DNA of 64,000 bases, from the NCBI GenBank assembly GCA_023259675.1, contig JALRGT010000001.1:1-64000 (forward strand). The letters run 5' to 3'. This DNA is from Flavobacterium sp. (lineage in GTDB: Bacteria > Bacteroidota > Bacteroidia > Flavobacteriales > Flavobacteriaceae). Within the stretch, counting starts at the first letter, position 1. Each line of letters begins with the position of its first letter. Below the pieces are notes generated by a model. The model worked only from the letters and a program-made list of their open reading frames with translations. It searched no databases and was not told the origin of the DNA. The position numbers were made by a program, and so were the translations under genes. Below are positions 1 to 64,000 of this stretch, one piece after another.

Positions 1-18
1 GTGTTCTGTTACTTTCAT
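1..18 (-). CDS. metF: 5' end of methylenetetrahydrofolate reductase (partial, continues left of window)
   Basis: Reverse complement of 1-18 reads ATGAAAGTAACAGAACAC (MKVTEH), similar to remembered flavobacterial MetF N-termini, and lies directly downstream of metH. Only six codons are visible. Confidence 0.45.
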
Positions 19-21
19 TTT

Positions 22-116
22 TCCTCCCCCAACCCCTCCAAAGGAGGGGAGCTCTGGGGTAATTTTAATTGAACAATATTTTTTCTTTATCAACTCCTCC
101 CTTTTGGGGAGGCTGG
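22..116. repeat. Intergenic inverted repeat
   Basis: CCTCCCCCAACCCCTCCAAAGGAGGGGAG and CTCCTCCCTTTTGGGGAGGCTGGGTGGAG, near-inverse copies. Confidence 0.5.
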
Positions 117-123
117 GTGGAGA

Positions 124-2805
124 TTAATCTGCTATATTAGGACTTAACCACTTCGTTGCTTTATCCGTTGAAACACTCCTACGTTTGGCATAATCAATCA
201 CTTGATCTTCTTTTATTTTTCCGAGTCCGAAATACCTACTCTCTGGATTTCCAAAATAATATCCAGAAACCGATGAAGCTGGCCACATCGCCATACTCTC
301 GGTCAAAGTTACTCCTATTTCTTTTTCCACATTCAACAATTTCCAAATTGTTGGTTTTTCTAAATGGTCCGGACAAGCTGGATACCCTGGCGCTGGACGA
401 ATCCCTTTATAGGTTTCTTCAATTAATGCTTCTTTGGTTAATGCTTCATCGGCAGCATAACCCCAAATTTCTTTACGCACCTTTTCGTGTAAATATTCAG
501 CAAAAGCTTCGGCTAAACGGTCGGCCAATGCTTTTACCATTATCGAATTGTAATCGTCTAAATTATCACGGTATTCATCTGCCCATTCATCAACTCCAAA
601 TCCGGTAGTCACACAAAATGCACCCATGTAATCTGTTTTCCCATTATCTTTTGGCGCAATAAAATCGGCTAATGCGATGTTTGGAGCACCCTTAGTTTTC
701 TGCGCTTGCTGACGCAAGGTTAAGAATTTCTCCAATTCATTTCCTTTTTCATCATATAACTGAATATCATCATCGTTGATCTGATTGGCAGGAAAGATTC
801 CATAAATCCCTTTGGCAGTGAATTTTTTCTCTTTCAAAATTACATCCAACATTTCTTTTGCATCAGCAAAAACAGAAGTTGCTTGTTCACCAACTACTTC
901 GTCAGTTAAAATCGTCGGATATTTTCCGAACAATTCCCAGGTTCTGAAAAAAGGAGTCCAGTCAATATAAGGAACCAAAACATCCAAATCAATTTCAATA
1001 GTTTTAGCTCCAATGAAATTAGGCTTCATTGGATTATAATTATCCCAATCTAATTGCAGTTTGTTTTTACGAGCCTGCTCGATAGTTAGGAAATTTTTGT
1101 CTCTGGAACGATTCAAAAATGATTCTCTAAACGCATCATATTCTGCTCTAATATTACTTGTATATTGTTCTTTATTATGATCCAATAAATTTCCAGCAAC
1201 CGTAACGGCTCTTGAGGCGTCATTCACATGAATCACGGTTTCTCTGTATTGCGGTGCTATTTTCACAGCTGTATGTGCACGCGAGGTGGTCGCTCCTCCA
1301 ATCATCACCGGAATTTTCATTCCTTTTTTATCCAATTCCTTGGCGAGATATACCATTTCGTCCAATGAAGGTGTGATCAATCCACTTAGACCAATAATAT
1401 CTACATCATGTTCTATAGCCGCGGCAATAATTTTCTCTGGCGGAACCATCACTCCTAAATCGATGATTTCATAATTGTTACACGCCAAAACTACCGAAAC
1501 AATGTTTTTCCCAATATCATGTACATCCCCTTTTACGGTCGCCATTAATATTTTACCATTTCCTTCTTTATCTCCCACTTGTTTAGCAGCTTCAATAAAA
1601 GGCAACAAATAAGCCACGGCTTTTTTCATTACACGAGCCGATTTCACTACTTGAGGTAAAAACATTTTTCCGGAACCGAATAAATCTCCAACGACATTCA
1701 TTCCGGTCATCAAATTAATCTCGATTACTTCAATTGGCTTCGTAGCCGCCAAACGTGCTTCTTCGACATCTAACTCAATAAATTCATCAACCCCTTTTAC
1801 CAAAGAGTGCGTAATTCTTTCTTGCACCGTTCCCGAACGCCATTCTTGAACCGCTTTTTCATTGCTCTTTACATCTCCTTTTACATTTTCAGCAAAGTCC
1901 AACAAACGTTCTGTAGCATCATCACGTCTATTTAAGATTACATCTTCAACATGCTCTAATAAGTCTTTTGGAATATCATCATAAATGGTCAACATCTCTG
2001 GGTTTACAATTCCCATTGTCATTCCTGCTTTGATGGCATGATACAAGAAAACAGAATGCATCGCTTCACGAACGGTATCATTTCCTCTAAAAGAAAAAGA
2101 CACATTACTAACTCCACCACTAATGTGTGCGTGTGGCAAATTCTCTCTCACCCATTTTGTTCCTCTAAAGAAATCCAACGCATTCAAGCGGTGTTCTTCC
2201 ATTCCGGTAGCAACGGGAAAAATATTCAAATCGAATATAATATCTTGTGGCGGAAAATGAACTTTATTTACCAGAATATCATACGAACGTTGACAAATTT
2301 CAACTCGGCGTTCGTAATTATCTGCCTGTCCCACTTCGTCAAAAGCCATGACAATTACGGCAGCACCGTAACGTTTAATCAATTGGGCATGATGGATAAA
2401 TTGCTCTTCCCCTTCTTTTAGCGAAATCGAATTTACCACACATTTCCCTTGAACAACTTTTAATCCCGCTTCAATGATTTCCCATTTCGAACTGTCAATC
2501 ATAATTGGCACACGTGAAATATCAGGTTCGGCTGCAATTAAATTTAGAAATTTGGTCATGGCATATACCCCATCCAACATTCCCTCATCCATATTTATAT
2601 CGATGATTTGCGCTCCACCTTCTACCTGTTGTCTGGCAATATCAAGTGCTTCATCATATTTCTCTTCTTTTATCAATCGAAGAAATTTACGCGAACCCGT
2701 TACATTCGTACGCTCTCCAATGTTTACAAAAACACTGTCCGGCGTAATAATCAACGGTTCTAATCCCGATAAAACTAAATTTCTTCTTGGTTCTACTGCT
2801 GCCAT
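124..2805 (-). CDS. metH: Methionine synthase, C-terminal polypeptide (pterin-binding, cobalamin-binding, activation domains)
   Basis: [16 protein letters not shown] pterin-binding motif, GDVHDIGKN cobalamin motif, C-terminal activation domain ([12 protein letters not shown]). The homocysteine-binding domain is absent here and is encoded at 3634..4635. Confidence 0.95.
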
Positions 2806-2823
2806 TTTTATTTTTATTTATAT

Positions 2824-2850
2824 CCTACAAGGTTTTTGAAACCTTGTAGG
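2824..2850. repeat. Perfect hairpin repeat unit
   Basis: CCTACAAGGTTT-TTG-AAACCTTGTAGG. Confidence 0.65.
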
Positions 2851-2950
2851 TTTAATATGTTCTTATTTTTTATGCCAACGGAATAAATTCCGTTGCTACA
2901 AAATGAGTCGTTCCTACGGAACTTTATTATTTTATTCACCCAGTTTTTCA

Positions 2951-3022
2951 TTGCGAGGAACGAAGCAATCTCATCTTGTTACATCCGTAATGTGATTCGT
3001 CCTTCGTCGGAATGACAAACCA
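2951..3022. repeat. REP-like intergenic repeat
   Basis: TTGCGAGGAACGAAGCAATCTCA ... GTGATTCGTCCTTCGTCGGAATGACAA, imperfect inverted arms. Confidence 0.5.
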
Positions 3023-3088
3023 GACTTTTATATTTTTATTCTCTTTGCGGGCGCGGATTACAAATCCACGATATTTGGCTATTTAAAA

Positions 3089-3472
3089 TTATTTATTTAT
3101 ACTCATAATACTAATCCAAACACCAATAATCAAGAAAAGTATATTGACTATATATCTAATACTTTCTTCTTTCTGCAACCAATGTTTATTTTGCATCCAA
3201 AGAAATTTATGGTTTTGCCAATTGGTTAACCCAATATGAATTCCTTTCCCTGAAGGTTCGTTTTTTCCAAAATAATTTAAATAATAAATATGCTTTTTTT
3301 TATATTCCAAACAATGTATTTTATAAAAATAATTTTCTTTCTCTGTTAAAAGAGGATGAGAAATATCAGCTTTAATATACCTTCCTCGTTTTATTTCTAT
3401 TGTTTCTCCCGGAAATAAAGTTGTTAAATGACCTGTATTAAATTCGTTTGATCTTAGCACTTGGATTATCAT
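3089..3472 (-). CDS. Small hypothetical protein with C-terminal TM segment
   Basis: 127-aa ORF between the two metH halves; hydrophobic C-terminus (IVNILFLIIGVWISIMS); family not recognised. Confidence 0.6.
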   Translation of the reverse strand: MIIQVLRSNEFNTGHLTTLFPGETIEIKRGRYIKADISHPLLTEKENYFYKIHCLEYKKKHIYYLNYFGKNEPSGKGIHIGLTNWQNHKFLWMQNKHWLQKEESIRYIVNILFLIIGVWISIMSINK

Positions 3473-3633
3473 ATGTTTAAGCTTTACTTTTCAGTTAACA
3501 AACCTTCATTCTTTAAATACTTATTCAAAACAAAAAAATTAATTCTTTTCATTATTTACGAAAACAAGAGGATTATTATTTTTCACATTAACTAATAGCT
3601 CAGATTCAGTACATGTCTATCCCAATTATTCAA

Positions 3634-4635
3634 TTACATCGTCGCCGTCGAAACCCTCGGCTTATAATCCTTGGCAATATCGGCAATCAACTTGATGTGT
3701 TCTGGAGTTGTACCGCAACAACCTCCTATGATATTCACCAAATTATCGTCTAAATAACTCTTAATTTGCGCTTGCATTTCCTCTGGTGTTTCATCATATT
3801 CCCCAAAAGCATTTGGCAATCCTGCATTAGGATGCGCCGAAACATTGAACGAAGTATGCGAAGACAAGGTTTGCAAATACGGTTTCAACAAATCGGCTCC
3901 AAGAGCACAATTGAATCCTACACTCAATAACGGAATATGCGACACCGAAACCAAGAAAGCTTCTACCGTTTGTCCGGAAAGGGTTCTTCCTGAAGCATCG
4001 GTAATCGTTCCCGAAACCATGATTGGAATATCAATACCGCGTTCCTCTTTCACTTCTTCGATGGCAAAAAGTGCCGCTTTGGCATTTAAAGTATCAAAAA
4101 TAGTTTCCACCAAAAGCAAATCAACGCCACCATCCAATAAAGCTTCTACTTGTTGTTTGTAAGCAATTCTCAAATCATCAAAAGTCACCGCTCTGTACCC
4201 TGGATCGTTTACATCGGGCGACATACTCGCTGTTCTGTTTGTTGGCCCAATAGAACCCGCAACAAAACGTGGTTTCTCTGGATTCTTGGCAGTGAATTCA
4301 TCGGCTACTTCACGGGCAATTTTTGCCGATTCATAGTTCAACTCATAAACGACATCTTCAAGATGATAATCGGCCATACCGATAGTTGTACTTGAAAACG
4401 TATTGGTTTCCACGATATCTGCTCCCGCTTCAAAATAAGCGGCATGCACTTCTTTGATGGCTTTGGGTTGCGTTATCGATAATAAATCATTATTCCCTTT
4501 TAAGGAATGCGGAAAATCCTTGAAACGTTCGCCACGAAAATCTTCTTCAGAAAAATTATAACGTTGCAACATAGTACCCATTGCTCCGTCGAGAACCAGG
4601 ATTCTTTTTTTGATTTCTTCTTGAATGCTTGGCAT
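3634..4635 (-). CDS. Homocysteine S-methyltransferase domain protein (N-terminal half of split MetH)
   Basis: [18 protein letters not shown], and zinc-ligand motifs GFNCALG and [10 protein letters not shown] of the homocysteine S-methyltransferase family. Confidence 0.95.
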
Positions 4636-4708
4636 AACTTATTTTTTTGCCGCTAAGACGCTAAGGCGCAAAGCTTTTGTTTTTTTATCTATTTTCCCCA
4701 AAAAATCA

Positions 4709-4817
4709 CTGTTCCTGGCTATTTAGCCCTGATGGCAGCGATTATCTCCCGATTTAGAAAAACAAGGCTTTTTAGCCGTAGTTTTTATTTATCGGGAATA
4801 TAGCGAACAGCAGGAAT
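4709..4817. repeat. Imperfect inverted-repeat element (REP-like)
   Basis: Nested arms TTCCTG/CAGGAA, GCTAT/ATAGC, TCCCGAT/ATCGGGA with inner GGCTTTTTAGCC hairpin. Confidence 0.55.
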
Positions 4818-4893
4818 CCATTTTTGCTGACAAATCCCTTTCTTTCGCTCCTAAATTATTTCATTAATTTGGAAATGCAAAGTAAAGCAATAG

Positions 4894-4926
4894 CCTTACC
4901 ACTTGCAAGTGGTAAGGCTATTTATA
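4894..4926. terminator. Bidirectional terminator palindrome
   Basis: Perfect palindrome TAGCCTTACCACTTGCAAGTGGTAAGGCTA just after the 4946 stop codon. Confidence 0.75.
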
Positions 4927-4945
4927 ATTTAACCAAGATGGTTGT

Positions 4946-5998
4946 TTAATTTATCGCTTTTACGACTGCTTTTGGCGCTTCTTTACGCGTTCCGTCAAAT
5001 CCATCTACACCACTTACGGTTGTATATTTCATTACATATTTCTTACCTGGATTGATAATTTGGTAAGCTGCCTGACACATTAAAGTCGCTTCATGGAAAC
5101 CACAAAGAATCAATTTTAATTTCCCAGGATAGGTGTTTACGTCACCGATAGCGAAGATTCCCGGAATATTCGTTTGGTAATCCAAGGAATTATTCACTTT
5201 AATCGCATTTTTCTCAATCTCTAATCCCCAGTTTCCGATAGGACCTAACTTTGGCGTTAATCCGAAAAGTGGAATAAAATAATCACAAGGAATATTTCTG
5301 TGTGCTCCGTTTTCATCAAGATCAACTGACTCAATATGCTCAGCTCCATTTAAACCAACGACTTCAGCAGGCGTAATTAATTTAATTTTTCCAGCATCTT
5401 TTAATTCTTGTACTTTTTCTACAGAATCCAACGCTCCTCTAAATTCATTTCTTCTGTGAACCAAAGTTACTTCGGAAGCAACATTAGAAAGGAAGATACT
5501 CCAGTCTAAGGCTGAATCTCCACCTCCGGCGATCACGACTCTTTTGTCTCTGAATTTCTCTGGATTTTTGATAAAGTATTTAATTCCTTTATCTTCATAG
5601 AAATTAATTCCGTCAATAAGCGGTTTTCTTGGTTCGAAACTTCCTAATCCTCCAGCAATGGCAATCACAGGCGCATGGAATTCTTTCCCTTTATTGGTTG
5701 TAACGATAAAACTTCCGTCCTCTTGTTTTTCAATGGTTTCTGCACGTTCCCCAAGGGTAAAACCCGGCTCAAATTGCTTGATTTGCTCCATTAAGTTATC
5801 CACCAAATCTCCTGCCAATACTTCAGGAAAACCTGGAATATCATAAATTGGTTTCTTAGGATACAATTCTGAAAGTTGTCCACCTGGTTGTGGTAAAGCA
5901 TCCAAAACATGACATTTTAGTTTCAACAAACCTGCTTCAAAAACGGCAAATAAACCTGTTGGTCCTGCTCCTATTATAAGGATATCTGTTTTAATCAT
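4946..5998 (-). CDS. NAD(P)/FAD-dependent oxidoreductase, TrxB-like ferredoxin-NADP reductase type
   Basis: GAGPTGLFAVFEAGL FAD motif, IAGGGDSALDW NADP motif, FAIGDVNTYPGKLKLILCGFHEA; no CxxC. Confidence 0.85.
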   Translation of the reverse strand: MIKTDILIIGAGPTGLFAVFEAGLLKLKCHVLDALPQPGGQLSELYPKKPIYDIPGFPEVLAGDLVDNLMEQIKQFEPGFTLGERAETIEKQEDGSFIVTTNKGKEFHAPVIAIAGGLGSFEPRKPLIDGINFYEDKGIKYFIKNPEKFRDKRVVIAGGGDSALDWSIFLSNVASEVTLVHRRNEFRGALDSVEKVQELKDAGKIKLITPAEVVGLNGAEHIESVDLDENGAHRNIPCDYFIPLFGLTPKLGPIGNWGLEIEKNAIKVNNSLDYQTNIPGIFAIGDVNTYPGKLKLILCGFHEATLMCQAAYQIINPGKKYVMKYTTVSGVDGFDGTRKEAPKAVVKAIN

Positions 5999-6051
5999 TT
6001 TTCTATTGGCTTTTGGCTATTGGTTTTTGACCGTTAGCTATTGTTTATTTA

Positions 6052-6630
6052 TTATTTATTTTTCAGTGTATCCGTGATTTCATTCATTTTTTGAACCTTT
6101 TCCTCAAAATTCCCTTTCAGGGTTTTGCGATATTCATTCAGGTTCTCGACCATTTTATTAATATCATCCGGAATAATTTCTTCAAAAAACTCTCGTAATC
6201 GTTTAGCCGTCGTAGGGGATTTGCCATTGGTTGAAATCGCAATTTTCACATTCCCTTTGGTCACAATGCCCCCCAAATAATAATCGCATAAATCAGGTGT
6301 ATCAGCAATGTTGCAAATTAGATAACGCTTTCGCGATAACTCATACACCTTTTTATTTACTTTCAAATTATCGGTACAGGCAATTACCATATGCCTCTTT
6401 TTTAACATCTTTTTCTTAAACTTGGCTTTCGTCAACTTTACAGAAGGATGTTTTTGTGCTAATTCTTCCAACTCGGGCAAAAATTGCGGTGCTACCACCT
6501 CAACATTTGCATTTGGACTGGACTTCAACAAGAATGACAACTTTTCTAAACCTACATTTCCTCCACCTACAATGAGTACATTGAGGTTATGTAATTTCAA
6601 AAAAATAGGATATAACTCGTTTCTTTCCAT
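6052..6630 (-). CDS. Precorrin-2 dehydrogenase / sirohydrochlorin ferrochelatase (siroheme synthase N-terminal type)
   Basis: NVLIVGGGNVGLEKLSFLL Rossmann motif, TNGKSPTTAKRLREFFEE; adjacent to cobA. Confidence 0.88.
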   Translation of the reverse strand: MERNELYPIFLKLHNLNVLIVGGGNVGLEKLSFLLKSSPNANVEVVAPQFLPELEELAQKHPSVKLTKAKFKKKMLKKRHMVIACTDNLKVNKKVYELSRKRYLICNIADTPDLCDYYLGGIVTKGNVKIAISTNGKSPTTAKRLREFFEEIIPDDINKMVENLNEYRKTLKGNFEEKVQKMNEITDTLKNK

Positions 6631-6636
6631 TTTTAT

Positions 6637-7410
6637 TTATTTTTCAGACTGTACAAATTCCCCGTACAATCCTTTTAATTTATTGATTTCCTTAACTACA
6701 GATCCAATTACAATTATCGCAGGCGAACTCAACTTTTTTTCCTCCACTACTGCTTCTATTGTATTTATGGTTCCAATGCCTATTTTCTCGTCGGGCGTAG
6801 TTCCATTTTGAATAATAGCAATTGCTGTATCTCCTTTGGATTCTTTTTGAAACAACTCGACAATTTGTGCCAACTTACTCATTCCCATCAGAATCACCAC
6901 CGTTGCAGATGATTGAGCCGCTAGAGCGATATCCTCAGACAATTCCCTATCGGAAGTTGTCCCTGTGATTACCCAAAAACTTTCAGAAACACCTCTTTTT
7001 GTCAAAGCAATTCCTTGGTAAGCGGGTACCGCTATCGCCGATGAAATTCCAGGGACGACAAATGTAGGAATTCCAAAACTTTCTGCATATTCTATTTCTT
7101 CACTTCCGCGACCGAAAATAAAAGGATCTCCTCCTTTTAGCCGAACCACATGTCCATGCGTAAAGGCATTGTCCACAATCAACTGATTGATTTCGTCTTG
7201 TGAATAAGCGTGTTTTCCTATTCTTTTCCCAACAAATAACCGAATTGCTTCTTTTGGAGCATAGGCTAATATTTTTTCATTGGCCAAGGCGTCATATAAA
7301 ACCACATTCGCTTCAGCCAATGCTTTTACTCCTTTGAGAGTCAGCAAATCGGGATCGCCCGGACCGGCACCGACTAAAGTTATTTTTGGTTTTATAGTTG
7401 TATTACGCAT
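6637..7410 (-). CDS. cobA: Uroporphyrinogen-III C-methyltransferase
   Basis: LVGAGPGDPDLLTLKGVKAL, VRLKGGDPFIFGRGSEE, VVPGISSAIAVPAYQGIALTHR-like region. Confidence 0.95.
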   Translation of the reverse strand: MRNTTIKPKITLVGAGPGDPDLLTLKGVKALAEANVVLYDALANEKILAYAPKEAIRLFVGKRIGKHAYSQDEINQLIVDNAFTHGHVVRLKGGDPFIFGRGSEEIEYAESFGIPTFVVPGISSAIAVPAYQGIALTKRGVSESFWVITGTTSDRELSEDIALAAQSSATVVILMGMSKLAQIVELFQKESKGDTAIAIIQNGTTPDEKIGIGTINTIEAVVEEKKLSSPAIIVIGSVVKEINKLKGLYGEFVQSEK

Positions 7411-9493
7411 TAGCTAATTCTTTGGCTCTGTAATTTTCAATGGTTTCGAAAAACGAAATTCCTTCTTGAATGTATTGTTTTGCAAAGTCTTCCGATGGCT
7501 CATTAGCTTTTATTTGATACACTAATTCTTTGAATGTTTTTCCTAATTCAATTTTATTAGTATCTATAAAAACAGTATCAAATAAATCAATGATTCCAGC
7601 GTGAGTATTGGTTTTTTGTTTTTCGGCCAATAATAAAGCTTTCGCCCCATTTACTAAACCTGCATATGCCAAGTAAATAGCATCAGACCATTTTTGTTCT
7701 TGGAAAACCTCTTGAGCCGATGTCAATTTGTCTTTAGCTTCCAATAACAAAGTAGCTACTAAATCAATCACAACACCTGCACATTCTCCAACACCAACTG
7801 CTTTCACATAATTATCTGCGTTACCCCAATCTATAAAATCAGCTTCGGTAAGATTGGTAACATCGGCTAACGGTTTCAAGAATTCGTAAAAATATTTCTC
7901 TCCTTTAGCATCATAATAATCTAAGAATCGAGATCCATTAGCATTCGCTTCAAAATCATTTAAGATTAAGCGCAACGCTTCCGGCCCTCTACGGCTTGGA
8001 ATTTTGATTACTTTATCCGAGAATCTTCCGTTTCCGTTTCCTAAAATCCCACCACCCAATAGTACTTGTAATGCCGGCGCCACTAATTTCCCTGAATTGA
8101 TTGACATTCCTTGGAAACCAATTTCGGCCATATTGTGTTGACCACAAGCATTCATACAACCACTAATTTTGATAGCAATCTCTGTATTATTGGCAAATTG
8201 TGGGTATTCTGCTTTTAAGACTCTTTCTAATTCGTCTGCAATACCCGTACTGCTTGCAATTCCTAAGTTACAAGTATCTGTACCAGGACAAGCCGTGATA
8301 TCACCAATAGTATTGTAACCTAAGTTAACCATATCTAATTTGGCTAATTCTTGGTAAAAGAATGCCAGATTTTCTTCTTTAATATTACGCAAAACGATAT
8401 TTTGTCTTAATGAAAAACGCAATTCATTTGCACCGTAATTTTTAATCAAATCAGCTAATAATCTCGCTTTATCTGTATAAAAATCCCCTAAAAGAACTTT
8501 AATTCCGATAGCTACATATCCCGCTTGTTTTTGTGGAATCACATTCGATTTTTTCCAAGCTTCAAAAGCTTCAACATCTTCAATAGTTACTATTGGCACT
8601 TCTAATAATGGTTCAGCAATAGCACCTTCAAAAGCAGTGGTATCAATCTCGTAAGTATGGAAAGGCAATGCTTTTTTCTCTTCGTCAACCAAACGTAAAA
8701 ACTCATCACGTCCTAAGTCTTTAATCAAAAACTTCATACGTGCTTTTAGACGTTTTGCTCTTTCTCCGTAACGGTCAAAAACTCGAATTACACCTTCGGC
8801 AGTTGGAATAATTTGGTTTACCGGTACAAATTCTGAAAGTAATTCGGCATGACTTGGCTGAGAACCTAATCCTCCACCTAACATTATTTTGAATCCTTTT
8901 TGACCATTTACAATTTTTGGAATAAATCCTAAATCATGCAAATAGCTTAAAGCAGTATCCTCATCAGATGAAGAAAATGATATTTTGAATTTACGTCCCA
9001 TTTCTTGGCAAATTGGGTTACGCAATAAATATTGAAATAAACCGTGAGCGTACGGAGAAACATCAAAAGGTTCGTTTACATCTACACCTGCCAATTCACT
9101 GGCCGTAATATTACGTACCGTGTTTCCACAAGCTTCTCTTAAAGTAATATCGTCTTTGGCTAATTCTGACCAAAGTTCTGGCGTTCTATCTAAACTCACA
9201 TAATGAATCTGAATATCCTGACGTGTTGTAATATGCAAACGTCCCGTAGAATATTTATCTGAAACTTCAGTAATTCTTTTTAATTGCTCACTGGTTACTT
9301 TTCCGTAAGGCAATTTAATACGAATCATCTGTACCCCTTCCTGACGTTGTCCGTAAATTCCACGAGCCAAACGAAGACTACGAAAACGCTCGTCGTCAAT
9401 TTGACCACCACGGAATAAATGAATCTTTTTCTCTAAATCGATAATCTCTTTCTCGACAATCGGGTTTTCTATTTCGCTTCTAAAAGTTTTCAT
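7403..9493 (-). CDS. Sulfite/nitrite reductase (siroheme, ferredoxin type) with C-terminal HEPN-like domain
   Basis: Siroheme/4Fe-4S motifs TACPGTDTCNLG and KISGCMNACGQHNMAEIGFQG; extra ~120 aa helical C-terminus (WSDAIYLAYAGLVNGAKALLLAEKQKTNTHAG). Confidence 0.92.
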   Translation of the reverse strand: MKTFRSEIENPIVEKEIIDLEKKIHLFRGGQIDDERFRSLRLARGIYGQRQEGVQMIRIKLPYGKVTSEQLKRITEVSDKYSTGRLHITTRQDIQIHYVSLDRTPELWSELAKDDITLREACGNTVRNITASELAGVDVNEPFDVSPYAHGLFQYLLRNPICQEMGRKFKISFSSSDEDTALSYLHDLGFIPKIVNGQKGFKIMLGGGLGSQPSHAELLSEFVPVNQIIPTAEGVIRVFDRYGERAKRLKARMKFLIKDLGRDEFLRLVDEEKKALPFHTYEIDTTAFEGAIAEPLLEVPIVTIEDVEAFEAWKKSNVIPQKQAGYVAIGIKVLLGDFYTDKARLLADLIKNYGANELRFSLRQNIVLRNIKEENLAFFYQELAKLDMVNLGYNTIGDITACPGTDTCNLGIASSTGIADELERVLKAEYPQFANNTEIAIKISGCMNACGQHNMAEIGFQGMSINSGKLVAPALQVLLGGGILGNGNGRFSDKVIKIPSRRGPEALRLILNDFEANANGSRFLDYYDAKGEKYFYEFLKPLADVTNLTEADFIDWGNADNYVKAVGVGECAGVVIDLVATLLLEAKDKLTSAQEVFQEQKWSDAIYLAYAGLVNGAKALLLAEKQKTNTHAGIIDLFDTVFIDTNKIELGKTFKELVYQIKANEPSEDFAKQYIQEGISFFETIENYRAKELANA

Positions 9494-9566
9494 ATCCTTA
9501 TTTATGTTATGGGTTGTGGTTGTGGGTAATAGTTAGCATTGTGAACTAAAACCTAACAACTTTTAA

Positions 9567-10811
9567 CTATTTAATAAATCCTACTCCAGCAGTAGTATTG
9601 GTTGCCGTATCAATTAAAATAAAAGCACCATTGGATTTATTTTCTTTGTATGCATCAAAATACAATGCTTTACTCAATTTAATATTTACCTCACCGATTT
9701 CATTTATACTCAATTGAGAGGCTGGTGTAACTCCTGAATAATCAGTTGAAATTACATTGTTTATACTTTCAATTTTAGCCAAAACTCTATTGGTATTGTG
9801 TTGAATCAAATATTTTGTTCCGGCAACTAATTTTTTACTGTCCATCCAGCAAATAGTGGTTTTAATATCTTTCTCCACTTTAGGAAGTTCGCCAGATTTA
9901 ACGATCATATCCCCTCTAGTTACATTGATATCATTTTCTAATTCGATGGTAATAGAAGAACCCGCAGTGGCTTCATCATATTGCTTGTCAAAGAAATGAA
10001 TGTTTGACACTATAGATTCTGTCAAAGAAGGAAGTACCGTTACCGCATCACCCACTTTAATGTTATTCCCGTATAATTTTCCAGCATACCCTCTAAAGTC
10101 ATGGTATTCTTCTGTTTTAGGACGAATCACTGTTTGAACTGGGAAACGAGTTTTACCAGTATCATAAATATCTTTAGATTCTAAAGCTTCTAAATGTTGT
10201 AGGATAGTTTGTCCTGTATACCAAGGCATTTTCCCTAATGAATCCACAACATTATCACCCGTTAAAGCACTTAAAGGAATATAGCTTACATTTTGCTCCT
10301 TATAATCACTTTTTGCATTTAATGCTTGAAAATCGGCTTTGATTTTGTTGAATACTTCTTCAGAGTAATCCACTAAATCCATTTTGTTAACCGCAACAAT
10401 TACGTCTTTTACTCTCAATAAATTATTGATAAAAAAGTGACGGTAGGTTTGCTCGATTACTCCTTTTCTGGCATCAATCAAAATGATAGAAACCTGTGAA
10501 GTTGAAGCTCCGGTAACCATGTTACGCGTATATTCTACGTGACCTGGAGTATCGGCAATAATGTAACTTTTCTTTGCAGTCGAAAAATAAATATGAGCCA
10601 CATCAATTGTGATTCCTTGCTCTCTTTCCGCTACCAATCCGTCAGTAGCCAATGAAAAGTCTAGGTAATCATATCCTTTTTGCTTACTGCTTTTTTCTAT
10701 TGCCTCTAATTTATCTGTAGTTAAAGATTGTGTATCGTATAATAATCTTCCGATTAACGTACTTTTTCCGTCATCTACACTTCCTGCTGTTGCTATTTTT
10801 AAAACTTCCAT
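9567..10811 (-). CDS. cysN: Sulfate adenylyltransferase subunit 1 (GTPase)
   Basis: GSVDDGKSTLIGRLLYD, DTPGHVEYTRNM, NKMD GTPase motifs; next to cysD. Confidence 0.95.
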   Translation of the reverse strand: MEVLKIATAGSVDDGKSTLIGRLLYDTQSLTTDKLEAIEKSSKQKGYDYLDFSLATDGLVAEREQGITIDVAHIYFSTAKKSYIIADTPGHVEYTRNMVTGASTSQVSIILIDARKGVIEQTYRHFFINNLLRVKDVIVAVNKMDLVDYSEEVFNKIKADFQALNAKSDYKEQNVSYIPLSALTGDNVVDSLGKMPWYTGQTILQHLEALESKDIYDTGKTRFPVQTVIRPKTEEYHDFRGYAGKLYGNNIKVGDAVTVLPSLTESIVSNIHFFDKQYDEATAGSSITIELENDINVTRGDMIVKSGELPKVEKDIKTTICWMDSKKLVAGTKYLIQHNTNRVLAKIESINNVISTDYSGVTPASQLSINEIGEVNIKLSKALYFDAYKENKSNGAFILIDTATNTTAGVGFIK

Positions 10812-10969
10812 TTTTTTTTGTTTAAAGTTTAAAAGTTTAAGGTTTCAAGTTTCCCAAAACAACCTTATGTAAACTTCTAAATTTGATTTTTTTATTTAAA
10901 TGTTGAATTTTAAATTTTAAATGTCTCGGAACAATTCATAATTTATAATTCATAACTTATAATTATTTT

Positions 10970-11869
10970 CTAAAAGTACCCTTGTTGTTTTCTTTTCTCC
11001 ATTGCAGCTTCCGAACGTTTATCATCGATTCTGGCTCCTCTTTCAGAAATGGTTGACAACCTAATTTCCCCAACTACTTCAGCAATTGTAGCTGCATAAG
11101 ATTCTACGGCTGCAGTACATGACATATCTCCAACAGTTCTGAAACGAACAATTCTTTCTTCAACAACCTCATCTTCATCTTGGAAAACATATGGAGAGTG
11201 AGACCAAATCATTCCATCACGAACAAAAACTTTACGTTTGTGAGAGAAATAAATAGATGGGATTTCGATTTGCTCTTGTTCGATATAACTCCATACATCT
11301 AATTCTGTCCAGTTTGAAATTGGGAAAACACGAACATTTTGACCGTTTTCAATTTTACCATTCAATAAATCAAATAATTCAGGACGTTGGTTTTTCTCAT
11401 CCCATTGACCAAAATCATCACGAACAGAGAAGATACGTTCTTTAGCTCTCGCTTTTTCTTCATCTCTTCTTGCTCCACCGATACAAGCATCAAATTTAAA
11501 TTCGTCAATAGCATCTAAAAGTGTAGTCGTTTGCAGACTATTTCTACTAGAATATCTACCCGTTTCTTCTACCACTTTACCTTCATCAATAGCATCTTGT
11601 ACATTACGAACAATTAACTCTAAACCTAATTCTTTAACCAATCTGTCTCTAAACTCAATAGTTTCAGGAAAGTTATGCCCTGTATCAACATGCAATAAAG
11701 GGAAAGGGATTTTAGCCGGAAAAAAGGCTTTTTGTGCCAAACGAACTAAAGTAATTGAATCTTTTCCACCAGAGAAAAGCAATACCGGTTTGTCAAATTG
11801 AGAAATTACTTCTCTAAAAATGTATATCGCTTCGCTTTCTAAAGCATTTGTTTTTAATACTGAACTCAT
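10970..11869 (-). CDS. cysD: Sulfate adenylyltransferase subunit 2
   Basis: LLFSGGKDSITLVRLAQKAF PP-loop; GGARRDEEKARAKER; WTELDVWSYI. Confidence 0.97.
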   Translation of the reverse strand: MSSVLKTNALESEAIYIFREVISQFDKPVLLFSGGKDSITLVRLAQKAFFPAKIPFPLLHVDTGHNFPETIEFRDRLVKELGLELIVRNVQDAIDEGKVVEETGRYSSRNSLQTTTLLDAIDEFKFDACIGGARRDEEKARAKERIFSVRDDFGQWDEKNQRPELFDLLNGKIENGQNVRVFPISNWTELDVWSYIEQEQIEIPSIYFSHKRKVFVRDGMIWSHSPYVFQDEDEVVEERIVRFRTVGDMSCTAAVESYAATIAEVVGEIRLSTISERGARIDDKRSEAAMEKRKQQGYF

Positions 11870-11936
11870 CTTTTTTTGTTAATTTGATTATTTGTTTATT
11901 CGTTTAATTAATAAAAACGAAAAACGTTTAAACTTT

Positions 11937-12638
11937 TTATTTTTGGTGTAAACCACATTCTTTATGGCTGGACTCCCAAGACCATCTTCCCGCTCTGATA
12001 TCTTCGCCCGGAGCAATTGCTCTGGTACAAGGTGCGCAACCAATACTTACAAATCCTTTTTTATGCAAAGCATTTTGAGGCACATTATTATCATCAATAT
12101 ATTTTTGAACTTCTTCTAATGACCATTTCAATAATGGATTAAATTTAATAATTTCAAATTTATCATCATACTCAAACAAATGAAGATCATTTCTGTTTTC
12201 TGATTGCTCTGCACGTAAACCGGTAATCCAAACCGCATTTCCTTTTAATGCTTTGGTCAATGGAGCCACTTTACGAATAAAACAACATTCTTTTCTATTC
12301 TCCACCGATTCATAAAAGCTATTAGGCCCTTTTTCATTCAATAATTTCTCAACCGCAGTTGCTTCAGGGAAATACACCTTAATTTCTTTTTTGTATTTTT
12401 TCAAAGTCTTATGAAACACATCATATGTTTCTTGAAACAAACGCCCTGTATCTAAAGTAAAAATAGTTATCGGCAAATCATTTTTAGCAATTAACGCTGT
12501 AATCACCTGATCTTCTTGCCCAAAAGAAGTTGAAAAAACCACTTTATCTTTGTATTCATTAGCTAAAAAAGCCAAAGTTTCCTCGATAGAGAAATCTTTT
12601 GTCTTTGCCAATAAAGATTGTATTATAGCTGTACTCAT
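11937..12638 (-). CDS. cysH: Phosphoadenylyl-/adenylyl-sulfate reductase
   Basis: FSTSFGQEDQVI, ENRKECCFIRKVAPL, WITGLRAEQSENR, GCAPCTRAI. The paired cysteines suggest a 4Fe-4S APS-reductase-like form. Confidence 0.93.
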   Translation of the reverse strand: MSTAIIQSLLAKTKDFSIEETLAFLANEYKDKVVFSTSFGQEDQVITALIAKNDLPITIFTLDTGRLFQETYDVFHKTLKKYKKEIKVYFPEATAVEKLLNEKGPNSFYESVENRKECCFIRKVAPLTKALKGNAVWITGLRAEQSENRNDLHLFEYDDKFEIIKFNPLLKWSLEEVQKYIDDNNVPQNALHKKGFVSIGCAPCTRAIAPGEDIRAGRWSWESSHKECGLHQK

Positions 12639-12659
12639 TTTGTTTTCTTTTAAATAAAT

Positions 12660-12682
12660 CTATTACCCTATCGGTTTAGTAG
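12660..12682 (-). promoter_or_regulatory. Candidate operator (shared with 12950-12972)
   Basis: CTACTAAACCGATAGGGTAATAG just downstream of the cysH -7 box; about 15/23 identical to CTATCATGTCTATAGGATAATTG before tauE. Confidence 0.4.
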
Positions 12683-12691
12683 ATTACTGTG

Positions 12692-12722
12692 CAAAAATAC
12701 TACTTATTTCTAAATTACAAAA
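12692..12722 (-). promoter_or_regulatory. Bacteroidetes-type promoter of cysH
   Basis: -33 TTTTG, 18-nt spacer, -7 TATTTTTG (TAnnTTTG). Confidence 0.55.
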
Positions 12723-12949
12723 TAATATCTGCTTTTTTTACACTAAAAAATAACAGCAACTCAAACGTATAGGTAAAGAAGGTTGCATTTTGTAATCCTA
12801 ATTTTATTTCAAATATCCCGACAAAAACATTCTTTCGGCAAATACATAGCTATTTTCTTTAAATTAACTCAATTCCAAACTGTTAAAGCTCTAATTAGAT
12901 CATAATACACCAAAAAGGATATGAAATTTAAAAATACATTTTACATAGT

Positions 12950-12972
12950 CTATCATGTCTATAGGATAATTG
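12950..12972 (+). promoter_or_regulatory. Candidate operator upstream of tauE-like gene
   Basis: CTATCATGTCTATAGGATAATTG, partner of the 12660-12682 site; -7 box TATTTTTG follows at 12985-12992. Confidence 0.35.
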
Positions 12973-13007
12973 TAAAATAGTTGTTATTTTTGGCAAAAAT
13001 TTCTTTT

Positions 13008-13790
13008 ATGGATTTTCAATTCGGATTTGTGGTTGCAGGTTTGGTCGTTGGTTTTGTCGTAGGATTAACAGGTGTAGGTGGCGGTTCTTTGATGACGCCT
13101 ATATTATTATGGTTTGGAATCCCTCCAACAACAGCTGTTGGAACTGATTTATTGTATGCCGGTTACACCAAAATGGCTGGAGTATTTGTACATCACAAAA
13201 AAAAGAACATCAATTGGAAAATTACGGGCTATCTTTCTTTAGGTAGTATCCCGGCCTCTTTGTTAACTTTATGGATTCTTGACAGCATAAAAACAGATAT
13301 TTCAGCAATAAATGCCATTATAAAATACAGTTTAGGTTGGGCGCTACTTTTTACCTCAATAGCGGTATTATTCAAGAAGAAACTCTTAGTCTTTTCTCAA
13401 AAACACGCTGGCGATAAATTTCATAGTGAAAGCAAAACTCAAAATGTATTAACCATTGCGATAGGAATCATGCTTGGAGCAACAGTAACCCTGACTTCGA
13501 TTGGAGCAGGAGCTTTAGGTACGGTTACTTTATTTTTCCTGTATCCTCTTCTACCAACACCCAAACTAGTTGGTACTGAAATCGCACATGCTGTTCCATT
13601 GACTCTTGTTGCAGGATTGGGACACGCTACAATGGGAAATTTAGACTATGTGCTATTAGGACAATTATTAATGGGGTCTCTACCCGGAATTTACATAGGA
13701 AGTATGTTGAGTGGAAAAGTTCCCGATTTATATCTGAGAAACGCCATTGCCATTATGTTATTTTTCGTCGGATATAATTTGGTTTTTTAG
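13008..13790 (+). CDS. TauE/SafE family sulfite exporter
   Basis: GFVVGLTGVGGGSLMTPIL motif, multiple TM segments. Start placed at ATG 13008 because the TATTTTTG -7 box (12985-12992) lies downstream of the ORF-track start 12981. Confidence 0.9.
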   Translation: MDFQFGFVVAGLVVGFVVGLTGVGGGSLMTPILLWFGIPPTTAVGTDLLYAGYTKMAGVFVHHKKKNINWKITGYLSLGSIPASLLTLWILDSIKTDISAINAIIKYSLGWALLFTSIAVLFKKKLLVFSQKHAGDKFHSESKTQNVLTIAIGIMLGATVTLTSIGAGALGTVTLFFLYPLLPTPKLVGTEIAHAVPLTLVAGLGHATMGNLDYVLLGQLLMGSLPGIYIGSMLSGKVPDLYLRNAIAIMLFFVGYNLVF

Positions 13791-13812
13791 GAAAACCAAA
13801 TCAAAAAATCAT

Positions 13813-13862
13813 AAAAAAATGACCATTTCAAAGGAGTTAACTATGAAATGGTCATTTTTTTT
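13813..13862. terminator. Bidirectional terminator
   Basis: ATGACCATTTCA ... TGAAATGGTCAT flanked by A-tract and T-tract between convergent genes. Confidence 0.85.
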
Positions 13863-13887
13863 AATTTCTATACATTTAATTGCCTTC

Positions 13888-14298
13888 CTAAAAAGCAATA
13901 TCTGCCAAAGAATTATTCTCTAATATCATCAGGGTATTATCACGTACCTCAGCCATTAGTTTTCTAACGGCACAAGTGCCTTCATCAGTACAGTCGTCGC
14001 ATTTTTCATAAAAATTATGACTGGCACAAGGCAACAAAGCGATAGGACCTTCGAGGATACGATAAACCTTAGCCATATTGATCTCTTTGGGATCTTTTAT
14101 CAAATAATAGCCTCCTCCTTTTCCTTTTTTGGCACCCAAAAAACCGGAATGACGCAAAAGCAACAAAATACTTTCCAGAAACTTTATCGAAATATTTTCA
14201 GACTTTGCAATATCCGCAATAGCGACTGGTTTTTGATCTTCTTGACGAGCCAAAAAAGTCAAAGCTTTAATACCGTATTTTGTTTTTTTAGATAGCAT
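13888..14298 (-). CDS. Rrf2 family transcriptional regulator
   Basis: MLSKKTKYGIKALTFLARQ ... IADIAKSENISIKFLESILLLLRHSGFLGAKKGKGGGYYL, C-terminal Cys cluster. Internal Met start at 14298 preferred over the track start 14346. Confidence 0.9.
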   Translation of the reverse strand: MLSKKTKYGIKALTFLARQEDQKPVAIADIAKSENISIKFLESILLLLRHSGFLGAKKGKGGGYYLIKDPKEINMAKVYRILEGPIALLPCASHNFYEKCDDCTDEGTCAVRKLMAEVRDNTLMILENNSLADIAF

Positions 14299-14406
14299 TT
14301 TAAAGATTGTTAATTCTTGATTGAAGAGTAACGATTTTTGTTTCAAAAAAAATCAGTTAATCGTTGAGTAACAAAAATATGTTTTTTGAACTAATAATCA
14401 TAAAAA

Positions 14407-14452
14407 AACGATTTTTGATTTACAGAAAACTGCAATCAAAAATCGTTAATCT
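14407..14452 (-). terminator. Rho-independent terminator of metZ
   Basis: Minus strand AACGATTTTTGATT ... AATCAAAAATCGTT stem followed by TTTTTTT. Confidence 0.75.
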
Positions 14453-14466
14453 ACAATCTTAAATAT

Positions 14467-15639
14467 TTATGATAATGCCTGCTCTAAATCGGCAATTACA
14501 TCTTTAACGGTTTCTAAACCAACAGAAACACGTACCAAACCTTCGGTTATTCCAACTGCTAACTTATCCTCAGTAGATAATTTACTATGTGTTGTTGAAG
14601 CTGGATGTGTTACAATTGTTTTAGCATCTCCAATATTAGCAGAAAGCGAACATAATTTTATTTTATCCAAAAAGGCTCTACCCCCATCAATTCCTCCTTT
14701 GATTTCAAAAGCGATAATATTACCTCCTAAAAGCATTTGCTTTTTGGCAACTTCATATTTTGGATGTGATTTTAAGAAAGGGTATTTCACACTGTTTACT
14801 TTAGGATGCGCTTCTAAAAACTCAGCCACTTTCATCGCATTTTCACAATGTCTTTCTACACGAAGAGCTAAAGTCTCAATACTTTTAGACAACACCCAAG
14901 CATTGAATGGTGACAATGCCGGACCTGTATTTCTTGAAAAAAGATAGATTTGACGAACTAATTCAGCTTGACCCACGGTAACTCCGCCTAAAACACGTCC
15001 TTGACCATCCATCAATTTGGTTGCCGAATGGATTACCAAATGCGCTCCATACTTAATTGGTTGTTGAATATAAGGTGTTGCAAAACAGTTATCGATAATT
15101 AAAATCAAATTATGCTTTTTGGCAATGGCTCCCAATAATTCTAAATCTACCACATCAACACCTGGATTTGTAGGTGTTTCAGCATACAAGATTTTAGTGT
15201 TTGGTTTGATAAAACTCTCTATGGTTTCCGGCTTATTAATATCAAAATAGGATGTTGTGATATTCCATTTTGGAAAATAAGTCATAAACAAAGCGTGAGT
15301 CGAACCAAAAACACTTCCGGCAGAAACAATATGGTCACCCGAACTCAGCAAAGCAGCAAAAGAGGAATAAATAGCAGCCATTCCTGTTGCGAAAGCATAA
15401 CCCGCCTCGGCACCTTCCATAGCGCAAACTTTATCCACAAACTCAGTCGTGTTTGGATTACTAAAACGACTGTAAATATTACGTTCTTTTTCTTCCGTAA
15501 AAGAAGCTCTCATATCCTCTGCATCCTCAAAAACAAAGCTGGAGGATAAATACAAAGGAGTTGAATGTTCTTGATATTGCGTTCTATCGATATGTGTACG
15601 TATGGCTTGAGTTTCAAAACCAAATTCTTGTTCGTCCAT
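14467..15639 (-). CDS. metZ: Trans-sulfuration enzyme, O-succinylhomoserine sulfhydrylase-like (PLP)
   Basis: Cys/Met metabolism PLP family: SATKLMDGQGRVLGG, ETPTNPGVDVVDL, THPASTTHSKLS. Confidence 0.88.
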   Translation of the reverse strand: MDEQEFGFETQAIRTHIDRTQYQEHSTPLYLSSSFVFEDAEDMRASFTEEKERNIYSRFSNPNTTEFVDKVCAMEGAEAGYAFATGMAAIYSSFAALLSSGDHIVSAGSVFGSTHALFMTYFPKWNITTSYFDINKPETIESFIKPNTKILYAETPTNPGVDVVDLELLGAIAKKHNLILIIDNCFATPYIQQPIKYGAHLVIHSATKLMDGQGRVLGGVTVGQAELVRQIYLFSRNTGPALSPFNAWVLSKSIETLALRVERHCENAMKVAEFLEAHPKVNSVKYPFLKSHPKYEVAKKQMLLGGNIIAFEIKGGIDGGRAFLDKIKLCSLSANIGDAKTIVTHPASTTHSKLSTEDKLAVGITEGLVRVSVGLETVKDVIADLEQALS

Positions 15640-15735
15640 TTTATTCTATTTTTAAAAATTTAAAGTCTGAGACTTAAAGTTGTTGAAATTGAATACTTAT
15701 TCAACACCTCACTCTCAAACAATTTTGTTCTTTAC

Positions 15736-16170
15736 TTATAGTTTAGCTAATTCAACACCATTCAAAATTACTTTGTAATGGATAGTTGCCGTAGGTTCCA
15801 CCGTTTTTGAAACGGAGCAATATTTTTCGAAAGATAATTGCGCTGCTTTGGCTGCTTTATCTTCTTTGATATTTCCTTCCAAAGAAAAAACCACATGAAT
15901 ATCTTTGAAAGGTTTTGCTTCTCCTACTTGAACACGTTCTCCTTCAACATCGGCTTTAAAAGAAGTAATTTCCTGACGTTGTTTTTTTAGAATCGAAATC
16001 ATATCGATTCCGCTACATCCTGCCACACCCATCAACACCAATTCCATTGGACTTGGTCCCATGTCATTCCCTCCAAAATCCGGACGTGCATCTACATTTA
16101 CAATATGTCCTCTTTCATTTTTTAATTGAAAGTGGAAGTTTTCGTTTACTCTGTCTAATGTTATTTTCAT
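15736..16170 (-). CDS. OsmC family protein
   Basis: GPSPMELVLMGVAGCSGIDMISILKKQRQ and KYCSVSKTVEPTATI cysteine motifs. Confidence 0.92.
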   Translation of the reverse strand: MKITLDRVNENFHFQLKNERGHIVNVDARPDFGGNDMGPSPMELVLMGVAGCSGIDMISILKKQRQEITSFKADVEGERVQVGEAKPFKDIHVVFSLEGNIKEDKAAKAAQLSFEKYCSVSKTVEPTATIHYKVILNGVELAKL

Positions 16171-16247
16171 CTTACTATTTATTTATGAAACGCGGATGAA
16201 ATAAATTTCAAACGCTGATTTAACGGATTTTTAATTTTAATTATACT

Positions 16248-16604
16248 TTATAAAACCAATAAGAAAAGCAAAATTGAGACTAACCAAAATATACAATTGA
16301 ACCAACCGTCTACAAATAAAGACTTATCAAATGTCCAAAAAGTGTCTACACTATTTCGAGCATATCTTAAATAGAAAAATTTACTTAAACCATAATATAT
16401 AAATTGAGCTATCAAAGGCACAAACAAAGAATTGATAGCAGTGTTATTTCCAAAACCAATCAAAGCATTCATTAACGCAATTAAAAACAATAACACATTT
16501 AATATTAACAGTTTAAAATACCATTCTTTATTATCTAATTTATTTTTATCAAACAAAAAAACAAGCGTCACATTCATTCCAATTATAATAAAAATGACAT
16601 CCAT
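16248..16604 (-). CDS. Small hypothetical membrane protein
   Basis: 118-aa ORF with four predicted hydrophobic segments between osmC and thrA. Confidence 0.6.
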   Translation of the reverse strand: MDVIFIIIGMNVTLVFLFDKNKLDNKEWYFKLLILNVLLFLIALMNALIGFGNNTAINSLFVPLIAQFIYYGLSKFFYLRYARNSVDTFWTFDKSLFVDGWFNCIFWLVSILLFLLVL

Positions 16605-16651
16605 ATTATTCGTACTTTTTAATTTTTCACCGAAGACTCAAAAGCTGAAGA

Positions 16652-19066
16652 CTATCCTTTATCCGATAATCTCAAAATATCTCCAAAAACTCCTCTTGCC
16701 GTAACAGCCGACCCTGCACCTGCTCCTTGAATTACAATTGGACGATCTCCGTAGGATTCCGTATAAATTTCGAAGAAAGAATCAGAACCTTTTAACCCTC
16801 CAAGAGCAGTCTCTTTTGGAACCGAAACTAATTTTACTTCCAGAACACCTTTATCCCCATGCAAATCTCCCGATAATTCCCCTATGTAACGCAACACGTG
16901 ATTAGGTTCTTGATCCCTTTTTATTTTATCATAAACCGAATCAAATTCTTTCAATTTGGTCAAGAATTCCTGTACATTTCCTTCACGCAAATGCTCTGGA
17001 ATTAAATTCTGAATAGCGACTTCTTCAAATTCATTTTGCAAATCCAATTCTCTCGCCAAAATCAATAATTTTCTACCAACATCATTTCCGCATAAGTCTT
17101 CACGCGGATCCGGTTCGGTATATCCATTGTCAATTGCTTCTTTCAAAATATCACTAAAAGGGACGTCTTTTGACGAAAAGTTATTGAACAAATAACTCAA
17201 TGTTCCAGAGAATACTCCTTTGATTTTGGTGATATTTTCTCCTGATAGATGTAATAATTTTATGGTATCAATCAACGGTAATCCTGCTCCAACATTGGTT
17301 TCATACAAATAAGATTTCTGATTATCGGCCAATACTTTGCGCAATTTTTTATAAAAACCATAACTCAAGGTATTTGCCACTTTATTGGATGAAATTAAAT
17401 CAAATCCGTTTTCAACCAAGGGAATATAATTTTCTACAAAAGCTGCACTTGCGGTATTATCAATGGCAATTAAATTCTCTAAATGATTTTCATTGGCGAA
17501 AGCTATAATATCTTTTATCGTGTATAAAACACCGCTGGTTTGAATCTCATTTTTCCAATTTGGTGTAACTCCGTTTTTATTCAGCAAGACGCTTTTAGAA
17601 TTGGCAATAGCAAAAACATTCAACTTAATATCTTTTCTTTTTTCAATCGATGAAGCGGATTCTAAAATCTGATTGATCAAAGTTCCACCTACTAAACCGT
17701 GTCCAAAAATGGCGATATTTATCTTCTTTGATACTCCGAAGATTTCTCCGTGGATTACATTTAATGCTTTGTGAAGTTCTGATTTTTTAACTACCAAACT
17801 CACGTTTTTACCTGTAACCGTATTATTGAAAAGAATTGGTATAATCTTGTTTTTTATCAATGCCGTGTACGGTTTATGAAACGTACTCAAATCTTGCCCA
17901 ATAATCGAAATAACAGAAACATCATCCGTTACCGAGATACGGTTCACATCTTTGGAATAGAAATCATTTTCGAATTCTTTTTCCAATTCTATCATGGCTT
18001 TAGTTGCTTTATCGGCATCAACCACCAATCCAATTCCACGTTCTGAAGATCCTTGAGAAATAATACTTACACTGATGTCATTATCTCCCATTACCCTGAA
18101 AATTCGAGCATCGACTCCTGTTTTTCCCAGTAATCCACGTCCTTCCAAATTCACCAAGGCTACATTTTCTAAAACGGAAAGTGTTTTAATTCCGCCCGTA
18201 TTGGAATGCGCGGTAATTAAGGTTCCTTTATTCTCGTAATTGAACGTATTTAAAATTCGAAGTGGAATATTTTTCTCCAACAATGGGATAATGGTTTTTG
18301 CATGCAAAATGGTTGCTCCAAAATTGGCTAACTCATTTGCTTCATTAAAAGTCAAATGGTCAATTTTTTTAGCATCCGGAACCAAATCAGGATTTGCGGT
18401 ATAAATTCCGTCTACGTGCGTATAATTTTGCAACTCTTCGGCATCCAAATAATTTGCCAATAAAGAAGCCGTGTAATTACTTCCGTTTCTACCTAAAGTG
18501 GTTGTATCATTTTTACTGTTGGAACCAATAAATCCGGTAACGATATTTACTGCCGAACCATTATTTTGTTTGAAATAATTGATGACATTCTTCTTTGACA
18601 ATGAATCCAACGGCTGCGCATCACCAAATTTTGAATCGGTTTTTATCAATTCTCTCGAATCGGTAAAACGGGCATTGATTCCTTTTTTAATTAAAATCGC
18701 CGTCAACAATTTAGCCGAAAGCAATTCTCCTTTGGACAGAATCTGATCTTTAATTTTGGTACTGTAATCCCCAATTAAACTCACACCTTCAAAAAGTTTT
18801 TCCAAGACATTAAACTCCTCAGATAAATCAACATCTTGGTATTCGTATTGCTGGTATTTTTTAAAGTCTTCAAATAATGGTTTGTAATTTCCGTTTTTGG
18901 ATGCTACTGCCAAAATCGCTTCCAAATCATCCGTTGCATTTCCACGAGCCGAAACCACAATCGCAATTTGCTCGCCATGATTTACTTTATCTAGAATAAT
19001 GGAAACTACTTTATTAATTCCTTCTCCATTAGATAAAGACTTTCCTCCAAATTTTAATATTTTCAT
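16652..19066 (-). CDS. thrA: Bifunctional aspartate kinase / homoserine dehydrogenase
   Basis: MKILKFGGKSLSNGEGI kinase start, FIGSNSKNDTTTLGRNGSNYTAS, ACT region, HSD motifs SSNKVAN and EPDPREDLCGNDVGRK. Confidence 0.97.
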   Translation of the reverse strand: MKILKFGGKSLSNGEGINKVVSIILDKVNHGEQIAIVVSARGNATDDLEAILAVASKNGNYKPLFEDFKKYQQYEYQDVDLSEEFNVLEKLFEGVSLIGDYSTKIKDQILSKGELLSAKLLTAILIKKGINARFTDSRELIKTDSKFGDAQPLDSLSKKNVINYFKQNNGSAVNIVTGFIGSNSKNDTTTLGRNGSNYTASLLANYLDAEELQNYTHVDGIYTANPDLVPDAKKIDHLTFNEANELANFGATILHAKTIIPLLEKNIPLRILNTFNYENKGTLITAHSNTGGIKTLSVLENVALVNLEGRGLLGKTGVDARIFRVMGDNDISVSIISQGSSERGIGLVVDADKATKAMIELEKEFENDFYSKDVNRISVTDDVSVISIIGQDLSTFHKPYTALIKNKIIPILFNNTVTGKNVSLVVKKSELHKALNVIHGEIFGVSKKINIAIFGHGLVGGTLINQILESASSIEKRKDIKLNVFAIANSKSVLLNKNGVTPNWKNEIQTSGVLYTIKDIIAFANENHLENLIAIDNTASAAFVENYIPLVENGFDLISSNKVANTLSYGFYKKLRKVLADNQKSYLYETNVGAGLPLIDTIKLLHLSGENITKIKGVFSGTLSYLFNNFSSKDVPFSDILKEAIDNGYTEPDPREDLCGNDVGRKLLILARELDLQNEFEEVAIQNLIPEHLREGNVQEFLTKLKEFDSVYDKIKRDQEPNHVLRYIGELSGDLHGDKGVLEVKLVSVPKETALGGLKGSDSFFEIYTESYGDRPIVIQGAGAGSAVTARGVFGDILRLSDKG

Positions 19067-19086
19067 ATTTATTTTGTTTTGCGCTG

Positions 19087-20055
19087 CTAAAAAATATCTG
19101 CAAGCAAATTATTTAATTGTTCGTATTCTATCAGAAAAGCATCATGTCCGTGAACAGATTTAATTTCTCCATAGGAAACATTCACTTGATGTTTCTTTAA
19201 TTCTAAATAGGTTTCCCTATTTTCCTTTACCGTAAAAAACAAATCGGAATCGATTCCGATGATATGAATAGTCGCCTCTATTTTTGAAACAAATACTTCA
19301 AAAGGTTCCGCATTTCTGTTAATATCAATTGTTTTTAACAACTGGTTCATCATTTTATAAGCCGACAACTGAAAGCGTTGTTGTAATTTTTCTCCATGAT
19401 GCACCAACCAACTTTCTACATTAAAAATACCTAAATTTTCATTAAGGGTTCTCTGAAACTTTTCTTTGAAAGATTCCGGAGTTCTGTAACACAACATTGC
19501 ATGAATTCTGGCATCTTCAATAGGTTTGCAGGAATTATTGAGTATCTGTTCCTGTACATAACAGTTCGCAATAACCCAATCCGTCGATTTCCAATCGGTC
19601 GCAATTGGAATCAAATGCTTCGTGATTTTAGGCTGCAAAGCAATCATTTCCCATGCAATTCCACCGCCAACAGAACCTCCAATTATGGCATAAAGTTGTT
19701 TAATTTGTAAGTGCTCAACACCTTGAATAAAAAGTTTAGCTATATCTCTGGCATTGAAATCGAAATAATTTTCGATACTATCTCCATCAAATCCATTTCC
19801 TGGAACATTAAAAGCTAAAACAGAATATTTATGGGTGTCAATCGTTTTATTTTCTCCTATCAAATCATTCCACCAACCAGTTGAACCAATTACATGAGCA
19901 TTTCCAGTCAATGCATGATTCACCAAAACGATTGGAGCTGTATTTAATTCTGGACCAAAAGCTTCAAAACTTAAGTTTAGGCTAGGATAAAACGCACCAC
20001 TTTCGGTAGTAAAATTTTGTATTGTTATAATGTTGGGTTTATTTTCCAATTTCAA
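19087..20055 (-). CDS. metX: Homoserine O-acetyltransferase family (alpha/beta hydrolase), TTG start
   Basis: VLVNHALTGNAHVIG, GGSVGGGIAWEM nucleophile elbow, VHGHDAFLIE. Codon at 20055 is TTG with no in-frame ATG found just upstream. Confidence 0.93.
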   Translation of the reverse strand: MKLENKPNIITIQNFTTESGAFYPSLNLSFEAFGPELNTAPIVLVNHALTGNAHVIGSTGWWNDLIGENKTIDTHKYSVLAFNVPGNGFDGDSIENYFDFNARDIAKLFIQGVEHLQIKQLYAIIGGSVGGGIAWEMIALQPKITKHLIPIATDWKSTDWVIANCYVQEQILNNSCKPIEDARIHAMLCYRTPESFKEKFQRTLNENLGIFNVESWLVHHGEKLQQRFQLSAYKMMNQLLKTIDINRNAEPFEVFVSKIEATIHIIGIDSDLFFTVKENRETYLELKKHQVNVSYGEIKSVHGHDAFLIEYEQLNNLLADIF

Positions 20056-20098
20056 ACCTTGTATTTTATTGATTTGTGTGGAAATATTAGAAAGAAAA

Positions 20099-20116
20099 CT
20101 AGTCTTAAACTAGAGG
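20099..20116 (-). promoter_or_regulatory. Expression platform of SAM-I riboswitch (weak hairpin and antiterminator strand)
   Basis: Minus strand CCTCTAGTTTAAGACTAGTTTTC: hairpin CTAGT/ACTAG plus U-run; CCTCTA is complementary to TAGAGG (20211-20216) inside the aptamer. Confidence 0.45.
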
Positions 20117-20126
20117 AATTCTTATT

Positions 20127-20230
20127 GTTATCTTTCCACGTGGGACGTGGTAGAATGCAGCACCTTCTTCGATTTACCGAAGGGTTGCTAAGGTTTCATC
20201 GGGTCTAATCCCTCTACCTTTCTTTATAAC
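20127..20230 (-). ncRNA. SAM-I (S-box) riboswitch upstream of metX
   Basis: Minus strand GTTATAAAGAAAGGTAGAGGGATTAGACCCGATGAAACCTTAGCAACC-(CTTCGGTAAATCGAAG)-AAGGTGCTGCATTCTACC-(ACGTCCCACGT)-GGAAAGATAAC; P1 GTTAT/ATAAC, S-box core GATGAAACC, AGCAACC, AAGGTGCT. Confidence 0.93.
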
Positions 20231-20258
20231 ATTTCATTACATTTTGAACTTCAAAGCA

Positions 20259-20290
20259 CAAATTAACCACTATTTTTTTAAACAACCAAA
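20259..20290 (-). promoter_or_regulatory. Putative metX promoter
   Basis: -33 TTTGG, 20-nt spacer, TTAATTTG just upstream of the SAM-I element. Confidence 0.4.
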
Positions 20291-20457
20291 TTTAAACTGT
20301 TTTAGATTGCAACAGACTATTATAAAGTTCCTTTAAAATTCATTGAGATCTATTTCAACTAAGAAGAAAAAACATAAAACGCTTTCTCCTTCTTAGTCAA
20401 AATAGGTCTTTAATTATATTCAAATTCCTTTCATTTATCATTTGGAACAAATCACAG

Positions 20458-20661
20458 TTAGATAAAAAAAGCTTCATTCTCTTTTGAATACATTAAAAAA
20501 AGATGGGTATTAATGATTTTTTTATTCGCTTTTATATCTTTAGATTTCATTCCAAATCTGGGGTGTATTAATTCATTTTCTGCAGCATTAACAGTTGCTT
20601 CATTTCTATTTCTAAAATTGAAATTCAGCGCATTTTCTAGGAGGTATAGTATTTTTCTCAT
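20458..20661 (-). CDS. Hypothetical 67-aa protein
   Basis: Hydrophilic ORF in the metX upstream region; an opposite-strand ORF overlaps, so coding status is uncertain. Confidence 0.3.
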   Translation of the reverse strand: MRKILYLLENALNFNFRNRNEATVNAAENELIHPRFGMKSKDIKANKKIINTHLFLMYSKENEAFFI

Positions 20662-20706
20662 GACTATAGGTATTACGGATTATATATTTTTATTTTCAAC
20701 AAATTC

Positions 20707-20760
20707 AATTCAACAAAAAACCCTTTTGGAAAAAATACCAAAAGGGTTTAAGTTGAATTA
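20707..20760 (-). terminator. Strong rho-independent terminator after third sORF
   Basis: Minus strand AATTCAACTTAAACCCTTTTGG-TATTTTTT-CCAAAAGGGTTTTTTGTTGAATT. Confidence 0.8.
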
Positions 20761-20778
20761 TTCACTTTTCTTTCGGTA

Positions 20779-20868
20779 TCAACAGACATAAATGACCATA
20801 GCAGACTTTTTACAAGTCATTGCATTTTTTTTGGAATTATTAAACTGCTGTGTATTTAAATTTTTCAT
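20779..20868 (-). CDS. Candidate sORF (29 aa): MKNLNTQQFNNSKKNAMTCKKSAMVIYVC
   Basis: ATG to TGA read directly; lies between two terminators; the segment just after its stop pairs with the downstream terminator's 5' arm. Confidence 0.35.
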   Translation of the reverse strand: MKNLNTQQFNNSKKNAMTCKKSAMVIYVC

Positions 20869-20885
20869 TTTAGAATTGTAAGATT

Positions 20886-20920
20886 AAAAAAAAAGCCTCC
20901 CGTTTTGCGGGAGGCTTTTT
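20886..20920 (-). terminator. Rho-independent terminator of leader unit 1
   Basis: Minus strand AAAGCCTCCCG-CAAAA-CGGGAGGCTTTTTTTTT. Confidence 0.9.
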
Positions 20921-20942
20921 GCTTTATATTATAGTTTATAAC

Positions 20943-21011
20943 TTAAGCAATAGTCGACCCGCAGGACTTATCCTGAACCTTTTTCGACATATTACATACA
21001 TTAAAAATCAT
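20943..21011 (-). CDS. Candidate leader peptide 1 (22 aa): MIFNVCNMSKKVQDKSCGSTIA
   Basis: Same length and same C-terminus CGxTIA-stop as the sORF upstream of metY; same promoter and palindrome upstream; terminator immediately downstream. Confidence 0.6.
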   Translation of the reverse strand: MIFNVCNMSKKVQDKSCGSTIA

Positions 21012-21031
21012 CTTTCTTATTTTTTGTTGAA

Positions 21032-21063
21032 CAAATTTGCAAAGAAATATTGGAATATCCAAA
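21032..21063 (-). promoter_or_regulatory. Promoter plus palindrome of leader unit 1
   Basis: Minus strand TTTGGATATTCCAATATTTCTTTGCAAATTTG: -33 TTTG, 20-nt spacer, CAAATTTG; overlapping palindrome TTGGA-TAT-TCCAA. Confidence 0.5.
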
Positions 21064-21177
21064 TATTCTTAAAAAAAAACACATTCCCTTACTTAAATCA
21101 GTTGGCATAAATTAGTTAGACTACTTAATTTTACTTTAATAAAACTTCTACGAAAACTAATAGCACAAACCAGTCAA

Positions 21178-22452
21178 TTATAAAGTGTCAAAAACGGCTT
21201 TCAAATCGGCTTTCAAATCTTCTACGTTTTCTAATCCTACTGAAATTCGAATTAAATCTTTAGAAACTCCGGAACTCAATTGTTGCTCTTCTGATAATTG
21301 TTGGTGCGTAGTACTTGACGGATGAATGATCAATGATTTAGTATCTCCAATATTAGCTAACAATGAAAACAATTTGGTTTCATCAGCAACTTTCTTAGCC
21401 GCATCAAATCCTCCTTTTAACCCAAAAGTTACCAAACCATTTTGCCCTTTCGGTAAATATTGTTTTGCTAAATCATAGTATTTACTCGACTTCAATCCCG
21501 GATAGTTCACCCATGCCACTTGGTCTTGTTCTTCTAACCAATGAGCTATTGCCAAACCATTTTCACTATGTTTTTGTACACGAATAGCCAAGGTTTCTAA
21601 TCCCTGTATAATTTGAAAGGCATTAAACGGACTCAATGCTGCTCCATAATCTCGTAATCCCTCAATTCTTACTTTAGCAATAAATGCAGCCGCTCCCAAA
21701 GCATCATGATAAACCAACCCATGATATCCTGAATTCGGTTCAGTAAACTCCGGAAAACGCCCACTACTCCAGTCAAAAGTTCCTGCATCAATAATTGCCC
21801 CTCCTAAAGAAGTTCCGTTACCCGCTATATATTTAGTCAAAGAATGAATTACAATATTGGCTCCATAAGCAATTGGATTCAACAAATACGGAGAAGCCAC
21901 CGTATTATCAACCACAAATGGCACTTTTAAAGCCTTAGCCACAGCAGCAATAGATTTCAAATCCAATACATCTAATTTTGGATTCCCTAAACTTTCCACA
22001 AAAACAACTTTCGTATTGTCATTGGCTGCTTTCTTAAAATTTTCTGCATCCGATGGATCAACAAAGGTGGTTGTGATTCCAAGTCTTGGTAAAGTTGAAC
22101 TTAACAAATTGAAGGTCCCTCCATATAAACTACTGGAAGCAACTATATGATCGCCTGTTTTAAGCATAGTCAACAATGCCGTAGCAATCGCTGCAGTTCC
22201 CGAGGCAGTAACCACAGCCGCAATTCCACCTTCAAGAGCCGCTAATCGTTGCTCCAAAATATCATTCGTTGGATTATTTAATCTTGTGTAAATAAATCCT
22301 GCTTCTGCTAATCCAAATAAATTAGCAGCATGCTCAGAATTATTAAAAACATAGGAAGAAGTTTGGTAAATAGGAACAGCTCTTGTTCCAGCATGTTGTG
22401 TAACATCGTGTCCTGCATGCAGGGCATTGGTTTCAAAGTTTAATGTACTCAT
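21178..22452 (-). CDS. metY: O-acetylhomoserine sulfhydrylase (PLP)
   Basis: ETNALHAGHDVTQHAGTRAVPIYQTSSYVF, SLTKYIAGNGTSLGG, IIHPSSTTHQQLSEEQ; ~424 aa typical of MetY. Confidence 0.95.
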   Translation of the reverse strand: MSTLNFETNALHAGHDVTQHAGTRAVPIYQTSSYVFNNSEHAANLFGLAEAGFIYTRLNNPTNDILEQRLAALEGGIAAVVTASGTAAIATALLTMLKTGDHIVASSSLYGGTFNLLSSTLPRLGITTTFVDPSDAENFKKAANDNTKVVFVESLGNPKLDVLDLKSIAAVAKALKVPFVVDNTVASPYLLNPIAYGANIVIHSLTKYIAGNGTSLGGAIIDAGTFDWSSGRFPEFTEPNSGYHGLVYHDALGAAAFIAKVRIEGLRDYGAALSPFNAFQIIQGLETLAIRVQKHSENGLAIAHWLEEQDQVAWVNYPGLKSSKYYDLAKQYLPKGQNGLVTFGLKGGFDAAKKVADETKLFSLLANIGDTKSLIIHPSSTTHQQLSEEQQLSSGVSKDLIRISVGLENVEDLKADLKAVFDTL

Positions 22453-22482
22453 GTTTATTTGTTTTTTAATTAATATTTATTC

Positions 22483-22514
22483 AAAAAAAAAGCCTTCCAA
22501 TTTCTCGGGAGGCT
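22483..22514 (-). terminator. Attenuator terminator upstream of metY
   Basis: Minus strand AGCCTCCC-GAGAAATT-GGAAGGCTTTTTTTTT, with one C/A mismatch in the stem, 31 nt before the metY ATG. Confidence 0.75.
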
Positions 22515-22537
22515 AAACTTATATTGATGAATTCAGT

Positions 22538-22606
22538 TTAAGCAATAGTATACCCGCAGAAAAAACTCTGTTTGGACATACACATTGTAAACTTTATTTC
22601 TTTCAT
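22538..22606 (-). CDS. Candidate leader peptide 2 (22 aa): MKEIKFTMCMSKQSFFCGYTIA
   Basis: ATG to TAA read directly; last 22 nt CTGCGGGTATACTATTGCTTAA are 20/22 identical to leader 1; followed by terminator then metY. Confidence 0.65.
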   Translation of the reverse strand: MKEIKFTMCMSKQSFFCGYTIA

Positions 22607-22625
22607 TTTTTATTATTTTGGAACT

Positions 22626-22657
22626 CAAATTTCCAATCTTATTTTGGATTATCCAAA
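22626..22657 (-). promoter_or_regulatory. Promoter plus palindrome of metY leader
   Basis: Minus strand TTTGGATAATCCAAAATAAGATTGGAAATTTG: same -33/-7 spacing (20 nt) and palindrome as leader unit 1. Confidence 0.5.
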
Positions 22658-22781
22658 TGATTTCAATTAAATTAACATTTGTTTACTGACTAATTTTAAT
22701 ATTTAATAATCCCTAAACGGGATTCAAATTTTTAATTTAAAAAATTCGTTACTATTAATTTACAATTCGAAAATGGTTTCA

Positions 22782-22789
22782 TACATTTG
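22782..22789 (+). promoter_or_regulatory. -7 element of metK promoter
   Basis: TACATTTG (TAnnTTTG). Confidence 0.45.
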
Positions 22790-22800
22790 CACCCGAATAC

Positions 22801-22908
22801 AAGAGGAAAAATTTGAACTGATTGCAACCTCTTCATAATGAAACGAATTCATTATGGATACTGAAAAGTTTTCAGTAGAAAAAAATGCTAAAGCAGAAAC
22901 TCTCCTTT
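22801..22908 (+). ncRNA. Structured 5' leader of metK, probable SAM-responsive S-box-like element
   Basis: AAGAGGAAAAATTTGAACTGATTGCAACC, hairpins CATAATGAA/TTCATTATG and TACTGAAAA/TTTTCAGTA, then AATGCTAAAGCAG and CTCT; GCAACC and TGCTAA resemble S-box core strings. Confidence 0.5.
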
Positions 22909-22958
22909 AGTATTTCCAGCAATTATTTTCCTCCCTTAATTTTAAATTTATATTTATT

Positions 22959-24209
22959 ATGGCTTATTTATTTACGTCAGAATCTGTGAGTGAAGGACAT
23001 CCAGACAAAATTGCAGATCAAATTTCAGACGCATTAATTGATAATTTTTTAGCTTTTGACCCAGATTCTAAAGTAGCATGTGAAACTTTAGTAACTACAG
23101 GTCAAGTGATGTTAGCAGGTGAAGTGAAGTCAAACACCTATCTTGACGTACAACAAATCGCCCGTGATGTCATCAAGAAAATTGGCTACACTAAAAGCGA
23201 GTACATGTTTGAAGCTAATTCTTGCGGAATATTATCAGCCATTCACGAACAGTCCTCTGAAATCAACCAAGGAGTTGAAAGAGCAAACCCTGAAGATCAA
23301 GGTGCGGGTGACCAAGGAATGATGTTTGGTTACGCCACTAACGAGACTGCAAATTATATGCCTTTGGCACTTGATTTATCCCATAAATTATTATTGGAAT
23401 TAGCTCTTTTGAGAAGAGAAAATGACACAATGCCATACTTACGTCCTGACGCAAAATCTCAAGTTACTTTAGAGTATAGTGATGACAACAAACCGACAAG
23501 AATTGATGCAATTGTTATCTCAACACAACATGACGATTTTGACGAGGAAGCAGTGATGCTTGCTAAAATCAAAAAAGATGTAATTGAGATTTTGATTCCA
23601 AGAATTATTGCTAAAAATCCTGAACACGCTCATTTATTTAATGATAAAATTCAATACCACATCAATCCAACAGGAAAATTTGTAATTGGAGGACCTCACG
23701 GAGATACTGGATTGACAGGAAGAAAAATCATTGTGGATACTTATGGAGGAAAAGGAGCTCACGGTGGTGGAGCATTTTCAGGTAAAGACCCAAGTAAAGT
23801 AGACAGAAGCGCTGCCTATGCTACACGTCATATCGCTAAAAACTTAGTAGCTGCCGGAGTGGCTGATGAAATTTTAGTTCAAGTTTCTTATGCTATCGGA
23901 GTGGCAAAACCAATGGGAATATTTATTGATACTTATGGTACCTCAAAAGTAAATCTAACCAATGGCGAAATCGCTAAAAAAGTAGAAGCGATATTCGACA
24001 TGCGCCCTTACTTTATCGAACAACGTTTGAAACTAAGAAACCCGATTTATAGTGAAAGTGCTGCTTACGGACATATGGGACGCACACCTGAAACGGTAAC
24101 CAAAACTTTTTCAGCTCCAGGAGGAATTGAGAAAACAGTTACTGTTGAATTATTCACATGGGAAAAATTAGATTATGTTGATCAAGTGAAAGCCGCTTTT
24201 AACTTGTAA
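22959..24209 (+). CDS. metK: S-adenosylmethionine synthetase
   Basis: [72 protein letters not shown]. Confidence 0.99.
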
Positions 24210-24235
24210 TCAACAATATTATATTTACCATAAGT

Positions 24236-24262
24236 AAACCCAGCCATATCGGCTGGGTTTTT
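24236..24262 (+). terminator. metK terminator
   Basis: AAACCCAGCC-ATATC-GGCTGGGTTTTTTAT. Confidence 0.9.
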
Positions 24263-24405
24263 TATTTATATAAGATTGAGTATCCTGAAATAAAATCGAC
24301 TAAATTAAAGTTCTAAAAAACGTTAAAAAAAAGCTATCACAAAGACCAAATTTTATCTATTTTTACAAACGAAGGAATTAGAAATTTTAAAATCATAACA
24401 CCGTA

Positions 24406-25020
24406 ATGCACATAGCAGTAGCAGGAAACATTGGTTCAGGAAAAACAACTTTAACAAGTTTATTGTCAAAACATTTTAAATGGGAACCTCACTTTGAAGA
24501 TGTGGTCGACAATCCTTATTTGGATGATTTTTACCATCAAATGGAACGTTGGTCCTTCAATCTGCAAATTTATTTCTTGAACAGTCGTTTTCGTCAAGTG
24601 AAACAAATTCGTGAAAGTGGCAAAAAAATAATTCAGGACAGAACCATTTATGAAGATGCCCATATTTTCGCCCCCAACCTTTATGCTATGGGCTTAATGA
24701 CCAATCGTGATTTTCAGAATTATTCTTCGCTTTTTGAACTAATGGAATCTACGGTAAAAGCACCTGATTTATTAATCTATTTAAGAAGCTCTATTCCTAA
24801 CTTAGTGGGACAAATTCACAAACGCGGTCGTGAATATGAAAACTCTATTTCAATTGATTACTTAAGCCGATTGAATGAGCGTTACGAGGCTTGGATTCAC
24901 ACCTATGACAGAGGAAAATTATTAATTATAGATGTCGACAAAATCAATTTCGTTGACAACCCGGAAGATCTTGGAAACATCATTAATAGAGTTGACGCAG
25001 AAATGCACGGCTTATTTTAG
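24406..25020 (+). CDS. Deoxynucleoside kinase
   Basis: MHIAVAGNIGSGKTTLTSLL P-loop, QDRTIYEDAHIFA, RGREYENSISIDYL. Confidence 0.92.
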   Translation: MHIAVAGNIGSGKTTLTSLLSKHFKWEPHFEDVVDNPYLDDFYHQMERWSFNLQIYFLNSRFRQVKQIRESGKKIIQDRTIYEDAHIFAPNLYAMGLMTNRDFQNYSSLFELMESTVKAPDLLIYLRSSIPNLVGQIHKRGREYENSISIDYLSRLNERYEAWIHTYDRGKLLIIDVDKINFVDNPEDLGNIINRVDAEMHGLF

Positions 25021-25060
25021 AAAACAGATTTCACAAATTATCAGAGAATATAAAAACAAA

Positions 25061-25090
25061 AAATGCCTCGCAACTGCGAGGCATTTTTAT
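25061..25090. terminator. Bidirectional terminator
   Basis: AAATGCCTCGC-AACT-GCGAGGCATTTTT. Confidence 0.88.
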
Positions 25091-25104
25091 ATCTAATTCA
25101 AAGA

Positions 25105-27564
25105 CTATTTCAAAGCATCAATTTGCGCTTGGACTTCTTTCTCCGTTCCTTCAAAATTTTCTACGGTAACTTTACCATTTAAATCGGTAGTTACGGAAGC
25201 AGTCACAACGCCGTTTAGATTGGACTTCTCAATTGTCACCTTATTTTTGCTTTTTTCTAAAATCTTGGTGGTTTCTGCATGGTGTTCACAATTTACATTT
25301 GTACAACCTTTAGCGACACATTCTTCTTCAGACATTGAAATACAGGTTCCAGTTGTTGTACAACAAGAAGCTACATCGGAAACCGTATGACTTCCATTTC
25401 CTAAAATAGGCGCTATTATCAATCCGATTAAACAGGTCAATTTAATCAAAATATTCATGGAAGGCCCAGAAGTATCTTTGAAAGGATCCCCAACTGTATC
25501 CCCCGTAACTGCCGCCTTGTGAGCATCAGAACCTTTATATGTCATTTCGCCATTAATCAAAACACCTGCTTCAAAAGATTTTTTGGCATTGTCCCAAGCA
25601 CCACCGGCATTATTTTGGAAAACCGCCCAAAGAACACCCGAAACGGTAACTCCAGCCATATAACCTCCTAACATTTCCGCAATTAACTGATTGTTACCTC
25701 CATAAACTAATTTCCCTAATAATACGATGGCAATAGGAAAACCGATAGTCAAAATTCCCGGCAACATCATTTCACGTAAAGCGGCTTTGGTTGAAATTTC
25801 GACACATTTCCCATATTCAGGCTTTCCGGTACCTTCCATAATTCCAGGAATTTCCTTGAACTGACGACGCACTTCATAAACCATGTCCATAGCTGCTTTT
25901 CCAACAGAATTCATTGCCAAAGCAGAAAAAACCACTGGAATCATTCCTCCCACAAACAGCATGGCCAGCACTGGAGCTTTAAAAATATTAATTCCGTCTA
26001 TTCCTGTAAAAGTGACATAAGCAGCAAACAAGGCCAACGAAGTCAAGGCTGCTGAAGCAATCGCAAATCCTTTTCCAGTTGCAGCGGTAGTATTCCCGAC
26101 AGAGTCTAAAATATCAGTTCTTGTACGAACTTCTTTTGGCAACTCGCTCATTTCTGCAATTCCTCCCGCATTGTCCGAAATAGGGCCAAAAGCATCAATT
26201 GCCAATTGCATAGCGGTAGTTGCCATCATTGCTGAAGCAGCCAATGCAACTCCATAAAACCCTGCCAATGCATAGGAAGACCAAATCGCCGCGGCAAACA
26301 ATAAAACGGTTGGAAATGTAGAAATCATCCCTGTCGCTAAACCAGCAATAACATTTGTTCCTGCACCAGTACTTGACTTTTGCACAATAGCCATTACCGG
26401 CTTTGTACCTAATCCCGTATAATATTCCGTAACCGATGAGATAGCTCCCCCAACAATTAAACCTATAATCGTAGCATAAAAAACTCTCATGGATGAAATA
26501 TCTTGTAATCCTTCACCAAAAAATTCCATTTTCATATTTGAAGGTAACATGTATTGCACTAAAAAATAACAAGCAATGGCAGTCAAAATAATCGAAACCC
26601 AATTCCCTTTATTCAAAGCCTTTTGTACTTGAGCTTCTTTGGCATTATCATCAGGTATTTTTACCAACATTGTCCCTATTATAGAAAACAAAATTCCAAA
26701 ACCAGCAATTGACATTGGTAACAAAACGGGACCAATTCCTCCAAAAACATCTTCAATTTTACCTCCCATGTCTTTGATAACGTAATTACCCAAAACCATG
26801 GCCGCTAAAACGGTTGCCACATAAGAACCAAACAAATCGGCTCCCATTCCGGCTACATCACCTACATTATCACCCACATTATCCGCAATTGTAGCAGGAT
26901 TACGTGGGTCGTCCTCAGGAATTCCCGCTTCAACTTTACCCACTAAATCAGCACCCACATCGGCAGCTTTAGTATAAATCCCGCCTCCAACACGAGCAAA
27001 CAGTGCAATTGATTCTGCCCCAAAAGAAAACCCTGTTAGTGTTTCCAAAACAATCGTCATATCTTCATTGGAAGTCCAAGTACCATTCATAAAAACAGTG
27101 TAGAATATAATAAAAAATCCGGTCAGACCTAAAACTGCTAATCCAGCAACGCCTAACCCCATAACAGTACCTCCTCCAAAAGAGACTTTTAATGCTTGAG
27201 GCAAACTGGTTCGTGCTGCTTGAGTTGTTCTAACATTGGTTTTTGTCGCAATTCTCATCCCCATATTCCCAGCAAGAGCGGAGAAAAAAGCCCCACAAAT
27301 GAATGCAACAACAATTAAAATATGTGTAGTTGGGACTATAAAAGAGATTACCGCCAAAATGATACTGGCAAGTACTACAAAAATGGTCAACAATCTATAT
27401 TCCGCTTTCAAAAAAGCCAAAGCTCCTTCATAAATGTGTTCTGAAATGGCTGCCATTTTACCATCACCGGCATCTTGTTTTAGTACCCACGCTCTTTTTA
27501 TAATCATAAACAGAAGTCCAATAATTGCCATGACTATTGGCAAATAAATCATAAATGCATTCAT
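25105..27564 (-). CDS. hppA: Membrane-bound (H+/Na+-translocating) pyrophosphatase with C-terminal Cys-rich extension
   Basis: [56 protein letters not shown] and [21 protein letters not shown] motifs; extra C-terminus with six Cys. Confidence 0.97.
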
Positions 27565-27615
27565 AAATTCGTTTGGTTTTAGGTTAAACTAATAATGTAA
27601 AAAAACGAATTTAAA

Positions 27616-27654
27616 CAAAAAAGCAATACTCAATTAAGAATATTGCTTTTTTTA
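27616..27654. terminator. Terminator hairpin between ppa and hppA
   Basis: AAAAGCAATACT ... AATATTGCTTTTTTT. Confidence 0.75.
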
Positions 27655-27672
27655 TACAATTTACTGGGATAT

Positions 27673-28227
27673 TTACAATTTAATAGTAAACAATCCTTCC
27701 GGTTTATTTGGAATATTATTAAAACGTTCTTGGCATTCTTTTATAATGGCAAATGCTTCATTAACATCTCCCCAACCTTCAACATCAACTTTTTTGTTTT
27801 CTAAATCTTTATACACTTGAAAGAAATGCTCGATTTCTTTTACTAAGTGAGGATTTATATCTGATAAATTTTCTAATGAATTCCAAATTGGATCAGAAAC
27901 AGGCACACAAATTACTTTCTCGTCCGGTCCTTTATCATCGGCCATATGGAAAACACCGATTGGTTTTACTTCCATAACACATCCAGGAAAAGTTGGTTCA
28001 TTTACCAAAACCAATACATCTAATGGATCTCCATCTAAAGCCAAAGTTTCAGGAATGAATCCATAATCCGCTGGATACATCATTGACGAGAACAACATTC
28101 TGTCAAAACGCATTCTTTTTAAATCAAAATCGTATTCGTATTTATTTCTACTTCCTCTTGGAATTTCGATTAACACATCGAAAGTGGTTAATTTGTCTGC
28201 AGTCATTTTTTTATATCTTAAATTCAA
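27673..28227 (-). CDS. ppa: Inorganic pyrophosphatase (soluble, family I)
   Basis: IEIPRGSRNKYEYD, MMYPADYGFIPETLALDGDPLDVLVL. Confidence 0.97.
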   Translation of the reverse strand: MNLRYKKMTADKLTTFDVLIEIPRGSRNKYEYDFDLKRMRFDRMLFSSMMYPADYGFIPETLALDGDPLDVLVLVNEPTFPGCVMEVKPIGVFHMADDKGPDEKVICVPVSDPIWNSLENLSDINPHLVKEIEHFFQVYKDLENKKVDVEGWGDVNEAFAIIKECQERFNNIPNKPEGLFTIKL

Positions 28228-28305
28228 TTTTTCGATTGCAAAAGTAGTTTAAAAAGCTGTTTCTTACAAGTATTATCTTTTTTAAAACAGAAGAAAATGA
28301 AAGCT

Positions 28306-30786
28306 TTAAAAATAAAACCCAAAGGCCCCTTTAATTGAAAAACGCTGGGTATCTGGGGTATTCAAATAATTGCCTCTCCAAGCAAAATCAATACGCAACA
28401 CTTTGAAGATATTCCCAATTCCGGCACTATATTCCCAGTACACATTCTCTGGAGCAGTATAAATAAGACCTGATGCATTAATGGCTCTATTCGCATCTGA
28501 TACTGTTCCATACACTCCTTTTGCCCCAATAATTTCTCTCCAATTCAATTTTCGCATAAAAGGTACACGAGCAAAAATTCTTCCTCCAAAATTATGCTCC
28601 CACTGCAACGTGGCATATTGATCAGTTACAAATTCATAAAAATTCAAATTACTGAAGGTATTATCAATAGAGAAATAGGATTGATTCCCCGGAATGACAC
28701 TTAACAATCCTAAAGGTATTGTCCCAAAAGTTTTCCCTACCTCCATAATAACATTTGACCTCCCTAATGGACCAATTATAATAGGTTGTTTGTAGTACAG
28801 TTGAATTTTTTCATATTTGAAATCACTATTCAACAACCCTTTAAATCCATGACTGTAATTCACATAGAAACGACTAAACGGACTATCGACATTGCTTCTT
28901 TCCACTCCGTAACCAATCGTTTTTCTATTGGGAGAATATTCGACTTGAAAATTAACTTCCGATTGTTTTACATCACTTTTTTTAGTGGTATTAGTTGCGT
29001 CCGTATAGTAATCTAAACTAAATGTATCCGAAGCCGATTCTAATGTTCTATAAGAAAAGCCGGTCTGAAAGGTTAGATTTTTAACCGGTTCCATTTCAAT
29101 ACCAACATTCGTCAGATTAATATTGGTTAATTTACCGTTGCTACCAGTTGAAAACAAGGAAGACGAAGCAAAACTCCTTCCCAGAACATCATTTGTCGTC
29201 GTTAAACTAGCTCCAATTTGTTCTACATCTCTTCTATTTCCTCCAGAGATAATCAATCGATTTTTCTTATCGACCATCCATTTCCCAGAAATTCCATACT
29301 TGAATTTATCATCATCGAAACCATAAGCAGTATATCCTTGTAAACGCCAAGTGTCATTAGGACCAAAATAGGTTCTTCCTCCTGCCCGTAAACGAATTCC
29401 CTCTACTTCATTGTAACCAAATGTAGAAAATATCGGTCCGAAATCTATATGCCCGAACTGAATATAACCACTTCCTAAAATGGAAACCAAATTATACAAA
29501 CGCTTGAATTTCTTAACCGTTTGCAAGGTATCAAGCATTTTATAGACTCCTCTTTCGTCTTTATTTAAATTTTCAAACCGATTTTCATCCCAATAGGCTT
29601 CAGAACGATTATAAACTTCATTGTCAATATAATTCACTTCATCCTTATAAAAACTCGTTGGTTTTTCTAAATTGAATTTATGATTTTGATACAACGTTGT
29701 TCTTTTTCCATAAACCCCTTTCGAATCTTCTTTTTTATTCAAAGCAAAATCAGACATCATGTGATCGCGTGTCAATAAAAAAACCGAATCGTTTTCTACC
29801 TCAAACTCCTGTTCGATATAAATATCTTTCACCCAGTTAATATTGGCACTTTTAGTAACAGCCATATTAATTTTCTTAATGGCAAAAGTGGTGTCATTTA
29901 CCCAAAAATCGCCTTTGAAAGTCAACTCGTTTTTTCTTCTTGGATAAAACAAAATATTATAGCACCATTTTTTGTCTATATACGCACTGTCTCTTAACAC
30001 ATAATTATAAACATCAATCCCTGTTTTAGAGAGTGGACTTGTAAAACTTTTATCGAAAAACGTCAAGTGATTATTATAAATATCATAATCTGAATACAAA
30101 TCTTTAATGAAAGACAAAATTTGTTGATTATCGCTGAAACCGGAGTTTTTGTTGGCTTTGATTTTCTCTTTTACCTTATTTAATTTATTATTTCCATAAA
30201 CATCAGACAATGATTCATTTATGAAAATTGGCAAATAGGTTTTTCCGGTAACTCTTGAAGTATCGATATGATCAAACACAAATTCCATTCCCTTGAAGAG
30301 CTTACTTTTCATAAAAGCACTATCTATGGTATTCATATCAAACTCCACTTTTTCATATTTCTCCATTTGATATTGATCGAAAAGAGACAGCCCATTTTTA
30401 CGTTTTCTTTCCCATATTTTTCTAAGAATATCCAAAGCTGGATTGTTTTTTTTGGATGTTTTACCGCCATAAATAACCACTTCTTTTAAGGCCTCTGCTT
30501 CACTTAATTGGACTCTGAAATTATAATTAATTCCTTTGGTCAAAACAATTTCTTTATCTGAAAAACCAACCGAAGTAACGATTAATGCGGTATAATTATT
30601 AGGAGACTCGATATAGAAACGCCCGTCTTCATTAGACATAATCCCTATGTTTGAATCTTTAAATATTATATTGGCAAAAGGAACTGGTTGATTCATTTTA
30701 TCGACAACCACTCCGCTTACTTTTGTCTGAGCCGAAATAAAATTTGATACCAAAACAAGCAAAAAAAACAGGACACTTTTTTTCAT
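28306..30786 (-). CDS. DUF5686/carboxypeptidase-like regulatory domain outer-membrane protein
   Basis: Signal peptide, N-terminal VSGVVVDKMNQPVPFANIIFKDSNIGIMSNEDGRF domain, long beta-rich C-terminus ending GAFGFYF. Confidence 0.8.
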   Translation of the reverse strand: MKKSVLFFLLVLVSNFISAQTKVSGVVVDKMNQPVPFANIIFKDSNIGIMSNEDGRFYIESPNNYTALIVTSVGFSDKEIVLTKGINYNFRVQLSEAEALKEVVIYGGKTSKKNNPALDILRKIWERKRKNGLSLFDQYQMEKYEKVEFDMNTIDSAFMKSKLFKGMEFVFDHIDTSRVTGKTYLPIFINESLSDVYGNNKLNKVKEKIKANKNSGFSDNQQILSFIKDLYSDYDIYNNHLTFFDKSFTSPLSKTGIDVYNYVLRDSAYIDKKWCYNILFYPRRKNELTFKGDFWVNDTTFAIKKINMAVTKSANINWVKDIYIEQEFEVENDSVFLLTRDHMMSDFALNKKEDSKGVYGKRTTLYQNHKFNLEKPTSFYKDEVNYIDNEVYNRSEAYWDENRFENLNKDERGVYKMLDTLQTVKKFKRLYNLVSILGSGYIQFGHIDFGPIFSTFGYNEVEGIRLRAGGRTYFGPNDTWRLQGYTAYGFDDDKFKYGISGKWMVDKKNRLIISGGNRRDVEQIGASLTTTNDVLGRSFASSSLFSTGSNGKLTNINLTNVGIEMEPVKNLTFQTGFSYRTLESASDTFSLDYYTDATNTTKKSDVKQSEVNFQVEYSPNRKTIGYGVERSNVDSPFSRFYVNYSHGFKGLLNSDFKYEKIQLYYKQPIIIGPLGRSNVIMEVGKTFGTIPLGLLSVIPGNQSYFSIDNTFSNLNFYEFVTDQYATLQWEHNFGGRIFARVPFMRKLNWREIIGAKGVYGTVSDANRAINASGLIYTAPENVYWEYSAGIGNIFKVLRIDFAWRGNYLNTPDTQRFSIKGAFGFYF

Positions 30787-30807
30787 AATGTTATTTTAAA
30801 AAAAAAC

Positions 30808-30837
30808 TTCATCACACTAACGCATGATGAAGTCTTT
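30808..30837 (-). terminator. pdhB terminator
   Basis: Minus strand ACTTCATCA-TGCGTTAGTG-TGATGAAGTTTTTTTTT. Confidence 0.85.
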
Positions 30838-30855
30838 ATAGTATTGTTTAATGTA

Positions 30856-31833
30856 TTATTTATACATCACTTTTTTCACTGCTTTTACCACATCGTTAGC
30901 ATTTGGCAACCACTCTGCCAATAATACCGGAGAATATGGCGCTGGTGTATCAGCAGTCGTAATTCGTTGAATAGGCGCATCCAGAAAATCGAATGCACGT
31001 TCTTGAACAATATAAGTTATTTCAGAAGCAACACTTGCAAAAGGCCAAGCCTCTTCAAGTACCACTAATCTATTCGTTTTCTTAACAGAAGCTAAAATTG
31101 TGTCATAATCCATTGGACGTACTGTTCTCAAATCCACAATCTCACAAGAGATTCCTTCTTTTGCCAATTCATCCGCTGCGATGTAAGCTTCTTTGATAAT
31201 TTTACCAAAAGAAACAATGGTTACATCTGTTCCTTCACGTTTGATATCGGCAACACCAAGTGGAATTGTATATTCTCCGTCTGGCACTTCACCTTTATCA
31301 CCATACATCTGCTCAGATTCCATAAAAATCACAGGATCATTATCACGGATAGCTGATTTCAAAAGCCCTTTGGCATCATACACATTGGATGGAACCACTA
31401 CTTTAAGCCCAGGAGTATTGGCAAACCAGTTTTCTAAAGCTTGTGAGTGCGTTGCCCCTAATTGTCCTGCAGAAGCAGTTGGTCCACGGAAAACTATCGG
31501 TACATTAAACTGACCTCCCGTCATTTGACGCATTTTGGCCGCATTATTTATAATTTGGTCAATCCCAACTAAACAGAAGTTAAAAGTCATATATTCTACA
31601 ATGGGTCTACAACCGTTCATTGCAGAACCTACTGCAATTCCAGTATAACCTAGTTCAGCAATTGGAGTGTCAATAACTCTTTTTTCACCAAACTCTGCAA
31701 GCATTCCTTTAGATGCTTTGTAGGCACCGTTATATTCAGCAACCTCTTCACCCATTAAGTATACGGACTCATCATGACGCATTTCTTCACTCATTGCTTC
31801 ACAAATCGCCTGTCTAAATTGTATCGTTCTCAT
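30856..31833 (-). CDS. pdhB: Pyruvate dehydrogenase complex E1 component subunit beta
   Basis: FRQAICEAMSEEMRHDESVYLMGEEVAEYNGAYKASKGM; VVLEEAWPFASVASEI. Confidence 0.96.
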   Translation of the reverse strand: MRTIQFRQAICEAMSEEMRHDESVYLMGEEVAEYNGAYKASKGMLAEFGEKRVIDTPIAELGYTGIAVGSAMNGCRPIVEYMTFNFCLVGIDQIINNAAKMRQMTGGQFNVPIVFRGPTASAGQLGATHSQALENWFANTPGLKVVVPSNVYDAKGLLKSAIRDNDPVIFMESEQMYGDKGEVPDGEYTIPLGVADIKREGTDVTIVSFGKIIKEAYIAADELAKEGISCEIVDLRTVRPMDYDTILASVKKTNRLVVLEEAWPFASVASEITYIVQERAFDFLDAPIQRITTADTPAPYSPVLLAEWLPNANDVVKAVKKVMYK

Positions 31834-32094
31834 ATTTATATTGTATGTGTGTAATTTTCGAAGAGCAAAAATAAATATTTTATATCATTTAAATGCATAA
31901 ATTGCTTAAAATAACAAAGGAGTCCATTCCAGTTATACATTTTATATCATTCTGATATCAAATCCTCATACCTGAAAATAAATAGCTTTTATTGAAAATT
32001 AAATTTCAATTGAAGCCACATTGGATTAACTCAAATTATAATATTCAAAATATTATTCTAATTTTGTAATTAAATTTTAGCAAATAAAAAAACG

Positions 32095-32841
32095 ATGAAA
32101 ATACTAGTTTGCATAAGCCACGTTCCTGACACGACTTCGAAAATTAATTTTACCAATGGTGATTCGGAATTCGACACCAACGGCGTTCAATATGTAATCA
32201 ACCCCAATGATGAATTTGCACTCACACGTGCTATTTGGTTCCAAGAAAAACAAGGAGCTACTGTAACAGTCATCAATGTTGGTGGTCCAGAAACCGAACC
32301 TACATTAAGAAAAGCATTAGCAATTGGAGCGAACGAAGCCATTCGTGTAAATGCAAAACCGGAAGACGGTTTTTTTGTTGCCAAACAAATAGCTGAAGTG
32401 ATTAAAAACGGAAATTACGACCTTATCATCGCAGGTAAAGAATCATTAGATTATAATGGAGGAATGGTACCCGGTATGATTGCAGGAATCCTAGATTTCA
32501 ATTTCATCAATAGTTGCACCAGCATAACAGTAGAAGACACCAAAGTAACAGCTATACGCGAAATAGACGGCGGTAGAGAAACGCTCTCATCCTCATTACC
32601 ATTGATCATTGGTGGTCAAAAAGGACTGGTTGAAGAAAAAGATTTACGTATTCCTAACATGAGAGGAATCATGACAGCTCGGACAAAACCATTAACAGTT
32701 GTAGAGCCAATTGAAGCACCAGTTAATACTACTGCTGTAAAATTTGAAAAACCTGCACCTCGTTCTGCCGTAAAATTAGTTTCAGCGGATAACCTAGACG
32801 AGTTAATCAACTTATTACACAACGAAGCGAAAGTTATATAG
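32095..32841 (+). CDS. etfB: Electron transfer flavoprotein subunit beta
   Basis: MKILVCISHVPDTTSKI, INPNDEFALTRAI, ETF beta signature region; followed by etfA. Confidence 0.96.
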   Translation: MKILVCISHVPDTTSKINFTNGDSEFDTNGVQYVINPNDEFALTRAIWFQEKQGATVTVINVGGPETEPTLRKALAIGANEAIRVNAKPEDGFFVAKQIAEVIKNGNYDLIIAGKESLDYNGGMVPGMIAGILDFNFINSCTSITVEDTKVTAIREIDGGRETLSSSLPLIIGGQKGLVEEKDLRIPNMRGIMTARTKPLTVVEPIEAPVNTTAVKFEKPAPRSAVKLVSADNLDELINLLHNEAKVI

Positions 32842-32932
32842 TAACTGTTCAGTGCTCAGTGCGCAACTTGACTCAAGAGTTTTCCTCGAACAGACAAGCA
32901 AACTTTAACCTGAAACTTTAAACAAAAAAAAC

Positions 32933-33913
32933 ATGTCAATATTAATATACGCAGAATACGCTCCCGAAGCTTCGGGAGGAAAATTTAAAAAAGTAGCTTT
33001 AGAGTTAGCTTCCTATGCAAAAAAAGTAGCCGACACTTTAGGAACTACGGTAACCGCTATCACTATAAACGTAGAGGAAGTTTCAGAATTAGCAAAATAC
33101 GGAGTGGACAAAGTTTTAAAAATAAACAATGAAAAACTATCCGGTTTTACAGCAAAAGCTTATGCAGATGTAATACAACAAGCAGCAAAAAAAGAAAGCG
33201 CAAAATTAGTATTACTTTCTTCAACTACAGACAACCTCTATCTATCTCCACTGATAGCTGTCGCATTAGAGGCTGGCTTCGTGTCCAATGTGGTAGAATT
33301 ACCAATAAGCACCTCCCCGTTTCAAGTAAAAAGAACTGCTTTTTCAAACAAAGCTTTCAATATAACTGAAATTAAAACTGACATAAAAGTACTTGCCTTA
33401 GCTAAAAATTCTTTTGGAATTATAGAGAACTCCTCTAATTTAACCGAAGAAGATTTCACTCCTACCATTAACGATGCTGATTTTGGAGTAAAAGTAGAAT
33501 CAGTTGAAAAAGTCGCTGGAAAAGTTTCAATTGCTGATGCCGAAATTGTTGTATCAGGCGGAAGAGGACTAAAAGGACCCGAAAACTGGGGACTAATAGA
33601 AGACTTAGCAGCTGTGCTTGGCGCAGCAACAGCCTGCTCTAAACCAGTATCCGACATGGGATGGAGACCTCATGGAGAACATGTTGGTCAAACAGGAAAA
33701 CCAGTTGCAGCCAATTTATATATTGCCATTGGAATCTCTGGCGCCATACAACACATAGCAGGAATCAATGCCTCAAAAGTAAAAGTGGTCATTAATAGTG
33801 ACCCTGAAGCACCGTTTTTCAAAGTCGCCGACTACGGAATTGTAGGCGATGCTTTTGATGTTGTACCGCGATTAATTGAAAAACTAAAAGCTTTCAAACA
33901 ACAACAATCGTAA
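32933..33913 (+). CDS. etfA: Electron transfer flavoprotein subunit alpha
   Basis: VVSGGRGLKGPENW, GQTGKPVAANLYIAIGISGAIQHIAGI FAD-binding signature. Confidence 0.96.
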   Translation: MSILIYAEYAPEASGGKFKKVALELASYAKKVADTLGTTVTAITINVEEVSELAKYGVDKVLKINNEKLSGFTAKAYADVIQQAAKKESAKLVLLSSTTDNLYLSPLIAVALEAGFVSNVVELPISTSPFQVKRTAFSNKAFNITEIKTDIKVLALAKNSFGIIENSSNLTEEDFTPTINDADFGVKVESVEKVAGKVSIADAEIVVSGGRGLKGPENWGLIEDLAAVLGAATACSKPVSDMGWRPHGEHVGQTGKPVAANLYIAIGISGAIQHIAGINASKVKVVINSDPEAPFFKVADYGIVGDAFDVVPRLIEKLKAFKQQQS

Positions 33914-34052
33914 TTCAATAAAACGAATTAAATTGATACCTGAAAAATAAGATATTCGTATCTTTGCTTACAGGCAGTGTTTTCTTCATTTGAAGATTAC
34001 ATCATTTTTTAAATAAAAAACGTAGTACTAAGTACTTCCCACTTTAACAACT

Positions 34053-34679
34053 ATGAGTTTAGTTAAATTATCCATAAAAGGGATTTCATATAGTCAAACA
34101 CAAAATGGAGCATATGCTTTAATTTTGAACGAAGTTGACGGAGAACGAAAGCTACCTATTGTCATAGGTGCATTTGAAGCACAGTCTATTGCCATTGCCT
34201 TAGAAAAAGAAATTAAACCACCACGCCCTTTAACTCACGATTTATTCAAAAACTTTGCAGAGCGTTTTGATATAACCGTAAAGCAAGTCATCATTCACAA
34301 ATTGGTTGATGGTGTATTTTATTCAAGCATTATATGTGAAAGAGATAAAATAGAAGAAATAATAGATGCCAGAACTTCTGATGCCATTGCTTTAGCTTTA
34401 CGATTTAATGCTCCAATCTATACCTATAAAAATATTTTAGATAAGGCAGGGATTTATTTAAAATCCAACACACAAGAAACAGACAAAGAATCGCAGGAAA
34501 TGGGAGATGTACTTTCTAATCCTGAAACATTTGGACAAGAAGAAAACAAGCCATCCGGCAGAATATACATTAAACACTCTCTTCAAGAATTAAACGAATT
34601 ATTAGAACAGGCTGTTCAACAAGAAGACTATGAGAAAGCAGCCAAAATAAGAGATGAAATTTCAAAAAGAGAATCCTAA
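34053..34679 (+). CDS. Bifunctional nuclease (DUF151) domain protein with C-terminal UVR motif
   Basis: LPIVIGAFEAQSIAIALE, ARTSDAIALALRFNAPIY; C-terminal LLEQAVQQEDYEKAAKIRDEI UVR motif. Confidence 0.9.
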   Translation: MSLVKLSIKGISYSQTQNGAYALILNEVDGERKLPIVIGAFEAQSIAIALEKEIKPPRPLTHDLFKNFAERFDITVKQVIIHKLVDGVFYSSIICERDKIEEIIDARTSDAIALALRFNAPIYTYKNILDKAGIYLKSNTQETDKESQEMGDVLSNPETFGQEENKPSGRIYIKHSLQELNELLEQAVQQEDYEKAAKIRDEISKRES

Positions 34680-34752
34680 ATTCTTAAAATCGCAAGTATA
34701 TTAATTCGTATAAACGATTAAACTACCAACCGAACAATCACATAACGCAACC

Positions 34753-35577
34753 ATGAAGCAATATTTAGATTTAGTACGACATGTAATGGATAATGGTCAC
34801 CAAAAAGGAGACAGAACCGGTACCGGAACCAAAAGTGTTTTCGGTTACCAAATGCGCTTTGATTTAAGTGAAGGTTTCCCCATGGTTACTACCAAAAAAT
34901 TACATTTTAAATCTATCGTTTATGAATTGCTTTGGTTTTTAAAAGGAGATACCAATATTGAATACCTTCAAAAAAACGGTGTCAAAATTTGGGATGCTTG
35001 GGCAGATTCGAAAGGAAATTTAGGCCCTGTATATGGACACCAATGGAGGAATTGGAATAGTGAAGAAATTGATCAAATATCAGATTTGATTACCGAATTA
35101 AAAACAAATCCTAATAGCCGCAGAATGTTAGTTTCCGCATGGAATCCATCTGTACTCCCGGATACTACTAAAACTTTTGAGGAAAACGTTGCCAATAACA
35201 AAGCAGCATTACCACCTTGCCATGCTTTTTTTCAATTTTATGTTGCTGACGGAAAACTATCCTGCCAATTATACCAACGAAGCGCTGATATTTTCTTAGG
35301 TGTTCCTTTTAATATTGCTTCCTATGCGCTTTTAACCATGATGATTGCACAAGTTTGCGATTTAGAAGTCGGAGAATTCATCCATACTTTTGGTGACGCT
35401 CACATCTACAACAATCATTTTGATCAACTCGAATTACAATTATCGCGAGATCCAAAACCATTACCTAGAATGGTTTTAAATCCTGCAATAAAAAATATTT
35501 TCGAATTTGATTTTGAAGATTTCAGCCTTCAAGGATATGAGCCACACGCACTAATAAAAGGAAATGTAGCAGTTTAA
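34753..35577 (+). CDS. thyA: Thymidylate synthase
   Basis: [50 protein letters not shown]. Confidence 0.98.
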
Positions 35578-35581
35578 AAAA

Positions 35582-35935
35582 TTAAACTACTAAAACTCCA
35601 TTTTCAGCTCCGGCAAAGTCATTCCATTTGTAAGAATCGGCTTCCGTCTCATTAACAAAGGCACCATCAATTACATATTTAAATTCGTAAGAGGCATCTT
35701 TATCTAAATCGAAAACACCTTTAAAGGTTCCGTTTTTTAATTTATTTAAAGCTCCTTCTTCTGGATTCCAATTGTTAAAATCACCAACAACTGATACCTT
35801 TTCCGAATCTTTAGCTTCTACCGAAAAAGTAACTTTACAAACCGGTTTTGTTTTTACATATTGTTTTTTCAATGACATAACTATTTCATTTTTAGATTTA
35901 TGCAACAAAGAAAACAAAATCATTCGAACCGACAA
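35582..35935 (-). CDS. Isoamylase early-set / AMPK-type glycogen-binding domain protein
   Basis: VTFSVEAKDSEKVSVVGDFNNWNPEEGALNKLKNGTFKGVFDLDKDASYEFKYVIDG. True start may be internal MSLKKQYVKTKP at 35878. Confidence 0.85.
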   Translation of the reverse strand: MSVRMILFSLLHKSKNEIVMSLKKQYVKTKPVCKVTFSVEAKDSEKVSVVGDFNNWNPEEGALNKLKNGTFKGVFDLDKDASYEFKYVIDGAFVNETEADSYKWNDFAGAENGVLVV

Positions 35936-36105
35936 AGCACCTGTTGAAGTTTTAGGATTATGACAAAAAGTTTAGATGTTTTTAAATGTATCTGCAATCA
36001 ATGTCGTTTAAAATTCTTGTATTCTAATTATTAGGCACAAATATTCAACAAACAAAATAGCAACATTCTAAAATAAATTTTACCTTTATAATCTAAAATT
36101 CAACT

Positions 36106-36438
36106 ATGGATAAAGAGCAACATGAACTATATGAATATGCCCGGAGAAGGATAAAGCAAAAAAAGAGACTTTATTTTCACTTTGTACTATTAATACTAGG
36201 TAGCTTATTTTTGTTTTTATCAGCCAAAATTTTCAATATCTGGCCAGATAACAGTTGGAATATTTGGATAATTACTATCTGGATTTTTATCTTTATTTTA
36301 CATTTCATAAAAGTATTTATCACGGATCGTTTTATGAATAAAAACTGGGAAAGAGAACAAATTGACAGACTTGTTACTTTACAACAAAATAAAATAAAGC
36401 AATTGGAATCTCAAATAACCGATGAGAACCCAACATAA
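36106..36438 (+). CDS. 2TM domain-containing protein
   Basis: YEYARRRIKQKKRLYFHFVLLILGSLFLFL with two TM helices. Confidence 0.75.
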   Translation: MDKEQHELYEYARRRIKQKKRLYFHFVLLILGSLFLFLSAKIFNIWPDNSWNIWIITIWIFIFILHFIKVFITDRFMNKNWEREQIDRLVTLQQNKIKQLESQITDENPT

Positions 36439-36449
36439 GCACTAACACT

Positions 36450-36932
36450 ATGATTATAATGATTGCAGCTGCAGCTGAAAACAATGCGCTTGGAAAAAAC
36501 AACGAATTAGTCTGGCACTTACCAAATGATTTTAAAAGATTTAAAAATCTTACTTCAGGACACCATATCATTATGGGAAGAAAAACATTTGAAAGTTTTC
36601 CAAAACCTCTTCCTAACAGAACCCATATCGTAATAACACGCCAAGAGAATTACAACCCAGAAGGATGTATCGTTGTAAATAGTATTGAAAAGGCAATAGA
36701 AATATGCCCAAAAAACGAAACTTCATTTATTATTGGCGGAGGCGAAATTTATAATTTAGGAATTCCTTTTTCTGACAAAATTGAACTTACGTTAGTACAC
36801 CACAACTTTGATGCGGATGCTTTTTTTCCTAAAATTAATACCGATGAATGGGAAATAGCACAATCAGAGTTTCATCCAAAAGACGACAAACACTTATTTG
36901 ATTACACCTATCAAACTTACATTAGAAAATAA
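36450..36932 (+). CDS. folA: Dihydrofolate reductase
   Basis: MIAAAAENNALGKNNELVWHLPNDFKRFKNLTSGHHIIMGRKTFES; IIGGGEIYNL. Confidence 0.97.
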   Translation: MIIMIAAAAENNALGKNNELVWHLPNDFKRFKNLTSGHHIIMGRKTFESFPKPLPNRTHIVITRQENYNPEGCIVVNSIEKAIEICPKNETSFIIGGGEIYNLGIPFSDKIELTLVHHNFDADAFFPKINTDEWEIAQSEFHPKDDKHLFDYTYQTYIRK

Positions 36933-36940
36933 AAACAAAA

Positions 36941-36973
36941 AAAAACACTCCTTATAATTGGAGTGTTTTTTTT
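36941..36973. terminator. Bidirectional terminator
   Basis: AAAAACACTCC-TTATAATT-GGAGTGTTTTTTTT. Confidence 0.88.
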
Positions 36974-36998
36974 ATTAATCAATGATTGGGAAAATGGC

Positions 36999-37316
36999 CT
37001 ACTCTTGAAATAATATTTGAAAACATAGCATGAAAATCACAAATGTCAACAAAACTCCAGAAATGAGGGTAATCACATTTGATGTTTTCTGAGAATACAT
37101 CTCAAAAAAGCCTTTAATACCAAATACCACGAAGATACTAAAGACATAGAAAATTAAAATTTCCAAAAACAAATTTAATCCTAAGAACGTATGTTGCGCT
37201 AGAAATACATTACTGCCTTTTAAGACAGTCCCATCAAAACAACTCACAAGAACAAGCGATATAATTAGCGCAAGAAGCAACCACTTGATTTGAGCCATTA
37301 ATTCCCTAATAATCAT
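36999..37316 (-). CDS. Hypothetical membrane protein
   Basis: 105-aa ORF with three hydrophobic segments; family not recognised. Confidence 0.6.
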   Translation of the reverse strand: MIIRELMAQIKWLLLALIISLVLVSCFDGTVLKGSNVFLAQHTFLGLNLFLEILIFYVFSIFVVFGIKGFFEMYSQKTSNVITLISGVLLTFVIFMLCFQILFQE

Positions 37317-37492
37317 TGATATAATATTCTGTTTATTTTGTAAAAATCGGTATTAATACACTATATCACAATACCCACTTTTAGTGATTTTTCAATAAAT
37401 CCCATCCAAAAGCCTAAAAAAACTTACTTAGTAATTAAAAAACTAGATCATAGTTCAAAATAGATTGTATTATATTTGTGAAAATTTAAAAA

Positions 37493-38224
37493 ATGTCAAA
37501 GAACATCACTCCTTATAAAAACTCTGATCTTGGGAAAAAAGAACAGGTTGCAAAAATGTTTGACACCATATCTGGTAATTACGACAATCTAAATCGTGTC
37601 ATTTCCTTCGGAATAGACATCAAATGGCGTAAAAAAGTACTCGCCTTAGTAGCTAAAACCAACCCTGATACAATTTTGGACATTGCAACCGGCACTGGTG
37701 ATTTGGCTATTTTAATGGCACAGACAAATGCCAATAAAATTATCGGATTAGATATTTCGGAAGGAATGCTTGAAGTAGGCAAGAAAAAAATCTCCTCAAA
37801 GAATCTTTCAAACACGATTGAAATGATTTTAGGAGATTCAGAAAACATGCCATTTGAAGACAATTATTTTGACGCCATAACGGTGGCATTCGGTGTCAGA
37901 AATTTTGAAACCCTAGAAAAAGGCTTAAAAGAAATATTACGCGTATTAAAACCTAATGGCATCTTTGTTATATTGGAAACTTCTGTTCCAGATAAAACTC
38001 CTTACAAACAAGGCTATAATTTCTACAGCAAAAACATACTCCCATTCATAGGAAAACTATTTTCCAATGACAAAGTAGCATACGGCTATTTATCTGAATC
38101 CGCAGCATCTTTTCCATATGGAGAAGCGTTGAACAATATTTTAAGGAAAGTTGGGTTTATAGATGTATTAGCTATGCCACAAACTTTTGGTGTTGCGACT
38201 ATATACTCTGCTTCTAAAAAATAA
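37493..38224 (+). CDS. ubiE: Demethylmenaquinone/ubiquinone methyltransferase
   Basis: [54 protein letters not shown]. Confidence 0.96.
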
Positions 38225-38254
38225 TACGGAATCATTGAATCATTTAGCATACTC

Positions 38255-38959
38255 ATGAAAAAAACAGCCATCCTATTTTTATTTATCCTTTCTTTTAAAG
38301 GATACACGCAGTTTACAAAGAGTATGTTTAGTAAAGACCCTATAATAAATCTAGAGAATTTTCAAAAACAGAGAGTCTACTACGGTTACTTTTTGGGATT
38401 TAATTCCTATGATTTCAAAATAGATTATAAAAACGTAGGTCCCGATATCCAAACTAAAAAGTCTACTGGATTCAATGTCGGAATAGTAGGTGACTTAAAA
38501 CTTCATGAATATTTTAATTTACGTTTTGAACCTGGTCTTTATTACACCAAGAGGGATTTAAACTTCCCCAATTTCACTAACCAAGCAGACTACCTAAGAG
38601 AAGTAAGTAGCACGTATATTCATTTTCCGCTTTTATTAAAATTTTCTTCTTTACGAACAGGAAACGTTCGCCCCTATCTTTTAGGAGGCGTATCCGCAAC
38701 GCTCAATTTATCTAGCAATTCTAAATCAATTGATGATAATTACGAACAAAAGTTTAGGGTAAAAGCATGGACAACGAACTATGAACTAGGTTTTGGAATC
38801 GATTTGTTTTCCGAATATTTTATATTTTCACCGTCAATCAGAGGTGTTTTTGGACTTTCGGATGAATTGATACGCGACAATGACCCCAATAGTCCGTGGA
38901 CGTCAAATATTAAATCTTTACAAACTAGAGCCTTCTTAATTAATTTTACTTTTCATTAA
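38255..38959 (+). CDS. porT: PorT family protein (type IX secretion)
   Basis: Signal peptide, FQKQRVYYGYFLGFNSYDFKIDYK, beta-barrel-like sequence; placed after ubiE as in other Flavobacteriia (recalled). Confidence 0.85.
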   Translation: MKKTAILFLFILSFKGYTQFTKSMFSKDPIINLENFQKQRVYYGYFLGFNSYDFKIDYKNVGPDIQTKKSTGFNVGIVGDLKLHEYFNLRFEPGLYYTKRDLNFPNFTNQADYLREVSSTYIHFPLLLKFSSLRTGNVRPYLLGGVSATLNLSSNSKSIDDNYEQKFRVKAWTTNYELGFGIDLFSEYFIFSPSIRGVFGLSDELIRDNDPNSPWTSNIKSLQTRAFLINFTFH

Positions 38960-38977
38960 AGTCAAAAATTTACGCTC

Positions 38978-39706
38978 TTAATTTTTTCTTCTAAATTCGC
39001 TCAAAATTATCGCAGTTGCAGTAGCCACATTTAGACTTTCTGTTTTTTGAAGATCCCCAAAACGAGGAATTGTCAACCTATGGTTAATTAATTTTTCAAG
39101 TTCCTGAGATATCCCATTCGCCTCATTACCCATAACAATAATTCCTTCTTGAGGTAAATCTGTTTTATATATATTTTCTCCACCCATAAAAGTTCCAAAA
39201 ACAGGAAGTTTTGTTTGGGAAATAAAAGCATCTAAGTCAATATAATTAACATTAACTCGTGCAATAGAACCCATTGTAGCCTGAACCACTTTTGGATTAT
39301 ATATATCAACTGTTTCTTTGGTACACACAACCTGTTTTATACCAAACCAGTCACAAAGCCTTAATATAGTCCCTAAATTTCCTGGATCTCTGACGGAGTC
39401 AAGCGCCAAAATCAATCCTTGTTCTATTATTTTTTTTTCAGCTGGCATCTTAAAAACCGCTAAACAAGTATTGGGTGTGGTTAAAGCACTTATTTTTTTT
39501 AAATCCGCTTCATTTATTAAAGTATTTTTAGTCTTCAAAACCTCTTCAAAATCATTTTGTGTAGTATACAAATGCTCCAATTCAAAATTAGACTGTAGCA
39601 ATTCTTGAATAACTTTGACACCTTCAGCTATAAATAAACGATTGGCTATTCGGTATTTTTTTTGCTGTAAACTAGATATAAGTTTTATTTGGTTTTTACT
39701 GACCAT
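38978..39706 (-). CDS. TrmH/SpoU family RNA methyltransferase
   Basis: LALDSVRDPGNLGTILRLCDWFG, VMGNEANGISQELEKL, PRFGDLQKTESLNVATATAIIL. Start placed at MVSKNQIKLISSLQQKKYR because the track ORF runs into the divergent gene. Confidence 0.93.
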   Translation of the reverse strand: MVSKNQIKLISSLQQKKYRIANRLFIAEGVKVIQELLQSNFELEHLYTTQNDFEEVLKTKNTLINEADLKKISALTTPNTCLAVFKMPAEKKIIEQGLILALDSVRDPGNLGTILRLCDWFGIKQVVCTKETVDIYNPKVVQATMGSIARVNVNYIDLDAFISQTKLPVFGTFMGGENIYKTDLPQEGIIVMGNEANGISQELEKLINHRLTIPRFGDLQKTESLNVATATAIILSEFRRKN

Positions 39707-39743
39707 AAAAATATGTACTTTTGAATTAAATATTTCAAAACGC

Positions 39744-42296
39744 TTGAAAAAATCTGCAACAAAAATATCATTATTTATTCTAATAGGAATAATTATATCT
39801 GCTTGTGATGCTGAAAAAAGAGTTCCTGAGGGAAAACAGCATCTTATAAAAAATTTAGTGGTCGTTGATGGAAAGAAAACTACCGACGAAGATGTCACGG
39901 TCCAATTATACCAAAAGCCAAACAGTAGCATATTGGGATATCAATTGCGCTTGAATTTATACAACTTGGCAAAACTAAATCCAGATTCCAGTTTTCAAGC
40001 TAAATTCACCAAAAACCCAAAGAAATACGAAAGACTATCCAAATTATTATCTAAGAAACAAGTAAACCGTCTGGGTCAATCTTTTTGGTATCATGGAATT
40101 CATGATTTTTTAAAAAAGACAGGCGAACCACCCACAATAATTGACACCATAAAAACCAGAAAATCTGTTTCCCGTTTAAAGTATTATTATTTTAATAACG
40201 GTTATTTCAATGTTGAAGCAGACTATAAAACAGATACTTTAGATTCTAAAAGAGCAAAAATAAAATATGAAATAACTAAAGGAGAACCGTATATTCTCGA
40301 CTCTATTACAACGACTATTTCAACACCTGCCTTAGATTCATTATACGAAATCAACAAATCAAATTCTAAAATTGTATCGGGGAATAAATATAAAACTATC
40401 GATTTTGAAGAAGAAAGAGACAGAATAACTACTCACTTTAGAAATAATGGTGCATATTATTTTCAACCTACCTATATAAATTTCGATATAGACACCATTA
40501 AAAAAGAAAACAAAGCGGATGTAAATCTAATCATCAACAACTATTCTTACCAAGACAAAGACTCGACCAAAACAGAGCCTTTCAAACTTTATAAAATAAG
40601 CAAGGTTAACATTTATACCGATTATTCTTCTAGCAGCAACTGGAAAGTCACAGACAGCCTTTCATATAACAACTTCGAGCTTTACAGTCAAAACGGTTTA
40701 AAATATAAACCACGAGCCATTACAGACGCCATATTCATCACGAAAGGTTCGATATATGCCGATAACAAAAATACTTTAACGACTAGATACTTAAACAACC
40801 TTAAGATTTTCAACTATCCTTCGGTGCAATATGAAGTAGACAAGCGAGATTCAACTTCCAGTTCATTGATAGCGAAAATTTATTTATCTTCCAGAAAAAA
40901 GTACAGTTTTGGTACTTCATTAGACGTAACACATTCCAACATTCAAGATTTTGGAATTGGACTAAGTGTGTCTGAAACCGTTAGAAATATTTTTAGAGGT
41001 GCAGAAACACTGCAAATTTCGGTTAGGGGAAATGTTGGTTCATCAAAAGATTTAGCCAACCCCAACAATCAATTCTTTAATGCATCAGAGTATGGAGTGG
41101 ACACCAAATTAAACTTCCCCAGAGTACTGATGCCTTTTAATACCGAAAAGATCATCCCAAAAAGCATGATTCCTTCCACTGTGTTTTCTTTAGGCTTCGC
41201 AAAGCAAAAAAACATCGGTTTAGACAAAGAAAATTTCACCGGAGCCCTCACCTACAACTGGTCTCCTAAAGCGAATAACACTGCAAGATTTGATCTTTTT
41301 AACGTTCAATTTGTACACAACTTAAATCCAGAAAATTACTTTAATGTTTACAATTCATCTTATAATTCATTAAATGAAATAGCCAAAAAGTACAACACAA
41401 ATACTGATTATGTTGATGACAAGAACAACCTAACGATTGACTATGGCACGACTAACTTTTCGACAGATGCTTTACTGGGACAGACAAGCCTAACCCCTCA
41501 GGACAAAGAGTACAAAGACATTCTTAGTATTACCGAAAGACGTATCCGATTAAGCGAAAATGATTTCATACTTGCAACCAATTACACCTTTACAAAAACA
41601 ACAAAAAAGGATTTAAATGACAACACTTTTTACCAATTAAAAACCAAGATTGAATCTGCAGGAACATTGCTTTCACTCATTTCCAAAACAGGAGGACTCG
41701 CCAAAAACAGTAATGGAAATTACAATATTTTTAATTTAGAATATGCTGAGTACATAAAAACCGAAATTGATTATATAAAACATTGGGACTTAACAAGACA
41801 AAAAGTTTTGGCTTTCAGAACTTTCTTCGGAATTGCTATTCCTTATGGCAACTCCAATTATGTACCTTTTTCCAGAAGTTATTTTGCAGGAGGGTCCAAC
41901 GACAACAGAGCATGGCAACCCTATAGTCTAGGACCGGGAAGTACGGGATCTATTTTGGACTTCAACGAAGCAAACATGAAAATAGCACTTAGCAGCGAAT
42001 TTAGATTCAATATTTTAGGCGATTTAAAAGGAGCTTTATTTGCAGATGCAGGTAACATCTGGAATATTAAAGACAATATTTCGGATAAAGACGCCACTTT
42101 TGACGGACTAAAAGACTTAAAAGACATCGCTTTAGGTACCGGTTTCGGTCTAAGATATGATTTTAGTTTTTTTGTAATACGATTTGACCTTGGATTTAAA
42201 ACGTACGATCCCGCCAATGAAACAGGCAAAAAATGGTTTACAGATTACAATTTTGGACACTCCGTTTTAAATTTTGGGATAAATTACCCGTTCTAA
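39744..42296 (+). CDS. BamA/TamA-type outer membrane protein, lipoprotein signal, TTG start
   Basis: LKKSATKISLFILIGIIISAC lipobox, POTRA-like region, C-terminal barrel ending INYPF; in-frame TTG at 39744 follows -7-like TACTTTTG (39716). Confidence 0.85.
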   Translation: MKKSATKISLFILIGIIISACDAEKRVPEGKQHLIKNLVVVDGKKTTDEDVTVQLYQKPNSSILGYQLRLNLYNLAKLNPDSSFQAKFTKNPKKYERLSKLLSKKQVNRLGQSFWYHGIHDFLKKTGEPPTIIDTIKTRKSVSRLKYYYFNNGYFNVEADYKTDTLDSKRAKIKYEITKGEPYILDSITTTISTPALDSLYEINKSNSKIVSGNKYKTIDFEEERDRITTHFRNNGAYYFQPTYINFDIDTIKKENKADVNLIINNYSYQDKDSTKTEPFKLYKISKVNIYTDYSSSSNWKVTDSLSYNNFELYSQNGLKYKPRAITDAIFITKGSIYADNKNTLTTRYLNNLKIFNYPSVQYEVDKRDSTSSSLIAKIYLSSRKKYSFGTSLDVTHSNIQDFGIGLSVSETVRNIFRGAETLQISVRGNVGSSKDLANPNNQFFNASEYGVDTKLNFPRVLMPFNTEKIIPKSMIPSTVFSLGFAKQKNIGLDKENFTGALTYNWSPKANNTARFDLFNVQFVHNLNPENYFNVYNSSYNSLNEIAKKYNTNTDYVDDKNNLTIDYGTTNFSTDALLGQTSLTPQDKEYKDILSITERRIRLSENDFILATNYTFTKTTKKDLNDNTFYQLKTKIESAGTLLSLISKTGGLAKNSNGNYNIFNLEYAEYIKTEIDYIKHWDLTRQKVLAFRTFFGIAIPYGNSNYVPFSRSYFAGGSNDNRAWQPYSLGPGSTGSILDFNEANMKIALSSEFRFNILGDLKGALFADAGNIWNIKDNISDKDATFDGLKDLKDIALGTGFGLRYDFSFFVIRFDLGFKTYDPANETGKKWFTDYNFGHSVLNFGINYPF

Positions 42297-42362
42297 TGCT
42301 AATTAATTCTTATTTTTGCAAACTTAATCTGAAAACTGAAAAATAACTAAAAAAAAATTACA

Positions 42363-43430
42363 ATGGCACATAACATCAAACCGGGTGTAGCTACTGGAGA
42401 TCAAGTTCAAGAAATTTTCAACTACGCAAAAGAAAAAGGATTCGCTTTACCTGCAGTAAACGTTATAGGTTCAAACACTATAAATGGCGTTTTAGAAACA
42501 GCTGCAAAATTAAATGCACCAGTTATCATTCAATTTTCGAATGGCGGGGCTCAATTTAATGCAGGAAAAGGACTTTCTAATGCAAATGAAAAAGCAGCTA
42601 TTGCTGGTGGAATTGCAGGTGCAAAACACATTCATACTTTAGCAGAAGCTTACGGAGCAACTGTTATCTTACATACTGACCACTGCGCAAAAAAATTATT
42701 GCCTTGGATTGATGGATTATTAGATGCTTCAGAAGAACATTTTGCTGCAACTGGAAAACCATTATTCAGTTCACATATGATTGATTTATCTGAAGAGCCA
42801 ATCGAAGAAAATATCGAAATCTGCAAAGAATATTTGGCAAGAATGAGTAAAATGGGCATGACATTGGAAATCGAACTTGGAATTACAGGTGGAGAAGAAG
42901 ATGGTGTTGACAACTCAGATGTTGACAGTTCTAAATTATACACACAACCAGAAGAAGTATCATATGCTTACGAAGAATTATCTAAAGTAAGTCCAAAATT
43001 CACAATTGCTGCTGCTTTTGGAAATGTACACGGAGTTTACAAACCAGGAAACGTAAAATTAACTCCAAAAATCTTAAAAAATTCTCAAGATTACGTTCAG
43101 GAAAAATTCAACTTAGGACATAACCCAATCGATTTTGTATTCCACGGAGGTTCTGGTTCTACACTAGAAGAAATTAGAGAAGGTATCAGCTACGGTGTTG
43201 TTAAAATGAACATTGATACTGATTTACAATTTGCCTTTACTGAAGGAATACGTGATTTCATGGTTGACAACATCGACTATTTAAAAACTCAAATTGGAAA
43301 CCCTACAGGTTCCGACTCTCCAAACAAAAAATATTACGACCCAAGAAAATGGTTACGTGAAGGTGAAATGACTTTCAATGCAAGACTTGAACAAGCTTTT
43401 GCAGACTTAAACAATGTGAATACTCTATAA
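42363..43430 (+). CDS. fbaA: Class II fructose-bisphosphate aldolase
   Basis: ATVILHTDHCAKKLLPWIDGLL, FHGGSGSTLEEIREGISYGVVKMNIDTD. Confidence 0.98.
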   Translation: MAHNIKPGVATGDQVQEIFNYAKEKGFALPAVNVIGSNTINGVLETAAKLNAPVIIQFSNGGAQFNAGKGLSNANEKAAIAGGIAGAKHIHTLAEAYGATVILHTDHCAKKLLPWIDGLLDASEEHFAATGKPLFSSHMIDLSEEPIEENIEICKEYLARMSKMGMTLEIELGITGGEEDGVDNSDVDSSKLYTQPEEVSYAYEELSKVSPKFTIAAAFGNVHGVYKPGNVKLTPKILKNSQDYVQEKFNLGHNPIDFVFHGGSGSTLEEIREGISYGVVKMNIDTDLQFAFTEGIRDFMVDNIDYLKTQIGNPTGSDSPNKKYYDPRKWLREGEMTFNARLEQAFADLNNVNTL

Positions 43431-43509
43431 AAGATTAAGAATGGATGAGTTATAAATTACATTTTTTTGTAATTTGTAACTCATTACTTTTAACTCATAA
43501 CTCTAAAAC

Positions 43510-44364
43510 ATGGCTTGGTTTAAAAGAAAAGAAAAAGGAATCACTACGGCTACCGAAGACAAGATGGATGTCCCGAAAGGACTTTGGTACAAATCTCCAA
43601 CCGGAAAAATCATTGATGCCGAAGAACTGGAACGCAACTTATTTGTTAGCCCAGAAGATGGTTTTCACGTTAGAATTGGAAGTGCAACTTATTTTGAGAT
43701 TTTATTTGACAACAACGAATTTGTTGAACTAGATGAAAACTTAACATCCAAAGACCCTTTACATTTTGTGGACACAAAGAAATATTCTGACCGTCTAAGA
43801 GATGTAATGGAAAAAACCAAACTTAAAGACGCCGTGCGTACAGGAGTTGGAAAATCTAAAGGAAAAGATTTAGTTATTTGCTGTATGGATTTTGCTTTTA
43901 TTGGAGGTTCTATGGGAGCTGTAGTAGGAGAGAAAATTTGCAGAGGAATTGATTATGCAATAAAACACAGATTGCCTTTTATGATGATTTCAAAATCAGG
44001 AGGAGCAAGAATGATGGAAGCTGCTTATTCACTTATGCAATTAGCTAAAACATCCGTAAAACTGGCTCAACTTGCCGAAGCTAAATTACCTTATATTTCT
44101 TTATGTACCGACCCTACAACAGGTGGAACAACGGCATCATACGCAATGCTAGGAGACATTAACATCTCTGAACCAGGTGCTTTAATTGGATTTGCAGGCC
44201 CGCGAGTAGTAAGAGATACGACTGGAAAAGATTTACCGGAAGGTTTCCAGACCGCAGAATTTCTTTTGGAACATGGTTTTCTTGACTTTATTACACCAAG
44301 AAAAGAGTTAAAAGACAAGGTGAACTTGTATATCGATTTGATACAGAACAACCCAATCAGATAA
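43510..44364 (+). CDS. accD: Acetyl-CoA carboxylase carboxyltransferase subunit beta
   Basis: [34 protein letters not shown]-like motif, [33 protein letters not shown]. Confidence 0.95.
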
Positions 44365-44366
44365 AT

Positions 44367-44395
44367 AAAAATCCCGAGCAATCGGGATTTTTTAT
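44367..44395. terminator. Bidirectional terminator
   Basis: AAAAATCCCGA-GCAA-TCGGGATTTTTTATTT between convergent genes. Confidence 0.88.
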
Positions 44396-44417
44396 TTTTA
44401 AATTCTTTTTTCAGGAC

Positions 44418-45668
44418 TTATATTCCCGTTCTAATTGCCTCTACAGGATCTAACTTAGAAGCTTTTACAGCTGGAAGAATCCCAGATATCAACCCTATTA
44501 AAGCAGCCAAACCTGTTCCCAAAACCATATTTCCCAAACTCAGAACAAATTCAAATTCCAAAGCCTTAGACAGCACCAAAGCGATAATCCACACTAAGAA
44601 AAGCCCAATTGCTCCTCCGATTACAGACAAGATTATGGCTTCGAATAAAAATTGAAATAGAATAAATTTATTTTTGGCTCCCAAGGATTTTTGAATCCCA
44701 ATTAGATTGGTACGTTCTTTTACCGAAACAAACATAATATTGGCAATCCCAAATCCGCCTACCAACAAAGAAAATCCGCTAATTATCCAACCTACAAGAT
44801 TCATCTGACCAATTATCCCATCAATGAAGTTGGTAAAACCGGAAAGAACATTGATGAAAAAATTATTAATTTCACCAGCTTTTAATCCTCTATAAGCACG
44901 CAGTTTCTGAGTGATTTCAGCCTTATAAGCTTCCATATCCACCCCTTTATTAGGCTTAAAAATTATCACATTGGTTAAATATTTATTGTTATCCCCATAT
45001 AACTGTCTGATAAAATTTACCGGAAGAAAAGCAGAGGTATCGTTACTGTTCCCAAATATACCTGCTCCTTGTTTTTTCAATACGCCAATAACAGTAAATC
45101 GTTTGCCATAAACCCGCACGTTCTTACCGATGGGTTCTGAATCCCCAAAAAGTGACTTTGCAATTTCATTACCCAACACAATTACGGTAGCACCCGAATT
45201 TGCCTCCGACTCATTATAAAACCTTCCTTTTTCAAATTCTAATCCTTGTATATCTATAAATTCATGAGAAACGGGCACCATATTAATATCTGTCACAACA
45301 TTAGCATTATATTTTATGGACTCACTCTTAGTAAAAATTTGATACCCTAATTGCTCCGTGTTGGTCATCGCTCCTTTCATGTAAGTATACTCGTCATACT
45401 TCACATTAGGAAACTGCTCCCTTTTCCATTGTGGCACATCAGTAGGCCCAAAAGAAAACTTCATCAAATAAATGGTGTTTTTATCTAAACTACTTAAATC
45501 TTTTGAAATTTTTCTATCTAAAGAATCAACTGCAGCCAAAACCGCAATAATCGAAAAAATCCCAATCGTAACTCCAAGTAAAGAAAGCAAAGTTCTTAAC
45601 TTGTTATTGCGCAATGCATTCATGGCAAAAGCAAAACTTTCTTTCAGTAATCTAAAATAAACAAACAT
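44418..45668 (-). CDS. ABC transporter permease (MacB/FtsX type)
   Basis: ALRNNKLRTLLSLLGVTIGIFSIIAVLAAVDSL, MacB periplasmic core, FtsX C-terminus SGILPAVKASKLDPVEAIR. Confidence 0.93.
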   Translation of the reverse strand: MFVYFRLLKESFAFAMNALRNNKLRTLLSLLGVTIGIFSIIAVLAAVDSLDRKISKDLSSLDKNTIYLMKFSFGPTDVPQWKREQFPNVKYDEYTYMKGAMTNTEQLGYQIFTKSESIKYNANVVTDINMVPVSHEFIDIQGLEFEKGRFYNESEANSGATVIVLGNEIAKSLFGDSEPIGKNVRVYGKRFTVIGVLKKQGAGIFGNSNDTSAFLPVNFIRQLYGDNNKYLTNVIIFKPNKGVDMEAYKAEITQKLRAYRGLKAGEINNFFINVLSGFTNFIDGIIGQMNLVGWIISGFSLLVGGFGIANIMFVSVKERTNLIGIQKSLGAKNKFILFQFLFEAIILSVIGGAIGLFLVWIIALVLSKALEFEFVLSLGNMVLGTGLAALIGLISGILPAVKASKLDPVEAIRTGI

Positions 45669-45865
45669 AAATAGACATTTATAGTAAGGTAAAATTCAGT
45701 AATTTATATTCAAAAACCTAATCGAAACTTCCATTCATTGCACCACTAAACTACATTTTAATGTTTTATGAAGAAAAGATATCAAAAATGCAAATTATCT
45801 CATTTTCAAATAGCTTAATTTTCACATTAAAAAACTACTTTTGCACTTTATAATTATATTTTTAC

Positions 45866-47392
45866 ATGAGCGCAAATAAAACAATTCAATCGGCATTAAT
45901 TTCAGTATTTTCAAAAGAAGGTCTTGAACCAATTGTTAGACTACTCCACAACCAAAATGTTACACTTTATTCAACTGGAGGAACAGAAGATTTCATAAAA
46001 AACTTAGGAATTCCTGTAGTCCCTGTGGAAGATGTTACTTCATATCCTTCTATATTAGGTGGCCGAGTAAAAACGTTACATCCAAAAGTATTTGGTGGAA
46101 TCTTGAACCGTCAAGATAACGAAAGTGATGTACAACAAATGGAGGAATTCAATATCCCTCAAATTGACTTGGTTATTGTAGACTTATACCCTTTTGAAAA
46201 AACAGTAGCCTCAGGTGCAAGTGAAGCTGACATTATTGAAAAAATTGATATCGGTGGAATTTCTTTAATTCGTGCCGCTGCAAAAAATTTCAAGGATACC
46301 GTAATTGTTGCTTCGGTAGATGAATATAGTTTACTTTTAGACTTACTTACCAAACAAAATGGAGCTACTTCTCTTGAAGACAGAAAATTATTAGCCACTA
46401 AAGCTTTTCATGTTTCTTCTCATTATGACACTGCCATTTTTAATTATTTCAATACAGACGAGACTGTTTACAAACAAAGTATCGCCAACGGTCAGATTTT
46501 AAGATACGGAGAAAACCCTCATCAAAAAGGATTTTTCTTTGGAGATTTTGATGCCATGTTCAATAAACTTCACGGAAAAGAATTATCGTACAACAATCTT
46601 TTAGATGTTGATGCTGCGGTAAATTTAATCAATGAATTTAAAGCAGACGGACCTACATTTGCCATTTTGAAACACAATAATGCGTGTGGTTTAGCTTCCA
46701 GAAAAACGATTTCAGAAGCCTATTTGGCAGCATTAGCATGCGATCCTACTTCAGCATTTGGAGGTGTTTTAATTTCAAACACAAAAATTGATGTCGAAAC
46801 AGCAACTGAAATAAACAAATTATTCTGTGAAGTAGTTATCGCTCCAGCATATGATGACGAAGCCGTTACTATCTTACAAGAAAAGAAAAATAGAATTATT
46901 TTAGTTCAAAATGAAGTGGCTCTTCCAGAAAAACAAGTCAGAACTTGCCTCAATGGAATTTTAATTCAAGAAAGAAATAACATCACAGACAATAAAGAAA
47001 GCCTTAAAACCGTTACTTTAACAAGTCCAACAGAACAAGAAATTGAAGATTTAATATTTGCTTCTAAAATTTGTAAAAACACCAAATCAAATACGATTGT
47101 TTTTGCAAAAAACGGAACACTCATTTCTTCAGGAACAGGACAGACATCTAGAGTTGATGCATTAGTTCAAGCCGTAGAAAAAGCAAAAGCTTTTGGATTT
47201 GATTTAAAAGGTGCTTCTATGGCCAGTGATGCCTTTTTTCCTTTTCCAGACTGTGTTGCTCTAGCAAAAGAAGCAGGAATTACAGCCGTAATTCAACCAG
47301 GGGGATCAATCAAGGACCAGTTAAGCATTGACTATTGTAATGAAAACAAGCTTGCGATGGTATTTACTGGAACACGTCATTTCAAACATTAA
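45866..47392 (+). CDS. purH: Bifunctional AICAR transformylase / IMP cyclohydrolase
   Basis: ALISVFSKEGLEPIVRLL, STGGTEDFIKNLGI, GGRVKTLHPKVFGGIL, PGGSIKDQLSIDYCNE. Confidence 0.98.
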   Translation: MSANKTIQSALISVFSKEGLEPIVRLLHNQNVTLYSTGGTEDFIKNLGIPVVPVEDVTSYPSILGGRVKTLHPKVFGGILNRQDNESDVQQMEEFNIPQIDLVIVDLYPFEKTVASGASEADIIEKIDIGGISLIRAAAKNFKDTVIVASVDEYSLLLDLLTKQNGATSLEDRKLLATKAFHVSSHYDTAIFNYFNTDETVYKQSIANGQILRYGENPHQKGFFFGDFDAMFNKLHGKELSYNNLLDVDAAVNLINEFKADGPTFAILKHNNACGLASRKTISEAYLAALACDPTSAFGGVLISNTKIDVETATEINKLFCEVVIAPAYDDEAVTILQEKKNRIILVQNEVALPEKQVRTCLNGILIQERNNITDNKESLKTVTLTSPTEQEIEDLIFASKICKNTKSNTIVFAKNGTLISSGTGQTSRVDALVQAVEKAKAFGFDLKGASMASDAFFPFPDCVALAKEAGITAVIQPGGSIKDQLSIDYCNENKLAMVFTGTRHFKH

Positions 47393-47447
47393 TTTGTGTA
47401 ACTTTGTTTACACCTAATTTTTAACTTTTAAACCCCCAAAAAAACTT

Positions 47448-48476
47448 ATGGGATTTTTTGATTTCATGACCGAGGATATCGCGATAGATCTTGGTACCGC
47501 TAACACTTTAATTATTCATAACGACAAAGTAGTAATTGACAGCCCTTCAATTGTTGCTCGTGACAGAATATCTGGCAAAATTATTGCTGTTGGTAAAGAA
47601 GCCAACTTGATGCAGGGTAAAACACATGAAAACATTAAAACGATAAGACCGCTGAAAGACGGGGTAATTGCTGATTTTGATGCTTCAGAAAAAATGATCA
47701 GTATGTTTATAAAAAGCATACCGGCATTAAAGAAAAGAATGTTTACTCCTGCCCTTAGAATGGTAGTTTGTATCCCTTCCGGAATTACTGAAGTGGAAAT
47801 GAGAGCCGTTAAGGAATCATGTGAAAGAGTAAATGGAAAAGAAGTTTACTTGATACATGAACCTATGGCAGCAGCGATTGGTATTGGTATAGATATTATG
47901 CAACCTAAAGGAAACATGATCGTAGATATTGGAGGAGGTACTACAGAAATTGCTGTAATTGCCTTGGGTGGAATTGTATGTGACAAATCCGTAAAAATTG
48001 CGGGAGATGTTTTCACCAATGACATCGTGTATTATATGCGTACACAACACAACCTTTTTGTGGGTGAAAGTACTGCTGAAAAAATAAAAATTCAAATAGG
48101 AGCCGCCATTGAAGATTTAGAAACTGCTCCAGAAGACATGTCAGTTCAAGGTAGAGATTTACTTACCGGAAAACCTAAACAGGTTGATGTTTCCTATAGA
48201 GAAATTGCAAAAGCATTAGACAAATCCATACAAAGAATTGAAGATGCTGTTATGGAGACTCTATCTCAAACTCCACCTGAGTTAGCGGCAGACATCTACA
48301 ATACTGGAATTTATCTTGCAGGTGGTGGATCTATGTTAAGAGGTCTTGATAAAAGAATTTCGCAAAAAACAGATTTACCGGTTTATATAGCTGAAGACCC
48401 ATTAAGAGCCGTAGTAAGAGGAACAGGAATGGCTTTAAAAAATATCGGGAAGTTTAAAAGTATTTTAATCAAATAA
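47448..48476 (+). CDS. mreB: Rod shape-determining protein MreB
   Basis: DIAIDLGTANTLI, MIVDIGGGTTEIAVIALGGIV. Confidence 0.98.
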   Translation: MGFFDFMTEDIAIDLGTANTLIIHNDKVVIDSPSIVARDRISGKIIAVGKEANLMQGKTHENIKTIRPLKDGVIADFDASEKMISMFIKSIPALKKRMFTPALRMVVCIPSGITEVEMRAVKESCERVNGKEVYLIHEPMAAAIGIGIDIMQPKGNMIVDIGGGTTEIAVIALGGIVCDKSVKIAGDVFTNDIVYYMRTQHNLFVGESTAEKIKIQIGAAIEDLETAPEDMSVQGRDLLTGKPKQVDVSYREIAKALDKSIQRIEDAVMETLSQTPPELAADIYNTGIYLAGGGSMLRGLDKRISQKTDLPVYIAEDPLRAVVRGTGMALKNIGKFKSILIK

Positions 48477-48535
48477 AATACTTTTAAACTTATATTCTGA
48501 AGCAATTCTGAAACAAAATAATCTAACAAAAGAGA

Positions 48536-49360
48536 ATGCAGCAAATATTTAATTTTATATTCAAAAACAGCAATCGACTTCTGTTTTTGCTGCTATTGTG
48601 TATTTCGTTTTTGCTTACGATACAATCCCATTCTTATCATAAAAGCAGAATTATCAGTTCCGCTAATTTTTTAAGTGGCGGAGTATATGAAAGAATAAAC
48701 AACATAAATGAATATCTGGATTTAAAAACACAAAATGAGGCTTTAGCAATTGAAAATGCCCGACTACGAAGTATTGTATTTAACACCAAGGATTCTATCA
48801 AAATAACCAAATTCGACAATCTTAAAGGGGTAAAACCCGAAGACATTGCAGTTTCTAAGGTGATTCACAACTCTTATAATGTACATGAAAACTATTTGAC
48901 CTTAAATTCAGGATCCTTGCAAGGAATTAAACCGGATATGGGAGTGATTAACAGCTTAGGAATCATTGGAATTGTTGACAAAACTTCCCCTAATTATTCT
49001 ACAGTAATCAGTATCCTGAATGTAAAATCACAAATCAATGCCAAACTTAAAAAATCGAATCATTTTGGTTCTTTAACATGGAATGGTAAAAATACGGGGT
49101 ATGTTCAACTGATTGACATTCCTAGATTAGCCTCGGCAAGAAAGGGCGACACAATTGTAACGGGTGGAGAATCTGTTATTTTTCCTGAGAACATTAATAT
49201 TGGAACGATTGATAAAATTGAAATTGACGATCAAACTCATTATTACACCATAAATGTTAAGCTTTTCAATGATATGACTAATTTAGGTCATGTATATATA
49301 ATAAAAAACAAGGATAGAGACGAACTTATCAATTTAGAAAAAACGAATAAAGATGAATAG
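48536..49360 (+). CDS. mreC: Rod shape-determining protein MreC
   Basis: N-terminal TM, coiled coil, VINSLGIIGIVDKTSPNYSTVISILN; between mreB and mreD. Confidence 0.94.
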   Translation: MQQIFNFIFKNSNRLLFLLLLCISFLLTIQSHSYHKSRIISSANFLSGGVYERINNINEYLDLKTQNEALAIENARLRSIVFNTKDSIKITKFDNLKGVKPEDIAVSKVIHNSYNVHENYLTLNSGSLQGIKPDMGVINSLGIIGIVDKTSPNYSTVISILNVKSQINAKLKKSNHFGSLTWNGKNTGYVQLIDIPRLASARKGDTIVTGGESVIFPENINIGTIDKIEIDDQTHYYTINVKLFNDMTNLGHVYIIKNKDRDELINLEKTNKDE

Positions 49361-49859
49361 CACTTTGTTAGTCAATATTTTTCGGTTTATTTTTTTATTG
49401 GCCGTTCAAATTCTCATATTCAACAATATGACATTTTTGGGTTTTGTACTCCCTATGCCTTATATATTGTTTATTATTCTTTATCCTGTTAATGGAAATA
49501 AATCAGGTTTGTTAATCTCCAGTTTTTTATTGGGGATCATAATGGATTTATTTTCTAATTCGGGCGGGATTCATGCTGCTTCCTGTTTGGTTTTAGCCTA
49601 TTACCGGCCTTATATTTTTAAATTTTCATTTGGAGTAAGTTACGAATACCAAACCATAAAACTAAATGACGTCTTGACACCCGAACGATTTTCATTTATA
49701 TTGCTTTCGGTAATCATCCATCATTTTACCTTGTTCACATTAGAAGCCTTTCAGATTAGTTTCTTTTTAGACATTCTAATTCGAGCTTTATTGAGTACTG
49801 TATTTACAGTTATCAGTTGTATTATAATAATATATCTTATTAAGCCTACCAAACGATGA
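49353..49859 (+). CDS. mreD: Rod shape-determining protein MreD
   Basis: 168-aa polytopic membrane protein overlapping the mreC stop. Confidence 0.88.
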   Translation: MNSTLLVNIFRFIFLLAVQILIFNNMTFLGFVLPMPYILFIILYPVNGNKSGLLISSFLLGIIMDLFSNSGGIHAASCLVLAYYRPYIFKFSFGVSYEYQTIKLNDVLTPERFSFILLSVIIHHFTLFTLEAFQISFFLDILIRALLSTVFTVISCIIIIYLIKPTKR

Positions 49860-51790
49860 GAAAACTTTTGCTGCCTTCTTTAATTATTGTTGCAGCATCA
49901 TTGCTAGTGATACGGATATTTTATTTGCAGGTTATCAATGACACCTTCAAATTAAAATCTGAAAACAATGCCATTAAAATAAAATACGACTATCCTGAAA
50001 GAGGGTATGTATTTGATCGAAATGGCAAATTATTAGTGGCAAACCAAGCCTCTTATGACATCATGGTCATTCCAAGGGAATTAAAAAATATTGACACCTT
50101 AGAATTCTGCCAATTATTAAATATTACAAAAGAAGACTATATAAAAAAAATAGCCAAGGCTAAAGTATATAGTCCAAGACTTCCTTCTGTATTTCTGCCG
50201 CAATTAAACAAACGCGAATTTGCTGCATTTCAAGAAAAGATACGAAAATTTGAAGGCTTCTATTTTCAAAAGCGATCCCTTCGTGATTACGAAGTAGATT
50301 TTGGAGCAAATATTTTTGGTTTCATAACACAAGTAAATGAAAATTTGATAGCCAAAAATCCCTACTATAAAAGTGGTGATTTAATTGGACAACAAGGTGT
50401 TGAACAAGAATACGAAGAAGTATTACGTGGAATTAAAGGAGTTAAATATATTCAAAAAGACAAATACAATAGAGAAATAGGTTCCTACAAAGAAGGAAAA
50501 TACGATACTATTGCAGTTCAAGGAGAAGACATTACCCTATCTATTGATGCGGTAATCCAAAAATATGGCGAGGAATTAATGATTAATAAGAGAGGTGGCA
50601 TTGTCGCTATTGAACCTAAGACAGGTGAAATATTGGCTTTGATTACTGCTCCTTCTTACGATCCTTCCATTCTAGTAGGAAGACAGCGTTCCAAGAATTA
50701 CACCATGTTGTATCGAGATTCAATTGCAAAACCACTTTTTGATAGAGGATTATTGGCAGAATACCCTCCTGGTTCTCCTTTTAAAATATTAACGGGCCTA
50801 ATTGGCCTTCAAGAAGGAGTAATAGATGAGCAAACTACTTATATGTGTCATCATGGTTTTAGTTATGCTCCAGGGAGATTTATGAAATGCCACGGTTTTG
50901 GGCCACATCAATTACATAATGGAATTTATAATTCATGTAACACCTATTTTGCCAATGTATATTTACGTTTAATTGGCAAATATTCTAATACTCCATATGC
51001 GGTAGATACTTGGAGTAATCATGTAAAAAGTTTTGGCTTAGGTCAATTCATGGGATACGATTTACCAATAGGAAAAAGAGGAAACATACCCACTTCAAAA
51101 ACATATAAAAAAATATACCCTAATTGGAATTACAGTGGAAAAACAATTATTTCCAATTCTATTGGACAAGGAGAAGTGGTGATGACTCCCATTCAACTGG
51201 CTAATATGATGGCAGCAGTTGCAAATGAAGGTTATTATTACACCCCTCATATTATCAAAAAAATAAAAGGAGCTTCAATTGATAAAAAATTCACTACTAA
51301 ACATGTAACTACAATTGATAAAAAACATTTTGCTCCAATGATCAGTGGCTTATTTGATGTTTATAATTTAGGTACGGCCAGTTCTCTTCGTGTAGAAGGA
51401 ATTGATATCTGTGGTAAAACAGGGACAGCTGAAAATTATGCTAAAATTAATGGAGTTAGAACAAAGCTTGAAGACCACTCGATATTTGTAGCCTTTGCAC
51501 CTAAAGACAATCCTAAGATCGCAATTGCTGTAATGGTCGAAAATGGAGGTTTTGGAGCAACAATAGCTGGGCCTATAGCAAGTTTGATGATTGAGAAATA
51601 TCTTAGAGGCAAAATAACACGAACGGATTTAGAAAAAAGAACTTTAGAAAGAAGTTTACAAGATCGCTATGCTAAATTAGGTGGACTTTCTGAAGCTGCA
51701 AAATTTGAAATAAGAAGAAGAGATTCCATTTTGAAAGCAAAAAAAACAATTCTAATGCTTAAAAAAGATACAATTAAAAAAATTAACTAG
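49856..51790 (+). CDS. mrdA: Penicillin-binding protein 2
   Basis: PERGYVFDRNGKLLVANQASYD, transpeptidase motifs YPPGSPFKI, SCN, GKTGTAEN. Confidence 0.97.
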   Translation: MRKLLLPSLIIVAASLLVIRIFYLQVINDTFKLKSENNAIKIKYDYPERGYVFDRNGKLLVANQASYDIMVIPRELKNIDTLEFCQLLNITKEDYIKKIAKAKVYSPRLPSVFLPQLNKREFAAFQEKIRKFEGFYFQKRSLRDYEVDFGANIFGFITQVNENLIAKNPYYKSGDLIGQQGVEQEYEEVLRGIKGVKYIQKDKYNREIGSYKEGKYDTIAVQGEDITLSIDAVIQKYGEELMINKRGGIVAIEPKTGEILALITAPSYDPSILVGRQRSKNYTMLYRDSIAKPLFDRGLLAEYPPGSPFKILTGLIGLQEGVIDEQTTYMCHHGFSYAPGRFMKCHGFGPHQLHNGIYNSCNTYFANVYLRLIGKYSNTPYAVDTWSNHVKSFGLGQFMGYDLPIGKRGNIPTSKTYKKIYPNWNYSGKTIISNSIGQGEVVMTPIQLANMMAAVANEGYYYTPHIIKKIKGASIDKKFTTKHVTTIDKKHFAPMISGLFDVYNLGTASSLRVEGIDICGKTGTAENYAKINGVRTKLEDHSIFVAFAPKDNPKIAIAVMVENGGFGATIAGPIASLMIEKYLRGKITRTDLEKRTLERSLQDRYAKLGGLSEAAKFEIRRRDSILKAKKTILMLKKDTIKKIN

Positions 51791-51803
51791 AGATTCATTT
51801 CAA

Positions 51804-53039
51804 ATGAAAAATCAAAGTATAAAGAAAAATCTTGACTGGATTTGTGTTATTATTTATATCCTATTGGTATCAATGGGCTGGCTTAATATTTTGTCTTCTT
51901 CGTTCTCCTCTCCCGATGAAACTTATCAAAAGCAACTGGTTTTTATTGCATTAACAATACCTTTAATATTCATTATTCTTGCTATAGACGGAAAGGTATA
52001 CGAGAAATATGCCAGTATATTTTTTGCCATATCATTATTGTCGTTGGCAGGATTATTTGTTTTTGGAAAGACTATTGCCGGACAACGATGCTGGTATGGA
52101 ATTGGTAGTTTTACACTTCAGCCTTCGGAATTTGCAAAAGCGGCAACTTCTCTGGCCATAGCCAAATATTTAAGTGATCCTCAGATCAATTTAAAAGAAG
52201 TTAATCGACAAGTTCAAGCACTTGCCATTGTTTTTTTACCCGTGCTCCTTATCTTACCACAACCGGATCCAGGAAGTGCATTAATATACAGTATTTTCAT
52301 AATTGTATTATTTCGTGAAGGACTCCCTGCTTGGTATGTTTGGACAGGCTTTATTGCTATTTTGTTATTTGTTCTAACATTGATACTAGAACCCCAATAC
52401 GTTATATTAATGGCTTTGGCAACAATTGTCATTATACATATCAAATCCAGAATTGGAAATCGAAATATCGTTTTAAGCGGAATACTGTTCGCCTTAATTT
52501 CTGGATTTGTTCTTTCGGTAAGTTATGTTTTTGAACATGTTTTCAAACAACATCATCGCGACCGATTCAATATTTTATTGGGTAAAACGGTAGATTTAAA
52601 AGGAATTGGATACAACACCAACCAATCTGAAATTGCTATTGGCTCCGGTGGCTGGTTTGGCAAAGGTTTCTTGGAAGGAACTCAAACAAAAGGCGGATTT
52701 GTACCCGAACAACATACCGACTATATATTCACCACAGTAGGAGAAGAATGGGGATTCATCGGTTCCCTTGTCGTTATTGTCTTATTTGTGAGTTTATTTC
52801 TGAGGGTAATTTATCTCGCAGAAAGACAAAAAACTAAATTTAGCCGAGTTTACGGTTATTGTGTCGCAGGAATTCTGTTCATCCATTTCTTTGTAAATAT
52901 CGCTATGGTAGTTGGTATATTCCCAACAATTGGGGTTCCGTTGCCATTCTTTTCTTATGGTGGTTCCGGACTTTGGGGATTTACAATTTTGTTGTTTATT
53001 TTCCTTAAAATGGATGCTAACAAAGTAAATGAATGGTAA
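51804..53039 (+). CDS. rodA: Rod shape-determining protein RodA
   Basis: SEDS family: LQPSEFAKAATSLAIAKYLS, GLPLPFFSYGGSG-like GVPLPFFSYGGSGL. Confidence 0.97.
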   Translation: MKNQSIKKNLDWICVIIYILLVSMGWLNILSSSFSSPDETYQKQLVFIALTIPLIFIILAIDGKVYEKYASIFFAISLLSLAGLFVFGKTIAGQRCWYGIGSFTLQPSEFAKAATSLAIAKYLSDPQINLKEVNRQVQALAIVFLPVLLILPQPDPGSALIYSIFIIVLFREGLPAWYVWTGFIAILLFVLTLILEPQYVILMALATIVIIHIKSRIGNRNIVLSGILFALISGFVLSVSYVFEHVFKQHHRDRFNILLGKTVDLKGIGYNTNQSEIAIGSGGWFGKGFLEGTQTKGGFVPEQHTDYIFTTVGEEWGFIGSLVVIVLFVSLFLRVIYLAERQKTKFSRVYGYCVAGILFIHFFVNIAMVVGIFPTIGVPLPFFSYGGSGLWGFTILLFIFLKMDANKVNEW

Positions 53040-53044
53040 ATCGT

Positions 53045-53884
53045 TTACTTTAAAAACCAAGAACTATAATCTGTATTTTTTTCTAAGTCATTTTCAATTC
53101 GATCATTCAATTTAGGAAAAAAATCTATGTCAGTCATTTGTTCTAAACTGTCCACAGAAACCACATAATGAAACAAGGGCATACTGCTCTTCTTGTTCGG
53201 AACTAAAAAAGCAATCATCTTATACGTCCCCTTATATTCATCTAAAATAATTTTATAAAAATATTCCGGAACCACCACTTTTTCGTTCCCTATTGTTTTT
53301 TTGGAGTTTTTAAGAACTCCACCGGTTACAACATAAACGCCATCATATTTAAGCGCCCAAAAACGTACTTTTTGTTCTAATCGATTCCAAATCCCACCAT
53401 TAAACTCATGCAGTTGCGGAGAAATATTAGAAGTAAAAAAAGTGTCATTATAAGCATTAATCTCAAATTCCATATCTGCAGCCGGACAAAGATGCCCCTT
53501 ATCGTATCCACTCTTTTTGTAGTTTCTCCAATCTGCAGATCCGGTTTTCACAATTGGATCAACTATAAAATAGGGTCTTTTATAAGCACTGTTTTTTACG
53601 AAATTTCTCTTTAATTCATAAGCAACCCATTCTGCCTGTTCTGCTTTTTCATTATAAGAAAGCGTATAATAAGTATGTTGAATTAATTGGTTTGTTGTTG
53701 AAGTAGGCAAATAATCAAAATCCCCAGATATTGAATTACTTTCTTTTATATCTACATTTGAAATAGAGCTTTGTGATTTTTTTTCAAAAATTAAAAAATC
53801 AATAAAAAATGCATCTCCCTTTTCAGAGTACAACAATATAAACATTACGATTATCCCAATGGAACTAAATAGCAGTTTTTTCAT
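53045..53884 (-). CDS. DNA/RNA non-specific endonuclease (secreted)
   Basis: N-terminal TM/signal, KGHLCPAADM (DRGH-like) motif, NISPQLHEFNGGIWNRLEQKVR. Confidence 0.9.
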   Translation of the reverse strand: MKKLLFSSIGIIVMFILLYSEKGDAFFIDFLIFEKKSQSSISNVDIKESNSISGDFDYLPTSTTNQLIQHTYYTLSYNEKAEQAEWVAYELKRNFVKNSAYKRPYFIVDPIVKTGSADWRNYKKSGYDKGHLCPAADMEFEINAYNDTFFTSNISPQLHEFNGGIWNRLEQKVRFWALKYDGVYVVTGGVLKNSKKTIGNEKVVVPEYFYKIILDEYKGTYKMIAFLVPNKKSSMPLFHYVVSVDSLEQMTDIDFFPKLNDRIENDLEKNTDYSSWFLK

Positions 53885-53908
53885 GATTTAATTTTAAGAA
53901 CAGTAATA

Positions 53909-53950
53909 AAAAAGGGTTTAACTTAAGTACAAGTTAAACCCTTTTAAAAA
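53909..53950. terminator. Terminator hairpin
   Basis: AAAAAGGGTTTAACTT ... AAGTTAAACCCTTTTAAAAA. Confidence 0.85.
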
Positions 53951-53979
53951 TAAATTAAGATTTGAAATCAGGCTTATGC

Positions 53980-56247
53980 TTATGATTTCGCTACATTTTC
54001 TTTTTTTAATTTTGCCGGAACATTCTTTTTCAAAAACTCCTTAGATTGTAAATCATCCAGCACATTCAATGCTTCTTCAACATAAATATCTTTAGACAAA
54101 CCTTCGTGCCATCTCTCTCTTTTCTCTTTCAAGACACTGTCTTTACTAGTCTGTTCCACTTCATAAGGAAGTGAAGAAAATTGCAATGTATTTTTATATT
54201 CGGATAAAGGTTTGAATTTTTTTGCTTTATCTTCAATAGCCTTTTGAGCCATTTTAAACTTATCTATATTCAAACTATAGGTGTTTTCTTTGCTTCTAGC
54301 ATCTATCCATTTGGCATTCTCTTCAATCAATTGAAATTGAGAATTAGTGTTAATTCTATTTCTACTGTTCAATATCGCTTTATTAAAGTTGGTGTTTTTA
54401 TCCCATACCCGATAATCCGCTGGATCAATTTTATCCCATGGCATTGCATTATCCACATCGCGTTCTCCCATTTTTAAATAGGCATAGCGATCTGGCATAA
54501 CAACATCACTGCTCACTCCATCTAATTGAGTAGAACCACCATTAATTCTATAAAATTTCTGAGTGGTTGTTTTTAAAGCACCTAAATCACCGACATCGCT
54601 ATTACGAACAAATTGATTCAAATCAATCACGTTTTGCACTGTCCCTTTTCCATAAGTTTGTTTACTTCCAATAATAACTCCTCTTTTATAATCTTGGATA
54701 GCTGCCGCTAAAATTTCAGAAGCCGAAGCCGAGAAACTATTTACCATAATTACTAATGGTCCGTCCCATTCGATTTTTTTATCTCTATCATACAACACTT
54801 CTTTTTTTCTGCCAGCAGATTTTATTTGTACAATAGGTCCTTCTTCGATAAATAATCCGGCAATATCCACAACCGTAGATAAAGAACCACCACCATCATC
54901 ACGAACATCAAGAACGATACCGCTAACTCCTGCTTTTTTTAATCTATCTACTTCCAAAGCGATATCTTTCCCAGCATCTCTACCGTCTTTGTTTTCAAAA
55001 TCAATATAAAATTTAGGCAAATAAATCACCCCATATTTCAAACCGTTTTTTGTAACTACGCTTGACTTAGCATACGTTTCCTCAATTTCCACAATGTCTC
55101 TTATAATAGAAATCACTTTTATTGTGCCATCTACTTTTTTAACGGTCAGTCGAACTTCAGTTCCTTTAGGTCCTTTGATTTTTTTGACTACATCATCCAA
55201 TCGCATTCCAACTACATCAACTGCAGTCGCATTACCTTGAGCAACCTTTAATATGACATCACCCGCTTCGAGTTGTTTTCCTCTCCAAGCCGGACCGCCT
55301 GAAATCAATTCTGAAATTTCCGTAAAATCATTTTTCTTTTGAAGTCTTGCTCCAATACCTTCCAATTTACCACTCATGCTCACATCGAAGCGTTCTTTTT
55401 CTTCGGGTGCAAAATAATTGGTATGGGGATCAAAACGAGCCGTAATCGAATTAATGTAAACCGAAAACCAATCATCTCGCTCTAAATCAGACATAAATCC
55501 AAAATATTCATCCAATGATTTTAAAGTACTTTCACGAGTTTCCTTTTCTAATTCATCAAAAGTTTTAGGCTTACTGTTTTCAACCTGACCTTTTTCTTTG
55601 GTCTTATCTAGACTAACATTATCCAATTTTTCCCCTTGGTGTAAAACATCCAAAGATTCATCTGCTTTATCTACAACAGTCCCTTTGGTTTCTTGCAGCT
55701 TCAAACGATCCGTAAGTGACGAAAGCGTTGATAATTTAATTTGCTTTCTCCATCTATCGGTCAGTTCTACCTCATTTTTCGCATAGGGTGCTTTTTCGTA
55801 ATCAGTATCAAAACTTTCATCGATAGAATAATCAAAAGGAGTACTTAGAATTTTCTTATAAACAGCTTTACTTTCCTCCATTCTTTTCATCAATCGATCA
55901 TACGTCAAACTGAAAAAAGTCAAATCCCTGTTGCTTATTTGATCATCTAATTCTGTTTCAAATTTCGAAAATTCATCGATATCAGATTGCAGAAAAAATC
56001 GTTTGGAAGGATCTAAAGCTTGAATATAATCTTTATAAACTCCTTTTGAAAAGGTATCATCAATAGTTGCAGGATTGTAATGTCCTTTCTCGATTACAAA
56101 AGTCAATAATTCTAAAAGTAATTTGTCTTTATCAGGATTGGGTTCACAAGAAGATTTAATTTTAAAAGCAAACAATGTTATCGATAGAAAAACAATTGCA
56201 AGCAGTATTTTATAATTTTTTTTCATAAAGCAGATAATAGTATTCAT
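53980..56247 (-). CDS. prc: Carboxy-terminal processing peptidase (tail-specific protease)
   Basis: PDZ domain, S41 motif VMVNSFSASASEILAAAIQDYKRGVIIGSKQTYGKGTVQ. Confidence 0.95.
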   Translation of the reverse strand: MNTIICFMKKNYKILLAIVFLSITLFAFKIKSSCEPNPDKDKLLLELLTFVIEKGHYNPATIDDTFSKGVYKDYIQALDPSKRFFLQSDIDEFSKFETELDDQISNRDLTFFSLTYDRLMKRMEESKAVYKKILSTPFDYSIDESFDTDYEKAPYAKNEVELTDRWRKQIKLSTLSSLTDRLKLQETKGTVVDKADESLDVLHQGEKLDNVSLDKTKEKGQVENSKPKTFDELEKETRESTLKSLDEYFGFMSDLERDDWFSVYINSITARFDPHTNYFAPEEKERFDVSMSGKLEGIGARLQKKNDFTEISELISGGPAWRGKQLEAGDVILKVAQGNATAVDVVGMRLDDVVKKIKGPKGTEVRLTVKKVDGTIKVISIIRDIVEIEETYAKSSVVTKNGLKYGVIYLPKFYIDFENKDGRDAGKDIALEVDRLKKAGVSGIVLDVRDDGGGSLSTVVDIAGLFIEEGPIVQIKSAGRKKEVLYDRDKKIEWDGPLVIMVNSFSASASEILAAAIQDYKRGVIIGSKQTYGKGTVQNVIDLNQFVRNSDVGDLGALKTTTQKFYRINGGSTQLDGVSSDVVMPDRYAYLKMGERDVDNAMPWDKIDPADYRVWDKNTNFNKAILNSRNRINTNSQFQLIEENAKWIDARSKENTYSLNIDKFKMAQKAIEDKAKKFKPLSEYKNTLQFSSLPYEVEQTSKDSVLKEKRERWHEGLSKDIYVEEALNVLDDLQSKEFLKKNVPAKLKKENVAKS

Positions 56248-56440
56248 CCAAATTTTTAAACTAAGTTACTATAAAAACTATGCCAGCACTTGTAAACCCT
56301 GCATAAATTTTTGTTAAAGATATAAATTGTTTTTTTTATTTTACTTTAATCTTTCAAGTTAATAAATTTTGTTTTCTTTGTTTTCAAATGCTATTTAATG
56401 TAATTTTAATTATTTAGCCCACCTAAGAACATCAAAAATC

Positions 56441-57220
56441 ATGTCTAAAACAAAACCTTTAATATTAATCACCAATGATGATGGCGTTTCGGCACCCGGA
56501 CTCCGAACTTTAATTGCCGTAATGGCAGAAATTGGTGAAGTTCTGGTTGTTGCCCCCGATAAACCACAAAGTGGTATGGGTCACGCCATTACCACAAATG
56601 ACACTTTGTATCTTAACAAATTAACCAAAGAAAATGAGCCGATTACAGAATACAGCTGTTCAGGCACACCGGTAGATTGTGTCAAGTTAGCGGTAAACGA
56701 AATTTTAAAAAGAAAACCCGATCTATGCGTTTCCGGAGTAAATCACGGTACAAATTCTTCTATTAATGTAATCTATTCAGGAACTATGAGTGCTGCCGTT
56801 GAAGCAGGAATTGAAGGAATTCCCGCTATTGGTTTTTCACTATTGGATTACGACTGGAATGCCGATTTTGAAACCATGAAGCCTTACATCAAAAAAATTA
56901 CCCAAGAAGTGCTCGAAAACAAGTTACCCTTAGGAGTCGTTTTGAATGTTAATTTTCCGAAATTAAAAAAAGAGGACATTAAAGGAATCAAAATTTGTCG
57001 TCAAGCGAAAGCACTTTGGATAGAAAAATTCCACAAACGTCAAACCCCTCAAGGTAGGGATTATTACTGGCTAGCTGGAGATTTTGTGAATCAGGACAAA
57101 GGTGAAGATACCGATGAATGGGCACTCAAAAATGGCTATATTTCAGTAGTTCCTGTTCAATTTGACTTAACCGCCCATCATGCAACACAAGAACTTAATA
57201 CCTGGAAGTGGAATGAATAA
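56441..57220 (+). CDS. surE: 5'/3'-nucleotidase SurE
   Basis: ILITNDDGVSAPGLRTL, VVAPDKPQSGMGHAIT, SGVNHGTNSSINVIYSGTMSAAVEA. Confidence 0.98.
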   Translation: MSKTKPLILITNDDGVSAPGLRTLIAVMAEIGEVLVVAPDKPQSGMGHAITTNDTLYLNKLTKENEPITEYSCSGTPVDCVKLAVNEILKRKPDLCVSGVNHGTNSSINVIYSGTMSAAVEAGIEGIPAIGFSLLDYDWNADFETMKPYIKKITQEVLENKLPLGVVLNVNFPKLKKEDIKGIKICRQAKALWIEKFHKRQTPQGRDYYWLAGDFVNQDKGEDTDEWALKNGYISVVPVQFDLTAHHATQELNTWKWNE

Positions 57221-57485
57221 ACTCGATTTATTGAAAGGAGTCATAATTGGTTTTTTGGCTTCGGCGATAGGAACTTTTATTTTTATCAAACTATTTACCA
57301 CCTATGATTTCATCTCTGGAATTCAAACCATGAAGTCGGAAGGTAAATTGGGAAAATTAATAACACTCGGTTCTATTTTAGACCTCATTATTTTTTCTGT
57401 TCTATTAAAATTAAATAAAGATTTAATGGCTCGTGGAGTTGTATTGGCCGTAATCATTATTACAATTGTTACATTGTTTATTTAA
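57213..57485 (+). CDS. Small hypothetical membrane protein
   Basis: ATG at 57213 overlaps surE stop by 8 nt (ATGAATAA); three hydrophobic segments. Confidence 0.7.
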   Translation: MNKLDLLKGVIIGFLASAIGTFIFIKLFTTYDFISGIQTMKSEGKLGKLITLGSILDLIIFSVLLKLNKDLMARGVVLAVIIITIVTLFI

Positions 57486-57567
57486 AATAAACTATTTCTG
57501 TTTGAATTACGACTATCCAATCCCTAAATTTGACCATTACATTTTCTAACCCAATTCATCATTACAA

Positions 57568-58680
57568 ATGAAATACTACATCATAGCAGGAGAAGCTTCA
57601 GGTGATTTGCACGGATCTAATTTGATGAAGGCATTACTGAAAGAAGATCAGGGGGCCGACATCCGTTTTTGGGGAGGTGACTTGATGCAAAATGTAGGCG
57701 GAACATTGGTAAAACATTATGAAGAATTAGCTTTTATGGGTTTTATTGAAGTATTGTTTAACTTAAAAACCATTTTAGGCAATATCAAAATTTGCAAAGA
57801 AGACATAACCCAATTCAAACCTGATGTGATAATTTTTATTGATTATCCCGGATTTAATATGCGCATAGCAAAATGGGCAAAAGAAATAGGAATTAAAACC
57901 CATTACTACATTTCTCCACAGATTTGGGCTTGGAAAGAAAACCGAATCAAAGCCATCAAACGCGATGTGGATAAAATGTATGTTATTTTACCTTTTGAAA
58001 AAACCTTTTACGAAGACAAACATCATTTTCCTGTTACCTTTGTTGGCCACCCATTAATTGATGCCATTCACAATCATCCTTCGATAGATTCAGCTGTTTT
58101 TAGAACCGAAAATAACCTGAATGAAAAACCCATTATTGCACTGCTTCCCGGAAGTAGAAAACAAGAAATCACCAAAATGCTTTCGGTAATGTTGAGCGTG
58201 GTCAAGGATTTTCCGGATTATCAATTTGTCATTGCAGGTGCGCCAAGTCAAGATTATTCCTTTTATGAAAAGTTCATTACGTATGAAAACATAAAATTCA
58301 TCTCGAACAAAACCTATGATTTATTACAAAATAGCACTGCCGCATTAGTAACCTCAGGAACAGCAACTCTTGAAACAGCTCTGTTTAAAGTCCCGGAAGT
58401 CGTTTGCTACAAAGGAAGTTGGGCTTCATACCAGATTGCCAAACGCATTATTACATTAAAATACATTTCACTTGTCAATCTCATCATGGATGAAGAAGTG
58501 GTGACCGAATTAATTCAAGAAAACTGTACCACCAAACAAATTAAAAAAGAACTGACAAAAATTTTGGAAGTAAATCATCGCAAACAACTTTTAGCACAAT
58601 ATGATATTCTGGAAAAGAAATTGGGAGGAACTGGAGCGAGTGAAAAAACTGCAAAATTAATTGTTGCCGATTTAAAATAA
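57568..58680 (+). CDS. lpxB: Lipid-A-disaccharide synthase
   Basis: YYIIAGEASGDLHGSNLMKAL, FIDYPGFNMRIAKWAK, LLPGSRKQEI. Confidence 0.97.
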   Translation: MKYYIIAGEASGDLHGSNLMKALLKEDQGADIRFWGGDLMQNVGGTLVKHYEELAFMGFIEVLFNLKTILGNIKICKEDITQFKPDVIIFIDYPGFNMRIAKWAKEIGIKTHYYISPQIWAWKENRIKAIKRDVDKMYVILPFEKTFYEDKHHFPVTFVGHPLIDAIHNHPSIDSAVFRTENNLNEKPIIALLPGSRKQEITKMLSVMLSVVKDFPDYQFVIAGAPSQDYSFYEKFITYENIKFISNKTYDLLQNSTAALVTSGTATLETALFKVPEVVCYKGSWASYQIAKRIITLKYISLVNLIMDEEVVTELIQENCTTKQIKKELTKILEVNHRKQLLAQYDILEKKLGGTGASEKTAKLIVADLK

Positions 58681-58710
58681 TATAGTACATCAGTCCTAAA
58701 AATCATTCCG

Positions 58711-59208
58711 TTGAAACCTACCTGCTATTTGTTTTTGTTTTTTGTTTTTTTGACTTCGTGTAAGTCCACTACAGCTGTGGTGAATTCATCCAAAAACAGA
58801 AATACTGAAAACAAAAATGAACTTGTTGAAAAAATAATTCGCTCCGCAAAAGAAAATATTGGAATTCGTTATAAAACCGCCGGTACCACAAAATCAGGAT
58901 TTGATTGTTCCGGTTTGGTCTATGCCACTTTTGGACAATTTGACATCCAACTTCCCAGAACTTCTTTCGAACAATCAAAAATAGGAACCACGTTCAGTAA
59001 AAACACAGAAGAGGCACGAGAAGGAGATTTAATCTTTTTCAAAACCAATAACAACTCCCAAATCAATCATGTCGGAATTGTAACCGAAGTTCTTGACGAT
59101 GAAATAAAATTCATCCATACCTCTACATCCAAGGGAGTAATTATTTCTTCGACCAAAGAACCCTATTACCAAAAAACCTTTATTCAGATGAATCGAATTC
59201 TACAATAA
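58711..59208 (+). CDS. C40 family peptidase (NlpC/P60) lipoprotein, TTG start
   Basis: Lipobox FLTSCKS, catalytic GFDCSGLVYATFGQFDIQLPRTS, NHVGIVTEVL. Confidence 0.93.
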   Translation: MKPTCYLFLFFVFLTSCKSTTAVVNSSKNRNTENKNELVEKIIRSAKENIGIRYKTAGTTKSGFDCSGLVYATFGQFDIQLPRTSFEQSKIGTTFSKNTEEAREGDLIFFKTNNNSQINHVGIVTEVLDDEIKFIHTSTSKGVIISSTKEPYYQKTFIQMNRILQ

Positions 59209-59232
59209 AAGAATATCTTTCTTACAAAAAAA

Positions 59233-61275
59233 TTGTACTTTAGAACGGTGAAAGTACTGCAATTTCCTTTGGCCCGAATTACAATCAGTTTTATACTGGG
59301 GATTTTATATGTATTTAATCAAAAACCAAGCTCTATTTTGCTTTTTGGAGTATTGATTCCAGCTGTCATTCTTTTTTGTTTTAGTTATTTTCTTCAAAAA
59401 AATAGTCCTAAAAAAGGGATTTATTTTGGTTTAACTACCTATTTTTTATCGTTCTGTTTGGGTTCTCTTACTCAATTTGCTCACACCGATTCTTATCAAG
59501 AAAGCAATTATACCCACAACAATATCGTTTTTGAAAAACCCCAATTAATTTCATTACACATTAAAGAAAAACTAAAAAACTCGATTTATTACGACCGCTA
59601 TATAGCCGAAATAAATCATATTGGCACTAAAAAATATTCAGGAAAAATCATTGTAAACTTCACTAAAGACAGCCTGAAAAATTCTTTGGTCAGTGGCTCT
59701 TCTCTTTATGTTTTTGGAAAATTGTATAAAAATAAAGCTCCAAATAATCCCAATCAATTTGACTACAGCAACTATTTAGCCCAAAAACAAATCTATGCCC
59801 AACTCTATTCTGACACCCAAAATTTACAAAATAGTACTGAATACAAAAAAGACATTTGGTATTACACTTCCAAATTAAGAAGTACTATCATCCATAATTT
59901 AGAGAAAACACATTTTAAAAAAGAAGAACTTAACGTAGCTCTTGCTTTAATATTGGGACAAAAACAAGATATTTCGCCTGAAATCATGCAAGAATATCAA
60001 TATGCAGGAGCCATACACATTTTGTCTGTTTCGGGTTTGCACATCGGATTGATATTGCTTTTTGTTAATTTTATTTTGAAACCAATCCCAAATACCAGAA
60101 AGGGTTCCATTCTTAAATTGATGTTGATCTTGATTTCTTTATCCTTATTTGGAATATTAGCGGGATTGGCGCCATCGATAGTCCGCTCAGTCACTATGTT
60201 TTCATTTGTGGCAATTGGACAACATTTAAGAAGAAGTGTCAATATTTACCACACCATATTGGTTTCTATGTTACTGATATTACTCTTTCAACCTTCATTT
60301 TTGTTTGATGTAGGTTTTCAATTGAGTTACACTGCCCTTTTTTTTATTATTTGGCTTCAACCTCTTTTAGCTTCAATTTGGACACCAAAACCAAGAGTAT
60401 TAAAATATATTTGGGGAATTCTTACGGTTTCATTTGCAGCACAAATTGGCACGTTGCCTTTGAGTATCTATTATTTCCATCAATTTCCGGGCTTGTTTTT
60501 TATTACCAATTTAGTTGTCATTCCATTATTAGGCTGCATAATGTTATTAGGCCTGCTAGTCATGACGTTGGCAAGCTTTCATTTTACTCCAATCTATCTT
60601 GTAAAACCATTTGAATGGAGTATTTATTCCCTAAATACATTTATCGAAAAAATTGCATCCTTTGAACAATTTATCATAAAAGATATTCCGTTCAATAGCT
60701 ATTTACTGCTTAGTACGTACTTATTAATCTTTAGTGGTATAATTTGGTTCAAAAAACCGAATTTTAACAGACTGGCTTTTACATTGGTGGCGATTATTAT
60801 TTGCCAAATCGCTTATATTCAAAGTCAATATAAAATAGAACAACAAAGCGAATGGATTGTTTTTAATGTAAAAAGAAACACTTTGATAACGAAACGAAAG
60901 GGTAAAAAGGTAACCATTTATTCTAGTGCTAGTATTTTACAAAAAAATCTAGCACTTAAATCCTATTTGTTGGGAAATTTTAGCTCTTCAAGGAACGTAA
61001 GCCAAATAAAAAATCTTTATTTTTTTAACGGAAACAAGATATTGCTTTTAGACAGCGTTGGTCTTTATTCCAAAAACATACATCCCGATATTATTGTTTT
61101 GACACAATCGCCCAAAATAAATATGGATCGTTTATTGACAACCCTTAAACCCAAAATGGTTGTTGCCGATGCGTCCAATTATAAAACAACACTAAAGAGT
61201 TGGGAGCTCAGCTGCAGAAAACAAAAAATCCCTTTTCACGTTACTGCAGAAAAGGGATACTATAAATTAAATTAA
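59233..61275 (+). CDS. ComEC/Rec2 family competence protein
   Basis: ALILGQKQDISPEIMQEYQYAGAIHILSVSGLHIGLI; polytopic. Start is TTG at 59233 or GTG at 59248. Confidence 0.92.
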   Translation: MYFRTVKVLQFPLARITISFILGILYVFNQKPSSILLFGVLIPAVILFCFSYFLQKNSPKKGIYFGLTTYFLSFCLGSLTQFAHTDSYQESNYTHNNIVFEKPQLISLHIKEKLKNSIYYDRYIAEINHIGTKKYSGKIIVNFTKDSLKNSLVSGSSLYVFGKLYKNKAPNNPNQFDYSNYLAQKQIYAQLYSDTQNLQNSTEYKKDIWYYTSKLRSTIIHNLEKTHFKKEELNVALALILGQKQDISPEIMQEYQYAGAIHILSVSGLHIGLILLFVNFILKPIPNTRKGSILKLMLILISLSLFGILAGLAPSIVRSVTMFSFVAIGQHLRRSVNIYHTILVSMLLILLFQPSFLFDVGFQLSYTALFFIIWLQPLLASIWTPKPRVLKYIWGILTVSFAAQIGTLPLSIYYFHQFPGLFFITNLVVIPLLGCIMLLGLLVMTLASFHFTPIYLVKPFEWSIYSLNTFIEKIASFEQFIIKDIPFNSYLLLSTYLLIFSGIIWFKKPNFNRLAFTLVAIIICQIAYIQSQYKIEQQSEWIVFNVKRNTLITKRKGKKVTIYSSASILQKNLALKSYLLGNFSSSRNVSQIKNLYFFNGNKILLLDSVGLYSKNIHPDIIVLTQSPKINMDRLLTTLKPKMVVADASNYKTTLKSWELSCRKQKIPFHVTAEKGYYKLN

Positions 61276-61281
61276 AATTCT

Positions 61282-61737
61282 TTATTTTTTCAGAATACCA
61301 TTGGCTACTGCCAACCAAGCCGTTGGCCCACCAGCTACATAACCTGTTTTTCCTAAACCTTGAAAATTCACCTTACCCTCTTTATTAGTTGCATTCGCAA
61401 AATAAATGGTTGGAAAACCTTGAATCCCAAAAGCTTGTTGCAATTCCCCGTTTTGCTGTTTGATTTCAGGTGTTTGCGGAGTTCTTCTTGGATAATCCAA
61501 TTCGACCAGAATAACGTTATCCGCAGCCCATTTGGCAAATTCATCCGTTTTTAAAACTTCTTTCTGTAATCGGATGCACCAACCACACCAATCACTACCT
61601 GTAAAAAACAACAATAAAGGTTTGTGCTCTTTATCGCCAAGCGCTATAGCCTCTTTAACGTCTGTGTGCCAATTTAATTCCTGCGCTTGAGTGCCTGACC
61701 CAACTATTAGCAACAAGAGTATCAGTATCTTTTTCAT
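61282..61737 (-). CDS. Thioredoxin family protein (secreted)
   Basis: Signal peptide; KPLLLFFTGSDWCGWCIRLQKEVL (WCxWC), QGFPTIYF. Confidence 0.93.
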   Translation of the reverse strand: MKKILILLLLIVGSGTQAQELNWHTDVKEAIALGDKEHKPLLLFFTGSDWCGWCIRLQKEVLKTDEFAKWAADNVILVELDYPRRTPQTPEIKQQNGELQQAFGIQGFPTIYFANATNKEGKVNFQGLGKTGYVAGGPTAWLAVANGILKK

Positions 61738-61783
61738 ATCTAATATTTTTTATTTCTTTTTAGCAAAAACAGTGCCCAAATAA

Positions 61784-63325
61784 TTATTTTACGCCGTGCA
61801 TTAATTTTTTCATCAATGGAGACAAAATTAGCATCAGTATTCCAGCTCCAATTGGAACAACTGTAAAGATAAGAAAAAATGTGGTCAAACTATATTGAGC
61901 CGTTATCGATTCAATCATTCCTCCCATGGAACCCGCCAACTTATTCCCCATACCAATGAATAAGTAATAAACCCCGAACATAATCCCAATCCAGGTTGCC
62001 GGAACCAGTTTACTTACATAAGATAATCCAACAGGAGAAATACATAATTCCCCTAGTGTATGCAATAAATAGGCTGCAATTAACCAAAACATACTTACTC
62101 TTACCACAGAATCGGTATTGATTCCAATACTGCCATACGCTAAAAAACCAAATCCCAATCCTAACAAAGCAAGCCCTAAACCAAATTTCATAGGTCCCGA
62201 GATATTATATTTACTTTCCCACCATTTGGAGAAAAAAGGCGCAAAAACGACAATAAACAAAGAGTTTAGAATCCCAAACCAAGTAGCCGGAACTTCCGTT
62301 TCTGTTGCATAATACTCTCTTCCTACTTTCCAAAGGACTATTCCCCAAATTATGATAAAACTTAGAGATAAAATCAGATTTCCAGCGGTAAATTCCTTTA
62401 TTGTTTTCGAAAAAAGTTTTAATAATACATAGGTAATTATCAATAAAGGTCCAATGGTCAAGACCGCATCCGTAATTTTAAAAATAGAAGCACTACTCCC
62501 AAACAATTCCCTTTGTGTAAATTTTTCCGCAAAAATTGTCATCGAACCACCGGCCTGTTCAAAGGCTGCCCAAAAGAAAATGGTAAACACCGAAAAAATT
62601 AATACCGCTATAATTCGATCGCGAATAATATAGCCAGGAACATTCTCTTTTGATGCTTTATCTTTTGATGCTTGTTTAGAAGCTGCCGTTGGTTTTAAAC
62701 CAATAGTTCCAAAGATATTTTGTGTGTAATAAAACTGTAACATTCCGAAAAACATAAAAATCCCTGCTAATCCGAAGCCCCAACTCCAAGAGATTTTTTC
62801 TCCAATATACCCACAAAGCATAATTCCTAAAAAAGCACCCGCATTAACGCCCATATAAAATAAAGAATAAGCTCCGTCTTTTTTTTCTGGATGACTTTCA
62901 TAGGCATTAGAAATTATTGAAGTCATATTAGGCTTAAACAATCCATTCCCCACAATAAGACAACCTATCCCAACATATAGAAAAAAAGGGGTCTCAACAG
63001 CCATTGCAGCATGACCACAAGTCATAATTATAGCTCCCAAAATTACAGCCCAACGATATCCTAAATAACGGTCGGCAATAAAACCTCCAATTACCGGCGT
63101 AAAATAGACAGTCATGGTATAAGATCCATACAAACCCATTGCTTCTTCGACACTCCAGGCCCAGCCTCCCTTAGCAATTGAACTGGTCAAAAACAATACT
63201 AATAGCGCTCTCATTCCATAATACGAAAAACGCTCCCACATTTCAGTAAAAAAAAGGACAAATAATCCGGCAGGATGCCCTAAAACCGTGTCTTTAAAAA
63301 ATGGATCAACAGTATCTTTATTCAT
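61784..63325 (-). CDS. Peptide MFS transporter (POT/PTR2 family)
   Basis: GHPAGLFVLFFTEMWERFSYYGMRALLVLFL, PTR2 signature region GNGLFKPNMTSIIS. Confidence 0.95.
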   Translation of the reverse strand: MNKDTVDPFFKDTVLGHPAGLFVLFFTEMWERFSYYGMRALLVLFLTSSIAKGGWAWSVEEAMGLYGSYTMTVYFTPVIGGFIADRYLGYRWAVILGAIIMTCGHAAMAVETPFFLYVGIGCLIVGNGLFKPNMTSIISNAYESHPEKKDGAYSLFYMGVNAGAFLGIMLCGYIGEKISWSWGFGLAGIFMFFGMLQFYYTQNIFGTIGLKPTAASKQASKDKASKENVPGYIIRDRIIAVLIFSVFTIFFWAAFEQAGGSMTIFAEKFTQRELFGSSASIFKITDAVLTIGPLLIITYVLLKLFSKTIKEFTAGNLILSLSFIIIWGIVLWKVGREYYATETEVPATWFGILNSLFIVVFAPFFSKWWESKYNISGPMKFGLGLALLGLGFGFLAYGSIGINTDSVVRVSMFWLIAAYLLHTLGELCISPVGLSYVSKLVPATWIGIMFGVYYLFIGMGNKLAGSMGGMIESITAQYSLTTFFLIFTVVPIGAGILMLILSPLMKKLMHGVK

Positions 63326-63337
63326 TATAAAATTAAT

Positions 63338-64000
63338 TTAGTTTGAAACTTCAAATTCGTTGTCTTCGGCTCCATGTGTTAACACTTTCAATTTTTTTAG
63401 AAAGACAATAATTAACAATCCGAAAAGCATACAAAAAATAGCAATTCCTGTAAAAATAGTATATTCTCCCAATTCAGATGCAGACTCTCCTAAAATACCT
63501 GCCAATTTATTTCCAAAACCAGTCATGGCGAAATAAATCCCCATCATTATTGAGCTGTATTTTGCCGGTGATAACTTGGTGATAAAAGACAATGAAACCG
63601 GAGAAGAGCAAAGTTCGCCAATAGTATGAAACAAATAGGCCAGTACCAACCAATACATTGCAGAAGACCCTTCGGTATCAAATTGTGCTGCAGCAGCAGT
63701 CATGAATAAAAACCCAAAACCCATAATCATCGTTCCTATTGCCATTTTAAACAAGGAAGAAGCTTCTTTATTCTTCAATTTCCTCTTCGCCCATATTGAT
63801 GCAACCCCAGTTCCCAAAATGATTATAAAGAAGGCATTCAAGGATTGAAACCAAGAAGCCGGCACCGTATTTCCAATTAAAGGCAATGAAAAGGACAACA
63901 CTCTATCTGTCTTTTCAGAAGTATAAATATTCATTAAACCACCCGCTTGCTCAAAAGCTCCCCAAAAAACGATTACAATCAAAAAAGACAATAATAAAAC
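63338..64000 (-). CDS. Peptide MFS transporter (POT), partial, 5' end beyond window
   Basis: FWGAFEQAGGLMNIYTSEKTDR and LAYLFHTIGELCSSPVSLSFITKLSPAK align with the neighbouring POT gene; frame is open to the window edge. Confidence 0.92.
   Translation of the reverse strand, partial: VLLLSFLIVIVFWGAFEQAGGLMNIYTSEKTDRVLSFSLPLIGNTVPASWFQSLNAFFIIILGTGVASIWAKRKLKNKEASSLFKMAIGTMIMGFGFLFMTAAAAQFDTEGSSAMYWLVLAYLFHTIGELCSSPVSLSFITKLSPAKYSSIMMGIYFAMTGFGNKLAGILGESASELGEYTIFTGIAIFCMLFGLLIIVFLKKLKVLTHGAEDNEFEVSN

Follow-up and report, generated by a model that had tools for sequence, protein, structure and literature searches.

Between metY and metX in a Flavobacterium genome lies a short open reading frame followed by an intrinsic terminator, which raises the question of what such an element controls and to which signal it responds. 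A sequence-only reading of the window (the whole 64-kb stretch of DNA analysed here) had taken this element, leader 1, for a second copy of the leader unit of metY, orphaned from any adjacent gene, and had proposed that it acts as a stand-alone sRNA or peptide, or as the first stage of a long metX leader. The first part of this proposal was borne out: leader 1 is a second copy of the metY unit, with the layout of an attenuator with competing hairpins. The remark that no large gene directly follows is true to the letter, but what does follow is a second, different leader attenuator (unit B'), which that reading had missed, and then a conserved 67-codon gene, orf67; since both lie directly downstream on the minus strand, the leader is not orphaned. 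With a probability of roughly 0.8, we read leader 1, a homologue of the metY leader, as the first unit (A') of two tandem trp-type, ribosome-mediated attenuators, A' and then B', which would control orf67 and respond to Met-tRNA, perhaps also to Cys-tRNA. The features of the locus are as follows.

22538..22606 (-), ORF of leader 2, the unit A of metY; peptide MKEIKFTMCMSKQSFFCGYTIA-stop
22491..22514 (-), terminator of leader 2, imperfect
21178..22452 (-), metY ORF, judged from sequence resemblance and context to be of the O-acetylhomoserine sulfhydrylase type
21032..21063 (-), probable promoter of leader 1: -33 element TTTG (21063-21060) and -7 element CAAATTTG (21039-21032), with the ATG 20 nt on
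20943..21011 (-), ORF of leader 1 (unit A'), 22 aa, ATG at 21011; peptide MIFNVCNMSKKVQDKSCGSTIA-stop
20962..20975 (-), predicted 1:2 hairpin inside the leader 1 ORF: CAGGA (20975-20971) with TCCTG (20966-20962)
20906..20963 (-), predicted antiterminator of leader 1: TGCGGG (20963-20958) with CCCGCA (20911-20906)
about 20950-20946 with 20923-20919 (-), predicted second antiterminator helix of leader 1: TTGCT with AGCAA
20890..20920 (-), intrinsic terminator of leader 1, 13 perfect bp and a T-run
20779..20868 (-), second leader ORF (unit B'); peptide MKNLNTQQFNNSKKNAMTCKKSAMVIYVC-stop
20734..20780 (-), predicted antiterminator of unit B': GATACCGAAAG (20780-20770) with CTTTTGGTATT (20744-20734)
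20718..20749 (-), intrinsic terminator of unit B', AAACCCTTTTGG..CCAAAAGGGTTT
20458..20661 (-), orf67, the conserved 67-codon gene 3' of the tandem attenuator
20259..20290 (-), probable separate metX promoter: TTTG (20290-20287), N20, TTAATTTG (20266-20259)
20125..20232 (-), SAM-I riboswitch of metX, Rfam RF00162, 78.3 bits
19087..20055 (-), metX ORF with conserved synteny, homoserine acetyltransferase by sequence resemblance and context

The kinship of the two A units was confirmed on the sequence. As had been described, leader 1 encodes 22 aa with Met at codon 8, Gln (CAG) at 13, Cys at 17 and a CGxTIA ending, matching leader 2, and its last 22 nt are identical to the metY copy at 20 positions; the CAGGA/TCCTG hairpin and the TGCGGG:CCCGCA pairing were both verified, as was the contrast between the perfect terminator of leader 1 and the imperfect one at metY. 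An nAnnTTTG element stands at similar spacing ahead of nearly all unit A starts in relatives. At each of the two leader promoters a near-palindrome, TTGGATNATCCAA, extends over part of the -33 region (21048-21062, 22640-22656), and no conservation of it was found in relatives.

The window contains just two occurrences of the tail motif of the leaders, CTGCGGGTNNACTATTGCTTAA, also when up to three mismatches are allowed, and 100 dinucleotide shuffles gave none. Only these two copies were real in the genome-wide search (3.4 Mb, 82% complete); a third match carried three mismatches, and a reversed-pattern control equalled the match count. At E < 0.01, covariance models retrieved just two A units and one B unit from the genome, copies that themselves belong to the models; the matches of leader 1 (20890-21011, E 7.6e-15) and unit B' (20715-20868, E 6.3e-21) are expected by construction, both sequences being included in the models. 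Weaker matches in the same genome (L163 and L201, E 0.02-0.03) had no Met gene near them. A motif search of 200 genomes of the genus with three mismatches gave mostly noise, as judged from the reversed-pattern control, and metY synteny worked better.

The leader motif does recur in other genomes, as had been anticipated. Analysis of metY neighbourhoods from 100 related genomes revealed that in most Flavobacterium this gene lies behind unit A, unit B or the two together; a metY orthologue 93% identical to that of the window carries the same leader type. Unit A peptides resemble MNFTMCNMCMMMWNNPQRKPIA-stop and unit B peptides MNVIAKNMMMSCMMMRTMCCIDISYYHKRKT-stop, and the metY-linked peptides of both kinds are Met-rich, with up to 10 internal Met. 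Such units also precede metY in some other genera of the Flavobacteriaceae (L126, L129, L130, L136, L137, L142, L147, L153), and in a different family of the same order (L080) the leader ends in ...LIMMMSLSMMMWMQSVYMKV-stop. The distribution is patchy, because many metY loci outside the genus carry no A or B unit. Further targets of unit A are metX, osmC with a homoserine-dehydrogenase-like gene, and a TonB receptor adjoining metY. In some large-genome Flavobacterium (L069, reverse complement 5604-8639), a Met-rich unit A lies before a TonB-dependent receptor upstream of metY, which suggests that an uptake gene is regulated by Met or sulfur. In genomes without a metY match above the cut-off (L187, L196), unit A precedes the OsmC-like and homoserine-dehydrogenase-like genes, divergent from metK. 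Met-codon leaders before methionine genes are a widespread and almost undescribed family in these bacteria.

Folding predicted in each unit an ORF-internal hairpin (1:2, tested for unit A), an antiterminator (2:3) and a terminator (3:4), with segment 2 made up of the last codons (in some B units, of nucleotides just past the stop codon) and pairing with the 5' arm of the terminator. The 1:2 hairpin of 68 A units scored 12.6, compared with 9.4 (sd 2.5) in shuffles. Cognate antiterminator pairings scored 16.0 in A units and 18.9 in B units, against 12.9 and 17.1 for shuffled partners, and the cognate score was never matched in 10,000 permutations (68 A and 60 B units), a test that is inflated by relatedness. 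The A alignment contains two pairing registers, the CCTCCCGC and CCTCTGC types, and the compensatory pair types comprise GCAGAGG:CCTCTGC, GCAGCG:CGCTGC, GCAGGG:CCCTGC, TGTGGG:CCCACA and TGCGGG:CCCGCA. Relatedness alone would hardly explain why different clades build the same predicted helix from different sequences. Upstream of the terminator, AGCAA or CAAT(A) offers the conserved ATTGCT tail a partner for a predicted second antiterminator helix (p 0.001). The units thus combine a short ORF that lies near the promoter and ends just before an intrinsic terminator with mutually exclusive antiterminator and terminator helices kept by covariation, and their predicted role as attenuators is well supported.

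An Rfam search of positions 20650-22700 gave no riboswitch or T-box family at gathering score; sub-threshold matches to Phe_leader and Thr_leader near the terminator were dismissed, as they occur on both strands. Elsewhere in the window, the Flavo-1 RNA motif (RF01705) was detected at 4721-4821 (+), barely at gathering score.

A switch of fold with ribosome position, also characteristic of trp-type attenuators, emerged from constrained folding, in which the ribosome footprint was masked and the terminator-arm and loop nucleotides paired upstream were counted. With the ribosome stalled at Met, this number was 8.7 in A units (n=67) and 11.9 in B units (n=60), compared with 3.7 and 5.3 with the ribosome at the stop codon. 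Leader 1 gave 12.8 with the ribosome at Met8 and 1.3 with it at the stop, and unit B' of the window showed a small modelled difference (10.5-10.9 versus 8.0). As naked RNA, leader 1, unlike leader 2 (0.4), favours the antiterminator (12.9), so an untranslated leader 1 would read through. Any upstream stall frees segment 2 in this folding test, and the specificity for Met therefore rests on codon content.

Under the proposed mechanism, RNA polymerase would start about 20 nt ahead of the leader 1 ATG. When charged Met-tRNA, and possibly Cys-tRNA, is scarce, the ribosome would pause at the internal Met (and Cys) codons, leaving TGCGGG and TTGCT free to pair with CCCGCA and AGCAA, so that no terminator forms. 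When Met is plentiful, the ribosome would reach the stop codon and cover TGCGGG, and the 13-bp terminator would halt transcription. A polymerase that passes A' would meet the same decision at unit B' before orf67. Methionine is a special case among such signals, because its shortage also limits initiator tRNA. From sequence and folding we infer that the leaders are translated, which amino acid they sense and that this regulation operates in the cell; the tandem leaders probably switch on orf67 when methionine is short.

Relatives of orf67 are encoded in 139 genomic stretches in GTDB genomes; among the 80 matches listed, all come from Flavobacterium or unnamed Flavobacteriaceae, except for one record labelled [Flexibacter]. 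The protein has 67 aa and a conserved C-terminus (...NSLLFLMYSKENETLFI), and its gene adjoins Met genes in Flavobacterium. In most close pairs dN/dS is 0.1-0.5, indicative of purifying selection; judged by its conservation, the 67-codon ORF is a real gene. Searches of Pfam and NCBIfam gave no family match and no solved structure was matched, and the AlphaFold model is of low confidence (pLDDT 59, pTM 0.22). Unit B' lies directly ahead of orf67 in 78 of the 80 named loci (80 listed of 139), and both A' and B' were detected in 42; the metY-orf67-metX locus of F. johnsoniae has a CCTTTTGG terminator. In a few species (L065, L087, L092), orf67 directly follows metY, downstream of the metY leaders. 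In each of the 75 loci checked, that of the window among them, a promoter-like element and a SAM riboswitch core separate orf67 from metX, and the SAM-I riboswitch of metX was in the same place in all eight relatives scanned. Since metX has this promoter-like element and SAM core of its own, orf67 and not metX is most likely the gene that the leader 1 pair serves, leader 1 is probably separate from the metX leader, and the proposal that it forms the first stage of such a leader is unlikely to hold, although transcriptional read-through from the pair into metX may occur.

As regards the signal, Met makes up 15% of the internal residues in metY-linked A peptides and 20% in B peptides, shares that carry the requirement for at least one internal Met with which these units were collected. 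Without this filter, the orf67-linked B' peptides have a mean of 3.0 internal Met (99% with at least one, p 1e-7) and the A' peptides a mean of 1.1 (90%, p 2e-4), whereas the remaining sORF-terminator pairs at the same loci average 0.8. Sensing of methionine by the family is supported by this codon content. The leaders of the window are Met-poor members (two internal Met in leader 2, one in leader 1, two in B'), and the case for Met sensing is weaker for leader 1 alone than for the family. Because leader 1 has a single internal Met and A' has none in four relatives (L063, L064, L081, L103), A' may sense Met weakly or no longer, or may have come to rely on Cys instead. It is possible, though less likely than not, that A' is a decaying copy of the metY unit in which terminator and antiterminator persist while the Met sensor is being lost. 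A' would then terminate partially at all times or sense translation in general, and the regulation of orf67 would be left to B', which keeps about three Met. The failure to detect A' before orf67 in 36 of the 80 named loci, F. johnsoniae included, fits such decay; the retention of internal Met in 90% of distinct A' peptides, of a nearby Cys in most, and of a perfect terminator and a strong antiterminator in leader 1 argues against it. A joint Cys and Met signal is possible, because Cys is enriched too (5-7% in A' and B', 2% in other sORFs), and several A' peptides that have lost Met retain Cys6. That the unit responds to Cys, alone or jointly with Met, rather than to Met alone is nevertheless unlikely, though not far-fetched, given that the targets are Met genes and that Met runs dominate the metY units, two of which (L078, L079) have a single Cys or none.

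The strongly conserved Ile-Ala/Val-stop end of unit A might instead mark a TnaC-like arrest peptide, whose C-terminal (T/S/P)IA and stop codon would stall the ribosome. We consider this improbable: the conserved codons are themselves part of the antiterminator (ATTGCT:AGCAA, TATTG:CAATA), the residues before them vary (CG, QR, AG, AE), and in the folding model arrest at the stop codon would promote termination. Action of leader 1 as a stand-alone sRNA of about 130 nt or as a functional micropeptide appears highly improbable, and this reading is not needed. The perfect terminator would end a transcript of that length, and attenuated leaders can act in trans, as described for peTrpL (PMC7298713); the leader unit, however, precedes B' and orf67 in many species, and its peptide diverges while the pairings covary. 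The reading of leader 1 as the first of two attenuators before orf67 remains the one that we prefer.

Attenuation of the trp type is a textbook mechanism, and Met genes are usually under the control of SAM riboswitches, T-boxes or MetJ. The units described here share with trp/his-type attenuators the short ORF containing codons of the amino acid presumed to be sensed, the 1:2, 2:3 and 3:4 pairings and the terminator before the gene, but differ in the Met codons, the two different attenuators in series, the Bacteroidota host and the conserved 67-aa gene downstream. The SAM-II riboswitch ahead of metK (22797-22901, +) and the SAM-I riboswitch ahead of metX flank the Met-leader units, so that three kinds of RNA sensor lie within about 3 kb. 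As is proposed for the leaders, SAM-I and SAM-II (RF00162, RF01726) control Met/SAM genes at this locus; they differ in sensing SAM through an aptamer, and none of the leaders gave an Rfam match at gathering score. The predicted metL leader before metNIQ of Streptomyces lividans also contains Met, but it is a single leaderless unit with no clear terminator, belongs to a transport operon and comes from another phylum (PMC8079986). To Naville and Gautheret in 2010, leader-peptide systems were known only from Proteobacteria and Actinobacteria, and they added Firmicutes (PMC2965389). Within the genus of the window, the 2021 transcriptome of F. psychrophilum mentions, in one general sentence, 'strong clues' that operons for amino-acid biosynthesis are subject to leader-peptide attenuation; its main text does not mention methionine, and its supplement may list some of these loci (PMC9723704). 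A search of the open-access literature turned up no account of the 67-aa family, nor of Met attenuators in tandem. The class of mechanism is known; what appears undescribed, the F. psychrophilum sentence apart, is the small protein and the use of tandem, Met-specific attenuators in Bacteroidota.

There are few descriptions of leader-peptide attenuation from Bacteroidota, and next to none of a Met-specific version from any organism in the literature searched. We put forward, as a tentative proposal, that Flavobacterium runs its Met genes through tandem Met-codon attenuators, two serial gates that must both open, beside SAM-I and SAM-II, and that the same device switches on orf67 as an effector of Met or sulfur starvation. 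If this is true, severe starvation, by limiting initiator tRNA as well, could close again any gate whose RNA tends to terminate when untranslated, as in leader 2, whereas gates that read through as naked RNA, as in leader 1, would escape this. The presence of Met-codon leaders, SAM-I and SAM-II at one locus allows one to ask why bacteria read the amino acid and the cofactor separately, and the locus suggests a part in the Met response for an unannotated small protein of Flavobacterium and near relatives.

Follow-up and report, generated by a model that had tools for sequence, protein, structure and literature searches.

Putative methionine/cysteine leader-peptide attenuators upstream of metY and other sulfur amino acid genes in Flavobacterium

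The DNA analysed here (the window, 64,000 nucleotides of Flavobacterium sp. contig JALRGT010000001.1) carries metY, encoding O-acetylhomoserine sulfhydrylase (21178-22452, minus strand; TIGR01326, 635 bits, cut-off 495), and 5' of it a leader whose upstream neighbour, metK, is in divergent orientation. On the minus strand the leader contains a 22-codon ORF of the type we call Type II, MKEIKFTMCMSKQSFFCGYTIA, which runs from an ATG at 22606 to the end of its stop codon at 22538 and matches our Type II covariance model R2 (E 5.8e-11). It is followed by an intrinsic terminator, AGCCTCCCGAGAAATTGGAAGGCT (22482-22514; hairpin 22514-22491, then a T9 tail; sequence, folding and alignment), whose stem contains a C-A mismatch and which lies 38 nt 5' of the metY ATG at 22452; the terminator between ORF and gene is established as anatomy, and termination itself is inferred. 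The promoter is a predicted Bacteroidetes-type element, TTTG ... GAAATTTG (22626-22657, minus strand), supported by the sequence and by a similar box in relatives: the 3' end of its -7-like box, GAAATTTG, is 19 nt 5' of the leader ATG (the start site is unmapped), and of 28 Type II leaders, 24 have an NAnnTTTG box 13-27 nt 5' of their ATG. A sigma-70 promoter scan gave the same counts as in shuffles and was hence uninformative. A short ORF thus placed between a predicted promoter and the first gene, as in trp-type attenuators, is present, its translation being inferred. Rfam covariance models (riboswitch, T-box, Bacteroid-trp RF01692) gave no match at 22483-22657, and BLAST of the leader against plasmids returned zero matches.

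Alone, the leader folds at -18.9 kcal/mol (z -2.9) into a long 1:2 hairpin (22593-22535; 5' arm 22593-22566, 3' arm 22561-22535; folding and alignment). An earlier note, made from the sequence alone, had proposed at this place a promoter, leader ORF, terminator and metY arranged as a trp-style attenuator. The strand, coordinates and peptide that it gave for the ORF held, and ORF, terminator and metY are confirmed, the promoter only as a predicted box. Its 1:2 pairing of CAGA with TCTG held in part, as it exists but is merely the tip of a hairpin extending far beyond the proposed 4 bp, and its placing of the Met-Cys-Met codons directly before segment 1 failed: these control codons, ATG TGT ATG (codons 8-10, 22577-22585, minus strand), sit inside the 5' arm of the hairpin, and folding predicts that a stall there would lead to the antiterminator. 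Segment 2 of the antiterminator, TTTCTGCGGG (22553-22562, minus strand), corresponds to codons 15-18 of the ORF, and segment 3, CCCGAGAAA (22501-22509, minus strand), forms the 5' arm and loop of the terminator; both rest on pairing, covariation and folding. The proposed 2:3 pairing with CCCGAGA held and is slightly longer than noted, UUUCU(G)CGGG pairing with CCCGAGAAA through nine pairs and one bulge in a helix that comprises UUUCU/AGAAA plus CGGG/CCCG. By itself this duplex is not significant (p 0.135), and its support is comparative.

Between metY and metX (homoserine O-acyltransferase family, 19087-20055, minus strand; best NCBIfam match MetX, below cut-off) lie in order a Type II attenuator (21011-20890), a Type I attenuator (20868-20718), a conserved 67-aa ORF and a SAM-I riboswitch, all on the minus strand. 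The second Type II leader ORF, MIFNVCNMSKKVQDKSCGSTIA (20943-21011; R2 E 2.1e-13), precedes its own terminator (20890-20920), with antiterminator TGCGGG (20963-20958) facing CCCGCA (20911-20906); the Type I leader ORF, MKNLNTQQFNNSKKNAMTCKKSAMVIYVC (20779-20868; E 6.1e-5 with the Type I model R1), likewise precedes a terminator (20718-20749), with antiterminator ATACCGAAAG (20779-20770) facing CTTTTGGTAT (20744-20735), these terminators and pairings being drawn from sequence and folding. The SAM-I riboswitch (20125-20232) scores 78.3 bits with RF00162. In the window's own genome, R1 and R2 match at E <1e-4 solely the metY leader and the two metX-proximal elements; R2 was trained on, among others, the metY leader and the first of the two metX leaders, so that their scores are partly by construction, and neither model was trained on the Type I element. 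The draft genome scanned is 82% complete, and model E-values are rough by construction. Those sub-threshold matches that we examined were ordinary terminators without Met/Cys ORFs. The 67-aa ORF (20458-20661) has no match in Pfam or NCBIfam; its relatives, with a similar C-terminus ..MYSxENExLFI, sit between attenuator and metX, and F. johnsoniae-like species have a similar-looking small ORF directly 5' of metY. A SAM-II (long loop) riboswitch match also lies 5' of metK (22797-22901, plus strand), so that three kinds of sulfur sensor occur within 3 kb.

We compared 225 distinct metY upstream regions, 138 from Flavobacterium and near relatives and 87 from other Flavobacteriaceae genera, calling a leader where an ORF of 8-60 aa ended shortly 5' of a terminator and held at least three internal Met+Cys and more than 12% Met+Cys. 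A Met/Cys-rich leader with terminator is found in 125 of the 138 regions, the remainder consisting of 10, all from Aquimarina or Spongiivirga, that have an S-box motif, and three with neither; among the 87 regions of other genera, 13 have the leader, 55 the S-box and 19 neither. Leader and S-box never occur together in the 225 regions (Fisher p 3e-7 among the 87 of other genera; the loci lack phylogenetic independence). S-boxes were called at these loci by sequence pattern and not by covariance model, and one leader call (L216) is weak. None of 414 dinucleotide shuffles of leader-bearing upstream regions was called by the detector, and the reverse strand of the 138 loci gave four weak calls, none under a stricter rule. 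On the metY tree the leader is the usual state in the Flavobacterium clade and recurs scattered among S-box lineages, and well supported branches force at least four changes. Two genomes contain neighbouring metY paralogues that each have their own Met/Cys leader (L014 and L131 in G031, L015 and L132 in G114).

What is conserved in the leader peptides is their Met/Cys codons: leaving out the start, 19% of residues are Met and 14% Cys. Across 74 dissimilar representatives, Met makes up 18.9% and Cys 10.9% of the coding frame, against 0.6% Met in the other two frames; internal Met is present in all 74 and internal Cys is absent from four. Of 142 gaps in the coding part of the Type I alignment, 139 are multiples of three, and aligned Cys codons exchange TGT and TGC. 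Type II peptides, the kind found at the window's metY, are about 22 aa long and of the form MxxxxxNMCxMM(P/W)xxSAExxIV, and their terminators are of the CCTCTGC or GCCTCCC type. Type I peptides are mostly of 24-33 aa, with a Met/Cys block (e.g. MMCCMMRMC) and then CYCQK at the stop; here the end of the ORF itself forms segment 2, and the terminators are of the CCTTTTGG type.

The mutually exclusive antiterminator is kept by covariation. Summed over the leaders, duplexes between each segment 2 and its own segment 3 reach -865 kcal/mol, compared with -609 (sd 22) for swapped partners, and within each type none of 5000 permutations attains the observed sum. The Type II antiterminator is paired in 83.3% of alignment cells, against 66.9% when shuffled and 40-56% when slid by 1-3 columns, and the Type II terminator in 88.9%. 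In Type I, the antiterminator is 83.5% paired, the terminator 99.3% (8 of 11 pairs with double changes) and the 1:2 helix 65.4% (double changes in 8 of 8 pairs), while the Type II 1:2 helix covaries modestly (71.9% paired, 68.5% shuffled). Compensatory changes between segments 2 and 3 can be seen by eye in GCAGAG/CTCTGC (L075), GCAGCG/CGCTGC (L190) and CTGTAGGGG/CCTCTATAG (L232). Conservation of the small ORF and covariation of the alternative pairings in relatives, the checks that the earlier note had proposed, were thus both found.

The earlier note had treated the attenuator as a single metY device; our results correct this, as it is one of a family with two architectures, often in tandem, that also precedes metX, cysH, cysteine synthase and other genes. 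The covariance models gave 61 R1 and 63 R2 matches in 61 Flavobacterium genomes. All 60 matches obtained as loci adjoin metY, metX, metK, homoserine dehydrogenase or PAPS reductase genes. Twelve further sites, examined singly, lie before metX, an OsmC-hom-metH operon, cysH-cysD-cysN, an operon of hexapeptide transferase and cysteine synthase-like genes, a Cys/Met PLP enzyme, and TonB-dependent receptors near the met cluster, with one before an ABC transporter and one off the contig end. Type II followed by Type I at no more than 250 nt occurs 40 times, in 36 of the 61 genomes, and the reverse order was not found in any of the 61. The R2 matches in 14 genomes of other genera are Type II leaders with NMCCMMW...SAxxxIV-like peptides. 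The association of this Flavobacteriaceae family with sulfur amino acid genes is shown; regulation of those genes is inferred. Where a Type II leader precedes a TonB-dependent receptor near the met cluster (L356:1-2500, L360:1-2500), an outer-membrane transporter is possibly co-controlled. The methionine synthase families PF02574 and PF01717 were considered as extra targets in relatives and rejected, no family-like leader and terminator being found there.

Folding of the leader through the end of segment 3 with the ribosome footprint masked, which gives equilibrium folds and not kinetics, predicts that the metY leader behaves like a trp-type attenuator. Upstream RNA is predicted to capture segment 3 with a probability of 0.20 when no ribosome is present; this rises to 0.99-1.00, segment 2 being the partner, with a ribosome stalled at codon 8, 9 or 10, and falls to 0.07 with the ribosome at the stop, leaving the terminator to form. 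Over the 74 representatives the mean capture is 0.83 without ribosome, 0.94 stalled and 0.55 at the stop, the stalled value exceeding the stop value in 89% (Wilcoxon p 3e-12). In many Type I leaders the folds show segment 3 sequestered even without translation. Termination in the absence of translation is predicted for the metY leader, and not for the two metX-proximal leaders or many Type I leaders; the equation of no translation with termination is therefore unsupported for these Type I leaders and is not general.

We consider it very likely (probability about 0.88) that the metY element works as a ribosome-mediated transcription attenuator, its signal being the charging of Met-tRNA and, in most leaders, of Cys-tRNA as well. 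Its anatomy, the conservation and covariation of that anatomy and the association with Met/Cys genes are shown; translation, stalling, termination and the amino-acid response are inferred. A ribosome would translate the 22-codon ORF as RNA polymerase is still transcribing the leader. With ample Met and Cys the ribosome would reach the stop and cover the segment 2 region, segments 3 and 4 would pair, and transcription would stop before metY. Under shortage of Met (or Cys), the ribosome would stall at codons 8-10, in the 5' arm of the 1:2 hairpin, leaving segment 2 free to pair with segment 3, which would block the terminator so that metY is transcribed. Without a ribosome, the 1:2 hairpin of the metY leader would form and the terminator prevail. 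Before metX, the two further elements in series with the SAM-I riboswitch would merge tRNA-charging and SAM signals. The proposal of the earlier note that the attenuator senses Met and/or Cys charging is at its core strongly supported by comparison, the response itself remaining an inference: our support rests on sequence comparison and folds, with no expression, ribosome-profiling or RNA-end data, and the relative weight of Met and Cys is unresolved.

Other explanations must be weighed against this reading. An arrest peptide, whose nascent chain would stall the ribosome on a small molecule (e.g. SAM, Met or Cys) and not on uncharged tRNA, could account for the nearly fixed length of 22 residues and the conserved C-terminal I-A/V of Type II. 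However, leaders stay rich in Met/Cys codons yet differ freely in how many they have and in the order and spacing of these, Met/Cys richness is the sole residue pattern common to both types, and the conserved C-terminus of Type II falls on the 3' arm of the 1:2 helix, so that a helix also explains the fixed length and C-terminus; we judge this rival very improbable. The same holds for the idea that the leader follows general translation rate, or cysteine/sulfide status alone, the Met codons being incidental. In its favour, Cys is enriched too and family leaders precede cysH and cysteine synthase operons, but the four of 74 representatives that lack internal Cys keep many Met, and none lacks Met.

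Two remaining possibilities can be virtually dismissed. The terminator might belong to an upstream transcript, or the element might be an sRNA gene, in either case with a chance ORF, and the single-sequence 2:3 statistics of the window are indeed weak. Against this stand the failure of all 414 shuffles to yield a leader, the covariation of three helices, the short distance to metY and the divergent metK; moreover, retention of ORF and alternative pairing in relatives, the finding that would refute this rival, was observed. Likewise, an unrecognised riboswitch binding Met, SAM or another ligand directly is suggested by the position, which in other genera is that of the SAM-I riboswitch, yet there is no Rfam match, the alignments lack a conserved unpaired core, and the coding frame is conserved.

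The attenuator reading follows the classical principle of trp-type attenuators (trp, his, ilv, leu, phe and thr of Proteobacteria; trp and ilvB of Actinobacteria, PMC1262725), which likewise combine pathway-product codons in a leader ORF with exclusive antiterminator and terminator. The Flavobacterium family differs from these in using Met and Cys codons, in belonging to Bacteroidota, in its two architectures in tandem, and in its targets, direct sulfhydrylation and other sulfur genes. Among the closest parallels found are the polycysteine leaderless sORFs that mycobacteria carry (Canestrari 2020, cited in PMC13236596; predicted in PMC1262725), which are also short Cys-codon ORFs before sulfur assimilation genes and are Cys-responsive; they lack a conserved terminator hairpin (PMC1262725) and have been termed translational attenuators (PMC13236596), and they contain Cys runs, unlike the Met/Cys blocks of Flavobacterium, with no evident sequence relation. 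SAM riboswitches, T-boxes and repressors are known to control methionine pathways. The S-box/SAM-I riboswitch (RF00162), which senses SAM directly, occupies the same metY position in most other Flavobacteriaceae genera and is absent from every leader-bearing metY locus.

The literature we searched describes leader peptides for Trp and branched-chain amino acids and Cys-responsive sORFs in mycobacteria (PMC1262725, PMC13236596), and we found in it no described leader-peptide attenuator using Met codons, subscription literature and supplements being outside its scope. The earlier note knew of no attenuator of this kind in Bacteroidetes, a statement that needs qualification, as leader-peptide attenuation there has been hinted at before. 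The Bacteroid-trp motif RF01692, catalogued as a cis-regulatory motif (PMC2864571), is another leader motif of Bacteroidetes, for a different amino acid and unmatched at the metY leader; it is believed to be a Trp attenuator. In F. psychrophilum, 'strong clues' for attenuation were reported upstream of amino-acid biosynthesis operons, with genes unnamed in the main text (PMC9723704); the genus is the same, and we cannot exclude an overlap with metY. Within the literature searched, the control amino acids, the targets and the tandem arrangement are new, and the attenuation principle is known.

The proposed Met/Cys attenuators are widespread in a major environmental family, where they sit at the position held by a SAM riboswitch in sister genera and form fixed-order tandems, sometimes in series with that riboswitch. 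They offer a natural system for asking why cells swap SAM sensing for tRNA-charging sensing, and bear on whether transcription-translation coupling in Bacteroidota suffices for classical attenuation. We lean, by a narrow margin, towards a bolder reading, in which dual Met/Cys tRNA-charging attenuators of two architectures, in the fixed order II-I, would act regulon-wide, having replaced the SAM-I riboswitch at metY and standing in series with it elsewhere, so that metX would answer to two sensors of tRNA charging and a single SAM sensor.

Elsewhere in the window, a sulfite reductase-like protein (7403-9493, minus strand) has two NIR_SIR halves, and its C-terminus matches a HEPN domain (E 1.2e-5). 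The gap that separates the metH N-terminal gene from an oxidoreductase gene carries, on the opposite strand, a Flavo-1 RNA (RF01705; 4721-4821, plus strand).
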